DNA from: Terribacillus sp. DMT04
Lineage (GTDB): Bacteria; Bacillota; Bacilli; Bacillales; Amphibacillaceae
NCBI RefSeq assembly: GCF_019056395.1
Contig: NZ_CP077639.1
Location: 2,792,001-2,856,000, forward strand
Direction of reading: 5' to 3'
Length of the DNA stretch: 64,000 nucleotides
Part shown: positions 1 through 64,000 of the stretch, one piece after another
Position numbering within the stretch: the first letter of the stretch is position 1
Layout of the letters: every line of letters starts with the position of its first letter
The notes under the pieces: generated by a model
Seen by the model: only the letters and a program-made list of their open reading frames with translations
What the model was told of the DNA's origin: nothing
Database searches by the model: none
Translations under genes and position numbers: made by a program

Positions 1-47
1 AAGTTTTCAAAATATTCACGACAAATTAACATTCGCCAAATATCTTG

Positions 48-353
48 TTATTCTTCGGTATTTTGCAAACGGAGCTCTAAATGACTAATTCGCTGCTTCA
101 ACTCATCTACCTCTGCTTTTGTTGCCAAGCCTAGTTCATTCACTTTCTTTTGCATATTTTCTTGATTTTTTTCGTTCCACTCACTCGATTTCGCTTCCCC
201 TTTTTCGACAAATCGCTGAATCAGATCCTTCGCTTGCTGAGGGGATATCTCACCTTTCGAAACAAGCTCCTTCAATTTCGAATCCAGCACTTCTTTCCCA
301 GTTAACGCCGCACCAACACCTAAAAGAAATCCTTTGCGTAATAAATCTGCCAT
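48..353 (-). CDS. phasin-like coiled-coil protein
   Basis: A 101-residue protein with a short hydrophobic N-terminus (about residues 8-20), a Lys/Glu-rich helical middle, and a C-terminal coiled coil (about 70-100, 'EVDELKQRISHLELRL'). This is the pattern of the small phasin/PhaF-like 'polyhydroxyalkanoate synthesis regulator' proteins found beside UbiB-type kinases in Firmicutes. It lies 2 bp downstream of the UbiB gene on the same strand and has its own AGGAGG site 8 bases before the ATG, so the two are almost certainly one operon. Family membership comes from composition and context. A role in granule binding is not shown and is only a family-level possibility. Confidence 0.75.
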   Translation of the reverse strand: MADLLRKGFLLGVGAALTGKEVLDSKLKELVSKGEISPQQAKDLIQRFVEKGEAKSSEWNEKNQENMQKKVNELGLATKAEVDELKQRISHLELRLQNTEE

Positions 354-355
354 AT

Positions 356-2005
356 TTATAACCTCCTAGTCTTATTTATGGAACGGAGCATCAGAACATG
401 CTTGATAAATAAAATCAGCCACAATCCAAAGAAAATGAATGTAAGGATAAATCCAACAAACAGCAGCCATAGCGTATGATGTAGAATCCCTTGAATACCT
501 GTGTATACAGATCCAGCAGTCAACGCGAGAAGCAGCACCGTATAGAAGAAATAAAACTGGTGCAGCAATTGATTCTTCTGCTTATCCCGTTCCCACCCCC
601 GCTGCTTTTCTCCGTCCGTCAGCCAGTCGACAACGGCTCTTGGCATCGATAAAAATGGACGGAGGGAATTAGTGAGAATACCTGTGTAAATCGATTGATG
701 CCGTTTTGATCCTCGCATCCAGCGCAGAATAACCGGCTTTCCCCATTCTACAAGATCAGCTTGAGGATGTATGGCGGCAACTAGACCAATCGCTAAGGAG
801 ACCGCTCTGCCTAGGAATGCAAAATCGGCCGGCAATTGAATCGGCTGTTCCTTCACAATCGCTTGCAACTCTTCCATCAGCTGCAGAAAAGACTCCGTAT
901 CTCCAATATCAAGCTGTCCGCCTTTGTACAAATCCACTGTTTTGCGAATAATTCGTTTTACTTTGTATGTATCAGCTGATGGAAGCAAGAACTCCAATTT
1001 GTACAGCGCTTGAACAACCGCATCATAGTCATCAAGCACAATTCCTTGAATTGCTTCTCGTAAATAGTCTGTATCAGAAGACTTGATTTCTCCTACCATG
1101 CCGAAATCAAGCAGTACAATCGTTCCGTCAGGCTGTATCATAATGTTACCCGCATGAGGATCTGCATGAAAAGTGCCGCTGTTTAAGAATTGATCTGAAA
1201 AGAAAGCAAATAACTTCTGCGCAACTTGTTCACGTGATATCTTTTGGGCATCCAAATAGTCCGTATCTGTTATTTTCCGTCCTTCCACCCAATCCATAAC
1301 TAATACTCTTCCTGTACAAAACTCCGGATAGTATGTAGGAACGTTGATATCCGAATTATCTTGCAGTCTCTTTTTAAAATAATTGGCATGCTCTAATTCT
1401 TTCCGAAAATCCAACTCCCTGCTGATTATTGTGACCACTTCTGTGTAGAGCGCCTTCATATCCGACTTCTTGCCAATACTTGTTAACTTGCGAAGCAGGA
1501 AGAAAACGATACGCAATGCTTTAAAGTCTTGGTGAAAGATCTCTCTTACATTATGACGCTGTACTTTAACAGCTATTTTTTTGCCATTCTTTAAATAAGC
1601 TTCGTATACTTCTCCAATAGAGGCTGATGCAACAGCATGCGGATTGAGATGCTGGATTTCCAATTCATAACGGCTGCCCAGTTCCTTTCGTAATATAGCT
1701 TCGGAATATGTAAATGGTGTTGCTTTTACTCGGTCGACTAGTCCTTCCATCTCCCGAATGAAAACCTTCGGCAGCAAATCGGCACGCGAGCTCAGGAACT
1801 GACCGAGCTTAACGAGTAATCCTCCCAATTTTTCCGCATTCTTTCGATATTCTCTTGCCTGTTTCGTAAGTAATGCTTCCCATTCCTGTTTGTCTTGTTC
1901 ATCCCACACCCGGCTGTGCAGCAGGTAAAATTTATAAATCTGAACCATAAAACGAATGACCATCCATACGATAGTCAAAATACGTCGGGTGGATCTGACA
2001 CGCAT
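356..2005 (-). CDS. ABC1/UbiB-family atypical kinase
   Basis: A 549-residue UbiB/ADCK-type protein-kinase-like protein. Visible hallmarks are the KxGQ-type motif (KLGQFLSSR, about residues 66-74), the alanine/serine-rich nucleotide loop (VASASIGEVYEA), the invariant lysine strand (KIAVKVQR), and the catalytic/metal motifs HADPHAGN and LLDFGMVG near residues 280-305. Two transmembrane helices close the C-terminus (about 490-545), as in membrane-anchored UbiB proteins. The start is an ATG preceded by AGAGGTG. In ubiquinone makers UbiB supports quinone synthesis. Bacilli use menaquinone, so its job here is probably lipid- or quinone-related ATPase activity but is undefined. It is followed directly by the phasin-like gene. 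Confidence 0.9.
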   Translation of the reverse strand: MRVRSTRRILTIVWMVIRFMVQIYKFYLLHSRVWDEQDKQEWEALLTKQAREYRKNAEKLGGLLVKLGQFLSSRADLLPKVFIREMEGLVDRVKATPFTYSEAILRKELGSRYELEIQHLNPHAVASASIGEVYEAYLKNGKKIAVKVQRHNVREIFHQDFKALRIVFFLLRKLTSIGKKSDMKALYTEVVTIISRELDFRKELEHANYFKKRLQDNSDINVPTYYPEFCTGRVLVMDWVEGRKITDTDYLDAQKISREQVAQKLFAFFSDQFLNSGTFHADPHAGNIMIQPDGTIVLLDFGMVGEIKSSDTDYLREAIQGIVLDDYDAVVQALYKLEFLLPSADTYKVKRIIRKTVDLYKGGQLDIGDTESFLQLMEELQAIVKEQPIQLPADFAFLGRAVSLAIGLVAAIHPQADLVEWGKPVILRWMRGSKRHQSIYTGILTNSLRPFLSMPRAVVDWLTDGEKQRGWERDKQKNQLLHQFYFFYTVLLLALTAGSVYTGIQGILHHTLWLLFVGFILTFIFFGLWLILFIKHVLMLRSINKTRRL

Positions 2006-2139
2006 GGCACACCTCTTTTTCTGACAATTGCCTTCTTTCTTATTATTATAACGACTCTTATCCTTAGTTGTCTATTAACCCGGCATGGTGTCATAAAACC
2101 TAATAATTAAAGTTTTATAAATATTTTTTATTAAAACAG

Positions 2140-2168
2140 TTTATTTTTTATCGGTAAACGCTTACAAT
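2140..2168 (+). promoter_or_regulatory. candidate promoter with overlapping cre-like site for the AraC regulator
   Basis: TTTATT and TACAAT are spaced by 17 bases, 53 bases before the ATG. The -10 region is overlapped by GGTAAACGCTTACA (2153-2166), which differs from a symmetrical CcpA cre box (TGTAAACGCTTACA) by one base. That placement would suit repression. This is an inference from sequence match only. Confidence 0.4.
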
Positions 2169-2220
2169 GTTGATATATACGACTGATGATAAAACCAATA
2201 AACCTTAACGGAGGTATAGT

Positions 2221-2958
2221 ATGTCTAGCATATCTAAAAATGCTGTTCTGCCCGACAGACGTTCCGCGGAAGATGTAAAGTCAAGAAAGCACTATCTGTA
2301 TCCTTCCTACTTGCTTGAAGATCAGCTAATGGAGGCGGTATCCGACGGTAATCTTACGGAGGCATTATCCATTATTGAAAGCCTATCCACTTCAGAGCGC
2401 CCGAAGTATGCCTTTCAGCCGTTACGTTCTGCTAAAAACCAATTGATTAGCATCTGCACCTTGTACACACGAGCTATTCTAAGAGGAGGCGCATCACAGG
2501 AAGTTGCCTCCAATTTGAACATGACCTACATGCTGGAAATTGAAAACTGTCAGACCGAAGATGAACTCTCCGAGTTAGAGTATGATATGCTCGTCCGCTT
2601 TATTGAAGGACTGAATAAAAGCAGAGCCACGCAGTATTCCAATATCATCAATGAAGCAATTGGATATATCCAGTCACACATTCTCGAGGATCTTAGTTTG
2701 CAGGCAATCAGTTCTCATTGCAACGTAAACCCAAGTTATCTTTCTCACCTGTTTAAGAAAGAAGTCGGTGTATCTACTGTCCAGTTTATTAATCAGAAGA
2801 AGATTGAGGAAGCAAAATACTTCCTTCTCCATACAAGTCAGTCCATTGCGGACTTGGCGAAAAAATTCAACTTCTGCAATCAAAGCTATTTCACCGCACA
2901 GTTTAAGTTTTATACATCAATGACGCCAAAACAATTCAGAGATGCACGCACTAGCTGA
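2221..2958 (+). CDS. AraC-family transcriptional regulator
   Basis: A 245-residue regulator. The C-terminal 100 residues (about 142-240) form the double helix-turn-helix AraC DNA-binding domain, with the typical 'LSLQAISSHCNVNPSYLSHL' first helix pair and 'SIADLAKKFNFCNQSYFTAQFK' second pair, ending in 'TPKQFRDAR'. The N-terminal 140 residues are helical and carry no cupin-like sensor that I recognise. They resemble the YSIRK/SAP-type AraC regulators of Firmicutes that lack a known ligand. GGAGG sits 8 bases before the ATG. It is a stand-alone gene between its own promoter and a bidirectional terminator, so its targets cannot be read from context. Confidence 0.85.
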   Translation: MSSISKNAVLPDRRSAEDVKSRKHYLYPSYLLEDQLMEAVSDGNLTEALSIIESLSTSERPKYAFQPLRSAKNQLISICTLYTRAILRGGASQEVASNLNMTYMLEIENCQTEDELSELEYDMLVRFIEGLNKSRATQYSNIINEAIGYIQSHILEDLSLQAISSHCNVNPSYLSHLFKKEVGVSTVQFINQKKIEEAKYFLLHTSQSIADLAKKFNFCNQSYFTAQFKFYTSMTPKQFRDARTS

Positions 2959-2961
2959 ACA

Positions 2962-3020
2962 AAAAAAGTCCGAACTAAGTCAAATTCTGCTTTAGAGTTT
3001 GATCATAGTCGGACTTTTTT
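2962..3020. terminator. bidirectional intrinsic terminator
   Basis: AAAAAAGTCCGA and TCGGACTTTTTT form the outer stem, with an inner GTCAAA/TTTGAT pairing. There is a T-run on both strands, serving the AraC gene (+) and the acyltransferase (-). Confidence 0.8.
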
Positions 3021-3044
3021 ATTGGTTCCAATATTGCCTTCTCA

Positions 3045-4001
3045 TTAGCTTTTCAGTTCTATTAATGGCTTCCAAATACGAAGAACCCAACGCTGAGACA
3101 GGATCCACACAATACTGAAAGCGACGAATAGAAGCCCCAGGATATCAAGTGTATTGCTGACTTCGAACAAGTCTTCCACACGGATATATTGAATAGCGAA
3201 TCCGTGCAATAGATAGACGTATAAAGTTCGCTGCCCATATTTTGAAAATGGCGTTTCCTTTGCTGGTATAAGAGACAGCACACTTGCCATCATCCCTGCT
3301 GATATGACATAAACAAGCATGCGTATCAAACCTCCTGATTCGTCAGCACCTATTTCTGCAAATGATTTTGAGCCTAGCAGCCAGCCTGATGATAGATCAG
3401 GAAAGTGATACAATATGACACCTGCTGAAATAAGTACCACACTAGCCCCTATCCGAATTGGCAGGCGCCTGAGGACAGCGAGCTGCTCTTTTGTCGCCCA
3501 ATAGCCAATTAAGAAAAACGGAAAGAAAACGAAGGTGCGGGAAAGACTTAATTCTGACCCGATTGTATCAACGTAACCTGCCAGCACACCGATTAAAACA
3601 GCAAGTGGAATGCCAAGGAGCGGTCTTACATATTTGAAAAGTATTAATAGCATGTGCCAGCAAAATAAGCTGATCAAGAACCATAGCGCCCACTGTGGTA
3701 TCAGTACAGACTGCAGCCAATCTTCTTTTCCAATTGCATAATAAAACAATGTGTAGATGACTTGGAAAAACAAGTACGGCAGCAGCAGTTTTTTAACAAG
3801 CTTCTCAATAGCTGCCTTATGTCCCATTCCTTTGGCAAAGAATCCCGCCAAAAAAATGAAAACCGGCATATGGAAGGTGTAAATCCATGTATAGCTTGTT
3901 TGCAGAATTAACATATCCTGATATGGCTGAATCAAGTGTCCGAATACAACTAACGCAATCATAAGCCATCTTGCATTATCAAAATACATATCACGTTCCA
4001 T
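3045..4001 (-). CDS. acyltransferase 3 family membrane protein (fucose 4-O-acetylase-like)
   Basis: About 318 residues with around ten membrane segments. The N-terminus has the acyltransferase-3 signature: 'DNARWLMIALVVFGHLIQP' with the conserved His at about residue 22, followed by 'FHMPVFIFLAGFFAK'. Such proteins move acetyl or other acyl groups onto cell-surface sugars or small metabolites. The start was placed at 4001, where AAAGGAAG precedes the ATG by 8 bases; an in-frame start 48 bases further upstream has no good ribosome site. No glycan genes lie next to it, so the acceptor is unknown. Confidence 0.85.
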   Translation of the reverse strand: MERDMYFDNARWLMIALVVFGHLIQPYQDMLILQTSYTWIYTFHMPVFIFLAGFFAKGMGHKAAIEKLVKKLLLPYLFFQVIYTLFYYAIGKEDWLQSVLIPQWALWFLISLFCWHMLLILFKYVRPLLGIPLAVLIGVLAGYVDTIGSELSLSRTFVFFPFFLIGYWATKEQLAVLRRLPIRIGASVVLISAGVILYHFPDLSSGWLLGSKSFAEIGADESGGLIRMLVYVISAGMMASVLSLIPAKETPFSKYGQRTLYVYLLHGFAIQYIRVEDLFEVSNTLDILGLLFVAFSIVWILSQRWVLRIWKPLIELKS

Positions 4002-4151
4002 ATTATCGCTTCCTTTTTCCTGCTTGTATGGTTTCATCATACGGAGCAAAAATCAGGAATGCTAGCACCTATACGGATTCTTCATCCACTTGTAAGCATG
4101 CTGTCAAACCGCTGTCATACCCGCAATCTGTGTGTAATGAAAGGGGCAGAA

Positions 4152-5000
4152 TTATCCAGCCTCTGGCTTCTTCTTCGCTCTGGTTGTCGTTTTTCGCTTT
4201 GTCGTCTTTTTCGCTGCCGGTTTATCTTTTTTCGCTTTATCCAAAGAAGCTTGCAGCGCATCCATCAAATTCGTTACATTACTCGGCTGCTTTTTAGCTG
4301 TTGGGATATGAACTTCTTCATGATCCCGCTTAGATTGGATCAAATCAAGCAACGCTTCGCGGTAATCATCGTTGTACTTTTCAGGATCAAAGGTGGCGGT
4401 CAGCTGGTCAATAAGCAGCTTGGCAGTTTTCAGCTCTTTATCAGCAACTGCATCTTCAGCAGGAATATTCGGTACATCTGCTACATTGCGGACTTCATCT
4501 GGATAGTGGATTGTCTCTGCAACTAGTACATTTTTATAAACACGAATAACAGCCAGCTGTTGTTTGGAGCGTATAACCATTGAGGCAACCCCAATCCTTC
4601 CCGTCTCTTCCAGCGCTTTACGAAGTAAGCTGTACGCTTTTGTACCGCCTTCATTTGGCGATAGATAATAGCAGCGCTCAAAATAAATGGGGTCAATTTC
4701 TTCTAGACTGACAAAGTCAACAATCTCCACTGCCTTATCTTCCTGCTCTTTCTGCAAAGCCTTTAGTTCGTCTTCATCCAATACAACAAATTTATTTTTC
4801 GTGTATTCGTAGGCTTTCACAATATCGTCCGTTTCTAATTCTTTCTCACAATGCGGGCAGACTTTTTCATATTTGACTGGTGTTTTACACGCTTTATGCA
4901 GCTGCCGTAGTTTCACATCTTTATTTTCCGTAGCAGCATGCATTTTGACGGGAATATTCACTAGCCCGAAGCTGATGGTTCCTTTCCACATCGTATGCAT
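4152..5000 (-). CDS. ku: Ku DNA end-binding protein (YkoV-type)
   Basis: A 282-residue bacterial Ku. It begins 'MHTMWKGTISFGLVNIPVKM', the standard Ku N-terminus, followed by the beta-barrel core. The C-terminal extension is very Lys-rich ('KKTTKRKTTTRAKKK'), as in other Ku proteins, where the basic tail binds DNA. Ku forms a homodimeric ring on double-strand breaks and recruits LigD for non-homologous end joining. It is divergent from ligD across a 98-bp intergenic region, so the two may share control. In B. subtilis the pair acts in spores under sigma-G. I could not find a convincing sigma-G promoter here. Confidence 0.95.
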   Translation of the reverse strand: MHTMWKGTISFGLVNIPVKMHAATENKDVKLRQLHKACKTPVKYEKVCPHCEKELETDDIVKAYEYTKNKFVVLDEDELKALQKEQEDKAVEIVDFVSLEEIDPIYFERCYYLSPNEGGTKAYSLLRKALEETGRIGVASMVIRSKQQLAVIRVYKNVLVAETIHYPDEVRNVADVPNIPAEDAVADKELKTAKLLIDQLTATFDPEKYNDDYREALLDLIQSKRDHEEVHIPTAKKQPSNVTNLMDALQASLDKAKKDKPAAKKTTKRKTTTRAKKKPEAG

Positions 5001-5098
5001 GATTTATTTCCTCCTTTTTTGGCTAGTTTGTGCGATAGGTGCATGTTTAATTCTAAGGCAATGTTCTCAAACTAGAACGAGAAAAGGAGTGCGATACA

Positions 5099-6883
5099 AT
5101 GCAGGTGATGAAGCCAATTTACCGAGACACCTATCCTGTTGGCGAGGAATGGATTTATGAAGTGAAGTATGATGGGTTTCGAGCCGTGTTATCGGTGACA
5201 GATGATCATATTCGACTGACTAGTAAAAATGGTGTTGACTTAACTGCACAGTTTCCAGAAGTGATTTCGTTCTGTAAGCAGCAAAAACCACTCGTTCATA
5301 AACATATCCCTTTCTCCATTGACGGGGAATTAATAATACCGAAAAACAAACTTAGTGGTGATTTCGGTATGCTACAGACACGAGGAAGAATGAAAGCAGC
5401 AGACCGGATCCAGCAAATGGCATCCAAACGCCCTGCTGTTTTCATGGCATTTGATTTACTAATCGACAGCGGAAAAAAGCAAGAAAAGCGCCGACTGTCT
5501 TCACGAAAACAAGCACTTCGGGAACTAATAGCGCTTTTCCGTGTGCACGCACCCGCTATCCATTTTGTTGACTATTCACTTGATCCGGAAGCATTATTTC
5601 ATGATGTTGTGCTGCATCAAGGAGAAGGTATAATAGCGAAACGGTCTGTGAGTACGTACAAAGCTGGAAAACAACATCATGACTGGTACAAGATCAAAAA
5701 TTGGCGAACCATTACAGCCGTCCTGACAGCTTACGATACGGAAAATGACTATTTCCATGCCCAGCTGTCAGCTGGTGAAGGAATGGTCGTACCAATTGGT
5801 AAATGTAAGCATGGTCTTGAAGATAAAGAACGGAACACACTGACCGCGTTTTTCAAAGAAAACGGAAAATCAGCGAACAACCTCCTCACGCTTCCGCCAG
5901 CGGTCTGCGCTAAAATTCATTGTTTAGGACAGGCAGATGAAGAATTACGTGAGCCCCGTTTTCAAGGCTTGTCCCCGCAAACAGCTGCTTCTGACTGTAC
6001 CGTTCAGCAAGCAATTTTAGACTTGGCACAATTTCCGCAGTCGGTGGAATTAAGTAAGCTGGATAAGCTATATTGGGAGCAAGCAAGCATTGAGAAGCTA
6101 AGTTACCTTTTGTATATCCGAAAAGTTGCTCCTTTTATGCTTCCTCATATGGTAAATCGAGAGCTGACCGTTATCCGCTGCCCAGACGGCGTAGAAGCAG
6201 ATTTTTTTTATCAAAAGCACAGGCCGGATTACGCTCCAGACTTCATTCCTGCTACCAAGACCTTGCAGTGCCTCGATTTGCAGAGTTTAATTTGGTACGC
6301 CAATCATGGCAGCATTGAATTTCATGCACCTTTTCATTACATTGGTGCTGACTATCCATGCGAGATTGCGATCGACTTGGACCCGCCTACTGATGATGCA
6401 CTTCCATTGGCTATTAAGGCTGCCAATTTACTGAAAGAGTGGCTTGATCAAATGGAACTGCATCCATTTATTAAAACGTCAGGCAGCAGCGGACTGCAGC
6501 TGTTTATCCCGCTGCCTGAAAGACAGCTCTCTTATGAGCAGGCAGGCACTTTTACCGAAGCATTGGCCAGATTACTTGTACAGCAGCATCCGGATCTTTT
6601 TACTATCGAAAGAATGAAAAAGAATCGCCATGAGCGATTGTATATTGATTATGTGCAATTTGGAAAAGGAAAGACACTCCCTGTTCCATACACTGCCAGA
6701 AAGCGCAGCGCCGGAACCGTTAGCGCCCCCTTATTTTGGGAGGAAGTGAAAGAAGGTTTATCGTTGCGAGACTTCACTATTGAGACTATGCCGGAGCGGA
6801 TACGGCAAAAAGGCTGCCCCTTCACTTCGTATGAGGAAGTGCGGAACAGCCAAAAGCTGGATTCTATTTTAGAACTGGTGTGA
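5099..6883 (+). CDS. ligD: ATP-dependent DNA ligase D (ligase-polymerase)
   Basis: A 594-residue two-domain LigD. The N-terminal ATP-dependent ligase has the adenylation motif EVKYDGFR with Lys23 as nucleophile, then SIDGELI and EGIIAKR. The C-terminal half (about 310-594) is the LigD primase-polymerase domain with its acidic pair in AIDLDPP near residues 425-427. The phosphoesterase domain of mycobacterial and pseudomonad LigD is absent, and the order is ligase then polymerase, as in B. subtilis YkoU. AGGAG precedes the ATG by 9 bases. It works with the divergently encoded Ku. Its stop abuts the stop of the convergent aminopeptidase gene with no space between. Confidence 0.95.
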   Translation: MQVMKPIYRDTYPVGEEWIYEVKYDGFRAVLSVTDDHIRLTSKNGVDLTAQFPEVISFCKQQKPLVHKHIPFSIDGELIIPKNKLSGDFGMLQTRGRMKAADRIQQMASKRPAVFMAFDLLIDSGKKQEKRRLSSRKQALRELIALFRVHAPAIHFVDYSLDPEALFHDVVLHQGEGIIAKRSVSTYKAGKQHHDWYKIKNWRTITAVLTAYDTENDYFHAQLSAGEGMVVPIGKCKHGLEDKERNTLTAFFKENGKSANNLLTLPPAVCAKIHCLGQADEELREPRFQGLSPQTAASDCTVQQAILDLAQFPQSVELSKLDKLYWEQASIEKLSYLLYIRKVAPFMLPHMVNRELTVIRCPDGVEADFFYQKHRPDYAPDFIPATKTLQCLDLQSLIWYANHGSIEFHAPFHYIGADYPCEIAIDLDPPTDDALPLAIKAANLLKEWLDQMELHPFIKTSGSSGLQLFIPLPERQLSYEQAGTFTEALARLLVQQHPDLFTIERMKKNRHERLYIDYVQFGKGKTLPVPYTARKRSAGTVSAPLFWEEVKEGLSLRDFTIETMPERIRQKGCPFTSYEEVRNSQKLDSILELV

Positions 6884-8128
6884 TTATTTAAATTTGAATG
6901 CCCAGGCACCTTTGCGGAAGACTGCTACAACCGTTCCATCTTCCTTCACGCCATCGATGTCCAAATCAGCAGATCCAATCATGAAGTCTTCGTGCATGAT
7001 ACTGTCATTCACTCCTGCAGCATCTAGCTCAGCTGCAGTCATGTCATTGCCTCCTTCAATACAAGTCGGATAAGCTTTTCCTAAAGCAAGGTGGCAGGAC
7101 GCATTCTCATCAAACAAAGTATTGTAGAAGATTAATCCAGATTGTGAAACTGGTGATTTATGCGGTACTAATGCTACTTCACCAAGACGCTTCGCACCAG
7201 CGTCCGCTTCGAGAAGGTTTTTCAGTGCTTCTTGGCCTTTTTTCGCTTTGTAATCCACCACTTCACCGTCTTTAAAAGTCAGCTCAAAGTCCTTAATCAG
7301 CTGGCCGTTAAAATTGTATGGAAGTGTACTAGATACGGTACCATTTACGCCATTTTTGTGCGGCATTGTAAACACTTCTTCTGTCGGGATGTTGGCATTA
7401 AAATCAACACCTGCTTCTGTCGGACCTGAACCGCCGCTCCAAATATGACCCTTCGGAAGCTCAATTGACAAATCTGTTCCTTTTGCTTTATAAATTAATT
7501 TCGAGAACTGCTGTTTATTTAGATAATTCGCTGCTATATGAAGCTGTGCGTTGTGTGCCTTCCAAGCTGCATTCGGATCTTCATTTCCAGTCACACGGCT
7601 GATGCGCAAGATTTCTTCCATCATAGCTTCCTGTGCTTCTTCAACAGGTTTATCCGGAAATACTTTTTTAGACCAAGCTACAGTTGGATAAGCAACGATG
7701 GACCACTGCATTTTGTCTTTCATCATAAATTCACGGTATGGCTTCAGGCCTTTACCTGCTGATTTCATATAGGCAGAAACCTTTTCTCCATCCACTTTTT
7801 CCAATAGATCTGGATTCTCTCCTATAATGTTCAAAACAGCATAATTATCTTTTACCATTTCATTGCGGCCGTGGAATTTCCAAGCTGGCACATTCTCCAG
7901 AGCTTCTAGAGGTGCATGTGTATAACGCTGCACGACTAGCTCTTCGTCAATCCATTCTGTATGTACATCTTTTGCTCCTGCTTTGTATGCTTCTTCAGAT
8001 ACCATCCGAACGAATCGAACAGCTTCAATCGGTGCAACAAGCAGTAACCCTTGACCTTCTTGCAGATTGACTCCTGTCTGGATAGCCAGTTCAGCAAATT
8101 GCTGCAATTGTTTTTCGAATTTCTTCAT
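6884..8128 (-). CDS. ampS: M29 family aminopeptidase (AmpS-like), copy 1
   Basis: A 414-residue metallo-aminopeptidase of family M29. Recognisable segments include 'TGVNLQEGQGLLLVAP', the central 'EVFTMPHKNGVNGTV' and the C-terminal 'NASCHLALGKAYPTC' and 'HEDFMIGS', which carry the Glu/His/Asp cobalt or zinc ligands. It removes N-terminal residues from peptides in the cytoplasm. GGAGGG lies 6 bases before the ATG. A close paralogue lies at 22154-23392. The gene converges on ligD with zero intergenic bases, so the transcripts must overlap unless termination happens inside a coding region. Confidence 0.92.
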   Translation of the reverse strand: MKKFEKQLQQFAELAIQTGVNLQEGQGLLLVAPIEAVRFVRMVSEEAYKAGAKDVHTEWIDEELVVQRYTHAPLEALENVPAWKFHGRNEMVKDNYAVLNIIGENPDLLEKVDGEKVSAYMKSAGKGLKPYREFMMKDKMQWSIVAYPTVAWSKKVFPDKPVEEAQEAMMEEILRISRVTGNEDPNAAWKAHNAQLHIAANYLNKQQFSKLIYKAKGTDLSIELPKGHIWSGGSGPTEAGVDFNANIPTEEVFTMPHKNGVNGTVSSTLPYNFNGQLIKDFELTFKDGEVVDYKAKKGQEALKNLLEADAGAKRLGEVALVPHKSPVSQSGLIFYNTLFDENASCHLALGKAYPTCIEGGNDMTAAELDAAGVNDSIMHEDFMIGSADLDIDGVKEDGTVVAVFRKGAWAFKFK

Positions 8129-8255
8129 GTGTATCCCTCCACTAACATCTATATCACTTCATTATACCTTAAAATTAGAATATTCACGAAACATAACATT
8201 GAAGCGACGTACATTCTGTATAGATGAAGTTCTTTTCAAGACAGGCAACGCTAAT

Positions 8256-8306
8256 AAAAAAATCTGAACGTGAGAGAATTCCTGTATTCTCATCATCGTT
8301 CAGATT
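8256..8306 (-). terminator. terminator of znuA
   Basis: AATCTGAACG and CGTTCAGATT arms with an inner GAGA/TCTC pairing, followed on the minus strand by seven T residues. Confidence 0.8.
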
Positions 8307-8335
8307 TTCTATAAGCTGAGGACTAGCATCCCCAT

Positions 8336-9547
8336 TTATTTATTTGTCAGTGCTTGCTCCAGTGTTTCAATGTTATGATTCATAAGACTGAAATAGTCTT
8401 CCCCATCATTCACTTCTTCTTCGGTAATTGTCTCCAGATTATGAATACGCAACACATCCGCTTCAATCTCATCTTGTACAATCGTCGCTACTTTCGGCGA
8501 TACATTTTGCTCAAACAAAACGTAATTCAGCTTGTTTTCTTCAGCTGTATGAATGATATTCTCTAGTTCTTGCTGAGAAGGTTCATTGGTAGGAGACAAA
8601 CCAGTGATGGCAATCTGTTCAATACCATATCTGTCTTCCCAGTATCCGTAAGCAGCATGAGAAACAATAATTTTCTTATTCTCCTTGCCTTCAACAGTTT
8701 GCTGGAACTTCTGATCAAGTTCGTCCAATTTTTCTGCTACTTCTTTATAGTTCTCTTCGTAAGCAGCTTTGTTGTCGGAATCCAACTCGACAAGTGTATC
8801 TTTTATATTTTCGGCCATTTGTTTAGCACGCTCTGGATCAAGCCAATAATGCGGGTCCATGCTGCCGTGATCGTGATGGTGTGCTTCTTCTGCTGCACCT
8901 TCATCGCTGTGATCATGTTCTTCTTCCGCTGCCTCATCTCCATGGCTATGGTTATGTTCTTCCTCTGCAGCTGCCTCACCTTCATGGCTGTGGTCGTGTT
9001 CTTCCTCTGCTGCTGTCTCACCTTCATGGCTGTGGTCGTGCTCTTCCTCTGCAGCTGCCTCGCCTTCATGGCTATGGTCGTGTTCTTCCTCTGCAGCTGC
9101 CTCACCTTCATGGCTGTGGTCGTGTTCTTCCTCTGCAGCTGCCTCACCTTCATGGCTGTGGTCGTGTTCTTCACCAAATGGCAATAAGTTAATATCTCCT
9201 GCCAATTGCTTAATGGTCACATCTTCATCACCAATTGCATCAGCTATTGTTCCAGCATACGTTTCCAGCTCATCACTGGAATAAAGAAATGCATTTGCTT
9301 TTGCGATGTCAACAATCTGATTGGATGTTGGTTCAAAGCTGTGTGCATCACTTCCCGGTGGAAGCACAGACTCAACATCTACTGAATCGCCGCCGATTTG
9401 CTCCGTAAAATACTGAATCGGATAAATAGTTGTGTAAATCTTCATCTTACCGTCTTCTGTGCTGTTTTGACTGCCGCCGTCCGAACAAGCTGCAAGCAAA
9501 ACAAGCAGGAGAGCGGTACTTATAGCAAATAATGATTTCTTGAACAT
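8336..9547 (-). CDS. znuA: zinc ABC transporter substrate-binding lipoprotein with long His-rich repeat loop
   Basis: A 403-residue ZnuA/AdcA-type cluster A-I binding protein. It has a lipoprotein signal with lipobox LLAAC (Cys21). Zinc ligands are visible around SDAHSFEP (His69), 'DPHYWLDP' and 'SHAAYGYW'. The charged loop between the first two ligands is hugely expanded at residues 127-228, with five near-perfect 14-residue units of the type EHDHSHEGEAAAEE followed by two degenerate ones and HHHDHG. Such loops gather zinc for the pocket. GGGAGG precedes the ATG. A strong Zur operator lies directly upstream, so expression should rise in zinc shortage. No permease or ATPase genes (znuBC) are adjacent; they must be elsewhere. 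Confidence 0.93.
   Translation of the reverse strand: MFKKSLFAISTALLLVLLAACSDGGSQNSTEDGKMKIYTTIYPIQYFTEQIGGDSVDVESVLPPGSDAHSFEPTSNQIVDIAKANAFLYSSDELETYAGTIADAIGDEDVTIKQLAGDINLLPFGEEHDHSHEGEAAAEEEHDHSHEGEAAAEEEHDHSHEGEAAAEEEHDHSHEGETAAEEEHDHSHEGEAAAEEEHNHSHGDEAAEEEHDHSDEGAAEEAHHHDHGSMDPHYWLDPERAKQMAENIKDTLVELDSDNKAAYEENYKEVAEKLDELDQKFQQTVEGKENKKIIVSHAAYGYWEDRYGIEQIAITGLSPTNEPSQQELENIIHTAEENKLNYVLFEQNVSPKVATIVQDEIEADVLRIHNLETITEEEVNDGEDYFSLMNHNIETLEQALTNK
8864..9169 (-). repeat. 42-bp in-frame tandem repeat inside znuA
   Basis: This stretch encodes seven His/Glu-rich units of 13-14 residues. The first five are nearly identical at DNA level with a 42-bp period, then two diverged 39-bp units follow. 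Unit identity and the in-frame period point to expansion by slippage or recombination, so copy number may vary between strains. Confidence 0.9.
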
Positions 9548-9590
9548 AATAATCCTCCCGTTGCGTGATAAACTCTATTGGAAATTATAT

Positions 9591-9626
9591 CGTAACCATT
9601 ACTATTTGTAAATAGTAATGGTTACG
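9591..9626. promoter_or_regulatory. Zur operator (two opposed Zur boxes) upstream of znuA
   Basis: A perfect inverted repeat has 17-base arms, CGTAACCATTACTATTT and its complement, separated by GT. Each arm with its flank resembles the B. subtilis Zur box (AAATCGTAATNATTACGATTT), the left one at about 17 of 20 defined positions. It lies 44 bases before the znuA start and just beyond the zur terminator, so Zur-Zn should repress znuA. Confidence 0.85.
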
Positions 9627-9636
9627 TCTGTTTCAT

Positions 9637-9672
9637 AAAAAAACTGCCTATCAATAAATTATTGACAGGCAG
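9637..9672 (-). terminator. terminator of zur, overlapping its stop codon
   Basis: CTGCCT-TCAATA and TATTGA-AGGCAG arms, with seven T on the minus strand. It begins inside the last codons of zur and separates zur transcription from the znuA operator. Confidence 0.8.
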
Positions 9673-10072
9673 GACAAACACCATACACTTCAAAATTATG
9701 ATTTTCTATCGTATAACCGCCCGGCAGCACGGTTTGCACATCAGCTATCGGACAGACATCAATTGGTTTTGTTATGCCGCACTGCTTACAGATGAAGTGG
9801 TGATGGTGGCCTTCTACATTGCAGTGGTAACGGAAATGCTTATCTCCGTCAATTGTTGTCATCTCCAAAATACCGAGCTCAGCCATTGTATATAAATTGC
9901 GGTATACGGTATCGTAACTGGCGCTTGGAAAATCTTCTCGAAAATCCTTCCAAAGATCGTTTACCGCGGAATACTGAGACCGCTTCTGAAAAATATCCAA
10001 CAGTTTTTCGCGCTGCTTTGTCTGTTTAAAGCCATTCTCTTTCAGAATATGCATCGCACGTTCACTATTCAT
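9659..10072 (-). CDS. zur: Fur-family zinc uptake regulator Zur
   Basis: A 137-residue Fur-family repressor. The N-terminal winged helix includes 'SASYDTVYRNLYTMAELGIL', the His-rich metal site is HCNVEGHHHHF, and the two structural zinc pairs are CKQC (Cys95/98) and CPAC (Cys133/136). The specificity call Zur rather than PerR or Fur rests on context: a Zur-type double box and a zinc-binding lipoprotein gene lie immediately downstream. GGAAAG precedes the ATG. It has its own terminator, so it is transcribed apart from znuA. Confidence 0.88.
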   Translation of the reverse strand: MNSERAMHILKENGFKQTKQREKLLDIFQKRSQYSAVNDLWKDFREDFPSASYDTVYRNLYTMAELGILEMTTIDGDKHFRYHCNVEGHHHHFICKQCGITKPIDVCPIADVQTVLPGGYTIENHNFEVYGVCPACQ

Positions 10073-10107
10073 ACGCTTTCCGTCCTTTATTGTAAAGTAA
10101 AGCTTTG

Positions 10108-10563
10108 TCAGGAAGTTTGTTCGATGTTTAAATCAGCTTCCAGACTCACTTCCACATTTCCTTTAATTGCTCTTGTAATCATACAGCTTTCTTCTGCTTT
10201 CACGGCCAGTCTTTCCAGCATCTGAAATTGCTTAGCTGAAGCTTCTGCTTTTAAAAAGATAGTCGGCCGGTGAATGATCCGTTTATATGTTATGACACCG
10301 TTTGTTTCGTCAACAATGCCCTCTGACTCCAATTTCATCGAAGCAAGCGGTAAGTCTGCTCGCTCTATCATCGCTGCCAAGGTAATAATATAGCAAGTGG
10401 CTGCTGCACCAAGCAACATTTCATCCGGGTTTGTACCAATGCCAGGACCACCCATTTCAGGCGGAATACTAATTTCTGTCTTTAGATTTCCTGCTTCTAT
10501 TGTACCAGAGCTATTTCTTCCTCCTGGCCAAGCTGCTGCTAAGTGAAAATGATGTTCTGACAT
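10108..10563 (-). CDS. OsmC-family peroxiredoxin-like protein
   Basis: A 151-residue OsmC/Ohr fold protein of the SACOL1771-like group. It shows 'GTNPDEMLLGAAATCYIITLAAM', with the first reactive Cys after the conserved Glu, and 'AEESCMITRAIKGN' with the second redox Cys. It probably reduces organic hydroperoxides in the cytoplasm. The start is decided by the ribosome site: AAAGGG lies 9 bases before the ATG at 10563 but touches the alternative ATG three codons upstream. It sits 35 bp upstream of zur on the same strand, so partial co-transcription is possible. Confidence 0.88.
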   Translation of the reverse strand: MSEHHFHLAAAWPGGRNSSGTIEAGNLKTEISIPPEMGGPGIGTNPDEMLLGAAATCYIITLAAMIERADLPLASMKLESEGIVDETNGVITYKRIIHRPTIFLKAEASAKQFQMLERLAVKAEESCMITRAIKGNVEVSLEADLNIEQTS

Positions 10564-10637
10564 GGTTTGCATCCCTTTCTTTATCTTCTCTTACTTCTAT
10601 TTTAACGCTTCTATGCCAGAAAGACAAAATGTCTGAT

Positions 10638-10674
10638 TAAAAAAACCCTTCTGCCAGATGATTAGCAGAAGGGT
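10638..10674 (-). terminator. terminator of the TerC gene
   Basis: ACCCTTCTGC/GCAGAAGGGT stem with a seven-T tract on the minus strand. Confidence 0.85.
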
Positions 10675-10685
10675 CTGATGTTTTA

Positions 10686-11474
10686 TTATTCTGTTCCTTC
10701 AGGGGAATCTTCTTTCTTATGCTCCACTTTGTTCTTGCCAGAGACAATCCAGCCGATAACAGCTATCGCTACAAGCACACCATAGAAGATAAGCTTCCAT
10801 ATAGTCGAGTGCGCAAAATCATGCGGCAAGACCCCAAGGGATTCGTGAGCCAGCGTACTAACAAGTAATTTCACACCTACCCAGCCGACGATGATAAATG
10901 CGGCAATTTCCAAAGCAGGTCGCGTATGAAGCAGGTCCACAAATATATTCGCTGCAAAACGCATGATAATAATACCGATCATACCTCCAGCTAAAACAAC
11001 TGCGAACTGCCCAGTATCTAAGCTGCCGACGTTCCCCCATCCTGTTGGAGGAAGAGCTACTGCAAGTGCAACAGCGGCAAGAATGGAATCGACCGCGAAA
11101 GCTAAGTCAGCAAGCTCTACTTTGAAGACAGTCATCCAGAAGCCACTTTCCTTCTTTGGCTTCTTATTAGCAACATCATTATTTTTTGCGCTAAATTTAT
11201 CGTACAGGTTCTTGATAGAGATAAATAACAGATACGCTGCACCAATCGCCTGTACCTGCCATACATCAACAAGGAAGGAAATGACGAACAGAGATGCGAA
11301 GCGAAGGACAAATGCTCCTACGAGTCCATAAAAAAGTGCTTTCTTTCGTTGTTCTTCCGGCAAATGTCTTACCATAATTGCGAGTACTAATGCGTTATCT
11401 GCGGCTAGAATTCCTTCAAGCCCGACAAGGACAATCAGCACCCACCCGTACTCAAATAGTAATTGTGCATCCAT
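10686..11474 (-). CDS. TerC-family membrane protein, riboswitch-controlled manganese exporter
   Basis: A 262-residue TerC-family integral membrane protein with about seven helices. The typical acidic motif 'GLEGILAADNALVLAIMV' sits near the N-terminus, and 'VELADLAFAVDSILAAVAL' is the second half-site. The family moves manganese (and perhaps calcium) out of the cell, and B. subtilis YkoY/YceF-type members help metalate exoenzymes. The 5' leader carries a yybP-ykoY manganese riboswitch with terminator and a consensus promoter, which supports manganese as the substrate. The C-terminal tail is charged (Lys/Glu-rich) and cytoplasmic. Confidence 0.9.
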   Translation of the reverse strand: MDAQLLFEYGWVLIVLVGLEGILAADNALVLAIMVRHLPEEQRKKALFYGLVGAFVLRFASLFVISFLVDVWQVQAIGAAYLLFISIKNLYDKFSAKNNDVANKKPKKESGFWMTVFKVELADLAFAVDSILAAVALAVALPPTGWGNVGSLDTGQFAVVLAGGMIGIIIMRFAANIFVDLLHTRPALEIAAFIIVGWVGVKLLVSTLAHESLGVLPHDFAHSTIWKLIFYGVLVAIAVIGWIVSGKNKVEHKKEDSPEGTE

Positions 11475-11550
11475 GTGGTTACGCCCCTTTTAAGTTTAGT
11501 ATGCGATCTTTTTGCAATCGTACCCCTTCTCGGCTTAGGCATAACACTTT

Positions 11551-11675
11551 TTATAAAAAAAAGCGAGACCTTTACCAAGAAGGTAAAGGTCTCGCTAACA
11601 ACGTCTGAGTTGCCAATAAAGCCGGAGATTTCTCTCGGAATGACGACTTTATTGTGTAGCTACTCCCCTTTAAAA
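11551..11675 (-). promoter_or_regulatory. yybP-ykoY manganese riboswitch with expression-platform terminator
   Basis: On the minus strand the leader reads TAAAGGGGAGTAGC, then CCGGC, then a distal GTTAGCGAGACC, the conserved parts of the yybP-ykoY aptamer. CCTTTA near its 3' end can pair with TAAAGG at its 5' end (P1) or with the downstream GGTAAAGG to make a 15-bp terminator (11562-11596) followed by a T-run. These two states exclude each other, so manganese binding should favour read-through into the TerC gene (an ON switch, known for this class). Confidence 0.93.
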
Positions 11676-11699
11676 GCAAATTGCGCTTATCACAAATTA

Positions 11700-11728
11700 A
11701 GTGTAGTCGAAATCTCCATTCAAGTCAA
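11700..11728 (-). promoter_or_regulatory. sigma-A promoter for the riboswitch-TerC transcript
   Basis: On the minus strand TTGACT and TACACT are separated by exactly 17 bases. It begins 3 bases beyond the pgcA stop and leads directly into the riboswitch. No separate terminator for pgcA is visible. Confidence 0.75.
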
Positions 11729-11731
11729 CTA

Positions 11732-13450
11732 TTACTGCAAGTACTTCGCAAGGTCTGCTTTGAGCTGCTCCAATAGTTCTAAGCTGCTGTCATAACTTGT
11801 GCTGCTGACGCCATAATAGCTCTTAATTTTTGGTTCTGTTCCTGATGGACGCAGACATACCCAGCTGTCTTTTTCCAGGAATAGCTTGATAACATTTTCT
11901 TTTGGCAGTGTCAGCTTCTCTTCGCTGCCGGAATCAATATTATGGCGGGTTTGTGCTGCATAGTCTTCAACTGCAAGCACTTTTAAGCCGCCTAGCTCTT
12001 TTGGCGTATCGGCACGAACAGCATCCATCATGCTGGCAATCTTAGCCGCTCCGTCTTTTCCTTTTAACGTAATCGAATGCAAATCTTCCAGGAAGAAACC
12101 ATGTTTCTCATACAATACATGCAGTGCTTCTAGAAGCGTCTTGCCTTGAGCGCGCCAATGCGCAGCCATTTCACAAGCGATTATGGCAGCTTGTACTGCA
12201 TCTTTATCACGTACAAAGTCACCAATTAAATAACCGTAGCTTTCTTCATAACCGAATAAGAATTTCTCAGATGTCGATTCAAACTGCTTAATCTTTTCTC
12301 CGATATATTTGAAACCGGTAAGCGTGTCAATTGTATCAACACCGTAAGATGCAGCTACAGCACGTCCCATTTCGGTAGTTACAATTGTCTTCACTAACTT
12401 CCCATTACGCAAGTCCTCTTCGGATGCATTTGTAAGCACGTAATCAAGCATCAGCGTACCGAGCTGATTACCTGTCAGCACTTGATAAGCACCTTTTCCA
12501 TCTTGAACTGCCACACCTAGACGGTCTGCATCAGGATCTGTTCCGATGAGTACATCAGCACCGATTTCTTTCCCTTGTTCCATCGCAAGAGCAAAGGCTT
12601 GGTGTTCTTCCGGATTTGGCGATTCAACAGTTGAGAACTCAGGATCCGGCTGTGCTTGCTCTTTGACAACATGAACATGCTGGAACCCTTGCTGATTTAA
12701 ACCGCGAAGGACAGAATCATGTGCTGTACCATGTAATGGCGTGAATACAATTTGCAGCTTGTCCAGCTGCTCTCTTGCTGAATCAGACATGTTGGAGATT
12801 GTTTTTAGTTCTTTAAGGTAAGCACTGTCCACATCTTCTCCAATTACATGAAGCAGTCCATTATTGCGGATTGTTTCTAAATCTGCTGCTTGTACTGCTA
12901 GTTCGTCCTCAACTTTTGCTATTTCACCAATAATTGCTTCGGCTTGTTCGGGAGGAATCTGCCCTCCATCTTCGTTATATACTTTAAATCCGTTATATTC
13001 CGGCGGATTATGACTTGCTGTAATCATAATACCTGCAGCAGCCTTCAGATGACGGACAGCGAAAGATAATAGCGGTGTCGGACGCAAAGATTCAAACACA
13101 TGTGCGCGGATTCCGTGCGCACCGAGCACACGAGCAGTTTCGTCTGCAAATTCGGGTGACATATAACGAGAATCATAAGCAACCGCTACGCCGCGGTCTT
13201 TGTAATCCGTGCTATTGTTTTCCAAATAGACAGCCAATCCTTCCACGGCTTTGCGGACGGTATAGATGTTCATGCGATTCGTACCTGCTCCCAGCACACC
13301 GCGCATACCGCCGGTGCCAAATGTAAGTTCTTTATAAAAAGCATCTTCTAAAGCTGTTTCATCATTTGCGAGGGCTGCCAGCTCCTCTTTATATTTTGGA
13401 TCAAGTGATTCAAATGTACTCCACTTCTTATATGTATCTTGCCATACCAT
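11732..13450 (-). CDS. pgcA: alpha-phosphoglucomutase
   Basis: A 572-residue phosphohexomutase of the PgcA type, converting glucose 6-phosphate to glucose 1-phosphate for glycolipid, teichoic acid and UDP-glucose synthesis. The active-site serine loop is TASHNPPEYNG (Ser146), the metal loop is DPDADR, and the sugar-binding loop is GYEESYGY. The phosphate loop RPSGTEPKI is near the C-terminus. The start was set at 13450 because AGGAGG precedes that ATG by 7 bases; an upstream in-frame codon lacks one. It is monocistronic, with the TerC promoter beginning right after its stop. Confidence 0.95.
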   Translation of the reverse strand: MVWQDTYKKWSTFESLDPKYKEELAALANDETALEDAFYKELTFGTGGMRGVLGAGTNRMNIYTVRKAVEGLAVYLENNSTDYKDRGVAVAYDSRYMSPEFADETARVLGAHGIRAHVFESLRPTPLLSFAVRHLKAAAGIMITASHNPPEYNGFKVYNEDGGQIPPEQAEAIIGEIAKVEDELAVQAADLETIRNNGLLHVIGEDVDSAYLKELKTISNMSDSAREQLDKLQIVFTPLHGTAHDSVLRGLNQQGFQHVHVVKEQAQPDPEFSTVESPNPEEHQAFALAMEQGKEIGADVLIGTDPDADRLGVAVQDGKGAYQVLTGNQLGTLMLDYVLTNASEEDLRNGKLVKTIVTTEMGRAVAASYGVDTIDTLTGFKYIGEKIKQFESTSEKFLFGYEESYGYLIGDFVRDKDAVQAAIIACEMAAHWRAQGKTLLEALHVLYEKHGFFLEDLHSITLKGKDGAAKIASMMDAVRADTPKELGGLKVLAVEDYAAQTRHNIDSGSEEKLTLPKENVIKLFLEKDSWVCLRPSGTEPKIKSYYGVSSTSYDSSLELLEQLKADLAKYLQ

Positions 13451-13626
13451 ATATGCTTCCTCCTGAAAAATAAGTATAGTCATATCCTACCACATTCCGT
13501 CTTCAAAATGGCGCGGAATCCCACCTTACTGGAAATTTAACAAATCCTTTGTGTATAGGGTTACGATACAGCCCCGCTATGCTATGCTAGGCTATATCAC
13601 TAAACGCGGAAAGGTACTGATTTACA

Positions 13627-14712
13627 TTGACACAGAAAAAATGGTTTCAAGGCTTAGTCGCAGCTGTTCTGACTTTCACACTGATTCTCTTAATCGCGAA
13701 AGTCGATTTTATTTTCCAGCCGCTGTTTACTTACATAAGCGCAATTGCATTTCCTATGATTGCAGCTGGCCTGCTCTTTTACATTACAAAGCCGCTCGTG
13801 CTGCTGCTAGAGAAAATTCGCTTCCCTAAGTGGGTGGCCATCCTGACAATATTCCTGCTGCTCATTGGCTTAGGGTATCTTGTCTACAAATTTGCTGCCC
13901 CAATCGTTCAGAATCAATACCAGTCCCTTGTAAACAACATCCCTGCCATAACAAACCAGGTTACAGGACTTGTTGATTATTGGCAGAACAACCACTCTTC
14001 CTTGCCAGATCAAGTGGAAAATTCTATTGAGAACTATGCAAGTAATCTACAATCCAAATTACAGGATATTCCTGGTTATTTGATTGGCTTTATATCTAGT
14101 CTGGTCAGCTTCTTGTTCACACTAGTTCTCGTACCCTTTTTCTTATTCTTTATGCTTAAAGATGGAGATAAATTGATTCCATTTATAACAAAATTTTTTG
14201 ATAAGAAAAAAGGAGCTAGTGTAAAACAGCTGTTAGAAGATGTCAATCACACGCTAGCTTCCTTCATCCAAGGTCAATTAATTGTAAGTTTATGTGTCGG
14301 CACCATGCTCTTCATTGGCTACTGGATTATTGGTTTAGATTATGCGTTAACACTAGCCGTTATCGGTCTTGTGTTCAATGTCATTCCGTTTCTCGGACCG
14401 TATTTGGCAGCTGTACCAGCGATTCTTGTTGCTTTCTTCCAGGAACCAAAACTGGCAATTTTAGCGGCTATTGTTATGCTGATTGCGCAGCAAATTGAAG
14501 GAAACTTGATTTCTCCAAATGTCATGGGTAAGGCGCTCAGTATTCACCCATTAACCGTCATCACGCTTATATTGGCTGCAGGAAGTGTTGCCGGTTTCCT
14601 TGGATTGTTATTTGTTATTCCGTTTTACGCCGTTTGCAAAACGATTATTACCCACTTCTACAATGAATGGGTCAATTCTAGAATGAACAAAAAATCTGCT
14701 CAATCAGAATAG
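13627..14712 (+). CDS. AI-2E-family transporter (YtvI/YueF-like)
   Basis: A 361-residue protein with about eight transmembrane segments and the typical large soluble loop (about 105-160) between helices 3 and 4. The conserved region 'LGPYLAAVPAILVAFF' is followed by 'QQIEGNLISPNVMGKALSIHPL', diagnostic for the AI-2 exporter-like superfamily. Members export autoinducer-2, act as Na+/H+ antiporters, or have unknown cargo. The substrate here is undetermined. The start is TTG, with GGAAAGG about 11 bases upstream. An MFS gene follows after 11 bp, likely in the same operon. Confidence 0.88.
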   Translation: MTQKKWFQGLVAAVLTFTLILLIAKVDFIFQPLFTYISAIAFPMIAAGLLFYITKPLVLLLEKIRFPKWVAILTIFLLLIGLGYLVYKFAAPIVQNQYQSLVNNIPAITNQVTGLVDYWQNNHSSLPDQVENSIENYASNLQSKLQDIPGYLIGFISSLVSFLFTLVLVPFFLFFMLKDGDKLIPFITKFFDKKKGASVKQLLEDVNHTLASFIQGQLIVSLCVGTMLFIGYWIIGLDYALTLAVIGLVFNVIPFLGPYLAAVPAILVAFFQEPKLAILAAIVMLIAQQIEGNLISPNVMGKALSIHPLTVITLILAAGSVAGFLGLLFVIPFYAVCKTIITHFYNEWVNSRMNKKSAQSE

Positions 14713-14723
14713 GAGGACACCAT

Positions 14724-15926
14724 ATGCCAACGCAGCCTCCTTTATGGACGAAGGGCTTTATTTTCCTCTTACTTGGCAACTTGTTCACTTTTATGAGTTT
14801 TCAAATGCTGCTGCCAAACTTGCCGCCTTATATTGCGTCAATTGGCGGCAGCAGTTTGCAGGTCGGACTGGTAACAACGACATTTTCCATCGCAGCCATC
14901 TTGATTCGCCCTTTTATCGGTCATGTCTTACTAACGAAGAAAAGGAAGATGCTGATTTTAATTGGCTCCTTCCTGCTCCTCGTTTGTACGATTCTTTATC
15001 CTTTCACTCAAATTGTCACACTTCTGTTAATTTTTCGTTTTCTGCATGGTGCAGCCTGGGGATGGAGCACCACAACAAATGGTACCGCTGCTGTCGACTT
15101 AATACCAAGAAAACGAGTTGGTGAAGGAATGGGATACTTTGGTCTTTCCATCACAATCGGCATGATCATTGCACCAAGTATCGGTATTTACCTTTATCAA
15201 AATTACAGCTTCCGCACACTTATCACTGTATCCATCTTGCTTGGCATTATTGCTTTTCTGTTTCTGGCGTTTACCCGATACGCAGAACCTGAAGCTCTGG
15301 CTCGCAACCAAGCCCAGCCGCCAACCTTTTCATTTATTCATTCTCTTATCGAGAAAAAAAGCGCTTATCCTGTACTTATCACATTCTTCACTTCTTTCGG
15401 ATACGGTTCTATCGTTACTTATCTTGTCTTATTCGGAGAAGAACAGCAGCTTACCGGAACGTTCCTCTTTTATTTGACTAATGCTTTGTGTGCGACAATC
15501 AGCAGACCGTTTACAGGGCGTTTATTCGATGCAAAAGGGCCTTGGCTGTTAATCATGGGCTGTGCCATTGTCGCCTTTGTCGCGATGTGGATTCTTAGTA
15601 TGGCAACAGCAAATTGGTATTTTATCTTATCTGGGGCTTTATTCGGAATTGGATATGGGTCCATGATCCCCGCTCTCCAGGCGTGGACTATTTCCAAGAC
15701 TGATGTGGAGAGAAGCGGTATTGCAAATGGCATGTACTATTCATCTATTGATTTTGGCATCGGGCTAAGTGCTGTTATTCTCGGTATCTTCCATCAGTAC
15801 GTTTCGACAGCTATTTTGTTCCAACTGTCGAGTTTCCTGTTTTTATTCGTATTCCTGTTTACGCTGCTGGATTACCTCGCCAAACGGCGTGAGAATAAAC
15901 AGAAACTTCATGTAAAGAAAATATAA
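14724..15926 (+). CDS. major facilitator superfamily transporter
   Basis: A 400-residue, 12-helix MFS protein. It opens with 'FIFLLLGNLFTFMSFQMLLP', has the loop 2-3 region 'IRPFIGHVLLTKKRK' and the matching 'ISRPFTGRLFDAKGP' in the second half, as in YfkF/YwoG-type drug-exporter families. AGGAGG lies 6 bases upstream of the ATG. It is translated from what is probably the same mRNA as the AI-2E-type transporter gene 11 bp upstream. The substrate cannot be named. Confidence 0.88.
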   Translation: MPTQPPLWTKGFIFLLLGNLFTFMSFQMLLPNLPPYIASIGGSSLQVGLVTTTFSIAAILIRPFIGHVLLTKKRKMLILIGSFLLLVCTILYPFTQIVTLLLIFRFLHGAAWGWSTTTNGTAAVDLIPRKRVGEGMGYFGLSITIGMIIAPSIGIYLYQNYSFRTLITVSILLGIIAFLFLAFTRYAEPEALARNQAQPPTFSFIHSLIEKKSAYPVLITFFTSFGYGSIVTYLVLFGEEQQLTGTFLFYLTNALCATISRPFTGRLFDAKGPWLLIMGCAIVAFVAMWILSMATANWYFILSGALFGIGYGSMIPALQAWTISKTDVERSGIANGMYYSSIDFGIGLSAVILGIFHQYVSTAILFQLSSFLFLFVFLFTLLDYLAKRRENKQKLHVKKI

Positions 15927-16011
15927 ATTTTATACTGTAATTATCTATAAGTATTGATAAAAGGGAATCTGGTATTATCGTCCTTTTTTCTGCATACTTT
16001 TCGACTTTCAT

Positions 16012-16040
16012 TTGTATTTATTTATAAAAGCATGTAGTAT
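16012..16040 (+). promoter_or_regulatory. candidate promoter in the 317-bp gap before aroA
   Basis: TTGTAT and TAGTAT are spaced by 17 bases. A second possible -10 (TATAAT, 16167-16172, with upstream TGCAGG) lies closer to the gene. Apart from these the gap 15927-16243 shows no gene, and only a weak AAAAGG/CCTTTT hairpin near 15959-15989. Confidence 0.4.
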
Positions 16041-16243
16041 AGGGATAATATTTTCAACATTGCTTTAATTCCAGCTAACAATGTTGATGCTGAAGTTTTT
16101 CATTAACCTGTATCAGTACGAAAGCAGTTTGCAACAAATTCTTCGGAAACTTGGAATGCATGCAGGTATAATAACTGGTTCCGTCTGGATGGGCTAATGA
16201 AGGCAAGTTTAGGCTATTTTATACTTATAAGGAGGATCTATTT

Positions 16244-17305
16244 ATGCAGACAACAAATGTTTTGGAGCTGAAAAAGCAGTATGAACAAACACATTTTGAG
16301 CTGTTGAAATTGTTGAACGAACAAGCAAGCTTGAGGCAGCAGCTGAAGGATCTTCCCGAGAATGAGCGCAGCGAAACAAAAAAACTGCTGCTTGCAGAAC
16401 TAAAAGCACAGAATGAATCCGGCGTACTTGGAGATGCTGCGATGGACGCTATCTTTAAAGCTGTTATGCAGGCAAAAACAAAAGAAGAAGAAGCGGAAAG
16501 CAAGCGACCAATGCTCGTCTCCCGCGCTTATAAGAATGAAGACACCGTTATTGATTTGAAAGGCGAAAAAATTGGTACTGGTAAAGCCAGCTTTGTTTTT
16601 GGTCCTTGTTCTGTCGAAAGCTACGATCAGGTAGCCACGGTAGCAGAATCCTTGAAAAACAAAGGGCTGAAATTGCTTCGCGGCGGGGCCTTTAAGCCTC
16701 GTACCTCTCCATACGACTTCCAAGGGTTAGGCGTGGAAGGCTTGGAGATTCTAAAGCGTGCAGCAAATGAATACGACCTGGCTGTTATTAGTGAGATTGT
16801 GACGCCGCATGATATCGAAAAAGCGCTTGATTACGTCGATGTTATCCAAATCGGTGCTCGCAATGCCCAAAACTTTGAATTGCTAAAAGAAGCGGGGCGT
16901 ACGAACAAACCAGTTCTGCTCAAACGCGCTTTATCTGGAACAATCGCAGAATTCATCGCTGCAGCTGAATATGTACACTCAGAAGGAAACGGACAAATCA
17001 TTCTTTGTGAGCGCGGTATCCGCACATATGAGACAGCAACACGCAATACGCTTGATATCTCTGCTGTTCCGATTCTAAAACAAGAGACGCATCTTCCTGT
17101 CATGGTTGATGTAACGCACTCTACTGGCAGAAAAGATATCATGCTTCCGTGTGCGAAAGCCGCTTTAGCTGTTGGAGCAGATGGTGTTATGGCAGAGGTA
17201 CACCCGAACCCAGCTGCTGCACTATCTGATGCAGGTCAGCAAATGGATCTTCCAACGTTCGATACATTCTATAATGAGCTTGCCAGCTTCCAAGGCAAAA
17301 TTTAA
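16244..17305 (+). CDS. aroA: DAHP synthase with degenerate N-terminal chorismate mutase domain
   Basis: A 353-residue AroA(G)-type enzyme making 3-deoxy-D-arabino-heptulosonate 7-phosphate, the first shikimate step. The C-terminal TIM barrel (about 95-350) is intact: [61 protein letters not shown] and AEVHPNP. The N-terminal 90 residues align with the AroQ chorismate mutase domain of B. subtilis AroA but lack its catalytic residues: the first Arg is Lys10, the second is Gln27, the Lys of GKAK is lost and the DPVRE segment is missing. It probably serves as a prephenate/chorismate-sensing regulatory domain. GGAGG precedes the ATG. Confidence 0.93.
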
Positions 17306-17310
17306 TGCAG

Positions 17311-17348
17311 CAAGGACCGTCACCAATATGGGACGGTCCTTGTTTATT
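17311..17348. terminator. terminator of aroA
   Basis: CAAGGACCGTC and GACGGTCCTTG arms followed by TTTATTTA. It overlaps the 3' end of the convergent GNAT gene and may also serve it. Confidence 0.75.
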
Positions 17349-18183
17349 TAAAATTGATTGCGCAGCTTTCTGCCACCTGCTTATATCCGATTCTTTGGTA
17401 AAGCTTATTCGGACCATCATTGTCTGCATCCGTAAACAAACAGCAGAAACGCTTTCCATCTTGTAGTAATTTAGCTGACAATTGTCCAACTAGCGCTTGT
17501 GCGTACCCTTGCTGCCGATGTTCTTGCGGCGTAAAAACAGCATTGATTACAATACCGTTCCTGCTTTCTCTCGAACATCCCGCCATACTGACAGGTTGGC
17601 CATCTACCTTCCAAATGTACATTCTCTGCTGTGAAATCAGTCTGCCAATCGTTGCATCTGCTTGCTCTTCTGTTCTCTTTTCTCCCAACTCTTTCCCAAA
17701 TCGTATAAGCCAATCACGCAACAGAGTGAAGTCAGCAGAACGCGCCACTTGTATTTCTCCTTTTGCTTTTCCTGTATTCTCTACGTAATTAAGCTGATAA
17801 ATAAACTGGTTCATATGCAGTTCTGATTGTTTACCGCTCAGCTGATGCCAAGCATGCGCAAATTGCTTTGCTTGCACGATTGGACCAATGACACCTGGAA
17901 GATCTGGCGTTAATGTCTGAACAAATGCCGCCAGTCGCTCTGCATCTGTCTCTTGCCATAACAACCCGTGTGAAATGATGAGACGTTCGCCCTTTATAAC
18001 CAGAAAAACTGTCCTTATCTCTCCAGCTTGTTCTCCGTATCCAAAAGAAGCGCTCATATCCTCCCCATCTGCTATTCTGCGTAAAAGGCCAAGCAGTAAA
18101 TTATTCGCTGCCTCGTGTTGTAATAACAGAGCTTCAACTGCCGCTAACAGGCGGCTTGCATCGTGTTCTTGAATAAAACGCAT
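17344..18183 (-). CDS. GNAT-family N-acetyltransferase
   Basis: A 279-residue two-part protein. The C-terminal GNAT domain (about 140-279) has the acetyl-CoA loop 'FTPQEHRQQGYAQALVGQL' and ends in 'NKLYQRIGYKQVAES', typical of the FR47-like/GCN5 fold. The N-terminal half is a degenerate GNAT-like domain, a common arrangement in B. subtilis proteins of this group. The start at 18183 was chosen because GGAGGG lies 6 bases before it; the reading frame stays open far upstream but without a ribosome site or recognisable sequence. The substrate is unknown. Confidence 0.85.
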   Translation of the reverse strand: MRFIQEHDASRLLAAVEALLLQHEAANNLLLGLLRRIADGEDMSASFGYGEQAGEIRTVFLVIKGERLIISHGLLWQETDAERLAAFVQTLTPDLPGVIGPIVQAKQFAHAWHQLSGKQSELHMNQFIYQLNYVENTGKAKGEIQVARSADFTLLRDWLIRFGKELGEKRTEEQADATIGRLISQQRMYIWKVDGQPVSMAGCSRESRNGIVINAVFTPQEHRQQGYAQALVGQLSAKLLQDGKRFCCLFTDADNDGPNKLYQRIGYKQVAESCAINFK

Positions 18184-18245
18184 TGTCTTCCCTCCAGCTT
18201 GACGAATTGGATGATTATTCCTATTCTTAGTGTAGAGGTGATTAT

Positions 18246-18425
18246 ATGAACAAACAAGATTTGGAAGCAAAATTAGCCGAATTAAAAATGACCTACAGCA
18301 GTGTTTCAGCTGATGCGGATAAGCTGGCTGCAAGCGGAACTGGTGCATCACATATGGAAAAGCAGCTAGAGCAGATGGAAAGAGAGATAAAAACCCTTCG
18401 GCAGCAGCTGCGAAGCTTGGAATAA
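18246..18425 (+). CDS. small SE1832-like coiled-coil protein
   Basis: A 59-residue protein starting MNKQDLEAKLAELK and ending LRQQLRSLE. It is almost entirely two amphipathic helices joined by a Gly/Ser turn (ASGTGASH), the pattern of the SE1832 family of small Firmicute proteins of unknown function. GAGGTG lies 6 bases before the ATG, so translation is credible. It is divergent from the GNAT gene and followed by a hairpin with a T-tract. Family assignment is from memory of the length and motif and should be treated as probable. Confidence 0.72.
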   Translation: MNKQDLEAKLAELKMTYSSVSADADKLAASGTGASHMEKQLEQMEREIKTLRQQLRSLE

Positions 18426-18485
18426 TTCCCAATTTAACGGATATACTACAATACATGCAAAGGTTTTGGATTGTTATTAGAAAAA

Positions 18486-18519
18486 GCGTATAATCTATAT
18501 TATAGATACGCATTTTTTT
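18486..18519 (+). terminator. probable terminator of the small coiled-coil gene
   Basis: GCGTAT/ATACGC outer stem with an inner CTATA/TATAG pairing (a three-base bulge), then seven T. It sits 29-62 bases ahead of the CNNM start, so it could also attenuate that gene. Confidence 0.6.
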
Positions 18520-18547
18520 GCGTTTAGTAAAGGGAGAGATTTTATAC

Positions 18548-19879
18548 ATGAATAGTCCGGATGATCCTGGGAGTCCAGTTATACTCCAGCTTGTATTGAT
18601 TGGTATTTTAACTGCACTGAATGCTTTTTTTGCTGCAGCAGAAATTGCTTTGGTTTCACTGAATAAAAACCGCATTTCACAGCAAGCAGATAATGGCGAC
18701 AAAAAAGCAGCAATGCTAGAGAAGCTAATTGCGGATCCAAGTAAGTTTATTGCGACGATTCAAGTTGGTATTACACTGGCAGGGTTCTTCTCCAGTGCCT
18801 CTGCTGCTACTGGTCTTGCCGACCGGTTTGCTGGCGTGCTGGGAGATATTCCTTATGCACAGCAAATTAGTGTTGTAGTCATTACCATATTGCTGTCTTA
18901 TGTGACACTTGTATTTGGTGAGTTGTTCCCTAAAAGGGTTGCCCTTCAAAACGCGGAGAAGATAGCTAGATTCTCTGTTACGCCGATACTATTTATTAGC
19001 AAGATCGCAATGCCGTTTGTAAAGTTCCTATCCTTCTCCACCAATATGCTCGTTAAAATTACGCGTGTAGGAAACGATGCGGAAGCTGAGAAAGTCTCCC
19101 GTGAAGAGATTAAGCTTCTAGCGCAGACGGGGCAGGAGGAAGGAATTCTGAATGAGGATGAGCTTGGGATGATTAAAGGTGTTTTTGACCTTGATGATAA
19201 GATTGCCCGTGAAATTATGACTCCGCGTACAGATACATTTACACTCAGCATTGATACCCCGCCGAATGAATTGGCGGATATTCTGCTTGAACAAAAGTAT
19301 TCCAGAATACCTGTCTATCAAACAGACAGCGATACAATCGTTGGTATACTGAACATCAAAGACTATTTCAAAGCAGTTCGGGTGCATGGGTTTGACAGCG
19401 TCCGGCTTGAATCGATCTTACGGGAAGCACATTTTGTTCCTGAGACGAAGTACATTGATGATCTGCTGAAGGAATTGCAGCAGACACATAATCACCTGGC
19501 AATTTTAATCGACGAGTACGGCGGTTTCTCCGGAATTGTAACAATGGAAGATATGATTGAAGAGATTGTCGGAGATATCGATGATGAATATGATGAGATT
19601 GAGGGCCAGTTAACACGTATCGATGAAAATACGTATTTAGCGAATGGCTCGCTCCAGATTGATGAATTTAATGACTTCTTCGATACAGATATCGACGTAC
19701 CAAACTTTGATACGATTGCAGGTTTCATACTCGACCGTGTCGGATCTATTCCAGATGAAGATGCAGATACAGTGGTAGAATATGAAAATATGCTTTTCAC
19801 TGTTGAATCCGTCCGCGACAACCGCTTGGAGAAAATTAAAATAGAATTAAAGCGCCCGACAACTGAGGCGACAGTATAA
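18548..19879 (+). CDS. CNNM/CorC-HlyC family membrane protein (hemolysin-like, YrkA/YhdP type)
   Basis: A 443-residue protein with an N-terminal DUF21/CNNM membrane domain (about 10-190; 'LNAFFAAAEIALVSLNKNRI' and 'LVFGELFPKRVALQNAEKI'), a CBS pair (about 200-330; 'IMTPRTDTFTL' and 'RIPVYQ') and a C-terminal CorC_HlyC domain (about 340-430). Such proteins are tied to magnesium export or homeostasis; the hemolysin name is historical. GGGAGAG lies 9 bases before the ATG chosen, while an upstream in-frame codon has no site. It is transcribed alone and followed by a clear terminator. Confidence 0.9.
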   Translation: MNSPDDPGSPVILQLVLIGILTALNAFFAAAEIALVSLNKNRISQQADNGDKKAAMLEKLIADPSKFIATIQVGITLAGFFSSASAATGLADRFAGVLGDIPYAQQISVVVITILLSYVTLVFGELFPKRVALQNAEKIARFSVTPILFISKIAMPFVKFLSFSTNMLVKITRVGNDAEAEKVSREEIKLLAQTGQEEGILNEDELGMIKGVFDLDDKIAREIMTPRTDTFTLSIDTPPNELADILLEQKYSRIPVYQTDSDTIVGILNIKDYFKAVRVHGFDSVRLESILREAHFVPETKYIDDLLKELQQTHNHLAILIDEYGGFSGIVTMEDMIEEIVGDIDDEYDEIEGQLTRIDENTYLANGSLQIDEFNDFFDTDIDVPNFDTIAGFILDRVGSIPDEDADTVVEYENMLFTVESVRDNRLEKIKIELKRPTTEATV

Positions 19880-19887
19880 AACACAAG

Positions 19888-19919
19888 ACTGCCTGTTCTA
19901 TTCAGGCAGTTTTTTAATT
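19888..19919 (+). terminator. terminator of the CNNM gene
   Basis: ACTGCCTG/CAGGCAGT stem, loop TTCTATT, followed by TTTTTAATTTTT. Confidence 0.85.
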
Positions 19920-19994
19920 TTTCTACTAGAAAGCGAACTCGTATGTAATCATGTTATGCTATACCTAACGAGGAATGAAGAAAGGATTTTGAAC

Positions 19995-22112
19995 GTGGAA
20001 GCTACAGCCCAGCAAATACTAAAGGATTATTATGGCTATGACACCTTTCGGGCCGGACAAGCTGATGTGATTGGTCATGTTATGAAGCATCATAATACGT
20101 TAGCAATTATGCCAACAGGCGGCGGTAAATCTATCTGCTATCAAGTGCCAGCTTTACTGAATCAAGGGACAGCCTTAATCATCTCCCCTCTTATTTCCTT
20201 GATGAAGGATCAAGTTGATGCACTGACAGCGATGAACATACCCGCTGCTTATGTTAACAGCACATTAGAAGCTGCCGAAATGGAATGGACGATGCAGCAA
20301 GCGGAACACGGCGCATTCACATTTCTTTACGTCGCGCCGGAGCGTTTGGAAAATCCACGGTTCCTGCAAACGATACGCCATCTCTCGATTAGCTTAGTTG
20401 CATTCGATGAAGCCCATTGTATTTCCCAGTGGGGACATGATTTTCGCCCAAGCTACCGGTCTGCTGTTTCCATTCTGGATAAACTGCCAGAGAGGCCGCC
20501 GGTTATGGCACTCACTGCAACAGCGACACCCCAGGTTGCAGACGATATCCAAAGACTGCTGCAAATCAATGAGGATCACACGGTGCGTACCGGATTTGCG
20601 CGAGAGAATCTGCGTTTTCAAGTAGTAAAAGGAGCAGATAAAGAACGATATATATTTGATTTCATTCAGAAACGAAAGCATGAAACCGGAATCATCTATG
20701 CGCCAACTAGAAAACTAGTTGATCAGCTTTACCAATTTCTTAACCGCCAAGGAGTTAAGACAGCTAGATACCACGCCGGTATGAGCGAAGCAGATCGTCA
20801 GGCAGCTCAATCCTCCTTTATTCAAGATGAGGTAAACGTGATGGTAGCAACAAACGCATTTGGTATGGGCATTGATAAAAGCAACGTGCGCTATGTGCTT
20901 CACTATGCGCTGCCGATGAACATGGAGGCTTATTACCAGGAAGCCGGTCGTGCCGGTCGTGATGGTGAGCCAAGTGATTGTGTACTTCTCTTTTCCGGTC
21001 AAGATGTTCATTTGCTGAAGTTTTTAATCGAGAATTCATCTTCCGATACGCAAGCCGAATATCAAAAACTCCAGCAAATGATGAATTACTGTCATACACA
21101 GTCCTGCCTACAAACGTATATGCTGCATTACTTTAAGGATCCCCATATTCCAGAGGATTGCGGCCGTTGCAGCAACTGCCTTAATGAATTTGAGAAGACA
21201 GATATAACGAAGGAAGCACAGATGGTTCTATCTTGTGTGAAACGCATGAACGAACGCTTTGGTGCCGTGCTCGTAGCTAAAGTGTTAAAAGGATCGAAAG
21301 ACAAACGGATCAAACAGTTTGGCCTTGAAACCCTTTCTACGTATGGGATTATGAAAAATCGTACCGAAAAGGATATTACCCAGTTCATTCACTATCTCTC
21401 AGCTGAAATGATTCTTGCACCGACGGATGATAAATATCCGGTGCTGACTCTAACAGATGAGGCGGTACGCATTCTGAAAGGTGAAAAGAAAGTGATGATG
21501 CAGATTGTCAAAGCTACGGAGACAGCGGAAGCAGATTATGATGAGACGCTTTTCCAGGAGCTGCGGCAATTGCGCAAGGAGCTCGCCCTAGCAGAAGGTC
21601 TGCCTCCATATGTCATTTTCTCGGATGCTACGTTAAAGGAGCTATGCCGGTTGGTACCGCATAGTGAGCGGGAAATGCTGGAGATTAAGGGAATTGGAGA
21701 AAGACGAATGGAACAGTACGGCGAGCAATTCCTCCAGGTACTTGTACAATATGAACAATCGCAAGCTGTTCCAGTACAAACGAAAAAGCCTTTACTGCAA
21801 GAAAAGCAAGATACACCAAGTCATTTGATCAGCTACGAAGCATTCGAACAAGGACGCTCTTTGGATGACATTGCAAAGGACAGAGACCTGACTCCTCTTA
21901 CAGTGAGCAATCATTTATTTAAAGCATATGCTGACGGAAAAGCACTTGATTTAGAGCAGTTCTTTTCAGAAGAACAAGAAACAGCCGTATTGGATGTCCT
22001 GAAGCTGCATGAAGAACTTCCGCGGCTGCGAGAAATAAAGGAACAAATGGACGTGCCATGTGACTACCATGGTATTCGTGCTGTGCTGGTGCATAACGGT
22101 ATATTAGAATAA
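19995..22112 (+). CDS. recQ: ATP-dependent DNA helicase RecQ
   Basis: A 705-residue RecQ. Motif I is PTGGGKS (about 40-46), motif II is DEAH (about 138-141), and the conserved motif is 'QEAGRAGRDGEPS'. Then follow the zinc-binding RQC cysteines (CHTQSC, CGRCSNC), an HRDC domain (about 520-595; 'LPPYVIFSDATLKEL') and a C-terminal helix-turn-helix (about 615-705; 'GRSLDDIAKDRDLTPLTVSNH'). The helicase unwinds 3'-tailed duplexes in recombination and fork repair. The GTG at 19995 was chosen because AAAGGA is 8 bases upstream; longer alternatives put the site inside the coding region. No LexA box is evident. Confidence 0.93.
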   Translation: MEATAQQILKDYYGYDTFRAGQADVIGHVMKHHNTLAIMPTGGGKSICYQVPALLNQGTALIISPLISLMKDQVDALTAMNIPAAYVNSTLEAAEMEWTMQQAEHGAFTFLYVAPERLENPRFLQTIRHLSISLVAFDEAHCISQWGHDFRPSYRSAVSILDKLPERPPVMALTATATPQVADDIQRLLQINEDHTVRTGFARENLRFQVVKGADKERYIFDFIQKRKHETGIIYAPTRKLVDQLYQFLNRQGVKTARYHAGMSEADRQAAQSSFIQDEVNVMVATNAFGMGIDKSNVRYVLHYALPMNMEAYYQEAGRAGRDGEPSDCVLLFSGQDVHLLKFLIENSSSDTQAEYQKLQQMMNYCHTQSCLQTYMLHYFKDPHIPEDCGRCSNCLNEFEKTDITKEAQMVLSCVKRMNERFGAVLVAKVLKGSKDKRIKQFGLETLSTYGIMKNRTEKDITQFIHYLSAEMILAPTDDKYPVLTLTDEAVRILKGEKKVMMQIVKATETAEADYDETLFQELRQLRKELALAEGLPPYVIFSDATLKELCRLVPHSEREMLEIKGIGERRMEQYGEQFLQVLVQYEQSQAVPVQTKKPLLQEKQDTPSHLISYEAFEQGRSLDDIAKDRDLTPLTVSNHLFKAYADGKALDLEQFFSEEQETAVLDVLKLHEELPRLREIKEQMDVPCDYHGIRAVLVHNGILE

Positions 22113-22113
22113 G

Positions 22114-22152
22114 AAAAAGGATTACTGGCTGCAAAGCCGTAATCCTTTTTTT
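22114..22152. terminator. bidirectional terminator between recQ and the second aminopeptidase gene
   Basis: AAAAAGGATTAC and GTAATCCTTTTT arms with a 13-base loop that can pair internally (GGCT/AGCC). T-runs occur on both strands. Confidence 0.85.
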
Positions 22153-22153
22153 G

Positions 22154-23392
22154 TTAATCAAATTTGATTGCCCAGCTTCCGTCACGGAAGACAGGTTCTG
22201 ATGATCCATCTGCGAAAACACCATCAATTGCAAGGTCTGCTGATCCAATCATAAAATCCGTATGCGTTAAGCTGTCATTAACGCCATGCTTATCTAACTC
22301 TTCTTCATTCATGGATGAGCCGCCTTCCAATGTTGTTGGATAGGCTTTTCCTAAGGCAACGTGACAGGATGCATTTTCATCATACAATGTGTTGTAGAAA
22401 ATCAGACCCGATTGGGAAATTGGTGATTCATGCGGCACCAACGCCACCTCACCAAGATGCAAAGCGCCCTCATCTGTTTCCAGCAAGTGCTTCAGCGTTT
22501 CTTGACCTGTTTCTGCTTTATAATCAACAACTTTGCCATCCTTAAACGTAAGCGTAAAGTTATCGATGGTATTGCCATCGTAAATCAGCGGCTTCTTGCT
22601 TGTAACTGTTCCTTCTACTTCATATTTATGAGGCATTGTGAACACTTCTTCTGTCGGCATATTTGGATTGAATTCCGTACCGCCTTCTGTAGTCGAAGAA
22701 CCGCCTTTCCAAATGTGACCTTCCGGCAAGCCAATTGTTAAATCTGTACCTTCGGATGTGAAATGAAGCTTTTTATAGCGCTTTTTGTTTAGTACATCAC
22801 GGGCATGATGCAGCGTTGCATTATGTTCTTTCCATGCTTGTACAGGATCATCCTGATCGACACGGACAATTTTAAAGATAGAATCCCACAGGAGCTGTGT
22901 TGCTTCTTCTGCAGATTTTCCTGGGAAGATTTTCTGTGCCCAAGCATCAGTTGGAATTGTAATGATGGTCCAAGGAATAATGTCATTCATGGTGTACTTG
23001 CGCAGGTGCTGCAATGCTTGTGCTGTTGCCTTCGTTGCCTGCGCCACCTTATTGCCATCCACATCTTTTAAAAGATCCGGATCAGTGGAACGAATTTGCA
23101 GCAAGGCAGCTCCCTTTTTCATGTAATAAGCGCGCTGCTCAATTGCCCAATCTGGAATGTCGGTCAGTTCTTCTTCTGATTGATGTGTATATTTTAAAAG
23201 CGTTAATGTATCATCCGTCCAGTTAATATGTACATCACTGGCTCCTAGTTCGTAAGCGCGTTTGGCGATTAAACGGACAAAATCTGCTCCGCTGATTGGC
23301 GCCATGATGAACAGCGGCTGGTCTTTTTGGATATTAACACCTGTACGCAAGGCGACATCTGCATATTTTTCTAACATTTCTTTCGCTGGCAT
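22154..23392 (-). CDS. M29 family aminopeptidase (AmpS-like), copy 2
   Basis: A 412-residue paralogue of the aminopeptidase at 6884-8128, with the same landmarks ('TGVNIQKDQPLFIMAP', 'EVFTMPHKYEVEGTV', 'NASCHVALGKAYPTT', 'HTDFMIGS'). It differs throughout, so the duplication is old. The start at 23392 was chosen because AAGGA lies 9 bases upstream; the TTG three codons earlier abuts that site. It hydrolyses N-terminal residues in the cytoplasm using one or two divalent metals. There is no operon partner. Confidence 0.9.
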   Translation of the reverse strand: MPAKEMLEKYADVALRTGVNIQKDQPLFIMAPISGADFVRLIAKRAYELGASDVHINWTDDTLTLLKYTHQSEEELTDIPDWAIEQRAYYMKKGAALLQIRSTDPDLLKDVDGNKVAQATKATAQALQHLRKYTMNDIIPWTIITIPTDAWAQKIFPGKSAEEATQLLWDSIFKIVRVDQDDPVQAWKEHNATLHHARDVLNKKRYKKLHFTSEGTDLTIGLPEGHIWKGGSSTTEGGTEFNPNMPTEEVFTMPHKYEVEGTVTSKKPLIYDGNTIDNFTLTFKDGKVVDYKAETGQETLKHLLETDEGALHLGEVALVPHESPISQSGLIFYNTLYDENASCHVALGKAYPTTLEGGSSMNEEELDKHGVNDSLTHTDFMIGSADLAIDGVFADGSSEPVFRDGSWAIKFD

Positions 23393-23473
23393 TGGATTCA
23401 ATCCTTCCCGTTACTCAATTCAGACTATTCTTCCATTCTAGTGAAGTATGAGCAATATAGCACGAAATATGCC

Positions 23474-25366
23474 TTAACTCTTCTGGTTTTCAATTTCTTC
23501 CACAACGAGAGATAACGCTTCCCATCGCTCCATCTTCTCCTCTAACTGCTGTTCCAGTTCCTGCTGTTCTACAAACAGCTGCTGCACGCGCTCGCTGTTG
23601 CTGCCCGCTTCTGTTATCCCTGTTGCGCAAGCTTCTATCCGTTCTTCCAGCTCCGCAATTTCGTCCTCAATCGTATTCCACTCTTGCTGTTCCTTGTACG
23701 ACAGTTTTTGCTTTTTCTTTTCTTGGCGTTCCGGTGCGGGGGCCGTTTTTTGCTGCTGCACTCTCGGCTGCTCCAACATCTTTTCTCTATGCTCACTGTA
23801 ATTGCCGTAAAATGTGGAAACAGCTCCTGCTCCCTCAAAAACAATCAGCTGATCTACAACACGATCTAAAAAGTATCGGTCGTGGGAAACAGTAATAACA
23901 ACACCAGGATATCCATCCAAGTAATCCTCAAGAATACCCAGCGTCTCTGTGTCTAAATCATTGGTAGGCTCATCAAGAAAAAGAACATTTGGCTCTTCCA
24001 TCAGAACACGGAGCAAGTACAATCGTTTTCGCTCTCCGCCAGATAGCCGATGAATATACGTATATTGATGGCTGCGCGGGAAGAGAAATTGCTCGAGCAT
24101 CTGCTCTGCCGTTATAATATCGCCATCTGCGGTTGTGATAACCTCTGCAACTTCCTTAATATAGTCAATGATACGAAGCTGCTGGTTCATATCTTGTTGA
24201 AGCTGTGTATAATATCCAAGCTTCACCGTTTCTCCAGTTTCAACCTCTCCTGCTGTTGGCTGAATTCTGCCGGCAAGTGTATGCAAGAATGATGTTTTTC
24301 CGCTACCATTCGGTCCAATGATGCCGATTCGATCGCCTGGATTGAATAGAAAATCAAAATGACTGAATAAAGGTTTCTCACCAAACTGAACCGTTAGATC
24401 TTTTGCTTCTAACACTTTCTTACCTAACCGTGCAGCCCCAACTTGAAGATTCAGTTCATTGTCTTGGGTCTGGAACTTGGTTTCCTTCATCTCTTCTACT
24501 CGCTGAATTCTTGCTTTTTGTTTCGTCGTCCGTGCTTTAGCACCACGGCGAAGCCACGCAAGCTCCCGGCGAAGTGTGTTTTGATGTTTCTCCTGATCAA
24601 GTAAGGTTTGTGCTTTCCGCTCCGCTTTCTTCGTCAAGTAGGTTTCATAGTTTCCTTCATACCGATAAAGGCTGCCCAGCTCCAACTCGAATATATGACT
24701 GGTAATTCTATTTAAAAAATACCGATCGTGCGTCACTAACAGAAGCGCTCCAGGATAGTTTGGCAAATAACTTTCCAGCCATTCAATTGTTTCATTATCC
24801 AGATGGTTAGTCGGCTCATCCAGAAGCAATAAATCAGCTGGCTGGATGAGCGCTTTCGCTAATGCTACTCGTTTTCGCTGTCCACCTGACAATGTATCGA
24901 CAGAGCTGCTATAATAATTGACACCTAGCTTAGACAATATCGTCTTCGCCTGCGTGCTTGCATCCCAGGCGTCTTCAGCATCCATCTTTGCTTGCAGCTG
25001 GAATAACCGGTTCTGCGTCTTGGTGTCTTCCGGATTTTTCTCCAATGCAGCAATGGCCTCTTCGTATGTACGAATCGTCTCCAGAATAGGGCTCGTTCCA
25101 CTGAATACCTCTTCTAATACTGTCTTTCCTGCTGTAAGTTCCGGTTCCTGCGCTAAATAAGCCAGCTGGAACGTTTTGCTATGGTCAATATCCCCGCTAT
25201 CAGCACCTTCTATACCAGCTAATACTTTTAATAGCGTTGACTTTCCGGTTCCGTTTACCCCGACAAGTCCTATTCGTTCTCTGCTCTCTATATGAAAAGC
25301 AATGCGGTCAAATAGCTGCTTGTCTCCATACGTCTTTGTTAGGTTTTCCACACTAAAAATTCGCAT
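23474..25366 (-). CDS. yfmR: ABC-F ribosome-associated ATPase YfmR (Uup-type)
   Basis: A 630-residue soluble ABC-F protein with two ATPase domains. Walker A motifs are GVNGTGKST and GPNGSGKTS, signatures are LSGGQRKRVALAK and LSGGERKRLYLL, and Walker B motifs are LLLLDEPTNHLD and VLFLDEPTNDLD. A linker (about 240-310) and a C-terminal Uup-like coiled coil (about 540-630, Glu/Gln-rich) follow. Length and segment-by-segment similarity match B. subtilis YfmR, which acts with EF-P to relieve stalled ribosomes. The ATG at 25366 follows AAGGAG by 7 bases. A hairpin lies only 27 bp upstream of this start, leaving no room for a separate promoter. Confidence 0.93.
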   Translation of the reverse strand: MRIFSVENLTKTYGDKQLFDRIAFHIESRERIGLVGVNGTGKSTLLKVLAGIEGADSGDIDHSKTFQLAYLAQEPELTAGKTVLEEVFSGTSPILETIRTYEEAIAALEKNPEDTKTQNRLFQLQAKMDAEDAWDASTQAKTILSKLGVNYYSSSVDTLSGGQRKRVALAKALIQPADLLLLDEPTNHLDNETIEWLESYLPNYPGALLLVTHDRYFLNRITSHIFELELGSLYRYEGNYETYLTKKAERKAQTLLDQEKHQNTLRRELAWLRRGAKARTTKQKARIQRVEEMKETKFQTQDNELNLQVGAARLGKKVLEAKDLTVQFGEKPLFSHFDFLFNPGDRIGIIGPNGSGKTSFLHTLAGRIQPTAGEVETGETVKLGYYTQLQQDMNQQLRIIDYIKEVAEVITTADGDIITAEQMLEQFLFPRSHQYTYIHRLSGGERKRLYLLRVLMEEPNVLFLDEPTNDLDTETLGILEDYLDGYPGVVITVSHDRYFLDRVVDQLIVFEGAGAVSTFYGNYSEHREKMLEQPRVQQQKTAPAPERQEKKKQKLSYKEQQEWNTIEDEIAELEERIEACATGITEAGSNSERVQQLFVEQQELEQQLEEKMERWEALSLVVEEIENQKS

Positions 25367-25392
25367 ATAATCTCTCTCCTTCCCGAACATAG

Positions 25393-25419
25393 AAAAGCCG
25401 CCCGTTCCAGGCGGCTTTT
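25393..25419 (-). terminator. hairpin between pdxK and yfmR, possibly a leaky terminator
   Basis: AAAAGCCGCC/GGCGGCTTTT stem with a 7-base loop. The downstream minus-strand tract is TTTTCTATGTT, a weak T-tract. It sits between two same-strand genes. Confidence 0.65.
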
Positions 25420-25435
25420 CCTTATCCAGACCTGC

Positions 25436-26245
25436 TTATTGCTGTGGCATGGACTTTCTGGCACCGTGATTGACAGGGCCAACATATTCATTCAGTTTGA
25501 AGCCTCCGCGAATCGCTTCTGTAATGAACGTTTTCGATTCATAAATAGCTTCTTTCACACTGCTGCCATTAGCAAGCAATGCACAGATTGCCGCAGAACT
25601 CGTACAGCCTGCGCCATGTGTATACGTTGTATCTACATTTTCATTTTCGAGAATTTCGAATGTTTCTCCATCATAAAGCACGTCAATTGCTTTATCTGTA
25701 TCCAGCTTGCTGCCGCCTTTAACGAGCACGTACTTTGCACCAAGTTCATGAATTTTCTGTGCTGCTTCTTTCATTTCTTCCACTGAGTGAATCAACGGCA
25801 TTTGCGCAAGCTTAGCAGCTTCAAATAAGTTAGGCGTAATCACTGTTGCAAGCGGAACCAGCTTTTCACGCAAACTCACGGTATTTTCAGGCTGCAGTTC
25901 TTCGTCTGCACCTTTACATACCATTACTGGGTCGATAACGACATTCGGAATATTGTTTTCTTTGATCATAGCTGCAGCCAATTCGATGATTTCAGGAGAA
26001 CCGAGCATGCCAGTCTTCACTGCGTCAACACCTGCGCCTACTACAATTGTATTTAACTGCTCTTTGACTGTATTTACATCAACAGGAAATACATGATGAT
26101 GCCAATTATTATAAGGGTCCATCGCAACGATTGTCGTTACAGCTGACATACCGTATACGCCGAACTCCTGCATTGTTTTTAGGTCTGCTTGTATACCCGC
26201 TCCGCCCGAGGAATCTGAACCTGCGATTGTTAAAGCTTTTTTCAT
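25436..26245 (-). CDS. pdxK: pyridoxine/pyridoxal/pyridoxamine kinase
   Basis: A 269-residue ribokinase-fold kinase of the ThiD-like PdxK group, phosphorylating B6 vitamers in PLP salvage. It shows [16 protein letters not shown] at the N-terminus, DPVMVCKG in the middle and the ATP/anion hole '[16 protein letters not shown]' near residue 210, where the Cys is typical of the Firmicute PdxK group. AAAGGGG lies 9 bases before the ATG at 26245; a longer in-frame alternative would bury the site. ThiD (hydroxymethylpyrimidine kinase) is a close relative, so HMP kinase activity is possible. Confidence 0.88.
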
Positions 26246-26485
26246 TTGTTGCAACCCCTTTGCATCTGCTGTCATTTTTAATAGCTGATTGTATTATACT
26301 CCTATTCCTTCTTGTCTATCAACCAACGCGGATACACAAAAGCAGATAGAGTTAACTTTCTAAACATTCGGCTTTTTTGTTGATTTTTAGCGAAATACTT
26401 CTCCTTTTACTGGAAAACTATGTTGATTTTGTAATACAATGAATCTAGTTGTTTTTTCCTATTTTTCTTAAGTGGAGGTGTGCCT

Positions 26486-28111
26486 GTGGAAGGACATAGA
26501 TTGGAAGAATCCTATTTAAATACAAGTTCCGCACTCCATCGTCGGCACTATGGTCAGTATTTCACCCCAGATGCTATTGCAGACATGATGAAACAGTGGG
26601 TGCTACACAACCTGGAAGGCAAGCATTTGCTTGACCCAGCTGTCGGCCTTGGAAAGTTAATAAAAAATATACCAAGCAGTTATAAAGTTGATGTTTATGA
26701 AGAGGATTCAGAAATCTTGGATGCAAATCGCACCTTCTTCACTTCGCAGCCAGCCGTCCAGCTGCATCAACGAGATTTTCTTTCGGAAGGATGGGATACA
26801 AGGTATGATGGAATCCTTTGCAACCCGCCGTATATCCCGTTCCGTAATGAAGATGAAAGAGAAATCTACTTAAATCTATTCCGACAGCGAATGGATATTA
26901 CATTGTCTACATATACGAATTTTTACGGTTTATTCCTGTTGAAGGCATTGCACCAACTAAACGAGAAGGGGCGGGCTGCCTTTATCGTTCCTTCCGACTT
27001 CTTAAATGCCAGATATGGCACCAAAATAAAAGAATACCTTCTCTTGGATCGCAGTTTGACGATGATTATCAACACTGATATTCAAATGGGATGGTTTAAA
27101 GGTGCAGCGACAACAAGTTCTTTGCTTTTATTCGACAAGTCAAGAAAGACAGATACAATTGAATTTATCCGTACGCAGTCTGAACATGAGCTTGAGCAGG
27201 CTGCCGCGTATATAACGTCTAGCCGGGAAAAACCGATTGGAATTGTAAGACGAATTCAAGATCTTAACCCTGCTAGTAAATGGCGTCTGCATTTTTATCA
27301 AGAAAACCAGAAACGTTTTACGAATGTACAGCCGCTCAACCATTTTGCTGCTGCAAAGCACGGTATCAAAACAGGATCAAACCAATATTTCTGCTTTAAT
27401 AATAGTAAAGTGAAGCAATGGCAAATCGGGCAGCAGCACTTCCTGCCTGCACTTTCCAAGTCAAGTCAGCTGAAAGATCTTTTCTTCACTTACACTGATT
27501 ACAAGCGACTTGTGCAGAAAGATGAGCAAATGCTTCTGCTTCATGTTGATGATACGCAAGAGCAAGACCACGCAGTGATGCAGTATTTAGCGGATGGAAA
27601 GGCTCATCGGGTTGACCAGCGCCATACTATTCGTTCCAGAACACCTTGGTATCGACTCCCAGTTTTAGATCCCGCACCAATTTTAGTGAGTGTGTTTAAC
27701 CGAAAGAGCATACAGATTGTCCGTAATAAAACAAATGTACGTCATCTCGACCAGCTGATTGGTATTCACTTTTATGAAGAGTACGAACAAGATGTTGATC
27801 TTTTTATGGCTTACTTCCTCAGTGACAGAGCGCAAGAGCTGATGGCTAATCCACATAAAGAATACGGAAAAGATCTAAAGAAATTAGAAGCAAAAGATGT
27901 GAATACATCACTTGTACTAGATGTGCAATCACTAACTGCCGAACAAAAGCATGAAATTCTGGACATCTACGGACGACTTGAATATTTGATAATCCATGAT
28001 GGAGATGAACGCGAGAAGACACATCATCTTCAAATGCTGAATGATCTATTCGATGCATTGATTCGACCTTGTGACGATGAAAGGGAATTAGGGCAAACAC
28101 AGAATGGATAA
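26486..28111 (+). CDS. orphan N6-adenine-specific DNA methyltransferase (Eco57I/TaqI-like)
   Basis: A 541-residue gamma-type amino-methyltransferase. The N-terminal motif 'RRHYGQYFTPDAIADMM' (about 19-35), SAM-binding motif I DPAVGLG (50-56), and catalytic motif IV NPPY (113-116) are intact. The 250-residue C-terminal part should be the target-recognition domain. The start is GTG at 26486 with GGAGG 7 bases upstream; a GTG two codons earlier overlaps that site. I see no restriction endonuclease nearby, so it is either a solitary methylase or a fused type IIG-like remnant without nuclease motif. A 45-residue ORF overlaps its stop. Confidence 0.85.
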   Translation: MEGHRLEESYLNTSSALHRRHYGQYFTPDAIADMMKQWVLHNLEGKHLLDPAVGLGKLIKNIPSSYKVDVYEEDSEILDANRTFFTSQPAVQLHQRDFLSEGWDTRYDGILCNPPYIPFRNEDEREIYLNLFRQRMDITLSTYTNFYGLFLLKALHQLNEKGRAAFIVPSDFLNARYGTKIKEYLLLDRSLTMIINTDIQMGWFKGAATTSSLLLFDKSRKTDTIEFIRTQSEHELEQAAAYITSSREKPIGIVRRIQDLNPASKWRLHFYQENQKRFTNVQPLNHFAAAKHGIKTGSNQYFCFNNSKVKQWQIGQQHFLPALSKSSQLKDLFFTYTDYKRLVQKDEQMLLLHVDDTQEQDHAVMQYLADGKAHRVDQRHTIRSRTPWYRLPVLDPAPILVSVFNRKSIQIVRNKTNVRHLDQLIGIHFYEEYEQDVDLFMAYFLSDRAQELMANPHKEYGKDLKKLEAKDVNTSLVLDVQSLTAEQKHEILDIYGRLEYLIIHDGDEREKTHHLQMLNDLFDALIRPCDDERELGQTQNG

Positions 28112-28241
28112 CAAATACGAAGAGCTTAAGGGGGAAAACAATCTGAATGCAGCTTCTGGAAATACATACACATTCCGCGGACGGCTGGAGACCCTTTTCG
28201 CACAAATACCGCAGGACCCCATGAGTTTAATTAACTCGTAA
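28104..28241 (+). CDS. small ORF translationally coupled to the methyltransferase
   Basis: A 45-residue ORF (MDNKYEELKGENNLN at the start, QIPQDPMSLINS at the end) whose ATG overlaps the methyltransferase stop by 8 bases in another frame, followed 8 bases later by a strong terminator. No ribosome site of its own is needed if coupled. I do not recognise the sequence. It is hydrophilic, without membrane segment or cysteines. It could be a genuine small partner or the truncated start of a lost downstream gene. Confidence 0.5.
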   Translation: MDNKYEELKGENNLNAASGNTYTFRGRLETLFAQIPQDPMSLINS

Positions 28242-28249
28242 GCCTATAT

Positions 28250-28303
28250 AAAAAAGCGAACTTAGAAAATTTAGCTGAAACAATTTTCTAAATTCGCTTT
28301 TTA
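28250..28303. terminator. long bidirectional terminator
   Basis: Arms of about 22 bases (AAAAAGCGAA-TTAGAAAATT and its complement with one mismatch) around a 10-base loop. T-runs occur on both strands, separating the methyltransferase (+) and the 57-residue ORF (-). Confidence 0.9.
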
Positions 28304-28337
28304 AAATTAACGAAAAGACATATATGTGCTTGTCCAA

Positions 28338-28511
28338 CTATTGCTCTTTTTTTGTACGCACTCTTCCTTTTCTATCAACATAGGTATCAACTAACCCTAA
28401 ACCCGCAGCTCTTTGAAGCAATTGATTGGTTCTAGTTCTAGACGAAGCTAATCTCCTGTCCCTATTCTGGACAATTCTCAAGCCAGTATTTTTATTTTTT
28501 AAAGTTGTCAT
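28338..28511 (-). CDS. small basic protein, unknown
   Basis: A 57-residue, strongly basic protein (about fourteen Arg/Lys). It starts MTTLKNKNTGLRIVQ and ends RKGRVRTKKEQ. AGGGAG lies 7 bases before the ATG, which supports translation. It begins 16 bp after the GAF-domain gene on the same strand and the two share a terminator, so they form a likely operon. The charge suggests nucleic acid or membrane-phosphate binding. I do not recognise a family. Confidence 0.65.
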   Translation of the reverse strand: MTTLKNKNTGLRIVQNRDRRLASSRTRTNQLLQRAAGLGLVDTYVDRKGRVRTKKEQ

Positions 28512-28527
28512 AAAAGCACTCCCTATA

Positions 28528-29475
28528 CTAATAATTTATTCTATCGTAAAAGTGTGCCAGCCCACACATTTCTGCATAGAAAACCACTGTTCTTTCATCA
28601 TCTTCCGCAAAGTCTTCTGCTTTCTCACTTTGTATACAGAGAACTCCTACTACCTCTTTCCCTATTTTTATTGGGACACCGAGTATAGAACCGTACTCAT
28701 GTACAGGTGCAAATTCTCCCTGAAAATGTTCATTGTCCATGGAAACATCATTTATTAATAATGTTTCTCCAGTTTCCCAAATATGTCCTGCAAAACCATC
28801 TCCAATTTTAAATAATCTTTCCCTCGATGAACTAAATTCAATTCTATTATATGTGAACATTTCAAGTTTACTCTCATCGTTTATAAAGTAAATAGTTGAA
28901 GATTTATCAGCTCGATCTTCAAGAAGTATAGTAACACATTCATCTAATACGTTATTACAAAACTCATACTTCCAATTTGATTTTCCTTCTTCCATAAGTT
29001 GGGTTAGTGACCTAACCAGCCTGCTGGTATTTTTATGATGTCTAATAAAGATGTCACTAATGTACGTAATCTCATCCATCTCTAGCCCTTTTGTCTCAAG
29101 TTCTGCAATGAGATCTATGTTGTAATCCTCCAACGCATTAATTTTCTCATGTAATTGCGTATTTTCTTTAATCAAACTCTTATCTTTATAATCCTTAGAT
29201 TTTTCAAATTGCTCATCATAAACAATGTTAGGAATGTTAGTAAAGCCAATAGATACAGCACTGTCATTGGTTCTAAGGTATTTTGCAATTCCAGAAGATA
29301 TTACAATAAGAGCTATTACTAAGCTCAACCATCTTACCATAGAGAATGTTGTATATGTCTCGTTGTTCCAGTAACTAACAATTTTCACTAAAGCCTCTCC
29401 AACACCTATAAATATAAGTGTTGTTAAGGAAAATCCAATAATCCAACTTACCAATACCTTCACTTTTTTATTCAT
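28528..29475 (-). CDS. membrane-anchored GAF-domain protein
   Basis: About 315 residues: two N-terminal transmembrane helices (about 8-30 and 48-68), a coiled-coil linker (about 105-135; 'KENTQLHEKINALEDYNIDL'), then a GAF sensor domain (about 150-310) with 'FKIGDGFAGHIWETGETLLIND' and 'GSILGVPIKIGKEVVGVL'. There is no kinase, GGDEF or phosphatase output domain, so it may signal by protein contact. The start is uncertain: ATG 29475 has GGGGAA upstream, but ATG 29490 and GTG 29505 are possible. The region looks more AT-rich than neighbours, suggesting acquisition. Its partner is the basic 57-residue protein downstream. Confidence 0.78.
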   Translation of the reverse strand: MNKKVKVLVSWIIGFSLTTLIFIGVGEALVKIVSYWNNETYTTFSMVRWLSLVIALIVISSGIAKYLRTNDSAVSIGFTNIPNIVYDEQFEKSKDYKDKSLIKENTQLHEKINALEDYNIDLIAELETKGLEMDEITYISDIFIRHHKNTSRLVRSLTQLMEEGKSNWKYEFCNNVLDECVTILLEDRADKSSTIYFINDESKLEMFTYNRIEFSSSRERLFKIGDGFAGHIWETGETLLINDVSMDNEHFQGEFAPVHEYGSILGVPIKIGKEVVGVLCIQSEKAEDFAEDDERTVVFYAEMCGLAHFYDRINY

Positions 29476-29604
29476 GGAACCATTCCCCATACAACTATTT
29501 TTCACTTCTTTTCGACATCTATAGGCAAAATACCTTCTCAGATAAAAACATACTATAATTTTACGAATTGTTTTTTATTAAGGAAATTTAATGTATAGGT
29601 ACAT

Positions 29605-29648
29605 AAAGAAAGACGAGCTTTGCCTTGAAGCAAGCTCGTCTTTTTTTA
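29605..29648. terminator. terminator of the thioesterase gene
   Basis: AGACGAGCTT/AAGCTCGTCT stem with T-rich flanks on both strands. Confidence 0.8.
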
Positions 29649-30185
29649 TTCGTCGAAGTTACGGCCGTCATTTCGGAACCATGGATAATCTGTTCCGAAT
29701 GCTACTGCCATCTCTTTGGATCGTTTTAAGCGTTCTTTGCGATACGCAGCACGCTGCGGCGCGCCATCGTACAGCCATTTCTCTTCTGGGCTTTCTGGAA
29801 ATACTTCCGGCACCTCGATGGGCTGTTTGTTATCATCGAGTGCAACCATGGTAACGAATGCTGTTGCTGATACTTTTCTGTCTCCTGTTCGCAAATCTTC
29901 TGTTACTGCTTTGACGAACACTTCCATGGAAGTGTTGCTCGTCCAGGTTACAAATGCCTCCACGCAAATAGTATCTCCTACTTTTACAGGAGCGAGAAAA
30001 TCGACGCTATCGGTAGAAGCTGTTACAACAAGCTGTCTGGCATGACGGTAGGCAGCAATTGCAGCAACATCATCAATATGAGCCATCAGCGTTCCTCCGA
30101 ACAAGGTACCGTGTGTATTTGTATCAGGAGGAAGTACATGGGATGTTTTCACTGTTAAAGATGCGATACATGGTTTTGATTTCAC
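29646..30185 (-). CDS. acyl-CoA thioesterase (hotdog fold, YkhA-like)
   Basis: A 179-residue hotdog-fold thioesterase of the YciA/YkhA type. The active-site region is 'NTHGTLFGGTLMAHIDDVAAIAAY', with the conserved Asp in the hotdog helix, followed by 'VDFLAPVKVGDTICVEAFVTW'. The C-terminal 45 residues are charged and specific to the Bacillus group. It hydrolyses fatty acyl-CoA esters in the cytoplasm. It sits 30 bp downstream of cardiolipin synthase on the same strand, so both may be expressed together in lipid metabolism. Confidence 0.87.
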   Translation of the reverse strand: MKSKPCIASLTVKTSHVLPPDTNTHGTLFGGTLMAHIDDVAAIAAYRHARQLVVTASTDSVDFLAPVKVGDTICVEAFVTWTSNTSMEVFVKAVTEDLRTGDRKVSATAFVTMVALDDNKQPIEVPEVFPESPEEKWLYDGAPQRAAYRKERLKRSKEMAVAFGTDYPWFRNDGRNFDE

Positions 30186-30215
30186 TTGATTTTCCTTCTT
30201 TCTGCCAAACTTCGG

Positions 30216-31655
30216 CTACAAGATCGGGGAGATCAAACGCGCGATAGATTCTTTAAATCGAATCCAATTTGATCTCTGCAGATATAGATTATGTGAAAGC
30301 TGTGTTGATAATAGGATATCCTCTTCAAATTTTTCTTTCAATACCCCTGCTGTATTTTGATCATATAAAAATGCATTTACTTCAAAATTCAGCCGGAAGC
30401 TGCGGACATCAATATTGGCTGTACCGACAGAAGCAATCTTGTCATCGACAACAATCGTTTTGGCATGCAGGAAGCCATTTTGGTAAATATAAACTTGTGC
30501 ACCCGCTTTAATCAGCTCACCAACATTCGAATATGTTGCCCAATAAACGAATGGGTGATCGGGCTTATTCGGAATCATTATCCGCACATCGACACCCGAC
30601 AGTACCGCAACCTTCAGGGCGTCTGCCAAACTTTCATCCGGAATGAAATACGGCGTTTGGATATACACGTATTTTTTGGCTGAAAGAATCATTTTGATAT
30701 AACCATGTTTTATCTGTTCCCATTCCGAATCAGGTCCGCTGGAGACAATTTGCATCCCGACATTGCCAACTGGCTCTGACAGATAATAGCGATCTTCGTA
30801 TTCAATATCATGCCGGGAAGCTTGGTTCCAATCCAAAATGAAGCGTGTCTGCATGGCTCGTACTGCTTCACCAGTGATCCGCAGATGTGTATCACGCCAG
30901 TAACCGAATTTCTGATCTTCACCTAAGTACTCATCGCCGATATTAAACCCGCCAATGTACCCTACCTGACCATCAATAATCGCCAGCTTCCGGTGATTTC
31001 GATGATTGAGCTTCAAGTTAATTTTAGGAATGAAGGATGGAAAGAAGGCTTCAATTTCAACGCCAGCTTCTATCAGCTTGCGCACATAGCTCTTCTTAAT
31101 ACTTCTTGAACCCATATCATCGTACAGGAACCGTACTTTAACGCCTTCATGCGCTTTCCTTATAAGTACATCTGCCAGCCGTTCCCCTAGTTTGTCACTG
31201 CGCACAATGTAATACAAGAGATGAATATGATTCTTCGCTTGTTCTAAATCATGTAGAAGTGCATCGAATTTCTTGTTCCCATCCGTGAAGACTTCTACTT
31301 CATTGCCTTGGGTCAATATTGCATCATCATTACGCAGATGCATATAGGCAAGGCCTTTGTACTCCTCAACTGCAGGTTGCCTATAAGAAAATGTATTTTC
31401 CTCAATAGCCCGCAATTGGGCTTGCACTTGCTTCTTAACACCAAGCCTCGATTTTGTATCCCAGGTGAATATTTTTCCTGAGAGTTTGCGGCCGAATAGT
31501 AGATAAACGATAAATCCCGCTACTGGTATAAAAACGAGCACAAGCAGCCAAGCCCATGTAACACTAGCATCCCGCCTTTCCAAGAAAACGATCGCTAATG
31601 CGAGGAGGATATTTATAATAGTTAATAATCCTAATAAATACGCAAATATATGCAC
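30216..31655 (-). CDS. cls: cardiolipin synthase
   Basis: A 479-residue phospholipase D-superfamily enzyme joining two phosphatidylglycerol molecules into cardiolipin. Two N-terminal membrane helices (about 3-25 and 35-55) precede the HKD motifs HRKLAIIDG (about residue 218) and HAKTIVVDD (about 397). The GTG at 31655 was chosen: AAGGGAG lies 8 bases upstream and the resulting length matches B. subtilis ClsA (482 residues). The ATG nine codons earlier would place the site within the gene. Confidence 0.93.
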   Translation of the reverse strand: MHIFAYLLGLLTIINILLALAIVFLERRDASVTWAWLLVLVFIPVAGFIVYLLFGRKLSGKIFTWDTKSRLGVKKQVQAQLRAIEENTFSYRQPAVEEYKGLAYMHLRNDDAILTQGNEVEVFTDGNKKFDALLHDLEQAKNHIHLLYYIVRSDKLGERLADVLIRKAHEGVKVRFLYDDMGSRSIKKSYVRKLIEAGVEIEAFFPSFIPKINLKLNHRNHRKLAIIDGQVGYIGGFNIGDEYLGEDQKFGYWRDTHLRITGEAVRAMQTRFILDWNQASRHDIEYEDRYYLSEPVGNVGMQIVSSGPDSEWEQIKHGYIKMILSAKKYVYIQTPYFIPDESLADALKVAVLSGVDVRIMIPNKPDHPFVYWATYSNVGELIKAGAQVYIYQNGFLHAKTIVVDDKIASVGTANIDVRSFRLNFEVNAFLYDQNTAGVLKEKFEEDILLSTQLSHNLYLQRSNWIRFKESIARLISPIL

Positions 31656-31829
31656 ATGTGCTACTCCCTTCATCTGTAGCATATTTCCAATTGCCCATAC
31701 TAATATATAGTATCATATCTGACATTGGCAACTTACCAGAATCTTAAAAAGATGCAAAAGTATTGAAAAGCGGCCATCCCAGCCGTAGACTTAACTCAAA
31801 CAGAAATAGAAAGAGAGGCGCATGCCAAC

Positions 31830-32750
31830 ATGCAATCGCAATCATCTAAGTCCGGCATCATATATGCAGCACTTGCATACATGATGTGGGGTGTACTGCC
31901 TTTATTCTGGAATTTATTAGAGGACGTCGATGCTGGCCATTTATTGGCCCATCGTATCGTTTGGTCCTTTGTTACAATGATTCTCATTGTGTTTGTCTTG
32001 GGAAAATTCCGTTCTTTCATTCAGCAAATTAAGGACCTTTTCTTAAATAAGCGCGCGTTTTGGGGATTATTCGCAGCTTCTCTGACAGTGAGTGTCAATT
32101 GGCTCGTTTTCATCTGGGCCGTGAACGCAGGACATGTCTTGCAATCCAGCTTAGGTTATTATATTAACCCGCTGATCAGCATACTGCTGGCTATGATTTT
32201 TCTGAAAGAAAAAAGCACACGTCTGCAGATTGCAAGTTTTATTCTGGCCGCGTTTGGAGTCATTTATTTGACCGTTAGCTACGGCGTATTTCCATGGGTA
32301 TCCTTACTATTGGCAATCAGCTTTGCTGTATATGGGCTGCTGAAGAAAGTAGTGACAATCCCGCCAATGTTCGGGCTTACAATTGAAACCATGTTCGTTA
32401 CACCGCTAGCCGTCCTTTATCTGCTATTCGCACCAGCTGCAGAAGCTACATCTATCTCGACTGGAACAGCTGTTATCTTATTCTTATCTGGTGCCGCCAC
32501 AGCTGCACCGCTATTGCTTTTTGCTCATGGCGCGCGCAGGCTGACGCTAACACAAATCGGACTGCTTCAGTATATAGCGCCAACCCTTATGCTGCTCTTA
32601 GGTGTCACTTTATTCGGGGAAGCATTCACACATGCGCATCTGATCGCCTTTTCTTGTATTTGGGGAGCTTTGGTTCTCTACTCCATTTCCGGAATTCGGT
32701 TGAAACGCCTGACTGCCCGGCACCCAAATACTGCTAAAACTGCAAAATAA
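31830..32750 (+). CDS. rarD: EamA-family transporter RarD
   Basis: A 306-residue, ten-helix DMT-superfamily protein. It starts 'GIIYAALAYMMWGVLPLFWN' and contains 'VNWLVFIWAVNAGHVLQSSLGYYINPL', the diagnostic RarD stretch. The C-terminal repeat has 'GAARRLTLTQIGLLQYIAPT'-type sequence. RarD was named for chloramphenicol sensitivity in E. coli; its true substrate is unknown. GAGAGG precedes the ATG by about 11 bases. It is a single gene convergent with the small membrane protein at 32758. Confidence 0.9.
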   Translation: MQSQSSKSGIIYAALAYMMWGVLPLFWNLLEDVDAGHLLAHRIVWSFVTMILIVFVLGKFRSFIQQIKDLFLNKRAFWGLFAASLTVSVNWLVFIWAVNAGHVLQSSLGYYINPLISILLAMIFLKEKSTRLQIASFILAAFGVIYLTVSYGVFPWVSLLLAISFAVYGLLKKVVTIPPMFGLTIETMFVTPLAVLYLLFAPAAEATSISTGTAVILFLSGAATAAPLLLFAHGARRLTLTQIGLLQYIAPTLMLLLGVTLFGEAFTHAHLIAFSCIWGALVLYSISGIRLKRLTARHPNTAKTAK

Positions 32751-32776
32751 GCCACCTTTACTTACGAAAAGGTGGC
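32744..32776 (-). terminator. terminator of the 83-residue membrane protein gene
   Basis: GCCACCTTT/AAAGGTGGC stem followed on the minus strand by TTATTTTG. It overlaps both convergent stop codons. Confidence 0.65.
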
Positions 32777-33009
32777 AGAAAAAGCAATAATACAAATAAT
32801 CCACATAAGATAGTAGCAAAGATGTATAACGTCCCTTTAATCAGTTCCTCCTGTAACAGGAAGGAGAAAAAACTGGTGACAAGCAAAAGCAATGCCGTTA
32901 CAGCAGCAGGGATGAATAAAACAAACGGATCTTTTGTGAAATGACGGAGTACGCCAATGCTAATCAATGCAATTCCTGAAAAAGCTAACAGCAGTAAGGA
33001 AAAATCCAT
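32758..33009 (-). CDS. small membrane protein, unknown
   Basis: An 83-residue protein with three hydrophobic segments (about 3-20, 27-52 and 60-80) and very few charged residues apart from the RHFTKD turn and the terminal PPFRK. A strong GAGGAGG lies 7 bases before the ATG. I do not recognise a family. It lies downstream of the DUF2188 gene on the same strand but behind that gene's own terminator, so it is probably monocistronic. Confidence 0.75.
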   Translation of the reverse strand: MDFSLLLLAFSGIALISIGVLRHFTKDPFVLFIPAAVTALLLLVTSFFSFLLQEELIKGTLYIFATILCGLFVLLLFLPPFRK

Positions 33010-33056
33010 GCCTGCACCTCCTCTGTTCAGCTTATTCAGGAACAGCCTGAAAGGTT

Positions 33057-33088
33057 AAAAATTACCGGCAAAAACTGCCGGTAATTTT
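33057..33088 (-). terminator. terminator of the DUF2188 gene
   Basis: AAAATTACCGGCA/TGCCGGTAATTTT stem with a 5-base loop, overlapping the stop codon. T-rich on the minus strand. Confidence 0.8.
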
Positions 33089-33284
33089 AAAACTGCCGCT
33101 GTTCTTCTATCTCTTGATGTGCATCATAGATAATAACTTTACTAGGCGCATTATCCTTGGCCATGCTTTCAGCTTCCATAACAGCTTCATCTCTTGTGCT
33201 GTGATAATCCGTTGGTGCTACGTCTTCAATCTTCACATACCAGCCTGTTACATCTCTATTTGGGACTACACTGTATTCTTTCAT
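33087..33284 (-). CDS. DUF2188 domain protein
   Basis: A 65-residue protein with the DUF2188 pattern: an N-terminal 'YSVVPNRDVTGWYVKIE' strand pair, a helix with 'STRDEAVMEAESMAKDNAPS', and a final strand 'KVIIYDAHQEI'. The domain is widespread in small bacterial proteins of unknown function. AGGAGG lies 7 bases before the ATG. It is transcribed alone. Confidence 0.82.
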   Translation of the reverse strand: MKEYSVVPNRDVTGWYVKIEDVAPTDYHSTRDEAVMEAESMAKDNAPSKVIIYDAHQEIEEQRQF

Positions 33285-33500
33285 CTTGCATCCTCCTCTT
33301 ATTTTTTCTTATTTGTTTTTTTCCCGACTGCGCCTTTCCTGAAACATACAGAACCATCTCTTCCCACTATCCAACTTTGTCGAAATCTAGTAAGATATAA
33401 TTTTACGTTAAATTAACAATTTACCTTCTCCGTGTCCGCCAGTTTTAAAGTTTAACAAGCTGGATACGAAACTATATTTTTAAAACGAGGTTGATGATGC

Positions 33501-34412
33501 TTGCAAAAAAGAAAAGTTTATTTGATTATTGCATCGTTTCTGCTCGCCATCGTCATCGGAGCTGTGATACTATTTGCTGTCTCTGATAAGAAAGCGACCG
33601 TCACTAACGCCCCTTTAGAAGTTGTCCCAATTGAAGATTCAGCCCCTGAAAATACGGAAGATACTTTGGGCGAATCAGAGGATACAGATACGTCCTCCGA
33701 AATTAAAGATGCCTTTCAGCGTTTGTTTAATGACACGATTGGGCTCTTTATCAAGGAAGATCTTCATATTACAGCAATTGGAGATTCCTTGACACAAGGT
33801 GTGGGCGACAAGACTGATAAGGGTGGTTATGTCGGCATTCTTCAGCAGACATTTGAACAAACAGAGGACCGTGTAAAGATTGATAACTTTGGTAAACGAG
33901 GCAATCGAACCGACCAGATGCTGAAACGCATGGAAGACCCCGTCATCTCCGCTTCCCTGGAAAATGCCGATGTTGTTTTAATTACAATTGGTGCTAATGA
34001 CATTATGAAAGTAACGAAAGATCATTTCACAAACTTGGACTATGATGATTATAGTAAGGCTATGCCAGCCTACGAAGAGCGGATGAAGGAAATCTTCCAA
34101 AAAATCGACACACTAAATCCAGATGCTGAAGTGTATTTGATTGGTTTTTATAATCCCTTTGAAGAAAACTTCCCCGAGCTAAAAGAACAACTTGGTACGA
34201 TTATCAAGGAGTATAACAGCATTGGAGAGAAAATCGCCCAGAACGAAGAACAGCATTACATTGAGACAGTCGACTTATTCCAAAATGAAACAGCAAACCT
34301 GTTGTCTGATGACTATTTCCATCCAAATGAAATTGGGTATGGAAAAGTAGCTGAACGGGTATTGGAAAGTATCAAACCCGTGATACAGGAAGAAGAGGAA
34401 GACGAAGAATAG
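33501..34412 (+). CDS. ypmR: membrane-anchored SGNH/GDSL hydrolase (YpmR-like)
   Basis: A 303-residue protein with one N-terminal membrane anchor (about 5-27), an acidic linker (about 40-70) and an extracellular SGNH hydrolase. The nucleophile is in AIGDSLTQG (Ser96), block III is 'ITIGANDIMK', and block V is 'DDYFHPNEIGY' with the Asp-His pair. The start is TTG with GAGG about 10 bases upstream. The ypmS-like gene follows after 13 bp, the same order as B. subtilis ypmR-ypmS. It likely acts on envelope lipids or acylated polymers; the substrate is not established. Confidence 0.88.
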   Translation: MQKRKVYLIIASFLLAIVIGAVILFAVSDKKATVTNAPLEVVPIEDSAPENTEDTLGESEDTDTSSEIKDAFQRLFNDTIGLFIKEDLHITAIGDSLTQGVGDKTDKGGYVGILQQTFEQTEDRVKIDNFGKRGNRTDQMLKRMEDPVISASLENADVVLITIGANDIMKVTKDHFTNLDYDDYSKAMPAYEERMKEIFQKIDTLNPDAEVYLIGFYNPFEENFPELKEQLGTIIKEYNSIGEKIAQNEEQHYIETVDLFQNETANLLSDDYFHPNEIGYGKVAERVLESIKPVIQEEEEDEE

Positions 34413-34425
34413 GCAGGTGAAAGAA

Positions 34426-35061
34426 ATGGAGAATCGAAATAACCAACCGCCCGATCGAAAGACGCGTAACTGGAAGAAATATTTTAAAGTTTTAGCTATT
34501 GCTAACGGTATTGTTTTGCTGCTGCTTTTGCTGCTCATTTTTCTGCCAGCTTTCAGTCCGGCTCCAGAGCCGCCAAAAGAAGCACAATTTGACAGTTCTG
34601 ATTCCTCAGAGTTTACAATTAGTTCCACAAAAGCAAACGTAAACGAACTAATCAACGCTTATATCGATAAGGAACTGAATGATAACTCCGATAATTATGC
34701 TGTTGTACTTGGAGATGATGCTGTAGAACTTAGCGGCGGCATTACAGCTTTCGGCATCCGCATCCCATTGAAAATGACGCTAGAGCCCCATGTACAGGAG
34801 AATGGTGATTTAATACTAGAGAATAAAGAAATCTCGCTCGGCAGTCTTTCCTTGCCGAATGATAAGGTTCTCAAGTACATTGATAAATACTACAACATGC
34901 CTGAATGGGTTTCGATCAATCCGGATGAAGAATCCATCTATGTAGCTGTCACGCAAATGGAATTGCAAAATAATCTCCATGTAGAAGTAGAACAATTTAA
35001 CTTGCCGAACGACAATCTCAGCTTTAAGCTGTATGTTCCGAATGACACGATTGGTTTATAA
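34426..35061 (+). CDS. ypmS: YpmS-family (DUF2140) membrane-anchored protein
   Basis: A 211-residue protein with a Lys/Arg-rich cytoplasmic start, one transmembrane segment (about 17-38, a Leu run) and an extracellular DUF2140 domain. Recognisable parts are 'TKANVNELINAYIDKEL', 'AFGIRIPLKMTLEP' and the C-terminal 'FNLPNDNLSFKLYVP'. AGGTG lies 6 bases before the ATG at 34426. It is paired with the YpmR-like hydrolase, suggesting a shared envelope function. The biochemical role is unknown. Confidence 0.88.
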   Translation: MENRNNQPPDRKTRNWKKYFKVLAIANGIVLLLLLLLIFLPAFSPAPEPPKEAQFDSSDSSEFTISSTKANVNELINAYIDKELNDNSDNYAVVLGDDAVELSGGITAFGIRIPLKMTLEPHVQENGDLILENKEISLGSLSLPNDKVLKYIDKYYNMPEWVSINPDEESIYVAVTQMELQNNLHVEVEQFNLPNDNLSFKLYVPNDTIGL

Positions 35062-35095
35062 GAAAAATGCTGGGACTAAAGTGTTATAGCAATTC

Positions 35096-35144
35096 AAAAC
35101 GAACAATTCCTTGTGGTATTAGAACGGAATTGTTCGTTTTTTTT
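35096..35144 (+). terminator. terminator of ypmRS
   Basis: AAAACGAACAATTCC/GGAATTGTTCGTTTT arms with eight T on the plus strand. Confidence 0.88.
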
Positions 35145-35232
35145 ACGGTTTTATGAGTTAGGCTGCCGCTTTGGAAATACACGCTGCTAATTTGGATTAT
35201 CAATCCGTGAATAGGAGTATCCAACTAGCGCA

Positions 35233-35340
35233 GGCAGAATGCGAAGACTCCTGCGGGAACAGCACGTGGTGAAGACCCCGCAGCGACGGTTCTCCGCGAG
35301 GAGGCTGAGGCCGTGCCCACGGAAAGCGAGGTATTCTGCC
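35233..35340. repeat. Bacillaceae-type GC-rich dispersed hairpin element
   Basis: A 108-bp block bounded by GGCAGAAT and ATTCTGCC, with internal CTGCGGG, ACCCCGCAG and GAGGAGGCTGAGG segments. I recognise this pattern from intergenic repeats common in Bacillaceae genomes, though only one copy lies in this window. It fills most of the 345-bp gap between the ypmRS terminator and liaR. No ORF in it is credible. Confidence 0.65.
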
Positions 35341-35406
35341 GGAGCGGCAGTCAGAGCGCAACTTTTTAAAATACTATATACGTTCTTTAGATACCCAGCT
35401 TCTTCT

Positions 35407-36039
35407 TCACTTAAGCATCCCGTTTTCATGGACGTAAATGGCGGCTTGCGTGCGGTCTTGTACTTCGAGTTTGCTCAGGATGTTGCTTACGTGCACTTTT
35501 ACTGTTTTTAACGCGATAAACAGCTCGGAGGCAATCTCTTGATTTGACCTTCCTTTTGCAATTAAATGAAGCACTTCCTGCTCACGGACTGTCAGTGTTT
35601 CATGCAGGGCTGGTGCCTGATTCTTTCGCATTCGCTTCATCACTTTATTCGTCACTTCTGGTTCAAAGACAGCAGAACCATTATATGTAGCTCGGATGGC
35701 TTTGGCAATTTCAGATGCTTTAGATGTTTTCAGCAGATAGCTGGCAGCACCTGCTTCTAAAGCTGGATATACTTTATCATCATCCAAGAAGCTAGTCACG
35801 ACAATCACTTTTGCCTCAGGCCATGCGCTTACAATTAGCTTCGTCGCTTCAATACCGTCCATCTTATCCATTACTAAATCCATCAGAATAATATCCGGAC
35901 GCAAATCGAGTGCAAGCTTTACGGCATCTTCTCCGTTATCAGCTTCTCCTATTACTTCAATATCTGCTTGTGTAGCCAGATATGCAGACACACCGATTCG
36001 AACCATCTCATGATCGTCTACAAAAAGTACTCTGATCAC
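35407..36039 (-). CDS. liaR: response regulator LiaR (NarL family)
   Basis: A 210-residue regulator with a receiver domain (phosphoacceptor Asp54 in '[13 protein letters not shown]', acidic pair Asp8/9, Lys in the SFLDDDK loop region) and a LuxR-type helix-turn-helix ('[22 protein letters not shown]') at about 145-205. It is the last gene of the lia operon and overlaps liaS by 4 bp. In B. subtilis LiaR activates liaIH when lipid II-targeting antibiotics disturb the envelope. Assignment rests on the LiaF-LiaS-LiaR order here. Confidence 0.93.
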
Positions 36040-37079
36040 GCTTCTTCTTCCTCTCTGTCGAGCATTGGAACGCGTACCTCCAACCGTGTACCTTGTTTCG
36101 GCACACTGACCACCCGCAAATGGGCGCCGATTTCCGCGGCCCGCTCCTTCATATTTTGCAAACCGTAAGCTCCTAGTTGTTCTGTGTCCATTTCAAACCC
36201 AATTCCGTCATCTGTAACAAGCAGAATGATGAAGCCATCCCGCTGAAGCAGCTTGATCGCCAAGCTCTCTGCTTTTGCATGACGAAGCGTATTTGAAACA
36301 GATTCTTGCACAATTCGAAACAACTGATCTTCAATGCCCTTTTCTACCGGAAATTCATCCAGCTCCCAGGAAATCGTGAGCGGTACTTTTGCTTGAAGAT
36401 CAACAAGCAGCAAATCCATTCCTTCTTGCAGTGTCTTCCCTTTTAATGCCGCAGGTCTGAGATGAAGCAGCAGTGCCCGCATCTCAAGCTGTGATTGCTG
36501 CACCATTGACTCCAGCTGTTTTAGCGCAATAAGCATAGGTGCATTTTCTTCTTCTGATTCTGTAAGTGCAGAAATCAGCATGGACGCAGCAAATAACTCC
36601 TGGCTGACCGAGTCATGCAGTTCCCGGGCCAAACGATTTCTTTCTTCGGAAACGATTCGCTGCACTTCTTCCTCACGATCAATTACCCGTTCATTAGTCA
36701 GCTTTTGTGCGATTTTCGCTTGTTCATTCATATACAGCTGCAACCGCTCTAGCGCAGTCCACGTATGCTGCAGTTCGGATATACTAAAGCTGCGTTTCTT
36801 CATTGGCTGCTGTCCTTCACGGATGCCTTCTAATTCCTGTGCAGCTTGGTGCCAGCGCCTGCGCCAATACAGACCTGAAAACAGACCAAGCAAAGCACCT
36901 GAAAACAATACAAATACCGGAGCTGCAATGATAAAAGGTACCGAGCTGTCATGTATATTTAAAACTGCCCGCCAATTATTAACGGGGTAATTAAGTACAT
37001 ACAGAACGACTAAACCTGCCAGCATCAAGACACTATACAGCATCCCGAAGACGACATGCCGTTTAACGATATTACTCAT
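36036..37079 (-). CDS. liaS: sensor histidine kinase LiaS
   Basis: A 347-residue HisKA_3-type kinase with two N-terminal membrane helices (about 10-28 and 48-68) and almost no extracellular loop, the intramembrane-sensing arrangement. The phosphoacceptor His is in '[21 protein letters not shown]'; the HATPase region includes '[13 protein letters not shown]' and '[16 protein letters not shown]'. It overlaps liaF and liaR by 4 bp each, so translation is coupled. LiaF is expected to hold it inactive without stress. Confidence 0.93.
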
Positions 37080-37798
37080 ACGCGCACCACCTCCAGCTTG
37101 CCTGCCACTACACTTGTGACAATTTTGACGCGCTGACTGGATTGCTGGTAACCTTTTGTCCGCAGATGAATCACTTTATTCCAGCTGTTCTTTTCTTTAT
37201 GATCAAAGATGGTGACGGAGCCATATACCACCGAATGATGCACATCCACCTCCATATCATACGGAACAACAATCCGGACATTCCCAAGTACTTTTCGTAC
37301 CATCAGCACCGCCTCTTCTTTTGGCAGCACGGTATAATTTAAGTCGATATTCGTATCACCGAGAAAGGCTTGAATGTTTGTGTCCTTCCACTCATATACG
37401 CCGCTTCCAGCAGACTGTGCACCAAACAAGCTGTTTTGGAACAGCGATTTTTGTTCAAATACTTGCTCTTGTTCCGATTCTGTTTGTTCAAAGGATGGAT
37501 GATAAACTTGCGGCTTATCTGCTGTATTATCATGTATCTTAGAAAAGTAATAGATAATACCAGCAGTCAAAACAAGATAAAAAGCGAATGATTGCAATAA
37601 ACTTAAAGCCACAATAGCTATCCCTATCCAAAGCAGTATCGGTTTTTTTCCGGCGGAGAGCCTCCGTCTTCCCAGATAAATAATAAAGATACCAATTCCC
37701 GCGCCAATCAGTACACCTGTGCCTGAAATTAATATTTCAGCAAGGAATACGACTGCGGCAGTAATCAGCAGCCAGCGAACCATATCATTTGGTTTCAC
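37076..37798 (-). CDS. liaF: cell-envelope stress inhibitor LiaF
   Basis: A 240-residue LiaF. Three to four hydrophobic segments fill the first 85 residues ('WLLITAAVVFLAEILISG', 'PILLWIGIAIVALSLLQSF'), then a soluble C-terminal DUF2154-type domain (about 135-240; 'FLGDTNIDLNYTVLPKEEA' and 'VLGNVRIVVPYDMEVDVHHS'). LiaF represses LiaRS in the absence of stress. It lies 88 bp after liaH and overlaps liaS by 4 bp. Confidence 0.92.
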   Translation of the reverse strand: MKPNDMVRWLLITAAVVFLAEILISGTGVLIGAGIGIFIIYLGRRRLSAGKKPILLWIGIAIVALSLLQSFAFYLVLTAGIIYYFSKIHDNTADKPQVYHPSFEQTESEQEQVFEQKSLFQNSLFGAQSAGSGVYEWKDTNIQAFLGDTNIDLNYTVLPKEEAVLMVRKVLGNVRIVVPYDMEVDVHHSVVYGSVTIFDHKEKNSWNKVIHLRTKGYQQSSQRVKIVTSVVAGKLEVVRV

Positions 37799-37886
37799 CT
37801 TAAGGCACCCCTTTCATGCAGCAAGTGTAAACAAGGAAGTCACAGCGTCACCTGTGTCCTTCCTAGATTACCATGTCTCTCCTATT

Positions 37887-38510
37887 TTAACTAGATTTCC
37901 TTTCCAGATTCGCAAGCTTCGCATCCAGCGTCTGTTTGCGATAATCATCATTGACTTTTCGTTCCAGACGATCAATGTATCCCTCTAGATCGTTGAACTT
38001 GCTGGAAACGAATTCGAATTCCGGCTTATTCTTCAACACTTCATTCATACCGCGATGTGCTTTCGCAACATTCTCCCGCTCTGCAAACTCCATTTTCTTT
38101 ACATAAAGATCCTTCAGCTTGTGCTTCATTTGAACGTATTTTTTTTCAAGCTCTTGCAAGTCCGCATTTGCTTTATCCATCATCGCTTTGATTTTGTCTG
38201 CTCGCTCTTGATATTGTATACGTTCATCTTGTGCTTGCTCTGCAAGTTCGGCTTCTTCTTGTTCTGCAGCTAACTTCGCCTGACGTTCTCTTTTATCAGC
38301 CATTGCCTGTGCAGCATGATATTCTTTCGTGAAGTCATGCTTCAGCTGGTACTGCTTTTCAATCAGTTCACGGATCTTCTTCGCCTGCTGCTCACATTGA
38401 CGGATATACTGACTCAGCTGCACCGTCGGATTCTTTTCTTCCTTCTTATCCAAAATCTCGTGAAAATCTGCTGCAACCGCCTGTTTGATTCGTGTAAAGA
38501 TATTTTCCAT
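37887..38510 (-). CDS. liaH: PspA/IM30-family protein LiaH
   Basis: A 207-residue, almost wholly helical protein: 'IFTRIKQAVAADFHEILDK' amphipathic start, long coiled coil (about 40-140) and 'RERENVAKAHRGMNEVLK'-like region. This is the PspA/Vipp1 family that forms rods or rings on damaged membrane. Its place between a LiaI-like anchor and LiaFSR identifies it as LiaH. An AGGAGA-type site precedes the ATG. In B. subtilis this is the main effector of the regulon. Confidence 0.92.
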   Translation of the reverse strand: MENIFTRIKQAVAADFHEILDKKEEKNPTVQLSQYIRQCEQQAKKIRELIEKQYQLKHDFTKEYHAAQAMADKRERQAKLAAEQEEAELAEQAQDERIQYQERADKIKAMMDKANADLQELEKKYVQMKHKLKDLYVKKMEFAERENVAKAHRGMNEVLKNKPEFEFVSSKFNDLEGYIDRLERKVNDDYRKQTLDAKLANLERKSS

Positions 38511-38530
38511 GTGTACCTCTCCTTTTTAAG

Positions 38531-38695
38531 TTAAAATATGTCTCGAATCAGGGCCATCACTGGGATAAGCAAAGCCAATATCGGAATGACCGCCCAAATC
38601 CATGTGTTATCCTTCCAGCCTGGTTTCTGCTGTTTTTTTAATTCTTCTATTTCTAATTCCAACACCCGTACCCGTTGTTCCAAATAATTGTCCAC
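38531..38695 (-). CDS. small single-pass membrane protein within the lia operon
   Basis: A 54-residue protein with a GTG start, AGGAGG 7 bases upstream, a heptad-like charged N-terminus (about 1-24; 'QRVRVLELEIEELKKQQ') and one transmembrane helix (about 31-50). It lies between the LiaI-like gene and liaH, with 17-20 bp to either side, so it is part of the operon. B. subtilis has no such gene at this place. A coiled coil facing the cytoplasm next to a PspA-type protein suggests a membrane docking partner; that is inference. Confidence 0.75.
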   Translation of the reverse strand: MDNYLEQRVRVLELEIEELKKQQKPGWKDNTWIWAVIPILALLIPVMALIRDIF

Positions 38696-38712
38696 TATAC
38701 GCCTCCTTGAAA

Positions 38713-39015
38713 TTAGAGAGTAAAGTCAAACTTCTCTGCTTCTTTATCTTTTTTCCATGCTTTATACATGTAATAAAGAGCAGCCAAAGCAGCCAAACCA
38801 ATCAGCGCTGGCAGGTTGGAAAGCGAGATACAAACCCCAATTCCAATTACGACACCCCAGCCAATCTTGGCGCCAACAGCATCAGTCATAACGAACCTTC
38901 TCAATCCGTAATAACCAACAGCCACACTAATCGCCAATACAAGCAGCGACCCAAGATTCGCCAACAGCACAGCCACCGCAACAACCGCCCCAATAATCAA
39001 CAACACCTTCTTCAT
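38713..39015 (-). CDS. LiaI-like (Lmo0954-type) small membrane protein
   Basis: A 100-residue protein with three or four hydrophobic helices ('KKVLLIIGAVVAVAVLLANL', 'LVLAISVAVGYYGLRRF', 'GWGVVIGIGVCISLS', 'LIGLAALAALYYMYKAW') and a charged C-terminus. It matches the Lmo0954/LiaI group that heads LiaR-controlled operons and anchors LiaH at the membrane. ATG at 39015 is preferred (GGAG 10 bases upstream), though the adjoining TTG at 39018 is possible. A palindrome resembling a LiaR site lies 77 bp upstream. Confidence 0.8.
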   Translation of the reverse strand: MKKVLLIIGAVVAVAVLLANLGSLLVLAISVAVGYYGLRRFVMTDAVGAKIGWGVVIGIGVCISLSNLPALIGLAALAALYYMYKAWKKDKEAEKFDFTL

Positions 39016-39091
39016 CAACCAACAACTCCTTTCATACCCCTAGTCTACCTTTATCCTCAACGCCACATAACGACCTGGAGAGGTAAGTTAG

Positions 39092-39109
39092 ATAAGACTT
39101 TGGTCTTAT
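39092..39109. promoter_or_regulatory. candidate LiaR operator
   Basis: A perfect palindrome ATAAGACTTTGGTCTTAT (7-base arms, 4-base centre) lies 77 bp upstream of the first gene of the lia operon. Spacing and the GAC/GTC half-sites fit the LiaR/VraR/CesR class of boxes as I recall them. No confident -35/-10 pair could be assigned downstream. Confidence 0.5.
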
Positions 39110-39114
39110 GAAAG

Positions 39115-39651
39115 GCGGAAAAAGCCGGTTAGGAACGGAGAAGTAAGGGAGAAAGCCCGAAGGAAGGTGCTTTTCCTTCCGCAGGGATTTATCCCTTACG
39201 GCGCAGTTCCTGGCTTTTGGAGCTAGACATCAAGAAAAGCGGAAAAGACCGTTCAGAAACGAAGCGGTAAGCAAGGGAGCCCGGAGTGGGCGCCATTCCC
39301 ACGCAGGGATTCATTGCTTACAGCGCAGTTTCTGGTCTTTGGAGCTAGACATAAAGAAAAGCGGAAAAGACCGTTCAGAAACGAAGCGGTAAGCAAGGGA
39401 GCCCGGAGTGGGCGCCATTCCCACGCAGGGATTCATTGCTTACAGCGCAGTTTCTGGTCTTTGGAGCTAGACATAAAGAAAAGCGGAAAAGACCGTTCAG
39501 AAACGAAGCGGTAAGCAAGGGAGCCCGGAGTGGGCGCCATTCCCACGCAGGGATTCATTGCTTACAGCGCAGTTTCTGGTCTTTGGAGCTAGACATCAAG
39601 AAAGGCGGAAAAAGCCGGTTAGGAACGGAGAAGTAAGGGAGAAAGCCCGAA
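39115..39651. repeat. tandem array of about 122-bp structured repeats
   Basis: Units start at 39115 (124 bp, diverged), 39239, 39361 and 39483 (each 122 bp, nearly identical) and 39605 (truncated after 47 bp, of the diverged type). Each full unit folds into a long hairpin, for example AAAGACC (39244-39250) with GGTCTTT (39334-39340), then nested AGAAAC/GTTTCT, GTAAGCAA/TTGCTTAC and GTGGG/CCCAC. In the diverged unit the stems are AAAAGCC/GGCTTTT, AGGAAC/GTTCCT, GTAAGGGA/TCCCTTAC and GGAAGG/CCTTCC, so both sides of the stems changed together. ORFs inside the units repeat every 122 bp and are not credible genes. Confidence 0.9.
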
Positions 39652-39653
39652 CT

Positions 39654-39698
39654 ACAAAAAAACATCCATCCGCTTATAAAATAAACGAATGAATGTTT
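39654..39698 (-). terminator. terminator of the zinc-ribbon/acyltransferase operon
   Basis: On the minus strand AAACATTCATTCG pairs with CGGATGGATGTTT using two G-U pairs, followed by seven T. The G-U pairs form only in the minus-strand RNA, so it is directional. Confidence 0.8.
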
Positions 39699-39714
39699 CA
39701 TACGAAAAAAGACA

Positions 39715-40428
39715 CTAAATATGAAATTTACGCTTCATCTTTTCTTTCCATTTCTCTGGTACTGTGTAAGATATAATCAGTAAGACGGCTCCTATTATAA
39801 TGGACAGGATCACATCTCCGGCTGATTGAATAAATACATCTTCTGCATCTAAATAGATCCGCAAGATAAACTCTATTCCGATACAAAGGATGAGCAGGGA
39901 AAAAATAATATAACCACTTTGACGCAGCCAGCTTACATTTACTCTGTAAATAGCGATATTTGCTAGAAACAAGAGTACAGTCAGCACTACTATCGGAATG
40001 GCTATTTCGACGGACCAGCCCGCATATCCATCAATGCCATCGAAACCAATAAGCCCTATGCTAGCTGAAGCAATCAAGACTGTCAGCTTGTTTCGCATAC
40101 GTTTTACATAACCGAAGAATACATGCAGATAACACCAGCTCATCAGTACAGATAAACTGCTGTATAAAGACCACGTTAGCTCACCGTTCAAAGATAGGTC
40201 GACAATTATTGGGACAAGAAAGCCTAGAATCAATAGAATACAGAGAACGCGATATACACTGCGGATGAAGAAATGCAATAAGTTCTCATACAAACTATAA
40301 TAAGCAGGAAAACCATTCGCATCTGACAGTTCTTCGTCACTGAGCACTTTTGGTATATATGTATAACATAGCGGACAAGGTATTTGATCCTTTTCTACAC
40401 TAACACCGCATTTCGGACAGTAGGCCAT
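39715..40428 (-). CDS. zinc-ribbon membrane protein (DUF6320-like)
   Basis: A 237-residue protein with an N-terminal zinc ribbon (Cys4, Cys7, Cys18, Cys21 in MAYCPKCGV and PCPLC) and about six membrane helices between residues 48 and 222, ending in a basic tail (KWKEKMKRKFHI). It starts within a TAATG overlap with the acyltransferase gene upstream, so the two are translated together. I believe this pair corresponds to the DUF6320 protein found next to alcohol-acetyltransferase-like proteins in Firmicutes. Function is unknown; it may present a membrane substrate to the acyltransferase. Confidence 0.72.
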   Translation of the reverse strand: MAYCPKCGVSVEKDQIPCPLCYTYIPKVLSDEELSDANGFPAYYSLYENLLHFFIRSVYRVLCILLILGFLVPIIVDLSLNGELTWSLYSSLSVLMSWCYLHVFFGYVKRMRNKLTVLIASASIGLIGFDGIDGYAGWSVEIAIPIVVLTVLLFLANIAIYRVNVSWLRQSGYIIFSLLILCIGIEFILRIYLDAEDVFIQSAGDVILSIIIGAVLLIISYTVPEKWKEKMKRKFHI

Positions 40429-41681
40429 TAATATGCACTCCTATTTGTCTCTATTTTCACGTGAATGCCTTCTTTAACTAATTTTCGGAAGAACATTCTT
40501 TCTACCAGGCTGTCATTCGATAAACTGCCAAATGTAATATACATGTTCGCTTTGTGACTAATTAACCCTACTTTGATTTTATTACCGATACTAGGTGGCG
40601 GATAAAATTCAAATCGTTCAATATGTTTTTCTACTTCTTGCTCCAGTACTATAAGGCCTAAGTTAGAAATAGAGCTTGTATAATAATTTTCGCCAAATCT
40701 CGCATGCACCATTGGCGAAATCCAATCTTTTACAAATAAAGGCAGCGAACGAAGCAGCATATTACGCTCTCCCCTAACACTGCGAGCAATTAACATTTTA
40801 AGCTGTTTTTCATTTACAAACCGTTTTAGATCGATACTGATGGCTTCAATTATTTCTTGAAAGCTGTACACACCTAATCTAGGATCAATCGTGATTGGCA
40901 CACTAACAAAGAAATTTTGCAGCGTGTCACTTTTAAAGAAATTGCGCAAGTTCACAGGAACATTAATGGAAATTGGTCTTTTCTTATCCGAATTCTTCTG
41001 TTGAATTTCAATTAATGTTTCTGCGTATAAAGCGAGCAAGTAGGTAGTAATCGATGTTTGATGTTGTTTCGCCAGATTCTTTATCGCTTGTGTTTTTACA
41101 TTTCCGGTTGTGACATGATACACACCGCGTTTGTCCAGCCGGATCGGTATTTTATACGCTTTGTCCAACGTTTCCTGATAGCTTGGCACCACTTCCTCGT
41201 AATGCTGAAAGAAAGCATTATCAAGATGGTAGTCTTTCTTGTCTTCACTAACCGACTCAGACACCAAACCTTCTTTTCTTAGATAATTTTTGACGAGAAG
41301 CTTTAAAAATTCAATTCCGCCTGTTCCGTCCGTCAGCATATGAGATAGTTCTAACGAAATCTTTTTATTATAATAGAGCACCCTGTACGGAAACGTGTTT
41401 CGTCCTCTAAAAAATAGATTCGAACAAGGATAATAATATTCTTTCGTCACCACAGGAATAGAGTTTGTCTTTTCAAAGTAATACCAAAACACGCCTCGTT
41501 TTACAACGACTTTGAATGAGGCAACTTCTTCTAACGTCTCTTCCAGTGCTTCTTGCAGCAATTCTCCATTAATACTGATATACAGATTGACTGAAAGACG
41601 AAAAACGGTAGATACTCTGGATGTAACAGTTGATGCATATAGTTTCCCAGCGCTATCTAGTTTGTACCAATCTGTTTTCAT
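40428..41681 (-). CDS. HxxxDG acyltransferase (condensation/alcohol acetyltransferase-like)
   Basis: A 417-residue two-lobed protein of the CoA-dependent/condensation-domain acyltransferase superfamily. The catalytic motif is HMLTDG (His114, Asp118, Gly119) in 'LELSHMLTDGTGGIEF'; the second lobe has 'SINVPVNLRNFF' and 'YTSSISNLGLIVL' near the DFGWG-like position. No carrier-protein or synthetase genes are adjacent, so it is not part of a visible peptide synthetase. It probably transfers acyl groups to an alcohol or lipid at the membrane together with the coupled zinc-ribbon protein. A 16-bp palindrome lies upstream. Confidence 0.75.
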   Translation of the reverse strand: MKTDWYKLDSAGKLYASTVTSRVSTVFRLSVNLYISINGELLQEALEETLEEVASFKVVVKRGVFWYYFEKTNSIPVVTKEYYYPCSNLFFRGRNTFPYRVLYYNKKISLELSHMLTDGTGGIEFLKLLVKNYLRKEGLVSESVSEDKKDYHLDNAFFQHYEEVVPSYQETLDKAYKIPIRLDKRGVYHVTTGNVKTQAIKNLAKQHQTSITTYLLALYAETLIEIQQKNSDKKRPISINVPVNLRNFFKSDTLQNFFVSVPITIDPRLGVYSFQEIIEAISIDLKRFVNEKQLKMLIARSVRGERNMLLRSLPLFVKDWISPMVHARFGENYYTSSISNLGLIVLEQEVEKHIERFEFYPPPSIGNKIKVGLISHKANMYITFGSLSNDSLVERMFFRKLVKEGIHVKIETNRSAY

Positions 41682-41791
41682 ACAAAAATCATCCTTTGAT
41701 ACTTGCTGTTTTTATATCTGCTACGTTTATGTCTGCTACATTTCTTACAAAGCAGCTTTATGTATCCTGTACCCTATCCGTTTTATAACCA

Positions 41792-41807
41792 TTATAAGTG
41801 CTTATAA
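41792..41807. promoter_or_regulatory. palindromic candidate operator upstream of the acyltransferase operon
   Basis: TTATAAGTGCTTATAA has 7-base arms around TG and overlaps TATAAT (minus strand), the likely -10. It lies about 110 bp upstream of the start. Otherwise the gap 41682-41958 shows no gene. Confidence 0.4.
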
Positions 41808-41958
41808 ACACGTTTCTATCTCACTGTTGTTAAATTGTACTACAATGCTTCATGTTTACGGTAACATATGTATAGTTTAACCAAAGAATTTCTTCATCTC
41901 TCCCAAGAAGAACAAAGCAAAAAAATAAGCACCTTGTGTTCTGGTACTCATGCTAATC

Positions 41959-42207
41959 TCATTTCTCTATCTCAATTTCATGGAATAGATTGTGATCTTT
42001 AACTGATTCCTCTAGATGATCTGCACCTTTTTCAACAGGAATCTCATAGGAGACATCCTCTTTTTCTGTACGTACAATCATATTGTTATCATACAACTTT
42101 GTGTCTTCCTCTACTATCACATCTGTCAATACATCTTGTACTGTTGCGCTTTGGTAATATGCTTTCTCTCCACAAGCTGTCAGCGTTAAGATAGCCCTGG
42201 TTTTAAT
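41959..42207 (-). pseudogene. degenerate lipoprotein gene with ATT in place of a start codon
   Basis: GGAGG is followed 5 bases later by ATT AAA ACC, giving (I)KTRAILTLTACGEK and 70 further residues rich in Asp, Glu and Val. This looks like a lipoprotein (TACG lipobox) that lost its ATG and part of the hydrophobic signal, which is too short at about 11 residues. An upstream ATG at 42219 is in frame but lacks a ribosome site. It follows the YhgE-like gene by 55 bp and may once have been its operon partner. Confidence 0.5.
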
Positions 42208-42262
42208 AGTAACCTCCATAAAAACAAGCCACTCATCCTTTATGGAGAGCGGCCTAATCAAG

Positions 42263-43456
42263 TCAACCAACTAACGCTTGATCTTCTGTTTCTTTAGTTG
42301 TTGTTTTAGATTGTAATGCAGAAGCTAATAGGATTACCATACCTGCTATTCCTATCCATACAAGAGTGGATACGGAACCCCAAGTCAGGCCTGTATCGAA
42401 GAAGAGCAATTCTCGTAAACCTTCGACCATAAACCGCATTGGCAGCCACGCGTAAATCCAATGCTGATAAAATGGTGACAGCATTTCTGGAGCCATAGCA
42501 AGCAATGGTGCACCAAAGAATAACATTAAAATAAATATTGGTATTCCTTTAAGCCCAATGACAGAAAGCACCGCTGAAATCATAAGAAAGAAACTGAAAG
42601 ATGTAATTGCTAAGAAAAATGCTGTACTAGTGAAATCTGGTATATGAAACCCTGCTATCGTATCGGCCATCCAAGTTAAACCAAATCCGACCACAAGTGT
42701 GACAATTGCACCTGCAATAATTTGCATCATTTTTACTGAAAAGTTCTCTTTTCGGTTCGTAGTAGTTACTTTTCTCAGTGCGATAAAAATAATAGCAGCA
42801 CTCGCTATACTCGCCATCCAAAGCGGTTGAAATAATGAACTCGGTGCATTACCGTTTGCACTATTCGCGCCTGTTTCGTTTACAGTTATGATTTCTTTTT
42901 TAACCGGGCTCACTAGGCTTTCCGCTTGATCTGTAGTTAAAGGTACTCCTTGTTGTTCTAACCCGTCTAGAAGTTGCGTACGAACATTATTGTTTATGTT
43001 GTCCACTACACCATTCAATACTTGTCCGGCAATTGTAGATGCCATTGTATTCATGCCTTGGTTAACAAATAGTTCAATGCCAGGGGAAGAAGGTGTTTCC
43101 GTTTGTAAGGAAGACTGCTTTTCACTGAAATCTTCCGGTATAACCAACGCTCCATAATATTCTTGGTTATCTAATCCTTTTTGAACTTCCTCCGCGTTAC
43201 TTACTTCAATCCATTTCACAGCAGGATCTTCTTGGTCTGCAGTTGCTTCTGCATTCTCTTTTACCATCTCTACGATCGTTTGGCCCATATTCATTTGCCC
43301 TTGATTTGGTATAGCGACCCCTGTATCTTCATTTACGATTGCAACCGGCAGATTTTTAGCTTCAGGCTGCACAGATGGAATTAATGTAAGCGAGAAAATA
43401 AATATAATGACTAAAACGATAATTGGTGATAGAAATAGCAGCTTGTTTTTGAACAT
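42263..43456 (-). CDS. YhgE/Pip-like ABC-2-type membrane protein
   Basis: A 397-residue protein with one N-terminal helix (about 5-27), an extracellular domain of about 190 residues beginning 'LPVAIVNEDTGVAIPNQGQ' (a hallmark of YhgE/Pip and ABC-2 efflux permeases) and five or six C-terminal membrane helices (about 215-385). Start 43456 has AGGAGG 10 bases upstream. No ATPase gene is adjacent, as is usual for YhgE-like proteins. The divergent TetR gene and a palindrome in its promoter indicate local repression, as in drug- or bacteriocin-responsive loci. Confidence 0.85.
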   Translation of the reverse strand: MFKNKLLFLSPIIVLVIIFIFSLTLIPSVQPEAKNLPVAIVNEDTGVAIPNQGQMNMGQTIVEMVKENAEATADQEDPAVKWIEVSNAEEVQKGLDNQEYYGALVIPEDFSEKQSSLQTETPSSPGIELFVNQGMNTMASTIAGQVLNGVVDNINNNVRTQLLDGLEQQGVPLTTDQAESLVSPVKKEIITVNETGANSANGNAPSSLFQPLWMASIASAAIIFIALRKVTTTNRKENFSVKMMQIIAGAIVTLVVGFGLTWMADTIAGFHIPDFTSTAFFLAITSFSFFLMISAVLSVIGLKGIPIFILMLFFGAPLLAMAPEMLSPFYQHWIYAWLPMRFMVEGLRELLFFDTGLTWGSVSTLVWIGIAGMVILLASALQSKTTTKETEDQALVG

Positions 43457-43485
43457 TCTTGAACGCCTCCTTGATATTACTTTAT

Positions 43486-43512
43486 AATAAATGAACACCG
43501 TGTTGTTTATTA
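43486..43512. promoter_or_regulatory. candidate TetR operator between the YhgE-like and TetR genes
   Basis: An imperfect palindrome centred on ACACcGTGT with AATAAA and TTTATT outer arms lies 30 bp upstream of the YhgE-like start, where it would cover the promoter. It fits the usual design of a TetR repressor and its divergent target. Confidence 0.5.
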
Positions 43513-43635
43513 CACTCTAGATTATATGTACCTACTCCATGCTATTCAATAATCAAATATCCAATATATGTTGGTTACGGGACACTTATATGAACTGTGT
43601 CGGATAAAAATAATAAAAAATAAGGAGAATGATGT

Positions 43636-44253
43636 GTGACTGACAATAAAGCTGACTTACGAGTTATTCGGACTAAGGAAGCCATTCGAAATGCCTTAAT
43701 ACAATTAATCGAAGAAAAAGGATTTGAAGCAATTACCGTTAAAGATATAACGACTGCTGCGAAAATTAATAGGGGGACATTTTATGCTCATTATCAAGAC
43801 AAATTTGATTTAATGAAGCAGTGTGAAGATAAGATTATGCTAGACTTATCTCGTATTGCGAGAGAGAATTTCCCAAAGGTTCTTGCTTCTCTTGAAACAG
43901 ATTCTCCGACTGCACAGCCATTCTCTATTACTGTATCTATATATGAATACCTAAATAAGAATAGCGACGTTATGACAGCTGTATTAGGTCCAAAAGGAAA
44001 TTTATCCTTTCAAACAAGATTGAAAGAATTTATGTGGGGAGAGATTTATGGGAATAATCCGCATTCATTTGTAAAGGAAGAAAATTTTCGAGTTCCAAAA
44101 CAGTATTTGGCATCCTATATGGGAAACGCAATACTGGGTGTAACCCAACAATGGCTGCATAGCGGCAGAAAGGAATCTCCTCTAGAAATGGGACACATCC
44201 TAACAACCATGACGGCTTACGGTCCCTTATATGCAGCTGGTTTAAAAAAATAA
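43636..44253 (+). CDS. TetR-family transcriptional regulator
   Basis: A 205-residue repressor. The helix-turn-helix spans about 12-55 ('ALIQLIEEKGFEAITVKDIT' and 'INRGTFYAHYQDKFDLM'). The C-terminal domain resembles the TetR_C_7/YhgE-linked group that often sits beside YhgE/Pip genes. The start is GTG with AAGGAG 9 bases upstream. It is divergent from the YhgE-like gene and very likely represses it; the inducer is unknown. Confidence 0.87.
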   Translation: MTDNKADLRVIRTKEAIRNALIQLIEEKGFEAITVKDITTAAKINRGTFYAHYQDKFDLMKQCEDKIMLDLSRIARENFPKVLASLETDSPTAQPFSITVSIYEYLNKNSDVMTAVLGPKGNLSFQTRLKEFMWGEIYGNNPHSFVKEENFRVPKQYLASYMGNAILGVTQQWLHSGRKESPLEMGHILTTMTAYGPLYAAGLKK

Positions 44254-44306
44254 GTTTTAAAAGACTGCCGTTAACATGATAGTAATGTCGGTTTCTTCAT
44301 GAATGC

Positions 44307-44345
44307 AAAAAGAGCAGGATCACATGATTCCTGCTCTTTCTTTTC
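44307..44345. terminator. bidirectional terminator between tetR and the P450 gene
   Basis: AAAGAGCAGGA/TCCTGCTCTTT stem with an 9-base loop, T-rich on both strands. Confidence 0.8.
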
Positions 44346-44363
44346 AATCATATTCTGCTAGCG

Positions 44364-45614
44364 TCAGCTGGTTATCTTCTGTATATCTGTCAGTATCATT
44401 TGGCTTTTTGGCATAGTCGGCATGGAGGTGTGGCTGTAGCTTAAATCCTGATTTGGGACTTTATACTGCAAACGATTTACGAGATAGTCGACGCTCACTT
44501 CCATTACTTGAATCGTCACCCATTCTCCTGCACATCTATGTCCCATATGAAAATCTCCGCCGCCTTGAGGAATAAAATCAAATGGACTACCATCCCAGTC
44601 GAGAAATCGGTCGGGCTGGAAGAGATCAGGCTGCTCCCATAGATGTGGGTCATGATTATTGCCGTAGATATCCAGCAAGGTTAACGTGCCTTCTTGAAAT
44701 TGATATCCTTCCCACTGGAAGTCCTTTTTTACTTTCGCTATCGCAGCTGGGAAAAATGGATAAAAGCGACGCACTTCCTGCACGAAGCGGTGGATACTGC
44801 CATCCCCCTTTTGCAGTCTGCCTTTTTCTTGTGGAAATTGATGAAGTGCCAGCGCCGAAAAGGCTATAAAAATACTAATGGCGACAATCGGCCGGACGAT
44901 ATTCAGCACTTCCACTGCAGCAACTTTTTCAGGAAGAAGCTCTCCATCTATATCTCGATGCCAAGAGAAGACATAGAGTGCGCCTTCACGGATAGGATGG
45001 AGCTCACCATTTCTTACTTGCTTTACCAGTTCTGCCATCCATTGATCCGCGCCAGACCTTGAAGTTCGACCTTGCCAGTAGTCCGGACCAAGTGCTGCCG
45101 GCGATTCAAACAAATGACGCATTTGCTCTGTTCGCTTTTGTTCATCATCCAGCGGCACTCCTGCCCATGCGCAAGCTGCTCTCATCAAAATATATTGTGA
45201 TTCCTCGTAAAGGTTGATTTGATCATATTGTTCCCACTGCTCACTTGCCTTCTCCCATTCTCTTTCAATCAGCTGATCTAATTTTTGCAGCTGTGTTCTT
45301 GTCATAATTGACATGAACATCCCTTTGCGGTTTCGATGCTGCTCTCCGTCCAACGTCTGGACTGCCCCTTCACCGAAAAGTGTTTTAACCAAGCGATTCG
45401 GCGCAGCGCCAGCGCGCATAAATTTATCTGGATCATAAAACAGCTCCGCGCCCTTTTTTCCGCCTAAACAAATTGCCTTTTTCCAAAGCAGTGTGGTTTC
45501 AAATATATTGGATTGAAAACTCTTTCTGCGATGCAAAATAAATTCATAGCCTTCCCGTAAAAATGCCAGACTGTGATCCAGTCCTTCTTCCTTTGGCATG
45601 GAAGTGTCACTCAT
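44364..45614 (-). CDS. CYP152-family cytochrome P450 fatty acid peroxygenase
   Basis: A 416-residue P450 using hydrogen peroxide to oxidise fatty acids. The heme-Cys loop 'PQGGGDFHMGHRCAGEWV' (Cys361) has the CYP152 insertion. Arg241-Pro242 in 'LNIVRPIVAI' is the carboxylate-binding pair (Arg242-Pro243 in B. subtilis P450BS-beta). Residue 86 in 'GAVQTLDGEQH' is Gln, as in P450BS-beta (hydroxylase), not His as in the alkene-forming OleT. Products should therefore be mainly alpha/beta-hydroxy acids; that is inferred from family knowledge. GTGAGG precedes the ATG. It is monocistronic between terminators. Confidence 0.9.
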   Translation of the reverse strand: MSDTSMPKEEGLDHSLAFLREGYEFILHRRKSFQSNIFETTLLWKKAICLGGKKGAELFYDPDKFMRAGAAPNRLVKTLFGEGAVQTLDGEQHRNRKGMFMSIMTRTQLQKLDQLIEREWEKASEQWEQYDQINLYEESQYILMRAACAWAGVPLDDEQKRTEQMRHLFESPAALGPDYWQGRTSRSGADQWMAELVKQVRNGELHPIREGALYVFSWHRDIDGELLPEKVAAVEVLNIVRPIVAISIFIAFSALALHQFPQEKGRLQKGDGSIHRFVQEVRRFYPFFPAAIAKVKKDFQWEGYQFQEGTLTLLDIYGNNHDPHLWEQPDLFQPDRFLDWDGSPFDFIPQGGGDFHMGHRCAGEWVTIQVMEVSVDYLVNRLQYKVPNQDLSYSHTSMPTMPKSQMILTDIQKITS

Positions 45615-45672
45615 ACGACCTCACCCTTCCTTTTTTTACTAGCCTCTTCCCTTCTAGATTAAGCCGAAAACA

Positions 45673-45707
45673 AAACACCTTGTTTATTTTCACTAAACAA
45701 GGTGTTT
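45673..45707. terminator. hairpin between the P450 and Nudix genes
   Basis: AAACACCTTGTTTA/TAAACAAGGTGTTT, a perfect 14-bp stem with a 7-base loop. It lies just past the original end of the Nudix frame. Confidence 0.75.
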
Positions 45708-45708
45708 C

Positions 45709-46119
45709 CTATGTATTAAAAGGCACATAAAATGGATGGGATTCGTGATTCAGGCAATGCTCAATTCGTTCTAAGAAAATTCCCCATGTAACCATCTTGC
45801 GCACTTGTTAAATGGGAAAATAACCAACTTCCAAACTTTCTTCTGACGGTGTACACACACCTGCAATTGGTTTACCGAGGAAAAGTGTATTACAGATGCA
45901 CATCTCTGTGTTTTGGTAAATCCCACAAAACTTAGTAACTTCGATGTCAATGCCGCTTTCTTCTTTTACTTCCCGAACGGCTGCTTTATCGAGCGCTTCG
46001 CCTTCTTCTACTTGACCGCCCGGCATTTCCCAGCCGCGCTTTGGTCCTTTAATCAATAAAATATGACCTGCTTCATTTTGTGCAATTACTGCTGCGGACA
46101 CGATATGCTTTGGTGGCAT
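45709..46119 (-). pseudogene. Nudix hydrolase interrupted by an in-frame TAA
   Basis: The first 103 codons encode a Nudix domain with a full Nudix box (GGQVEEGEALDKAAVREVKEESGI-type: G-x5-E-x7-REVxEExGI, about residues 34-57; quoted here as its pattern). The frame then stops at a single TAA (45808-45810) after GYFPI, but continues for 32 more codons (QVRKMVTWGIFLERIEHC and onward) to a TAG at 45709. Sequence after the stop fits the normal C-terminal helix of MutT/ADP-ribose-type family members. GAGGAGG precedes the ATG. The truncated 103-residue product may still fold, so activity is uncertain. Confidence 0.75.
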
Positions 46120-46365
46120 GTTTATCTCCTCCTCTTTTCCATAAGAAGTGAGTTAGTACCTGCCGTTATAAAGAATTTTTATACGTATTGGCAACAGCAG
46201 CTGGTATATAGGTACACTGTTTCTAGTCGGCATAAAGCGTATACGCAGATTCATTGCTTCCTTAGATATATTGTTTGTATTTGCCTTTCTTTTGTACGGC
46301 GGTAAAATTTTTGGGAGGATGTAATACAGAAGCTTTCTTTCCTAGAAAAAACAGTGCGTTTACGC

Positions 46366-46399
46366 TAAAAAGACCTGCCAATATGTTTTGGCAGATCTT
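46366..46399 (-). terminator. terminator of topB
   Basis: AAGACCTGCCA/TGGCAGATCTT stem (one mismatch or G-U) with five T on the minus strand. The rest of the gap 46120-46365 holds nothing I can support. Confidence 0.75.
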
Positions 46400-46404
46400 C
46401 CTCG

Positions 46405-48585
46405 TTACTTTTTCTTCAGTTTTGCTAGTGCATCAGCTAGAGCAGTATTGGCAAAGCCATCATCTTCATTATTTTTCTTCAAATACTTTTGTACGTCACG
46501 CTTGCTCACTTTGTTATTTTTCTCTTTTTTGCGACGCTCGTTAAATGTACTTAGTTTTTCGCGATGTCCGCACTTACAGAAGAACATCTGGCCTTCTCCC
46601 TCACCGCGCAGTTCCAAACGCTTATGACAGTTCGGACAGCGAGCATTGGTTGTTTTCGCGATATTCTTCTTATGTCCGCATTCCCGATCCTGGCAGACAA
46701 GCATACGACCGCGTTTTCCATTCACTTCTAGCATCAGCTTGCCACAATCCGGACAGTTTGTGCCCGTTATATTATCATGTTTATATTTATGCTCACTGTT
46801 CTTAATTTGGTTTACAACTTTTTTAGCATATTGCTTCATTTCGGAAATATACTGCTGCTGCTTCAGCTTTCCTTCTGCAATTGCACTTAGCTTCATTTCC
46901 CACTCTGCTGTCAGTGCAGGAGATTTCAACTCTTCCGGAACAAGCTCCAGCAGCTGTCTTCCTTTAGAAGTCATCTTCAAATACTTGCCTTGCTTCTCGA
47001 TATAGAAGGTGTTGAACAGCTTATCAATAATATCAGCACGTGTTGCTACAGTACCAAGACCGCCCGTCTGTCCAATTGTTTTGATGAGGTCTTTGTTCTC
47101 GCCAGCCATAAAACGCACCGGGTTCTCCATCGCATGAAGCAAGGTACCTTCTGTAAATCGCTCCGGCGGTTTTGTTTCACCTGTTGTCATTCGATACGAA
47201 AGCGTCCATTCTTCACCTTTTTCCACATTCGGCAAGGTTTGGTCATCATCTGCTTCTTCGTCATCGTAACGGTTGGCATACACTTCTTTCCATCCTTGTT
47301 TCTTCACGATTTTCCCTTTGGCAGTGAAGCTCTCACCAGCAGCTTCCACTGTTAAAGTTGTCTGTTCATACTCAAACGCTGGAAAAAGTACTGCGAAGAA
47401 GCGCTTGATAACCAAGTCATAAATTTTACGTTCTTTATCAGAAAGGTCCGCGCCATATGCGTTTTGATCTGTTGGAATGATGGCATGGTGATCAGACACC
47501 TTACTATCATCCACAAATGCTTTTGTTGCTTTGATAGGCGCGTTCGTAATTTTCGTAGCTAAACGTCCATAGCTGCCAACTCCTGCTGCTTTCACACGGT
47601 CCTTCAACGTTGGTACGATATCGGAGGACAAATAACGGGAGTCTGTCCGCGGATAGGTTAATAGCTTATGCCGCTCGTATAGATGCTGCATGATGTTCAG
47701 TGTTTCTTTACCGCCGAAACCAAACAGTCGGTTGGCATCACGCTGCAGTTCCGTTAGATCATACAATTGCGGTGCATAGCTTTTCTTAAGCTTTTTCTCG
47801 ACATTAGTTACTTTCCCTTTGGCCTGTTTCAGCTTTTGCAGTACTTGTTCTGCTTTGTCTTTGGCGAAAGTACGTGTGCTGTTATGTTTTTGATCCTTCC
47901 ATACGAGACGCAAGCCTTTTTGCGTCTTTGCTTCGATACCGTAGAAAGCTTCTGGTTTAAAGGATTTGATTTCTTCTTCGCGGTGATGCACCATTGCCAA
48001 TGTTGGCGTCTGCACGCGTCCACTGGACAGCTGCGCATTAAATTTTGTTGTTAACGCGCGTGTTGCATTCAGCCCGACATACCAGTCTGCTTCCGACCGT
48101 GCTACAGCAGATTTATATAGATTCTCAAATTCTTTGCCGCTTCTCAGGTTCTTAAAGCCATCTTTAATGGCCTTATCTGTTACCGAGGAAATCCACAAAC
48201 GTTTTACCGGCTTGTTTACACGAGCTTTTTCTAAAATCCAACGTGCAACAAGCTCCCCTTCACGTCCAGCATCTGTCGCGATAACAATATCGCTCACGTC
48301 ACTTCGGTTCAGCTGCGTCTTCACCGTGCTGAATTGTCTGCCAGTCTGCTTGATTACCACAAGCTTCAGCTTCTCAGGCAGCATTGGCAGATCTTCTATT
48401 TTCCACGTTTTATATTTATCGTCATATGTCTCTGGATCCGCTAGTGTCACCAAATGACCAAGCGCCCACGTCACAATATAATCTTTTCCTTCCATATAGC
48501 TGTTCGTCTTCTTCGTACATCCAAGAACACGCGCTATATCGCGGCCGACAGAAGGTTTCTCTGCCAGTACAACCGTTTTACCCAT
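46405..48585 (-). CDS. topB: DNA topoisomerase III
   Basis: A 726-residue type IA topoisomerase (B. subtilis TopB has 727). The Toprim domain starts 'KTVVLAEKPSVGRDIARVLG', with the acidic cluster in 'VIATDAGREGELVARWI'. The catalytic Tyr is at about residue 310 in 'LLTYPRTDSRYLS'. The C-terminus carries three zinc-ribbon-like segments (CPDCGKLML, CQDRECGHK, CPNCHKR and CKCGHRE). AAAGGA lies 8 bases before the ATG at 48585. It decatenates DNA and works with RecQ-like helicases; a recQ gene is in this window but not linked. Strongly divergent from ykpA. Confidence 0.95.
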   Translation of the reverse strand: MGKTVVLAEKPSVGRDIARVLGCTKKTNSYMEGKDYIVTWALGHLVTLADPETYDDKYKTWKIEDLPMLPEKLKLVVIKQTGRQFSTVKTQLNRSDVSDIVIATDAGREGELVARWILEKARVNKPVKRLWISSVTDKAIKDGFKNLRSGKEFENLYKSAVARSEADWYVGLNATRALTTKFNAQLSSGRVQTPTLAMVHHREEEIKSFKPEAFYGIEAKTQKGLRLVWKDQKHNSTRTFAKDKAEQVLQKLKQAKGKVTNVEKKLKKSYAPQLYDLTELQRDANRLFGFGGKETLNIMQHLYERHKLLTYPRTDSRYLSSDIVPTLKDRVKAAGVGSYGRLATKITNAPIKATKAFVDDSKVSDHHAIIPTDQNAYGADLSDKERKIYDLVIKRFFAVLFPAFEYEQTTLTVEAAGESFTAKGKIVKKQGWKEVYANRYDDEEADDDQTLPNVEKGEEWTLSYRMTTGETKPPERFTEGTLLHAMENPVRFMAGENKDLIKTIGQTGGLGTVATRADIIDKLFNTFYIEKQGKYLKMTSKGRQLLELVPEELKSPALTAEWEMKLSAIAEGKLKQQQYISEMKQYAKKVVNQIKNSEHKYKHDNITGTNCPDCGKLMLEVNGKRGRMLVCQDRECGHKKNIAKTTNARCPNCHKRLELRGEGEGQMFFCKCGHREKLSTFNERRKKEKNNKVSKRDVQKYLKKNNEDDGFANTALADALAKLKKK

Positions 48586-48863
48586 GAAAACATCCTTTCT
48601 CGAATCACACTTCCTATATTTTAGCACATGGCGGCTTGAAGCGGGAGCCAACGGCTTGAAGATAGCAACCGGATTTAATCGCTTACTCCCTAAGGTTTCC
48701 CACATAAGCACGGGTGATTTAAAACGATATGCAATGCGTATTCCAGCTGCTGTTTGTAACTGCTGCAAACTGGCAATACCAACACATAACCAAAAATTGT
48801 TTCACCGGCCAAATCATAACAAATACAATTCATGCTGTTTCCATTCTTCTACTAGTAAGAACA

Positions 48864-48892
48864 TTGACTTACACATCCAAATCCCTTAAGCT
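48864..48892 (+). promoter_or_regulatory. candidate promoter for ykpA
   Basis: TTGACT, 17 bases, TAAGCT, ending 43 bases before the ATG. The 350-bp gap between topB and ykpA contains nothing else I can support. Confidence 0.5.
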
Positions 48893-48935
48893 TAAGGCAT
48901 GCGTGACATTTTTGATCATGGAGGAAAAGGTATAC

Positions 48936-50555
48936 ATGATAACGGTAAATAATGTAGGACTACAATATGGCGATAAAAAGCTATTCGAAGAAGTTAATAT
49001 AAAGTTTACTCCTGGAAACTGCTATGGAGTAATTGGTGCAAACGGAGCCGGAAAATCAACATTCTTAAAGGTTCTTTCTGGTGAAGTTGAGCCGCAAACA
49101 GGCAATGTGTCTATCTCTGATGGCGAACGCCTCGCTATCTTGAAGCAGAACCACTTTGGCTATGAAGAGCACGAAGTACTGCAAACTGTCATGATGGGAC
49201 ATGAACGTCTTTTCAAGATTATCGAAGAAAAAGACGCACTATATGCAAAAGCTGATTTCTCTGAAGCAGATGGTATGCGTGCAGCTGAGCTTGAAGGCGA
49301 ATTTGCTGAATTGAACGGTTGGGAAGCAGAATCTGATGCTGCTGTATTATTGAAAGGTATCGGAATCTCTGAGAACTTACACGATAAAAAAATGGCGGAA
49401 CTGACAGGTTCTGAAAAAGTAAAAGTTCTTCTAGCACAAGCGTTATTCGGCAACCCGGATATTCTATTGCTGGATGAGCCTACCAACGGATTAGACTTGC
49501 AGGCTATTCAATGGCTGGAAGAATTCTTGATTAATTTCGAGAACACAGTCATTGTTGTCTCTCACGACCGTCACTTCTTAAACAAAATTTGTACACATAT
49601 TGCGGATGTTGACTTTGGAAAAATCCAGCTTTACATCGGTAACTATGATTTCTGGTATGAGTCCAGCCAGCTGGCAACACAAATGGCACAGGATGAAAAC
49701 AAGAAAAAAGAAGAAAAAATCAAAGAGCTGCAAGCCTTTGTTGCACGATTCAGTGCCAATGCTTCTAAATCGAAGCAAGCAACATCCCGTAAGAAAATGC
49801 TCGATAACATCACATTGGAAGATATCAAACCTTCTTCCCGCCGCTACCCTTACGTTGGCTTCCAAATGGAACGCGAAATCGGTAACGACGTACTTACGGT
49901 GAAAGATATTTCCAAAACAATTGATGGCGTTAAAGTTCTTGATAACGTCAGCTTTACGATGAACCGTGAAGATAAACTAGCGCTAGTCGGCCGTGATGAA
50001 ATTGCCAAAACAACATTGCTTAAAATCATCATGGGTGAAATGGAACCAGATTCCGGCGAGTACAAATGGGGCGTCACGACTTCTCAGTCTTACTTCCCGA
50101 AAGATAACTCCAAGTACTTCGACGGTGTAAAACTGACATTGGTAGAATGGCTTCGCCAGTATTCACCGGAAGATCAGACAGAAACGTTCTTGCGCGGCTT
50201 CCTTGGCCGTATGCTATTCAGCGGAGAAGATGCTTTGAAAGAAGCAGATGTACTTTCCGGTGGTGAAAAAGTTCGTTGTATGCTTTCGAAGATGATGCTT
50301 AGCAAGTCCAATGTCTTGGTTATGGATGAACCAACAAACCACTTGGATCTAGAGTCTATTCAATCCTTGAACGAAGGCTTGATTAAATTCAAAGGCGCAT
50401 TGCTGTTCACTTCTCATGACCAACAGTTCGTTAACAGTATTGCAAACCGCCTGATCGAGATTACGCCGACTGGTATCGTTGATAAAGAAATGACATATGA
50501 TGAATATGTTTCTGACAAGAAATTGCAAAAAGAAATCGCAGCAATGTACAGCTAA
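48936..50555 (+). CDS. ykpA: ABC-F ATPase YkpA (YbiT-type)
   Basis: A 539-residue soluble ABC-F protein, the length of B. subtilis YkpA. Walker A motifs are GANGAGKST and the unusual GRDEIAKTT; signature motifs are 'LTGSEKVKVLLAQALF' and LSGGEKVRCMLSKMM; Walker B motifs are LLLLDEPTNGLD and LVMDEPTNHLD. The second Walker A lacks the GxGKS pattern, having Ala-Lys-Thr-Thr, which is usual for the YbiT/YkpA group as I recall. It binds ribosomes and relieves particular stalls. GGAGG plus AAAAGG precede the ATG at 48936. Monocistronic. Confidence 0.92.
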   Translation: MITVNNVGLQYGDKKLFEEVNIKFTPGNCYGVIGANGAGKSTFLKVLSGEVEPQTGNVSISDGERLAILKQNHFGYEEHEVLQTVMMGHERLFKIIEEKDALYAKADFSEADGMRAAELEGEFAELNGWEAESDAAVLLKGIGISENLHDKKMAELTGSEKVKVLLAQALFGNPDILLLDEPTNGLDLQAIQWLEEFLINFENTVIVVSHDRHFLNKICTHIADVDFGKIQLYIGNYDFWYESSQLATQMAQDENKKKEEKIKELQAFVARFSANASKSKQATSRKKMLDNITLEDIKPSSRRYPYVGFQMEREIGNDVLTVKDISKTIDGVKVLDNVSFTMNREDKLALVGRDEIAKTTLLKIIMGEMEPDSGEYKWGVTTSQSYFPKDNSKYFDGVKLTLVEWLRQYSPEDQTETFLRGFLGRMLFSGEDALKEADVLSGGEKVRCMLSKMMLSKSNVLVMDEPTNHLDLESIQSLNEGLIKFKGALLFTSHDQQFVNSIANRLIEITPTGIVDKEMTYDEYVSDKKLQKEIAAMYS

Positions 50556-50563
50556 TGTACCTA

Positions 50564-50599
50564 AGAGCTCCAAGGCCTTCCGCTTTGGAGCTTGTTTTA
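50564..50599 (+). terminator. terminator of ykpA
   Basis: GAGCTCCAA/TTGGAGCTT stem with GTTTTAT after it. The next gene's ribosome site follows immediately, so ogt may be read through. Confidence 0.6.
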
Positions 50600-50611
50600 T
50601 AGGAGGAAATG

Positions 50612-51067
50612 ATGTCTTACACCGATAATGTCAAAACCCCTATTGGCAACATCCAAATCACCGCCACCGATCAAGTTATCACAAGTATTGCTTTCGGCGA
50701 GGAACTGCCTGTCTATACAAACGAACTCACACTGTCAGCTCAAGCGCAGCTGTACGCTTATTTTTCTGGTCACAGCACCTTGTTTGAGTTACCACTAGCT
50801 GTAAGCGGCACCTTGTTTCAGCAGCGTATTTGGGAACAGGTGAATCAAATCCCTTATGGCAGCGCCAGTAATTATAGCGCTATTGCAGAAAGTATCGGAA
50901 ATATACGCGCTGTTCGAGCTGCAGCGAATGCAATTGGACGGAACACCTTCGCCATTGTTGTTCCTTGCCATCGTGTTATTGGCAGAAACGGCAGCCTCAC
51001 AGGTTATCGCTGGGAAGCGTGGCGGAAAGAATGGCTATTGAATTTTGAACAGCAAAGGAGCAGATAA
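50612..51067 (+). CDS. ogt: methylated-DNA-[protein]-cysteine methyltransferase
   Basis: A 151-residue Ogt/MGMT suicide repair protein that takes methyl groups from O6-methylguanine. The acceptor Cys lies in VVPCHRVIG (about residue 120), the helix-turn-helix arginine finger region is 'AVRAAANAIGRN', and the active-site extension 'GSLTGYRWEAWRKEWLL' completes the fold. AGGAGG lies 5 bases before the second of two adjacent ATG codons, chosen as start. It ends 4 bases before the SDR gene, so they form an operon. Confidence 0.93.
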   Translation: MSYTDNVKTPIGNIQITATDQVITSIAFGEELPVYTNELTLSAQAQLYAYFSGHSTLFELPLAVSGTLFQQRIWEQVNQIPYGSASNYSAIAESIGNIRAVRAAANAIGRNTFAIVVPCHRVIGRNGSLTGYRWEAWRKEWLLNFEQQRSR

Positions 51068-51071
51068 TTTG

Positions 51072-51836
51072 ATGAAAGTACTCGTAACAGGAGCTGCTGG
51101 ACATATTGGCAAAAACCTTGTGAAAGCTATCCATCAGAAATACGATCTCGTACTGACAGATATCAAGCAAGATGAAGAACTCAAGCAATTTGGTCACTAT
51201 CAGCAAGCAGACTTGGCTGTGCCTGAACAAGTAGATGAGCTGGTAAAGAACGTGGATGCTATTGTCCATTTAGGCGGTATTGCAACAGAAAGCACATATG
51301 AATTGATTAATAAAAATAATTTCAACACTACTTATTATGTATACGAAGCAGCACGCAAACACGGTATCAAGCGAATTGTTTTCGCTAGCAGCAACCATGC
51401 CGTCGGCTTCCAGCCTATCAATCAATCGATTGGAGCCGATGCGCTGCATATGCCAGATACTTATTACGGTGCGAGTAAGGCCTTCGGAGAGAATCTAGCG
51501 AACATGTATTATCAGAAACATGCGATTGAAACAGCCAGCTTGCGAATTGGCAGCTATCTAGAGAAGCCAACCGAGCATCGCAACTTGAATACTTGGATCA
51601 GCGTCCGTGATATGAACCAGTTGATCGTCTGCTGCCTCGAAGCAAACCAAATCAGTACGAATGTCTATTATGGTGTTTCTTCCTTGCACAATGATTATTT
51701 TGATAATCGTGATGCAGCGTTAATCGGCTATGAGCCACTGGACAACCCAGAAGATTTTCGTGACGAAATTGAAAATGTAAAACTCGAAAATGTGACAGAT
51801 TATATTGGCGGTCCATTCACCAACTTTGGAAGATAA
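51072..51836 (+). CDS. extended SDR, uronate dehydrogenase-like
   Basis: A 254-residue NAD-dependent extended short-chain dehydrogenase. The Rossmann motif is TGAAGHIG (about 7-14), the substrate region 'SSNHAVGFQP' and the catalytic YYGASK (Tyr and Lys, about 136-140). 'LRIGSYLEKPTEHRNLNTWIS' matches uronate dehydrogenases that oxidise galacturonate or glucuronate to aldaric lactones. The ATG at 51072 follows AAAGGAG by 11 bases and a TTG codon precedes it. It follows ogt closely but the functions seem unrelated. A nucleoside-sugar epimerase role is an alternative. Confidence 0.82.
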   Translation: MKVLVTGAAGHIGKNLVKAIHQKYDLVLTDIKQDEELKQFGHYQQADLAVPEQVDELVKNVDAIVHLGGIATESTYELINKNNFNTTYYVYEAARKHGIKRIVFASSNHAVGFQPINQSIGADALHMPDTYYGASKAFGENLANMYYQKHAIETASLRIGSYLEKPTEHRNLNTWISVRDMNQLIVCCLEANQISTNVYYGVSSLHNDYFDNRDAALIGYEPLDNPEDFRDEIENVKLENVTDYIGGPFTNFGR

Positions 51837-51931
51837 TAGCGAATAACTCTATCTTATTTGTGAAAGGGATTTTGCAGCAGACAGCGAAAAGTATAGAAGA
51901 CAAATAAGCCATAGCGAAGGATGAGGTTCAC

Positions 51932-52357
51932 ATGGTGCAAGGGATTAATGCTTATATCGTAACGAATGGTAATGGACAAGAAGCGGTCAAATTCTACGAG
52001 GAGGCACTGGATGCACAGGTTATAAGTCTGCAAACATTTGATGACTTGCCAGAAAATCCGGAATATCCTATTCCTGATGAAGCAAAAGATTATGTTTTAC
52101 ACGCACATATGAAAATCGGAGCGAACGAGCTTATGTTATCGGATAACTTTCCGGGAGCTCCTTACACACTTGGCGATCAAGTAGGAATTGCCGTCATAAT
52201 CAGCACACCGGAAAAAGCAAAATCAGTGTTTGACAGTCTAGCAGCGGATGGTCACATAACAATGGAACTGCAGCAAACATTCTGGAGTCCGCTTTATGGT
52301 CAGGTGAAAGATAAGTTTGGGGTAACTTGGCAAGTATCTACAATAAGCGAAGCATAA
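51932..52357 (+). CDS. VOC-family protein (PhnB-like)
   Basis: A 141-residue protein of the vicinal oxygen chelate fold, with the PhnB/3-demethylubiquinone-like signature: 'YIVTNGNGQEAVKFYEEAL' at the start, 'HAHMKIGANELMLSDNFPG' in the middle and 'FWSPLYGQVKDKFGVTWQVS' at the end. Metal ligands typical of active members are not all evident. A GAGG site precedes the ATG. It stands alone with its own terminator. Function cannot be inferred beyond family. Confidence 0.85.
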   Translation: MVQGINAYIVTNGNGQEAVKFYEEALDAQVISLQTFDDLPENPEYPIPDEAKDYVLHAHMKIGANELMLSDNFPGAPYTLGDQVGIAVIISTPEKAKSVFDSLAADGHITMELQQTFWSPLYGQVKDKFGVTWQVSTISEA

Positions 52358-52368
52358 TAAACACATGC

Positions 52369-52398
52369 AGGCTGCCGAGAGATTTGGCGGCCTTTTAT
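52369..52398 (+). terminator. terminator of the VOC gene
   Basis: AGGCTGCC/GGCGGCCT stem (one G-U) followed by TTTTATCTTT. Confidence 0.75.
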
Positions 52399-52452
52399 CT
52401 TTGATGCAAATGTATATTCCCGCCGCAACGGAAGCTCCTTGTTCATTCAAAT

Positions 52453-52484
52453 AAAAAAGCGCCCAGAAAACATTCCGTTTCTGG
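52453..52484 (-). terminator. remnant of the yhaQP terminator, split by the IS
   Basis: CCAGAAA/TTTCTGG hairpin then GCGC and six T on the minus strand. A matching GCGC lies on the far side of the IS (about 53958), so the original stem probably spanned the insertion point. Confidence 0.5.
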
Positions 52485-52511
52485 TGTGCACCCCAAAAGT
52501 TGGAGTCGATA

Positions 52512-53279
52512 TTAATTAGCGAGTTGGCTGGTGTGGAGACGGTATTGTACCGGACTCATACCAGCCAACTTTTCTTTTATACGCTTGTTGTTATAGTAAT
52601 CTATATAATCCTCAAGTCTTTTTTTCAGCTCTTCGTATGAACATTTTTCCCGTCCGTAATACATTTCTTGCTTCAATGTGCCAAAGAAACTTTCCATCGG
52701 CGCATTATCAATGCAGTTTCCTTTTCTAGACATACTTTGAAAGACTTTTTGTTTCTTGAGTGCCTTCACCCATTTTTGATGCTGGTATTGCCAGCCTTGA
52801 TCGGAGTGGATTGTTGTTCTGTATGATGTATCCTTAACTTTTCCAAATGTCTGTTTAAGAGGATCTAAAACGAGATCAAGTGTCGGGCGCATACTAATCC
52901 CAAAACTCATAATTTCACCATTACACAAGTCCATGATGGGGCTGAGATATAGTTTTCGATCATCTGTGCACTTAAATTCGGTTATGTCTGTGGCCAGTTT
53001 CTGATGGCAGCGGTCCGTCATGAAACGTCGATTGATCCGGTTTTTAGCTACTGTTCCGACTTTTCCTTTATATGAACTATACTTTCGCGATTTACGAGTG
53101 AAGCTCGTCCCCTTTAAACCTAGTTTCTGCATCAGGCGGAGAACTTTCTTATGATTCACAGTTAAGCCCAAGTTGCGCAATGCCAAGTGAATCCTGCGAT
53201 ATCCATAGTTTTCGTTGTGTTCCTCAAATAAATACTGGATAGAAGATTCCAGCTCTTGATTGGGATTTCCCTTCTGCAT
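52512..53279 (-). CDS. IS3-family transposase OrfB (DDE integrase domain)
   Basis: A 255-residue rve-type catalytic domain. It begins with an HTH_21 motif ('EHNENYGYRRIHLALRNLGL'), then the catalytic triad Asp98 (ATDITEF), Asp160 (HSDQGWQYQ) and Glu196 (PMESFFGTLKQE). The frame is open upstream through 'SFELKETFRLKDVLERVGIP' to the slippery site at 53426-53432, so the working product is probably an OrfAB fusion made by -1 frameshifting. The ATG used here is just the first in frame. Confidence 0.92.
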   Translation of the reverse strand: MQKGNPNQELESSIQYLFEEHNENYGYRRIHLALRNLGLTVNHKKVLRLMQKLGLKGTSFTRKSRKYSSYKGKVGTVAKNRINRRFMTDRCHQKLATDITEFKCTDDRKLYLSPIMDLCNGEIMSFGISMRPTLDLVLDPLKQTFGKVKDTSYRTTIHSDQGWQYQHQKWVKALKKQKVFQSMSRKGNCIDNAPMESFFGTLKQEMYYGREKCSYEELKKRLEDYIDYYNNKRIKEKLAGMSPVQYRLHTSQLAN

Positions 53280-53338
53280 CGCTTTTATGTGGTAATGGTA
53301 ACTGGATTCCGGGATGCCAACTCTTTCTAAAACATCTT

Positions 53339-53899
53339 TTAATCGGAACGTTTCTTTGAGTTCGAATGATAACGCTGCTTGTGCTTTTCTAGATAACTTT
53401 CCGGATTCATCTGAAAAGCTCGTAACTTTTTTAGATATTCCACCTCTAAACGAAGAAGTTCATTTTCTCTCTCGAGTTCTTCTTCTCTAGACATCATTTT
53501 CTTATCCATCTTTTTATTTTTTTTCTTAGGTTTATTAGACATGGAAGGCCGTCCTCTCGGTCGTTCCAAGGCGTCAATACCCTCTTTTTCGTATGTTATT
53601 TTCCATTGAGAGATTACAGATGGATTCATAATTCTGTAAGAGAGTGCAGTTTCGACCGTTGAAGCGCCTGTTCTTTTCATAAAGTCTAATACATCTAGTT
53701 TGAATTGAACAGAGTAAGCCTCATAATTCCGTTTACGTAATAGAGAATCTTCGCCAAACTTTTCGTAAAGGGCGACCCATCTTATAACTTGAGTTTTACT
53801 ACCTATTCCATACTTCTTAGCTAGGGAGGCATACCCTCGATTACCATTCAGATATTCTTTAACGACTTTCAATTTAAATCCTTCGCTATATTTCACCAT
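53339..53899 (-). CDS. IS3-family transposase OrfA (helix-turn-helix)
   Basis: A 186-residue DNA-binding component with two helix-turn-helix units ('GYASLAKKYGIGSKTQVIRW' and 'STVETALSYRIMNPSVISQW') and a C-terminal leucine zipper ('REEELERENELLRLEVEYL'). The start is ATG 53899; its likely ribosome site GGGGTG lies 8 bases upstream inside a terminal inverted-repeat copy. It binds the element ends and lets OrfAB dimerise. Confidence 0.9.
   Translation of the reverse strand: MVKYSEGFKLKVVKEYLNGNRGYASLAKKYGIGSKTQVIRWVALYEKFGEDSLLRKRNYEAYSVQFKLDVLDFMKRTGASTVETALSYRIMNPSVISQWKITYEKEGIDALERPRGRPSMSNKPKKKNKKMDKKMMSREEELERENELLRLEVEYLKKLRAFQMNPESYLEKHKQRYHSNSKKRSD
53426..53432 (-). other. -1 frameshift slippery heptamer A AAA AAG
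   Basis: In the orfA frame the codons are CTA AAA AAG, the classical IS3/IS150 slippery heptamer. A -1 slip here enters the frame that continues uninterrupted into orfB. Confidence 0.8.
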
Positions 53900-53907
53900 A
53901 AAAAATA

Positions 53908-53945
53908 CACCCCAAAAGTTAAATGTTACTCTAACTTTTGGGGTG
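53908..53945 (-). promoter_or_regulatory. hairpin sequestering the orfA ribosome site
   Basis: CACCCCAAAAGTT and AACTTTTGGGGTG form a perfect 13-bp stem with a 12-base loop. One arm is the outer terminal repeat, the other an inverted copy that contains GGGGTG of the orfA ribosome site. Only transcripts entering from outside would form it. Confidence 0.75.
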
Positions 53946-53978
53946 CAGTTCATTCCTGCGCACTTCTTATTTTGTTTA

Positions 53979-55235
53979 TTATTTCTTGTTTTTAATATTT
54001 CCAGAAAGCTTCAGTGCTTGCTTTAGCTGACTAAATGCACCGCCTTTTCCGTACATCAGCACGCCACCGCGATACACTTTAGCGGAAATCCAAGCAATTA
54101 CTAGAATTGCTGCTATTAAGACCGCTATAGAAAGAGCAGCTTCCCATGCCGGAACACCTAATATACCAATACGCAAGAACATAATCATCGGCGTAAAGAA
54201 TGGGATGTACGATGCTACGACAATTACTGGTGAATCAGGCGAGTCCAGTCCGTAGATAGAAAGGAAGAAAGCCGCCATTACTAGAAAGATAACAGGTGTC
54301 ACAAGCTGCTGTACATCTTCCATTCTGCTTACAACCGACCCAAGACCTGCACAAATTGTTGCATACAAGAAGTATCCAAGTATAAAGAAGATTAGTGCAA
54401 ACCACAGTGTAACCGGTGATGCATCCGCAAGACCTGTGAATTTAAATACACCGCCGTCCAGCTCACTTCCCCGCACTTGGATCATTATATATATAGCAGC
54501 TGCGATTACTGCTACTTGCGTAAGGCCCACCAATCCAATCGCTAATATCTTAGCGAACATCTGACTGACAGGAGAGGAGCTGGAAATCAATATTTCCATC
54601 ACTCTGGATGTTTTCTCATTACTAATATCCGTAGCAATCATCATACCGTAGATGATAACACTCATATAAAGCCCGAATACAAGAATATATACAAGACCTT
54701 GTGAGCCTGCTAGCTCTTCTTCTGTTTTGGCCTCTTCATCCAATGCTTCTCGTTCAAAAGATACTGGTGTATAAATTTCCTGAATTGTCGCTTCATCAAT
54801 ACCAGCCTGTGAAGCCGCCTGTGCAACTTTCACCTGCTGCAGCTGGGACTCGATATCATCACTCACATTGTTGGTCAGCTGCATGCTATAAAAGGTAGCT
54901 GCAGGCAGATTTTGCTCTGACTGACGCAACACTAGCAAGCCTTCATATTCTTCCTCCTCAACAGCCTGCCTTGCTGCTTCTTCTGTTCCTTCGAACAATT
55001 CCGGCTGATAGCCATCAGCAGAAGCACTTAGAGCTTCGTAAACCTGTTGATTCTCTGTATCATCTATAACAGCCACGACAGGATCTTCACTGTTACCGGT
55101 AAAACGCTCAATAATATCTGGCAAATAAAAGAGTCCGCAAATTAATAATAGAAAAATTGCACTCGAAATAATAAAGCCTTTTGCTTTAACCCTAGATAGA
55201 TAGGTGTGGGAAAATACAATCCAAAACTTACGCAT
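53979..55235 (-). CDS. yhaP: ABC transporter permease YhaP (NatB-like)
   Basis: A 418-residue ABC-2 permease (B. subtilis YhaP has 419). It has one N-terminal helix (about 18-38), an extracellular domain of about 140 residues ('VVAVIDDTENQQVYEALSAS'), and six C-terminal helices including 'MMIATDISNEKTSRVMEILI', the NatB/YhaP signature. The ATG at 55235 has GGGGAG 5 bases upstream and overlaps yhaQ by 8 bp. It probably exports sodium or a peptide-like compound; the substrate is unproven. The IS lies 32 bp beyond its stop. Confidence 0.92.
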   Translation of the reverse strand: MRKFWIVFSHTYLSRVKAKGFIISSAIFLLLICGLFYLPDIIERFTGNSEDPVVAVIDDTENQQVYEALSASADGYQPELFEGTEEAARQAVEEEEYEGLLVLRQSEQNLPAATFYSMQLTNNVSDDIESQLQQVKVAQAASQAGIDEATIQEIYTPVSFEREALDEEAKTEEELAGSQGLVYILVFGLYMSVIIYGMMIATDISNEKTSRVMEILISSSSPVSQMFAKILAIGLVGLTQVAVIAAAIYIMIQVRGSELDGGVFKFTGLADASPVTLWFALIFFILGYFLYATICAGLGSVVSRMEDVQQLVTPVIFLVMAAFFLSIYGLDSPDSPVIVVASYIPFFTPMIMFLRIGILGVPAWEAALSIAVLIAAILVIAWISAKVYRGGVLMYGKGGAFSQLKQALKLSGNIKNKK

Positions 55236-56124
55236 AGGACTCCCCTGCCTTTTCAATAAAGATATCATTCAATGTAGGTTCTTCGACTTCAAACTTGCTG
55301 ACAAACCCCTTTTCAGCCAGCTGTTTCCACACAGTCGGCGCATCTTCTGCTGACGCAATTTGAAGGCGGCATCCTTGCTGTGTTTCCTGGTATTTGATAA
55401 CGCCAGCAGTATCTTTTAAGAAACTCACATCATAATCTGCCGCAATGGTAATATTCTTTTTACGGAAAGAACGCTTGATTTCTACCAAATCGCCTTCTAC
55501 AACCGGCTTGCCGTGCTTCATAATACAAAGAAAACGGCATAATTCCTCGACGTGCTCCATCCGGTGAGAGGAGAATATAATCGAAGTTCCTGTATTCTTT
55601 AAATCAAGGACTGCTTGTTTGAGCATTTCCACATTCACTGGGTCTAAACCGGAGAATGGTTCATCCAATATAAGCAGCCGCGGGTTATGTAATACAGCGG
55701 ATATAAATTGGATTTTCTGCTGATTTCCTTTGGATAGCTCTTCTACCTTTTTGTTTTCGTATTCGGTTATGTTAAATCGCTCCAACCATGTTTTTAGCGC
55801 TTTAACACTATCTGCTTTCGCCATGCCTCTCATCTTAGCTAAGTAAACGAGCTGCTCTTTTACACTCAGCTTCGGATACAATCCGCGCTCCTCGGGAAGA
55901 TAGCCGATCTTATCGCTGTCTGCATAAGTAATCTTCTTGCCTTGCCAAGTTATTTCCCCTTCTGTATTTTCCATTAAGTTCAGAATCATTCGGAAGGTAG
56001 TTGTTTTACCAGCACCGTTAGCCCCTAGGAAACCAAACATTTCTCCTTCTGGTATCGACAGCGTCAGCTGATCAACAGCAGTAAAACTCCCAAATCTTTT
56101 TGTTACTTCCTTTAGTTGAAGCAC
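55228..56124 (-). CDS. yhaQ: ABC transporter ATP-binding protein YhaQ
   Basis: A 298-residue ATPase, the same length as B. subtilis YhaQ. Walker A is GANGAGKTT (about 36-44), signature is LSKGNQQKIQ, Walker B is LLILDEPFSGLDP, and the switch His is in IIFSSHRMEHVEEL. The C-terminal 80 residues are the NatA/YhaQ-specific extension. The second GTG (56124) is preferred because AAAGGGTG lies 8 bases upstream; the first GTG overlaps that site. It pairs with YhaP, whose start overlaps its stop. Confidence 0.92.
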   Translation of the reverse strand: MLQLKEVTKRFGSFTAVDQLTLSIPEGEMFGFLGANGAGKTTTFRMILNLMENTEGEITWQGKKITYADSDKIGYLPEERGLYPKLSVKEQLVYLAKMRGMAKADSVKALKTWLERFNITEYENKKVEELSKGNQQKIQFISAVLHNPRLLILDEPFSGLDPVNVEMLKQAVLDLKNTGTSIIFSSHRMEHVEELCRFLCIMKHGKPVVEGDLVEIKRSFRKKNITIAADYDVSFLKDTAGVIKYQETQQGCRLQIASAEDAPTVWKQLAEKGFVSKFEVEEPTLNDIFIEKAGESYA

Positions 56125-56445
56125 TAACTTCACCCTTTCCTGCTTCTTTTGTTAGTTATACGGATAAGCACTGGAAATGTTTCACTTTCACATTAAAAAT
56201 GACCTAGATTTCTTCCAAAATATCCAGATGAGCATGTGTATTCACATATTTCCTAATTATATAGTCATAAAGCGACTAAATTGTGCTAAAATTCATATAA
56301 TTGGTATATCGTGCCACAAACTTGGATCAATCTATTCCCCCAGATTAATCCTCCAAATAAAAGGAGTAAAATCTAGTGAACAGTCCAATTTAAAAATCTC
56401 CCAATTCAACAAGACAACATACAATTCAACATTCGGGGGATGAAA

Positions 56446-57644
56446 ATGAATTTAATAAAAGTTTCTCTTTATTATTATGGGGCCAATCCATTGCCAATAT
56501 CGGTGATGTATTATATATGGTTAGTGTGATAAGTTCGATTTATATGTTAACAGGTTCTGCAGCTGCATCAGCATTTGTACCATTTACCATTACTACTTCT
56601 ATGTTTGTATCCAGCTTGCTAACACCTCTTTTAGTGGGAAAGGTAAATCTGAAATGGTTGCTGGCCGGATCACAGATTGGAAAAACTATTTTGCTTGTTA
56701 TACTAGGTTTTCTGTTAATGGTAATTACCGTATCTAATTATTACATCATCTTCTTATTAATAGGGTTGATTGCATTTTTAGATGGTTGTGCTAATCCGAT
56801 AAGACAAACATTAATTCCGCACTATGTGAGATCAGATCAGTTAATGCAGGCGAATGGAGTTGCGGAAACTGTAACACAGGCCATACAGGCAGCCATGTGG
56901 TTTGCAGGAAGTTTGTTTCTAATGGTGTTGAGTGCTCAGCAGCTGGTTTGGTTTGTCGGGGCCTTGTTCATCATTGCTAGTTTCTTGCTATGTCAGTTAG
57001 ATAGTGTTAGACATACAACAACAGAGCCTAAAGGAAAATTAGAACAAATAAAAGCAGGCTGGATAGCCTTATCCAAAACGCCAGTATTAAGAAGAATTGC
57101 TTGGATTGATATTTTCGAAACGATTGCTGGAACAGTTTGGATAGCCGCCATTTTATATGCATTTGTCAGTGAAGCACTGCATGTTGATGAAAAGTGGTGG
57201 GGGTTTATCAATGGAGCATTCTTTTTAGGGTTAATTGCAGGAAGTGTGTATTGTATTAAATATGGTGCTGTAATGGAAAGAAGATTAGGAAGTTTTATTT
57301 TTATCGGTTCTTTATTAAGTGCATTTGTCACCTTACTGTTTAGCCTAAACAGTTTGCCACTCATTTCCTTGCTGTTATCATTTTGTGTTGGACTGTTTGG
57401 ACAGATCAAAAATATCCCGCAGCAATCTGTTATCCAAACTAGCGTCCCAAAAGAACAACTGTCTACGGTCTATACATCATTAGGTGCTATTGGGACAGGG
57501 ATTTTTGGCATTGGTTCCTTAGTTATGGGATTATTAGCAGACTTGCTTGGGATTCGGGTTGTCTTCATGATCTCCGGGATGCTGCTAGCTGCAGTTAGTA
57601 TAGTCGCTTTCAGAAGTAAGCATTTATTTATGAAAAGCAAGTAA
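56446..57644 (+). pseudogene. MFS transporter with N-terminal frameshift
   Basis: The frame from ATG 56517 encodes 375 residues of an 11-12 helix MFS protein (CmlA/YfiS-like region 'DGCANPIRQTLIPHYVRSDQLMQANG'). Codons immediately upstream in that frame encode the missing start of helix 1 (FNKSFSLLLWGQSIANIGDV) but contain no start codon. A good start exists at 56446, with GGGGG 6 bases upstream, in the +1 frame. Adding one T to the TTT at 56451-56453 would join them as MNFNKSFSLLL. This is a one-base deletion, or less likely a shorter protein starting at 56517. The 5' region 56174-56440 holds no supported gene. Confidence 0.7.
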
Positions 57645-57648
57645 AAAT

Positions 57649-57687
57649 GAGTGCAGAGGAATCTATTATTCTTCTGCACTCTTTATT
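57649..57687. terminator. shared terminator of the MFS gene and the trp operon
   Basis: GAGTGCAGA/TCTGCACTC stem with further pairing, T-rich on both sides (CTTTATTT and CATTTTTA). Confidence 0.75.
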
Positions 57688-57690
57688 TCG

Positions 57691-58467
57691 TTAGTACTTC
57701 CTGGACGCAATCAAATCAGCCACTTGCTGTTTGTCTCCTCGATAGAGCGCATCAACAATCTTACTTCCCACTACAACACCATCACAATACTGGCTAAGTT
57801 CCTTCACATGTTCGGGTGTAGAGACTCCAAATCCGGCAAGTACCGGAGCTTTACTGATCTTCTTCAACGCTTGCAAGTGCGTGCCGATTTGATCAACAAA
57901 GCTAGCTCGCTCTCCTGTCGTGCCTGCGACTGTTACCGCGTAAAGGAATCCTTCCGAGCGTTCGGCAAGTGTACGGATTCTTTCTGGTGTGCTCGTCAAA
58001 GCGACCAAACGAATGAGCGCAATATTGTGCTTTTGCAGTGTCTTCATAACAAGTCCTTCTTCTTCAAGCGGCAAATCCGGCAAAATGAGGCCTGATATTC
58101 CTGCAGCTTCGCAAGCGGATGCAAAGGCTTCTATGCCATAAGCAAAGATAGGATTCAGATATGTCATAATAACCAGAGGTACTGTGCGATTATTTTTCTC
58201 TTTTGCGACTTCATCCAGAACAGCTTGTACCGTTGTTCCAGCTTCCAAGGCACGGATGCCTGCTGCTTGAATGGTCGGACCGTCTGCAACAGGATCTGAA
58301 AATGGCAATCCGAGCTCAATCGCTGTTGCTCCGCTTTCTGCAAGAAAACGGATGCGTTCGTTCAGATTATCCAAACCGCCATCTCCAGCCATGATATACG
58401 GCACAAACGCTTTTTCTCCGGCTTCTTCTACCGTTTGAAATGCAGTATCCAGCTTTGCTTTACTCAT
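57691..58467 (-). CDS. trpA: tryptophan synthase alpha chain
   Basis: A 258-residue TIM-barrel alpha subunit that splits indole-3-glycerol phosphate into indole and glyceraldehyde 3-phosphate. Catalytic Glu51 and Asp62 lie in '[18 protein letters not shown]'; phosphate loop [10 protein letters not shown] and '[10 protein letters not shown]' follow. The ATG at 58467 has AGGAGGTGA 6 bases upstream and overlaps trpB by 8 bp. Last gene of the operon, followed by the shared terminator. Partner: TrpB. Confidence 0.96.
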
Positions 58468-59665
58468 GCAGCTCACCTCCTGTTTCATGCGCTTCTCTAA
58501 TTGTGTTCACATCTTTATCGCCACGCCCCGACAGGCATACAACCAAAACATCATCTTTGTTCATCTTTGGTGCTAGTTTTTTGCAGTAAGCTATGGCATG
58601 TGCACTTTCCAAAGCAGGAATAATCCCTTCTGTTCTGGAAAGCATTCGTACTGCTTCCAGTGCTTCTTCATCTGTGATAGCATCATATGTCACACGTTCG
58701 GCATCTTTAAGATAGCTATGTTCTGGGCCGACCCCTGGGTAATCTAAACCAGCCGAAATCGAATGCGGCTCTTGTACCTGGCCATCTTCATTTTGCAGCA
58801 GATAAGATAACGATCCATGCAAAATACCCGCTTTCCCTTCTGTTAGCGATGCTGCGTGCATCCCAGACACTAATCCTTTACCGCCAGCTTCCACACCGTA
58901 CATTTTCACATCCCGATCGTCTACAAACGGATAAAACATACCGATGGCATTGCTGCCTCCACCAACACAGGCAACGACTGCTTCAGGCAGCTTGCCTTCC
59001 GCTTCGATAATTTGTTTGCGTGTCTCGTCTCCAATAATACGTTGGAAATCCCGCACGATTTGCGGAAACGGATGCGGACCAGCCGCAGTACCAAAGATAT
59101 AATGCGTATCCTCCACGTTTGCAGTCCAGTAGCGCATCGCTTCATTTACGGCATCTTTCAGTGTCCCATTGCCTTGGTCGACGGATACAACTTGGGCGCC
59201 AAGCAGCTCCATGCGATACACATTCAATGCTTGGCGTCTGACATCTTCTTTTCCCATGAAAATGATGCATTCTAGTCCAAGCAAAGCACTAACCGTTGCT
59301 GTTGCCACTCCATGCTGACCAGCTCCTGTTTCCGCTACGACCTTTTTCTTCCCCATTCGCTGTGTCAGTAATGCTTGCCCGATTGTATTGTTGATCTTAT
59401 GCGCACCTGTATGATTTAAATCTTCTCGCTTTAGGTAAATTTTCGGCCCATTTAAATGCTTAGTGAGACGTTCTGCATAATAAAGCGGTGTCTCCCGCCC
59501 GACATATTGCTTTAAATAATAGCGCATCTCTTCTTGAAAATCTTCATCCTCTTTCGCTTCTTTAAACGCTTTTTCTAATTCAAGTATAGCTGGCATTAAT
59601 GTTTCTGGCACAAATCGACCGCCAAAGTCTCCATAGTGCCCCGTTTCTGTCGGATATGCTGCCAT
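58460..59665 (-). CDS. trpB: tryptophan synthase beta chain
   Basis: A 401-residue PLP enzyme joining indole and serine to tryptophan. PLP-binding Lys90 is in '[19 protein letters not shown]', the phosphate loop is '[16 protein letters not shown]' and '[20 protein letters not shown]' is conserved. ATG 59665 was chosen over the upstream GTG because AAAGGAAA is 9-11 bases away. It lies 5 bp after trpF and overlaps trpA. It forms the alpha2-beta2 complex with TrpA. Confidence 0.96.
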
Positions 59666-59670
59666 GATTT

Positions 59671-60279
59671 TCACTTTCCTTTCTTTGCCGCTGCAATAAA
59701 TTGCTGTATTTTTAGCGTATCTTTTTGTTTATTTGTCTCCACACCGCTGCTTACATCAACTCCAGCAGGGCTTACTTCGCGGATAGCTTGCTGCACATTG
59801 TCCGCGTGCAGCCCGCCAGCTAGGAATAATCTTTCCCTCGGCAGTGTCTTTGAACTTGCTAACGACCAGTCAAATGATGTTCCATTACCGCCGCGGTAAG
59901 CTTCAGCCGGACTATCCAGCAAATAGTAATCGCAAGCAAAAGCAGTGAGCAGCTCTAGGTCTGCCTCTGACGAAACGGAGAAAGCTTTCATCACTGGCTT
60001 ATTCAATTCTTTTACATATGCTGGTGTTTCATCGCCATGCAGCTGAATGTAATCTAATGCAGCAGTGTCTGCAATGTGTAAGAGTGTTTCGATCGGCTCA
60101 TTCACGAACACACCAACTTTTTTTATATGTGACGGCAGCTTCTTGCCAATCTGTGCTGCCTGCTCCGCCGTTACTTTTCTGCTGCTCTCAGCGAAAACAA
60201 AACCAATCATATCAGCGCCTGCTTCTGCAGCTGCCAGGCCAGCGTCAACAGACTGGATACCGCAAATCTTAACAATCAT
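59671..60279 (-). CDS. trpF: phosphoribosylanthranilate isomerase
   Basis: A 202-residue TIM-barrel isomerase converting phosphoribosylanthranilate to CdRP. Catalytic Cys6 lies in [10 protein letters not shown] and the general acid Asp in '[20 protein letters not shown]'; phosphate loop '[16 protein letters not shown]' follows. The ATG overlaps the trpC stop by 4 bp (ATGA). Separate from trpC, as in Gram-positives. Confidence 0.95.
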
Positions 60280-61058
60280 GAGCGCTCTGCTCCTACAGAC
60301 ACTTGAAGCGACTGTAATGCGGATGCAATATCAGAAGCGCGCATAAGTGTTTCGCCAACTAATATTCCTCTTGCTCCTACTCGTGCTACACGCTCTGCAT
60401 TTGCTGGCACAGCCATGCCGCTTTCACTAATTACCAATGTGTTTGCTGTATTTATTTTCTTTATCAGCCGTTCTGTCACACCAAGATCCACCTCAAAAGT
60501 CTTAAGATTCCGATTATTGATGCCAATAATGTTCGCATCCAGCACTTGTGCTTGCTCTAATTCTTCTTCGTTATGCACTTCTACCAGTACATCCATGTCT
60601 TTTGATCTTGCATATTGATATAAATCATGCAAGCGGTCATTCTCGAGCGCTGCGACGATTAGCAAAATCACATCAGCACCGTAATCAGCTGCCCTGTCAA
60701 TCTGAATTTCTTCTAAAATAAAGTCTTTATTTAAAACAGGTAAATCTACCGCTTCCCTCACAGCTGCCAAGTCATCCATTGTACCTTTAAAAAATGGCAT
60801 ATCCGTCAATACAGACACAGCTCCTGCTCCTGCAGTTTCATAGATTTTGGCTTGATCTGCTGGCACAACATCTGGATTGATTACTCCTTTGGATGGAGAA
60901 GCACGCTTGATTTCAGCGATGATTTGCAGCTGATCTTTCTGTTGAAAACGTTCGTATAAAGAGATTGGTTTACGCTGCGCCGCTGTAGGTCGGTACGTTT
61001 GCTTTAATGTTGCAATTTCCGTTCGCTTTTCCTTTAGTATTCTTTCCAAAAATGTCAT
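60276..61058 (-). CDS. trpC: indole-3-glycerol phosphate synthase
   Basis: A 260-residue TIM-barrel enzyme closing CdRP to indole glycerol phosphate. Landmarks are 'IIAEIKRASPSKGVINPD' with the catalytic Lys, 'PVLNKDFILEEIQ', 'IIGINNRNLKTFEVDL' and 'VISESGMAVPANAERV'. The ATG overlaps the trpD stop by 4 bp. Confidence 0.96.
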   Translation of the reverse strand: MTFLERILKEKRTEIATLKQTYRPTAAQRKPISLYERFQQKDQLQIIAEIKRASPSKGVINPDVVPADQAKIYETAGAGAVSVLTDMPFFKGTMDDLAAVREAVDLPVLNKDFILEEIQIDRAADYGADVILLIVAALENDRLHDLYQYARSKDMDVLVEVHNEEELEQAQVLDANIIGINNRNLKTFEVDLGVTERLIKKINTANTLVISESGMAVPANAERVARVGARGILVGETLMRASDIASALQSLQVSVGAERS

Positions 61059-62074
61059 GAGGTCACTTCCTTTTGCTTGTAATCAATCAAGTATTGCAGC
61101 CTCGCTTTGGCTGCTCCGCTATCAATGCTTTCCTGTGCCATTTCTATGCCTTCCCGAATGGAGTTTGTCTTTCCATTCGCATAGATACCAAGACCGGCGT
61201 TCAGTACGACAGTATCGCGATGGACACCTGCTTCTCTGTTCAATACACGCAGCAAAATTTGTGCATTATCCGCTGCGTCGCCGCCCTTAATTGCCTCCAG
61301 TGGATACACTGGCAGTCCAACTTCTTCTGGATGAAGCGTGAAAGCTGTTTGCTTGCCTTCTTCTAACAACACCAAATGATTGTCGCCTGCTAAGGATGCT
61401 TCATCCATGTGACCTGCACCATTTACAACGATCGCTCGCTTTCGCCCCAGCTTATGCAAGGCTTCGGCCATCATACCAAGCATATCGCGGCGGTAAATTC
61501 CGAGCAGCTGTGAATCAAGCGGCACTGGATTGGTTAACGGACCGATTAGATTGAAAATCGTTGGAATCCGCAGTACTTTCCGTAGCTGCATTACCTGTTT
61601 TAAACCAGGGTGAACATGCGGCGCAAATAGAAATGCGATTTTATTTTCTTTTAGCAAGTCCGTTGTCTCTGCTGCTGGCAAGGATAATGGCACACCGAGA
61701 TTTTCCAGAACATCGGCACTGCCGGTTCTGCTAGAGACGCTGCGGTTGCCATGCTTAGCGACGGTTATGCCCGCTCCTGCGATGACAAATGCTGCGGTAG
61801 TGCTGATATTAAAACTTTGTGATCCGTCGCCGCCGGTGCCGCAGTTATCCATCACATCAGCTGCTTGAAAAGGAATAGTCTGGGCTTTCTCACGTATGGC
61901 TGCTACCATTCCTGCTACTTCATCAGCTGTTTCTCCGCGGGTTTGCAGCATCGATAGGAACGCTCCTGCTACGGCTTCTGGCATAGTCCCATCCAACAAT
62001 TCTCTTGATGCGTGTAATGCTTCTGCATAACTCAAGGATGCTGTGTTCGTAAGCTTAGCCAATAACGGTTCCAT
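61055..62074 (-). CDS. trpD: anthranilate phosphoribosyltransferase
   Basis: A 339-residue transferase joining anthranilate to PRPP. The PRPP site 'NCGTGGDGSQSFNISTTAAF' and anthranilate/metal region 'KHGNRSVSSRTGSADVLENLG' are both intact, followed by 'FNLIGPLTNPVPLDSQLLG'. The start lies within trpG (20-bp overlap), so translation is coupled. It is not fused to TrpG. Confidence 0.96.
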   Translation of the reverse strand: MEPLLAKLTNTASLSYAEALHASRELLDGTMPEAVAGAFLSMLQTRGETADEVAGMVAAIREKAQTIPFQAADVMDNCGTGGDGSQSFNISTTAAFVIAGAGITVAKHGNRSVSSRTGSADVLENLGVPLSLPAAETTDLLKENKIAFLFAPHVHPGLKQVMQLRKVLRIPTIFNLIGPLTNPVPLDSQLLGIYRRDMLGMMAEALHKLGRKRAIVVNGAGHMDEASLAGDNHLVLLEEGKQTAFTLHPEEVGLPVYPLEAIKGGDAADNAQILLRVLNREAGVHRDTVVLNAGLGIYANGKTNSIREGIEMAQESIDSGAAKARLQYLIDYKQKEVTS

Positions 62075-62657
62075 AACTTTTCCCTTCTTTCATACGTTCA
62101 ATGTAGTATTTCACAATTTCCTTACCAGCTTCGGTTCCAATTGATTCCGGATGGAACTGCAGGCCATAGACTGGATATTGGCGATGCTGGACAGCCATGA
62201 TTTCCTCATCATCTTCTGCGTATGCCGTCACTTCTAATTCTTCCGGAACAGTCTGCTTATTAATGACGAGCGAATGATAACGCATAATTGGCAGGTCCTT
62301 GATAATCAGCGCTATATCATGTTCGCCTTCATAGCGCAGCGTAGATGTTTTACCATGTTTAATTTGACCTGCGCGACTGACTTCAGCTCCGAATGCTGTC
62401 CCAATTGCCTGGTGACCAAGACAAATACCGAGAATAGGCGTTTTGCCAGCAAAGTGCTGAATAGCCTCCACGCAGATGCCCGCCTCCTCCGGTCTTCCTG
62501 GCCCTGGTGACACAATGATTGCTTCTGGCTGCATTCTTTCGATATCCTGAATGGTTACCTCATCATTGCGGACTACTGTTACCTCTTCTCCAAGCTCCGC
62601 TGTGTATTGAAATAAGTTATACGTAAAAGAATCGTAATTATCGATTAGCAGAATCAT
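62055..62657 (-). CDS. trpG: anthranilate synthase glutamine amidotransferase subunit
   Basis: A 200-residue class I glutaminase giving ammonia to TrpE. The nucleophile Cys79 is in GICLGHQAIG and the His-Glu pair in 'GLQFHPESIGTE'. GGAGG lies 8 bases before the ATG, within the end of trpE (20-bp overlap). In B. subtilis this role is filled by PabA in the folate operon; here the gene is part of the trp operon, though it might also serve PabB. Confidence 0.95.
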   Translation of the reverse strand: MILLIDNYDSFTYNLFQYTAELGEEVTVVRNDEVTIQDIERMQPEAIIVSPGPGRPEEAGICVEAIQHFAGKTPILGICLGHQAIGTAFGAEVSRAGQIKHGKTSTLRYEGEHDIALIIKDLPIMRYHSLVINKQTVPEELEVTAYAEDDEEIMAVQHRQYPVYGLQFHPESIGTEAGKEIVKYYIERMKEGKSYGTVIG

Positions 62658-64000
62658 GCAAACCTACCTCCGTTAGTGATTTCGCTTTATGAAGTGTCTC
62701 ATCGTACTCTGTTGCAGGATCCGAATCATAAACAAGTCCGGCGCCTGCCTGCACATAAGCTTTTTTGTCTTTGACAACCATGGTCCGGATTGCCAGCGCC
62801 AGATCTAGATCGCCGTTCATGTTGATGTAGCCTATCGCTCCTGCATAGAGACCTCGTTTTTTCTTCTCAAATTGATTGATTAATTGCATGGCCCGTATCT
62901 TTGGTGCCCCAGATACGGTTCCTGCCGGAAGTGCTGCTATGAGTGCATCCAATCCGGTCATTCCTTCGGCCAAGTCTCCTTGCACCTCAGATACGATGTG
63001 CATCACGTGCTGATATTTTTCCACCGTCATATACTTTGTGAGTTCAACCGTGCCTACCTTACATACACGCCCCAGGTCATTCCGACTCAAGTCAACGAGC
63101 ATACGATGTTCTGCTAACTCTTTTTCATCTGCTAACAGCTCTGTAGTCAATTGCTCATCTTGTTCGGTTGTTTTGCCCCGCGGCCGTGACCCAGCAATAG
63201 GATTTGCCATTACTTTGCCATCACTTGCTTTAATCAAGCTCTCTGGCGAAGCACCTAATACGGTATAGTCTTCAAAATCAAGATAAAACATATATGGAGA
63301 GGGGTTGCTCGCTCGCAGCTTTCGGTAAAAACTAAATGCATCTCCATCAAAATCTGCTGTCAGCCGCTGCGAAAGCACGATTTGAAAGACATCCCCTGCT
63401 TTGATATAAGCTTTCGCATCTTCAACCATTTTCATAAAGGCTGCCTGGTCTATCTCTGGGTGGAAATGGACAGCAGGTAAACTTGCATCCGGTATTTCCT
63501 GATGTGTAGTAATATCCTTCTCCATCTCCTCCAGACGCTCTTGCAAAGCTTCTGCTGACCGATTACCAGAACCATTAACTGCCAGCAGCGTAACTCGTTC
63601 ATGCTTGTGATCGTAAATGATGATGTCTTGGTAAAACATGAAATGAACTTCCGGCATACCAATTGGATCTGCTGGCATCTCGCCAATCGCTTCATATTGC
63701 CGAATCGTATCATAAGCCATGTAGCCGATTGCTCCGCCATAAAACGGAAAGTCAAGTGGAAGCTGAACACCGCTTATATGCTGCTTTAACATTTCCAGCG
63801 GTTTCTCCTTTAGCTTCTCTTCTTTTCCATTCTCGGTAATTACTGTTCGCTGTCCTGTTCCTGTCAATTCCTTATATGGATTAGCACCAATGATGGAATA
63901 GCGTCCTTTTCCTGTATGATGGACCGAACTTTCCAGCAAGAACTTTTTTTGTCCACGTAATCGTTTATATATGATGACTGGTGTCAGTGTATCTCCGTTC
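62638..64000 (-). CDS. trpE: anthranilate synthase component I (5' end outside window)
   Basis: The frame is open from the right window edge to 62638, so the gene is partial at its 5' end: about 454 residues are visible, beginning NGDTLTPVIIYKRLRG. It contains the tryptophan-feedback-type motif LLESS near the start and the chorismate-binding core 'FQIVLSQRLTADF', 'IAGSRPRGKT', 'LVDLSRNDLGRV', 'GTVSGAPKIRAMQLI' and 'VQAGAGLVYDSDP'. It makes anthranilate from chorismate with TrpG. Any leader or TRAP/T-box control lies beyond the window. Confidence 0.95.
   Translation of the reverse strand, partial: NGDTLTPVIIYKRLRGQKKFLLESSVHHTGKGRYSIIGANPYKELTGTGQRTVITENGKEEKLKEKPLEMLKQHISGVQLPLDFPFYGGAIGYMAYDTIRQYEAIGEMPADPIGMPEVHFMFYQDIIIYDHKHERVTLLAVNGSGNRSAEALQERLEEMEKDITTHQEIPDASLPAVHFHPEIDQAAFMKMVEDAKAYIKAGDVFQIVLSQRLTADFDGDAFSFYRKLRASNPSPYMFYLDFEDYTVLGASPESLIKASDGKVMANPIAGSRPRGKTTEQDEQLTTELLADEKELAEHRMLVDLSRNDLGRVCKVGTVELTKYMTVEKYQHVMHIVSEVQGDLAEGMTGLDALIAALPAGTVSGAPKIRAMQLINQFEKKKRGLYAGAIGYINMNGDLDLALAIRTMVVKDKKAYVQAGAGLVYDSDPATEYDETLHKAKSLTEVGLHDSANR

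Follow-up and report, generated by a model that had tools for sequence, protein, structure and literature searches.

The window analyzed here is a stretch of 64,000 nt from Terribacillus sp. DMT04. Next to the lia operon it contains a tandem array of hairpin-forming units in which the same stems are written with different bases. The question raised by this locus is whether the fold rather than the sequence has been maintained, and if so, whether it is maintained as RNA, as a structure in DNA or as a mobile repeat. The features of the locus are as follows, where R1 is a covariance model built on 21 units from this same genome.

38713–39018, minus strand: leading gene of the lia operon, encoding a membrane protein of the lmo0954 family (NCBIfam NF052277, 107.5 bits)
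39093–39108, no strand: inverted repeat of the type TAAGAC-4 nt-GTCTTA (6-4-6), read from the sequence
39110–39233, plus strand: unit 1, diverged, 124 nt; R1 match of 121.2 bits
39234–39355, plus strand: unit 2, 122 nt; R1 match of 127.6 bits
39356–39477, plus strand: unit 3, 122 nt; same sequence as unit 2
39478–39599, plus strand: unit 4, 122 nt; 99% identity to unit 2
39600–39651, plus strand: partial unit 5, 52 nt, then cut; matches the start of unit 1 exactly
39659–39699, minus strand: terminator-like hairpin of the right-hand minus-strand gene
39715–40428, minus strand: 237-aa ORF without NCBIfam match; its 3' end faces the array

The initial annotation had described three near-identical 122-bp units, a diverged 124-bp unit and a truncated fifth, and these are found at positions 39110–39651. 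The end given there for the array (39651) is exact, but the start (39115) is 5 nt inside unit 1. The array begins 1 nt past the inverted repeat at positions 39093–39108, which we take to be a candidate LiaR site. Both flanking genes (38713–39018 and 39715–40428) are antisense to the array. The operon was recognized with NCBIfam, where the lmo0954 family and LiaF models score above their cut-offs; the LiaH, LiaS and response-regulator models are best or near-best hits that score below theirs. A coding origin of the array was considered and rejected, as the 66-aa ORFs within it are by-products of the repeat. A 169-aa ORF ending at position 39111 overlaps the antisense lia-side gene and so was not counted as a sense neighbor of the array. 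The window also contains another tandem repeat at positions 8896–9172 (42 bp, 6.7 copies), whose period is a multiple of three.

Fold and compensatory base changes

Each full unit of the window array folds into one long nested hairpin, as had been proposed, with energies of -52.5 and -49.7 kcal/mol (z of -4.3 and -5.0), and none of 200 shuffled sequences is as stable. The opposite strand folds less stably (-44.2 and -42.1 kcal/mol, z of -4.0 and -4.3). A comparison of unit 1 with units 2–4 over the 35 consensus pairs shows 22 pairs that are the same and 13 that differ. Nine of the differing pairs are changed on both sides and are still paired, two are changed on one side, and two are unpaired in one of the two sequences. 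The earlier count of at least five compensated pairs was conservative.

An alignment made with R1 comprises 137 units of the genus from 59 loci, and 130 of these units are distinct. Standard pairing is present in 94.9% of the pair cells of the distinct units, compared with only 28–46% when the partner is slid by 1–3 columns. The hairpin is not a chance structure, because there are 31 matches in the genome of Terribacillus sp. DMT04 itself and because pairing falls off in this way when the columns are displaced. Two-sided changes are found at 26 of the 35 pairs (601 cells), a level reached by none of 500 shuffles. Kinship of the rows inflates counts of two-sided changes, and a tree-aware null was therefore used, in which independent columns were simulated 40 times on a FastTree tree, the numbers of changes being matched. 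Against this null, 16 of the 35 structure pairs covary at E<0.05, as calculated with our own script rather than R-scape and on a model-made alignment. The top 15 column pairs in this test are all structure pairs; the three significant column pairs outside the structure each adjoin structure pairs.

These data bear on the simplest alternative, that a chance hairpin was duplicated in tandem neutrally, with no constraint on it. The number of units does vary among species, the last unit is often cut, and whole units have been lost at two sites in one genome of the genus (G008). At five sites outside the rRNA (rrn) operons, mean unit identity has fallen to 76–80%, yet 94.3–96.3% of pair cells are paired and 15–21 of the 35 pairs show a two-sided change. 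Together with the tree-aware covariation, this makes neutral duplication, a reading already disfavored, the least probable of those considered here.

Structural signature and strand

From base to tip, the unit consists of a 3-bp base, a GNA/GNA internal loop, a 7-bp helix, a bulge of 4 nt on the 5' side, a 6-bp helix, a second GNA/GNA loop, and then an apical stem of variable form. Unit length is 115–120 nt plus a linker, and the unit ends in the alignment are GAAAAGCG and AGCTAGACA. In the two 3x3 internal loops each side is GNA in 118 and 113 of the 130 distinct units, the middle base being free, and the 5'-side bulge is filled in all 130. The outer GNA/GNA loop is also present in 59 of 70 anchored units (75 tried) from G015, a genome outside the genus. 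The form of these loops suggests sheared G-A pairs. A second apical domain (ACTGAGATAAAGGAAACAC ... GTTGACTTATCGTAG type) is found on the same basal stem and is common to several genera (loci L079–L082, L094 and L102).

The maintained loops are also informative about mutation. Template switching at quasi-palindromes during replication would match the two arms of a hairpin without selection for function, and would produce paired two-sided changes at any site, transcribed or not. The same process would erase internal loops and the bulge, yet these are maintained at the frequencies given above; it also predicts no excess of G-U pairs. Because the internal loops are kept, correction of this type is disfavored and is considered very improbable. 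The kept loops and the covariation of 16 of the 35 pairs agree with the view, put forward in the initial annotation, that the fold and not the sequence has been preserved. The repeat is almost certainly a real, conserved nucleic acid structure.

The strand on which the structure operates can be approached by comparing G-U with A-C cells, read in the direction of the element. The ratio is 212:88 overall. By class of copy it is 10:0 in rrn copies, 64:18 behind stop codons, 100:57 where an antisense gene lies at the 5' side, and 37:13 in others. Counted by pair column, 15 favor G-U and 9 favor A-C, with 11 ties; the cells are not independent, and the outer seven-pair helix has no excess of G-U over A-C; the G-U bias therefore gives moderate support only.

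Copies in the 23S–5S rRNA spacer

Thirty full-length sense R1 matches are present in the Terribacillus sp. DMT04 genome, which make up six arrays, of 23 units in all, and seven single copies. The other R1 matches listed for this genome consist of shadows on the opposite strand, together with three partial units and one weak place. All seven single copies begin directly behind 23S rRNA. For example, at locus L021 the end of the LSU model is position 1496, and the element and 5S rRNA begin at 1501 and 1749, respectively. The seven spacer copies (L021–L026 and L029) are of two subtypes, 112 and 118 nt, which are located in different operons.

A scan of named genomes for a 23S end followed by an element start gave 30 stretches, of which 26, some of them short or cut, are from Bacillales, and four are chance finds in unrelated bacteria. 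The Bacillales stretches are from Neobacillus, Cytobacillus kochii, Heyndrickxia coagulans 36D1, Filibacter tadaridae, Aquibacillus kalidii, Sporosarcina koreensis, Anoxybacillus tepidamans and several Bacillus. Eight of the named spacer elements were folded, with L094, L095 and L102 clipped by the end pattern used; z is -3.1 or lower in seven of the eight and -1.7 in L089 (Aquibacillus). Several of them display the same nested plan with different bases and a different apex.

Long hairpins are well known in rRNA precursors as 23S processing stems and intervening sequences, and are possible substrates of RNase III-type enzymes. The spacer copies differ from these in that they are local hairpins behind the mature 23S end, and in that the same element recurs behind protein-coding genes.

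Copies at stop codons

Gene neighbors were called by a longest-ORF script for the 50 arrays of the genus outside rrn operons. A sense gene lies upstream of 22 arrays, and an antisense gene is at the 5' side of 28; the window array is among the 28, to which it was reassigned by hand after the caller had taken the 169-aa ORF as a sense neighbor (-2 nt). Fourteen of the 22 sense-gene arrays begin -1 to +4 nt from the stop codon, and these represent three orthologous sites; sites within a genus are not independent. The antisense neighbors are positioned differently, with the gene start mostly 75–142 nt away. A similar association is found in G015, where 27 of 60 clusters have a sense gene upstream and 19 of the 27 are within 10 nt of its stop. 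By contrast, of 36 stop codons that face the 3' end of the element only two are as near (Fisher p 5e-8). Some stop codons in this genome are partly formed by the first bases of the element.

Two of the sites are particularly well defined. Behind dacA and rocA the element is found 0–5 nt past the stop codon in all ten genomes of the genus, in one to about five units. The exceptions are G008, which has only a cut unit at rocA, and G001, where the start at dacA is degenerate. The genes are intact at both sites. The dacA product is, from its sequence, a putative D-Ala-D-Ala carboxypeptidase. Residues 1–515 of the rocA product (1-pyrroline-5-carboxylate dehydrogenase) align to PDB entries 3qan and 3rjl over the full length, and the stop codon is therefore native. 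The automatic search detects a sense-strand terminator in eight of the 14 stop-codon arrays, and by eye a terminator-like hairpin follows in most cases. A fourth stop-codon site is found in G001, G003 and G007 and is missing from the arrays of Terribacillus sp. DMT04.

Copies situated behind 23S rRNA, or between a stop codon and a terminator, should be transcribed in the orientation in which the element is read here. RNA is probably the working form, at least in the rrn and stop-codon copies. At the 3' end of a transcript the hairpin could then serve as a module for processing or for blocking exonucleases, which would mark or protect the end of the preceding RNA, i.e., the 23S precursor, the dacA mRNA or the rocA mRNA. 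A role in 3'-end processing or stability is a serious possibility, to which we give slightly less than even weight. Several observations count against it. More than half of the non-rrn arrays of the genus (28 of 50) have the antisense gene at the 5' side and few have terminators on their own strand; G008 has only cut units at lia and rocA; and the reverse strand folds too. The arrays with antisense neighbors also keep the fold, and a purely 3'-end RNA role does not explain them.

The lia site across the genus

The array had been reported to lie directly upstream of the lia candidate operator, and this arrangement is general in the genus: the start of the element next to the inverted repeat AAGACTTTGGTC is at an identical position in all ten species. 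The smallest array is the single cut unit of G008 and the largest has about six units; in most genomes the array ends in a cut unit. The lia-site units from nine genomes (18 distinct) have a mean identity of 80%, with 94.4% of pair cells paired and two-sided changes at 16 of the 35 pairs, so that at lia itself the fold has been maintained. In the G008 lia locus (L299), the cut unit is followed by another repeat with a GGAGACTCCTGCGGGAACAGC-type start.

A scan of positions 38700–39715 on both strands found no promoter-like site, which is a weak negative since any lia promoter was also missed. Among the 28 arrays with an antisense 5' neighbor, a terminator on the strand of the element was found in only three and one on the opposite strand in 21. 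With the fold kept and neither promoter nor terminator found for a plus-strand transcript, either there is an undetected transcript or part of the constraint is on DNA. The kept fold at lia without these transcript signals is the main unexplained point. That the lia array itself acts as RNA is considered somewhat doubtful. It is read here as a copy in a second niche, directed away from the lia promoter and placed between a terminator and the operator.

This point is one argument for an element that works at the level of DNA, either as a cruciform or as duplex bound by a protein (next to the lia operator as an array, or as a spacer or insulator), with RNA folding as a by-product. The lia array and 27 further arrays of the genus keep the fold without an evident sense transcript, both strands fold, and the array abuts the lia inverted repeat in every species. 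Such an element does not account for the excess of G-U over A-C on one strand, strongest in the rrn and stop-codon copies, or for the asymmetric bulge present in all distinct units; furthermore, the copies in the 23S–5S spacer sit within a transcribed unit. A DNA-level element is considered improbable.

Distribution and mobility

R1 matches are found in all ten genomes of the genus and in 24 of 41 relatives. At the level of the family, 103 of 159 genomes and 31 of 46 genera have matches. Fuller R1 searches gave 95 matches in G015, 104 in G040, 61 in G033, 19 in Neobacillus sp. OS1-33 and one in H. coagulans 36D1, counts that may include opposite-strand matches; the spacer scan shows that H. 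coagulans 36D1 has more copies than R1 detects. G015 (L194–L249) has a subfamily that is longer, at about 160 nt, and more uniform, with a common conserved 3' tail. The 59 clusters listed for this genome also lean by strand along the chromosome, with 22 plus to nine minus in the first three eighths and nine plus to 18 minus in the next four eighths, a lean that is not separated from gene orientation.

Numbers of this size raise the possibility of a non-autonomous mobile element (MITE- or REP-like), in which a transposase supplied in trans would use the hairpin as its substrate. The fold would be kept because only copies that fold can move, and the copies behind 23S rRNA and stop codons would be tolerated insertions. 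Besides copy number, the uniform long subfamily of G015 with its common 3' tail and the patchy presence in the family are in agreement with this, and one site occupied in G015 is empty in its congener G166, where the left flank is conserved up to the insertion. The uniform subfamily and this empty site indicate that spread has happened outside the genus. As to the terminal inverted repeats and target duplications of MITEs, the base stem has 3 bp only, and at this single empty site the right flank is not alignable, so that no target duplication is readable.

Within the genus the evidence is of a different kind. In 105 of 137 cases the unit most closely related to a given unit is found at its own site, in three there is a tie, and in 29 it is at another site; no two units from different sites exceed about 93% identity; the family therefore looks static here. 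At three sites, lia, dacA and rocA, the element begins at the same boundary in all ten species. The Y1_Tnp transposase (PF01797), which is the type searched for, is not found in eight of the ten genomes, including that of Terribacillus sp. DMT04; G006 has one and G008 has seven. A suggestion of the initial annotation, a REP/MITE moved by a REP-type tyrosine transposase, is therefore rejected for this genus. No match to the element was found in plasmids or phages, and an origin from either was likewise discarded. Overall, the mobile-element explanation is rather unlikely; the large copy numbers and the one empty site may point to a mobile origin elsewhere.

Relation to known repeats and structured RNAs

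A search of the window with Rfam 15 gave no match at the gathering score; up to E=10 there are three miRNA models, far below threshold. No description of this repeat was found among the titles and abstracts listed in searches of the open-access literature, and one may exist elsewhere.

REP/BIME elements, which are associated with RAYT transposases, are in some cases located in 3' UTRs near stop codons. The present element resembles them as a dispersed, intergenic hairpin repeat found partly near stop codons. REPs are palindromes of 20–40 bp with a GTAG or CGTC tag at one end (PMC3733652). The present element differs in its length of 115–120 nt plus linker and in having no GTAG or CGTC end tag. 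It differs further in its GNA/GNA loops, in its rRNA-spacer copies and in the lack of Y1_Tnp from most genomes of the genus.

Stem-loop repeat families have been surveyed by Cozzuto et al. 2008 (PMC2267715). That survey lists Bcr1 of B. anthracis (167 bp, 31 copies) and Bhal-1 of B. halodurans (74 bp, 36 copies), and set rRNA-precursor clusters aside. Compared by description only, these are, like the present element, structured and mostly intergenic repeats of Bacillus relatives, and Bhal-1, compared in the same manner, could be a relative.

Bacillaceae-1 RNA (RF01690) is a structured Bacillales repeat with dozens of copies in some genomes (PMC2864571). Its model has 67 positions and two loop hairpins, unlike the element described here, and RF01690 has no match in the window or in any of the ten genomes of the genus. 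Bacillaceae-1 is a different element and a companion. Among the 46 copies listed of 57 in G033, six are nested in an R1 match (e.g., L075, positions 1098–1163, minus strand), nine are within 10 nt of one and eight are within 300 nt; all 23 are on the same strand as the R1 match. By eye, one copy in G028 (L327, approximately positions 1501–1568) is apparently inside a 5S-rRNA-like sequence, and copies at L321 and L322 are inside other hairpin-like repeats. The repeat that hosts the copy at L321 resembles the GGAGACTCCTGCGGGAACAGC-type repeat of L299. Bacillaceae-1 may be a small repeat that inserts into structured loops.

Structured bacterial repeats are thus already known. A fold common to the 23S–5S spacer and to arrays that abut stop codons was not found in the literature searched.

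Interpretation and significance

The initial annotation offered an undescribed structured RNA as one reading of the array. The covariation, the kept loops, the copies in rRNA spacers and at stop codons, and the lack of an Rfam family at threshold all agree with it. The best reading of the data is a structured element of RNA type, so far undescribed, that is found at transcript 3' ends and in the rRNA spacer; confidence in it falls a little short of even, and its biochemical role is inferred. The arrays would grow and shrink through tandem duplication, and an ancient spread of the family as a non-autonomous repeat is possible. A bolder proposal is that in Bacillales one hairpin module is a common 3'-end signal for rRNA and mRNA, recognized in both by one protein or RNase and copied and amplified between rRNA operons and mRNA 3' ends; we regard this as rather unlikely.

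The element, which has no Rfam match, is present in tens of copies in some genomes and in rRNA operons of several Bacillales genera, and within the genus, genes such as dacA and rocA invariably have it at their 3' ends. It supplies many naturally occurring compensatory changes, and is an example of repeats whose boundaries stay fixed even as their bases and unit number turn over. Should it prove to be a signal for processing or stability, rRNA maturation and mRNA decay would be linked through it in Bacillales.
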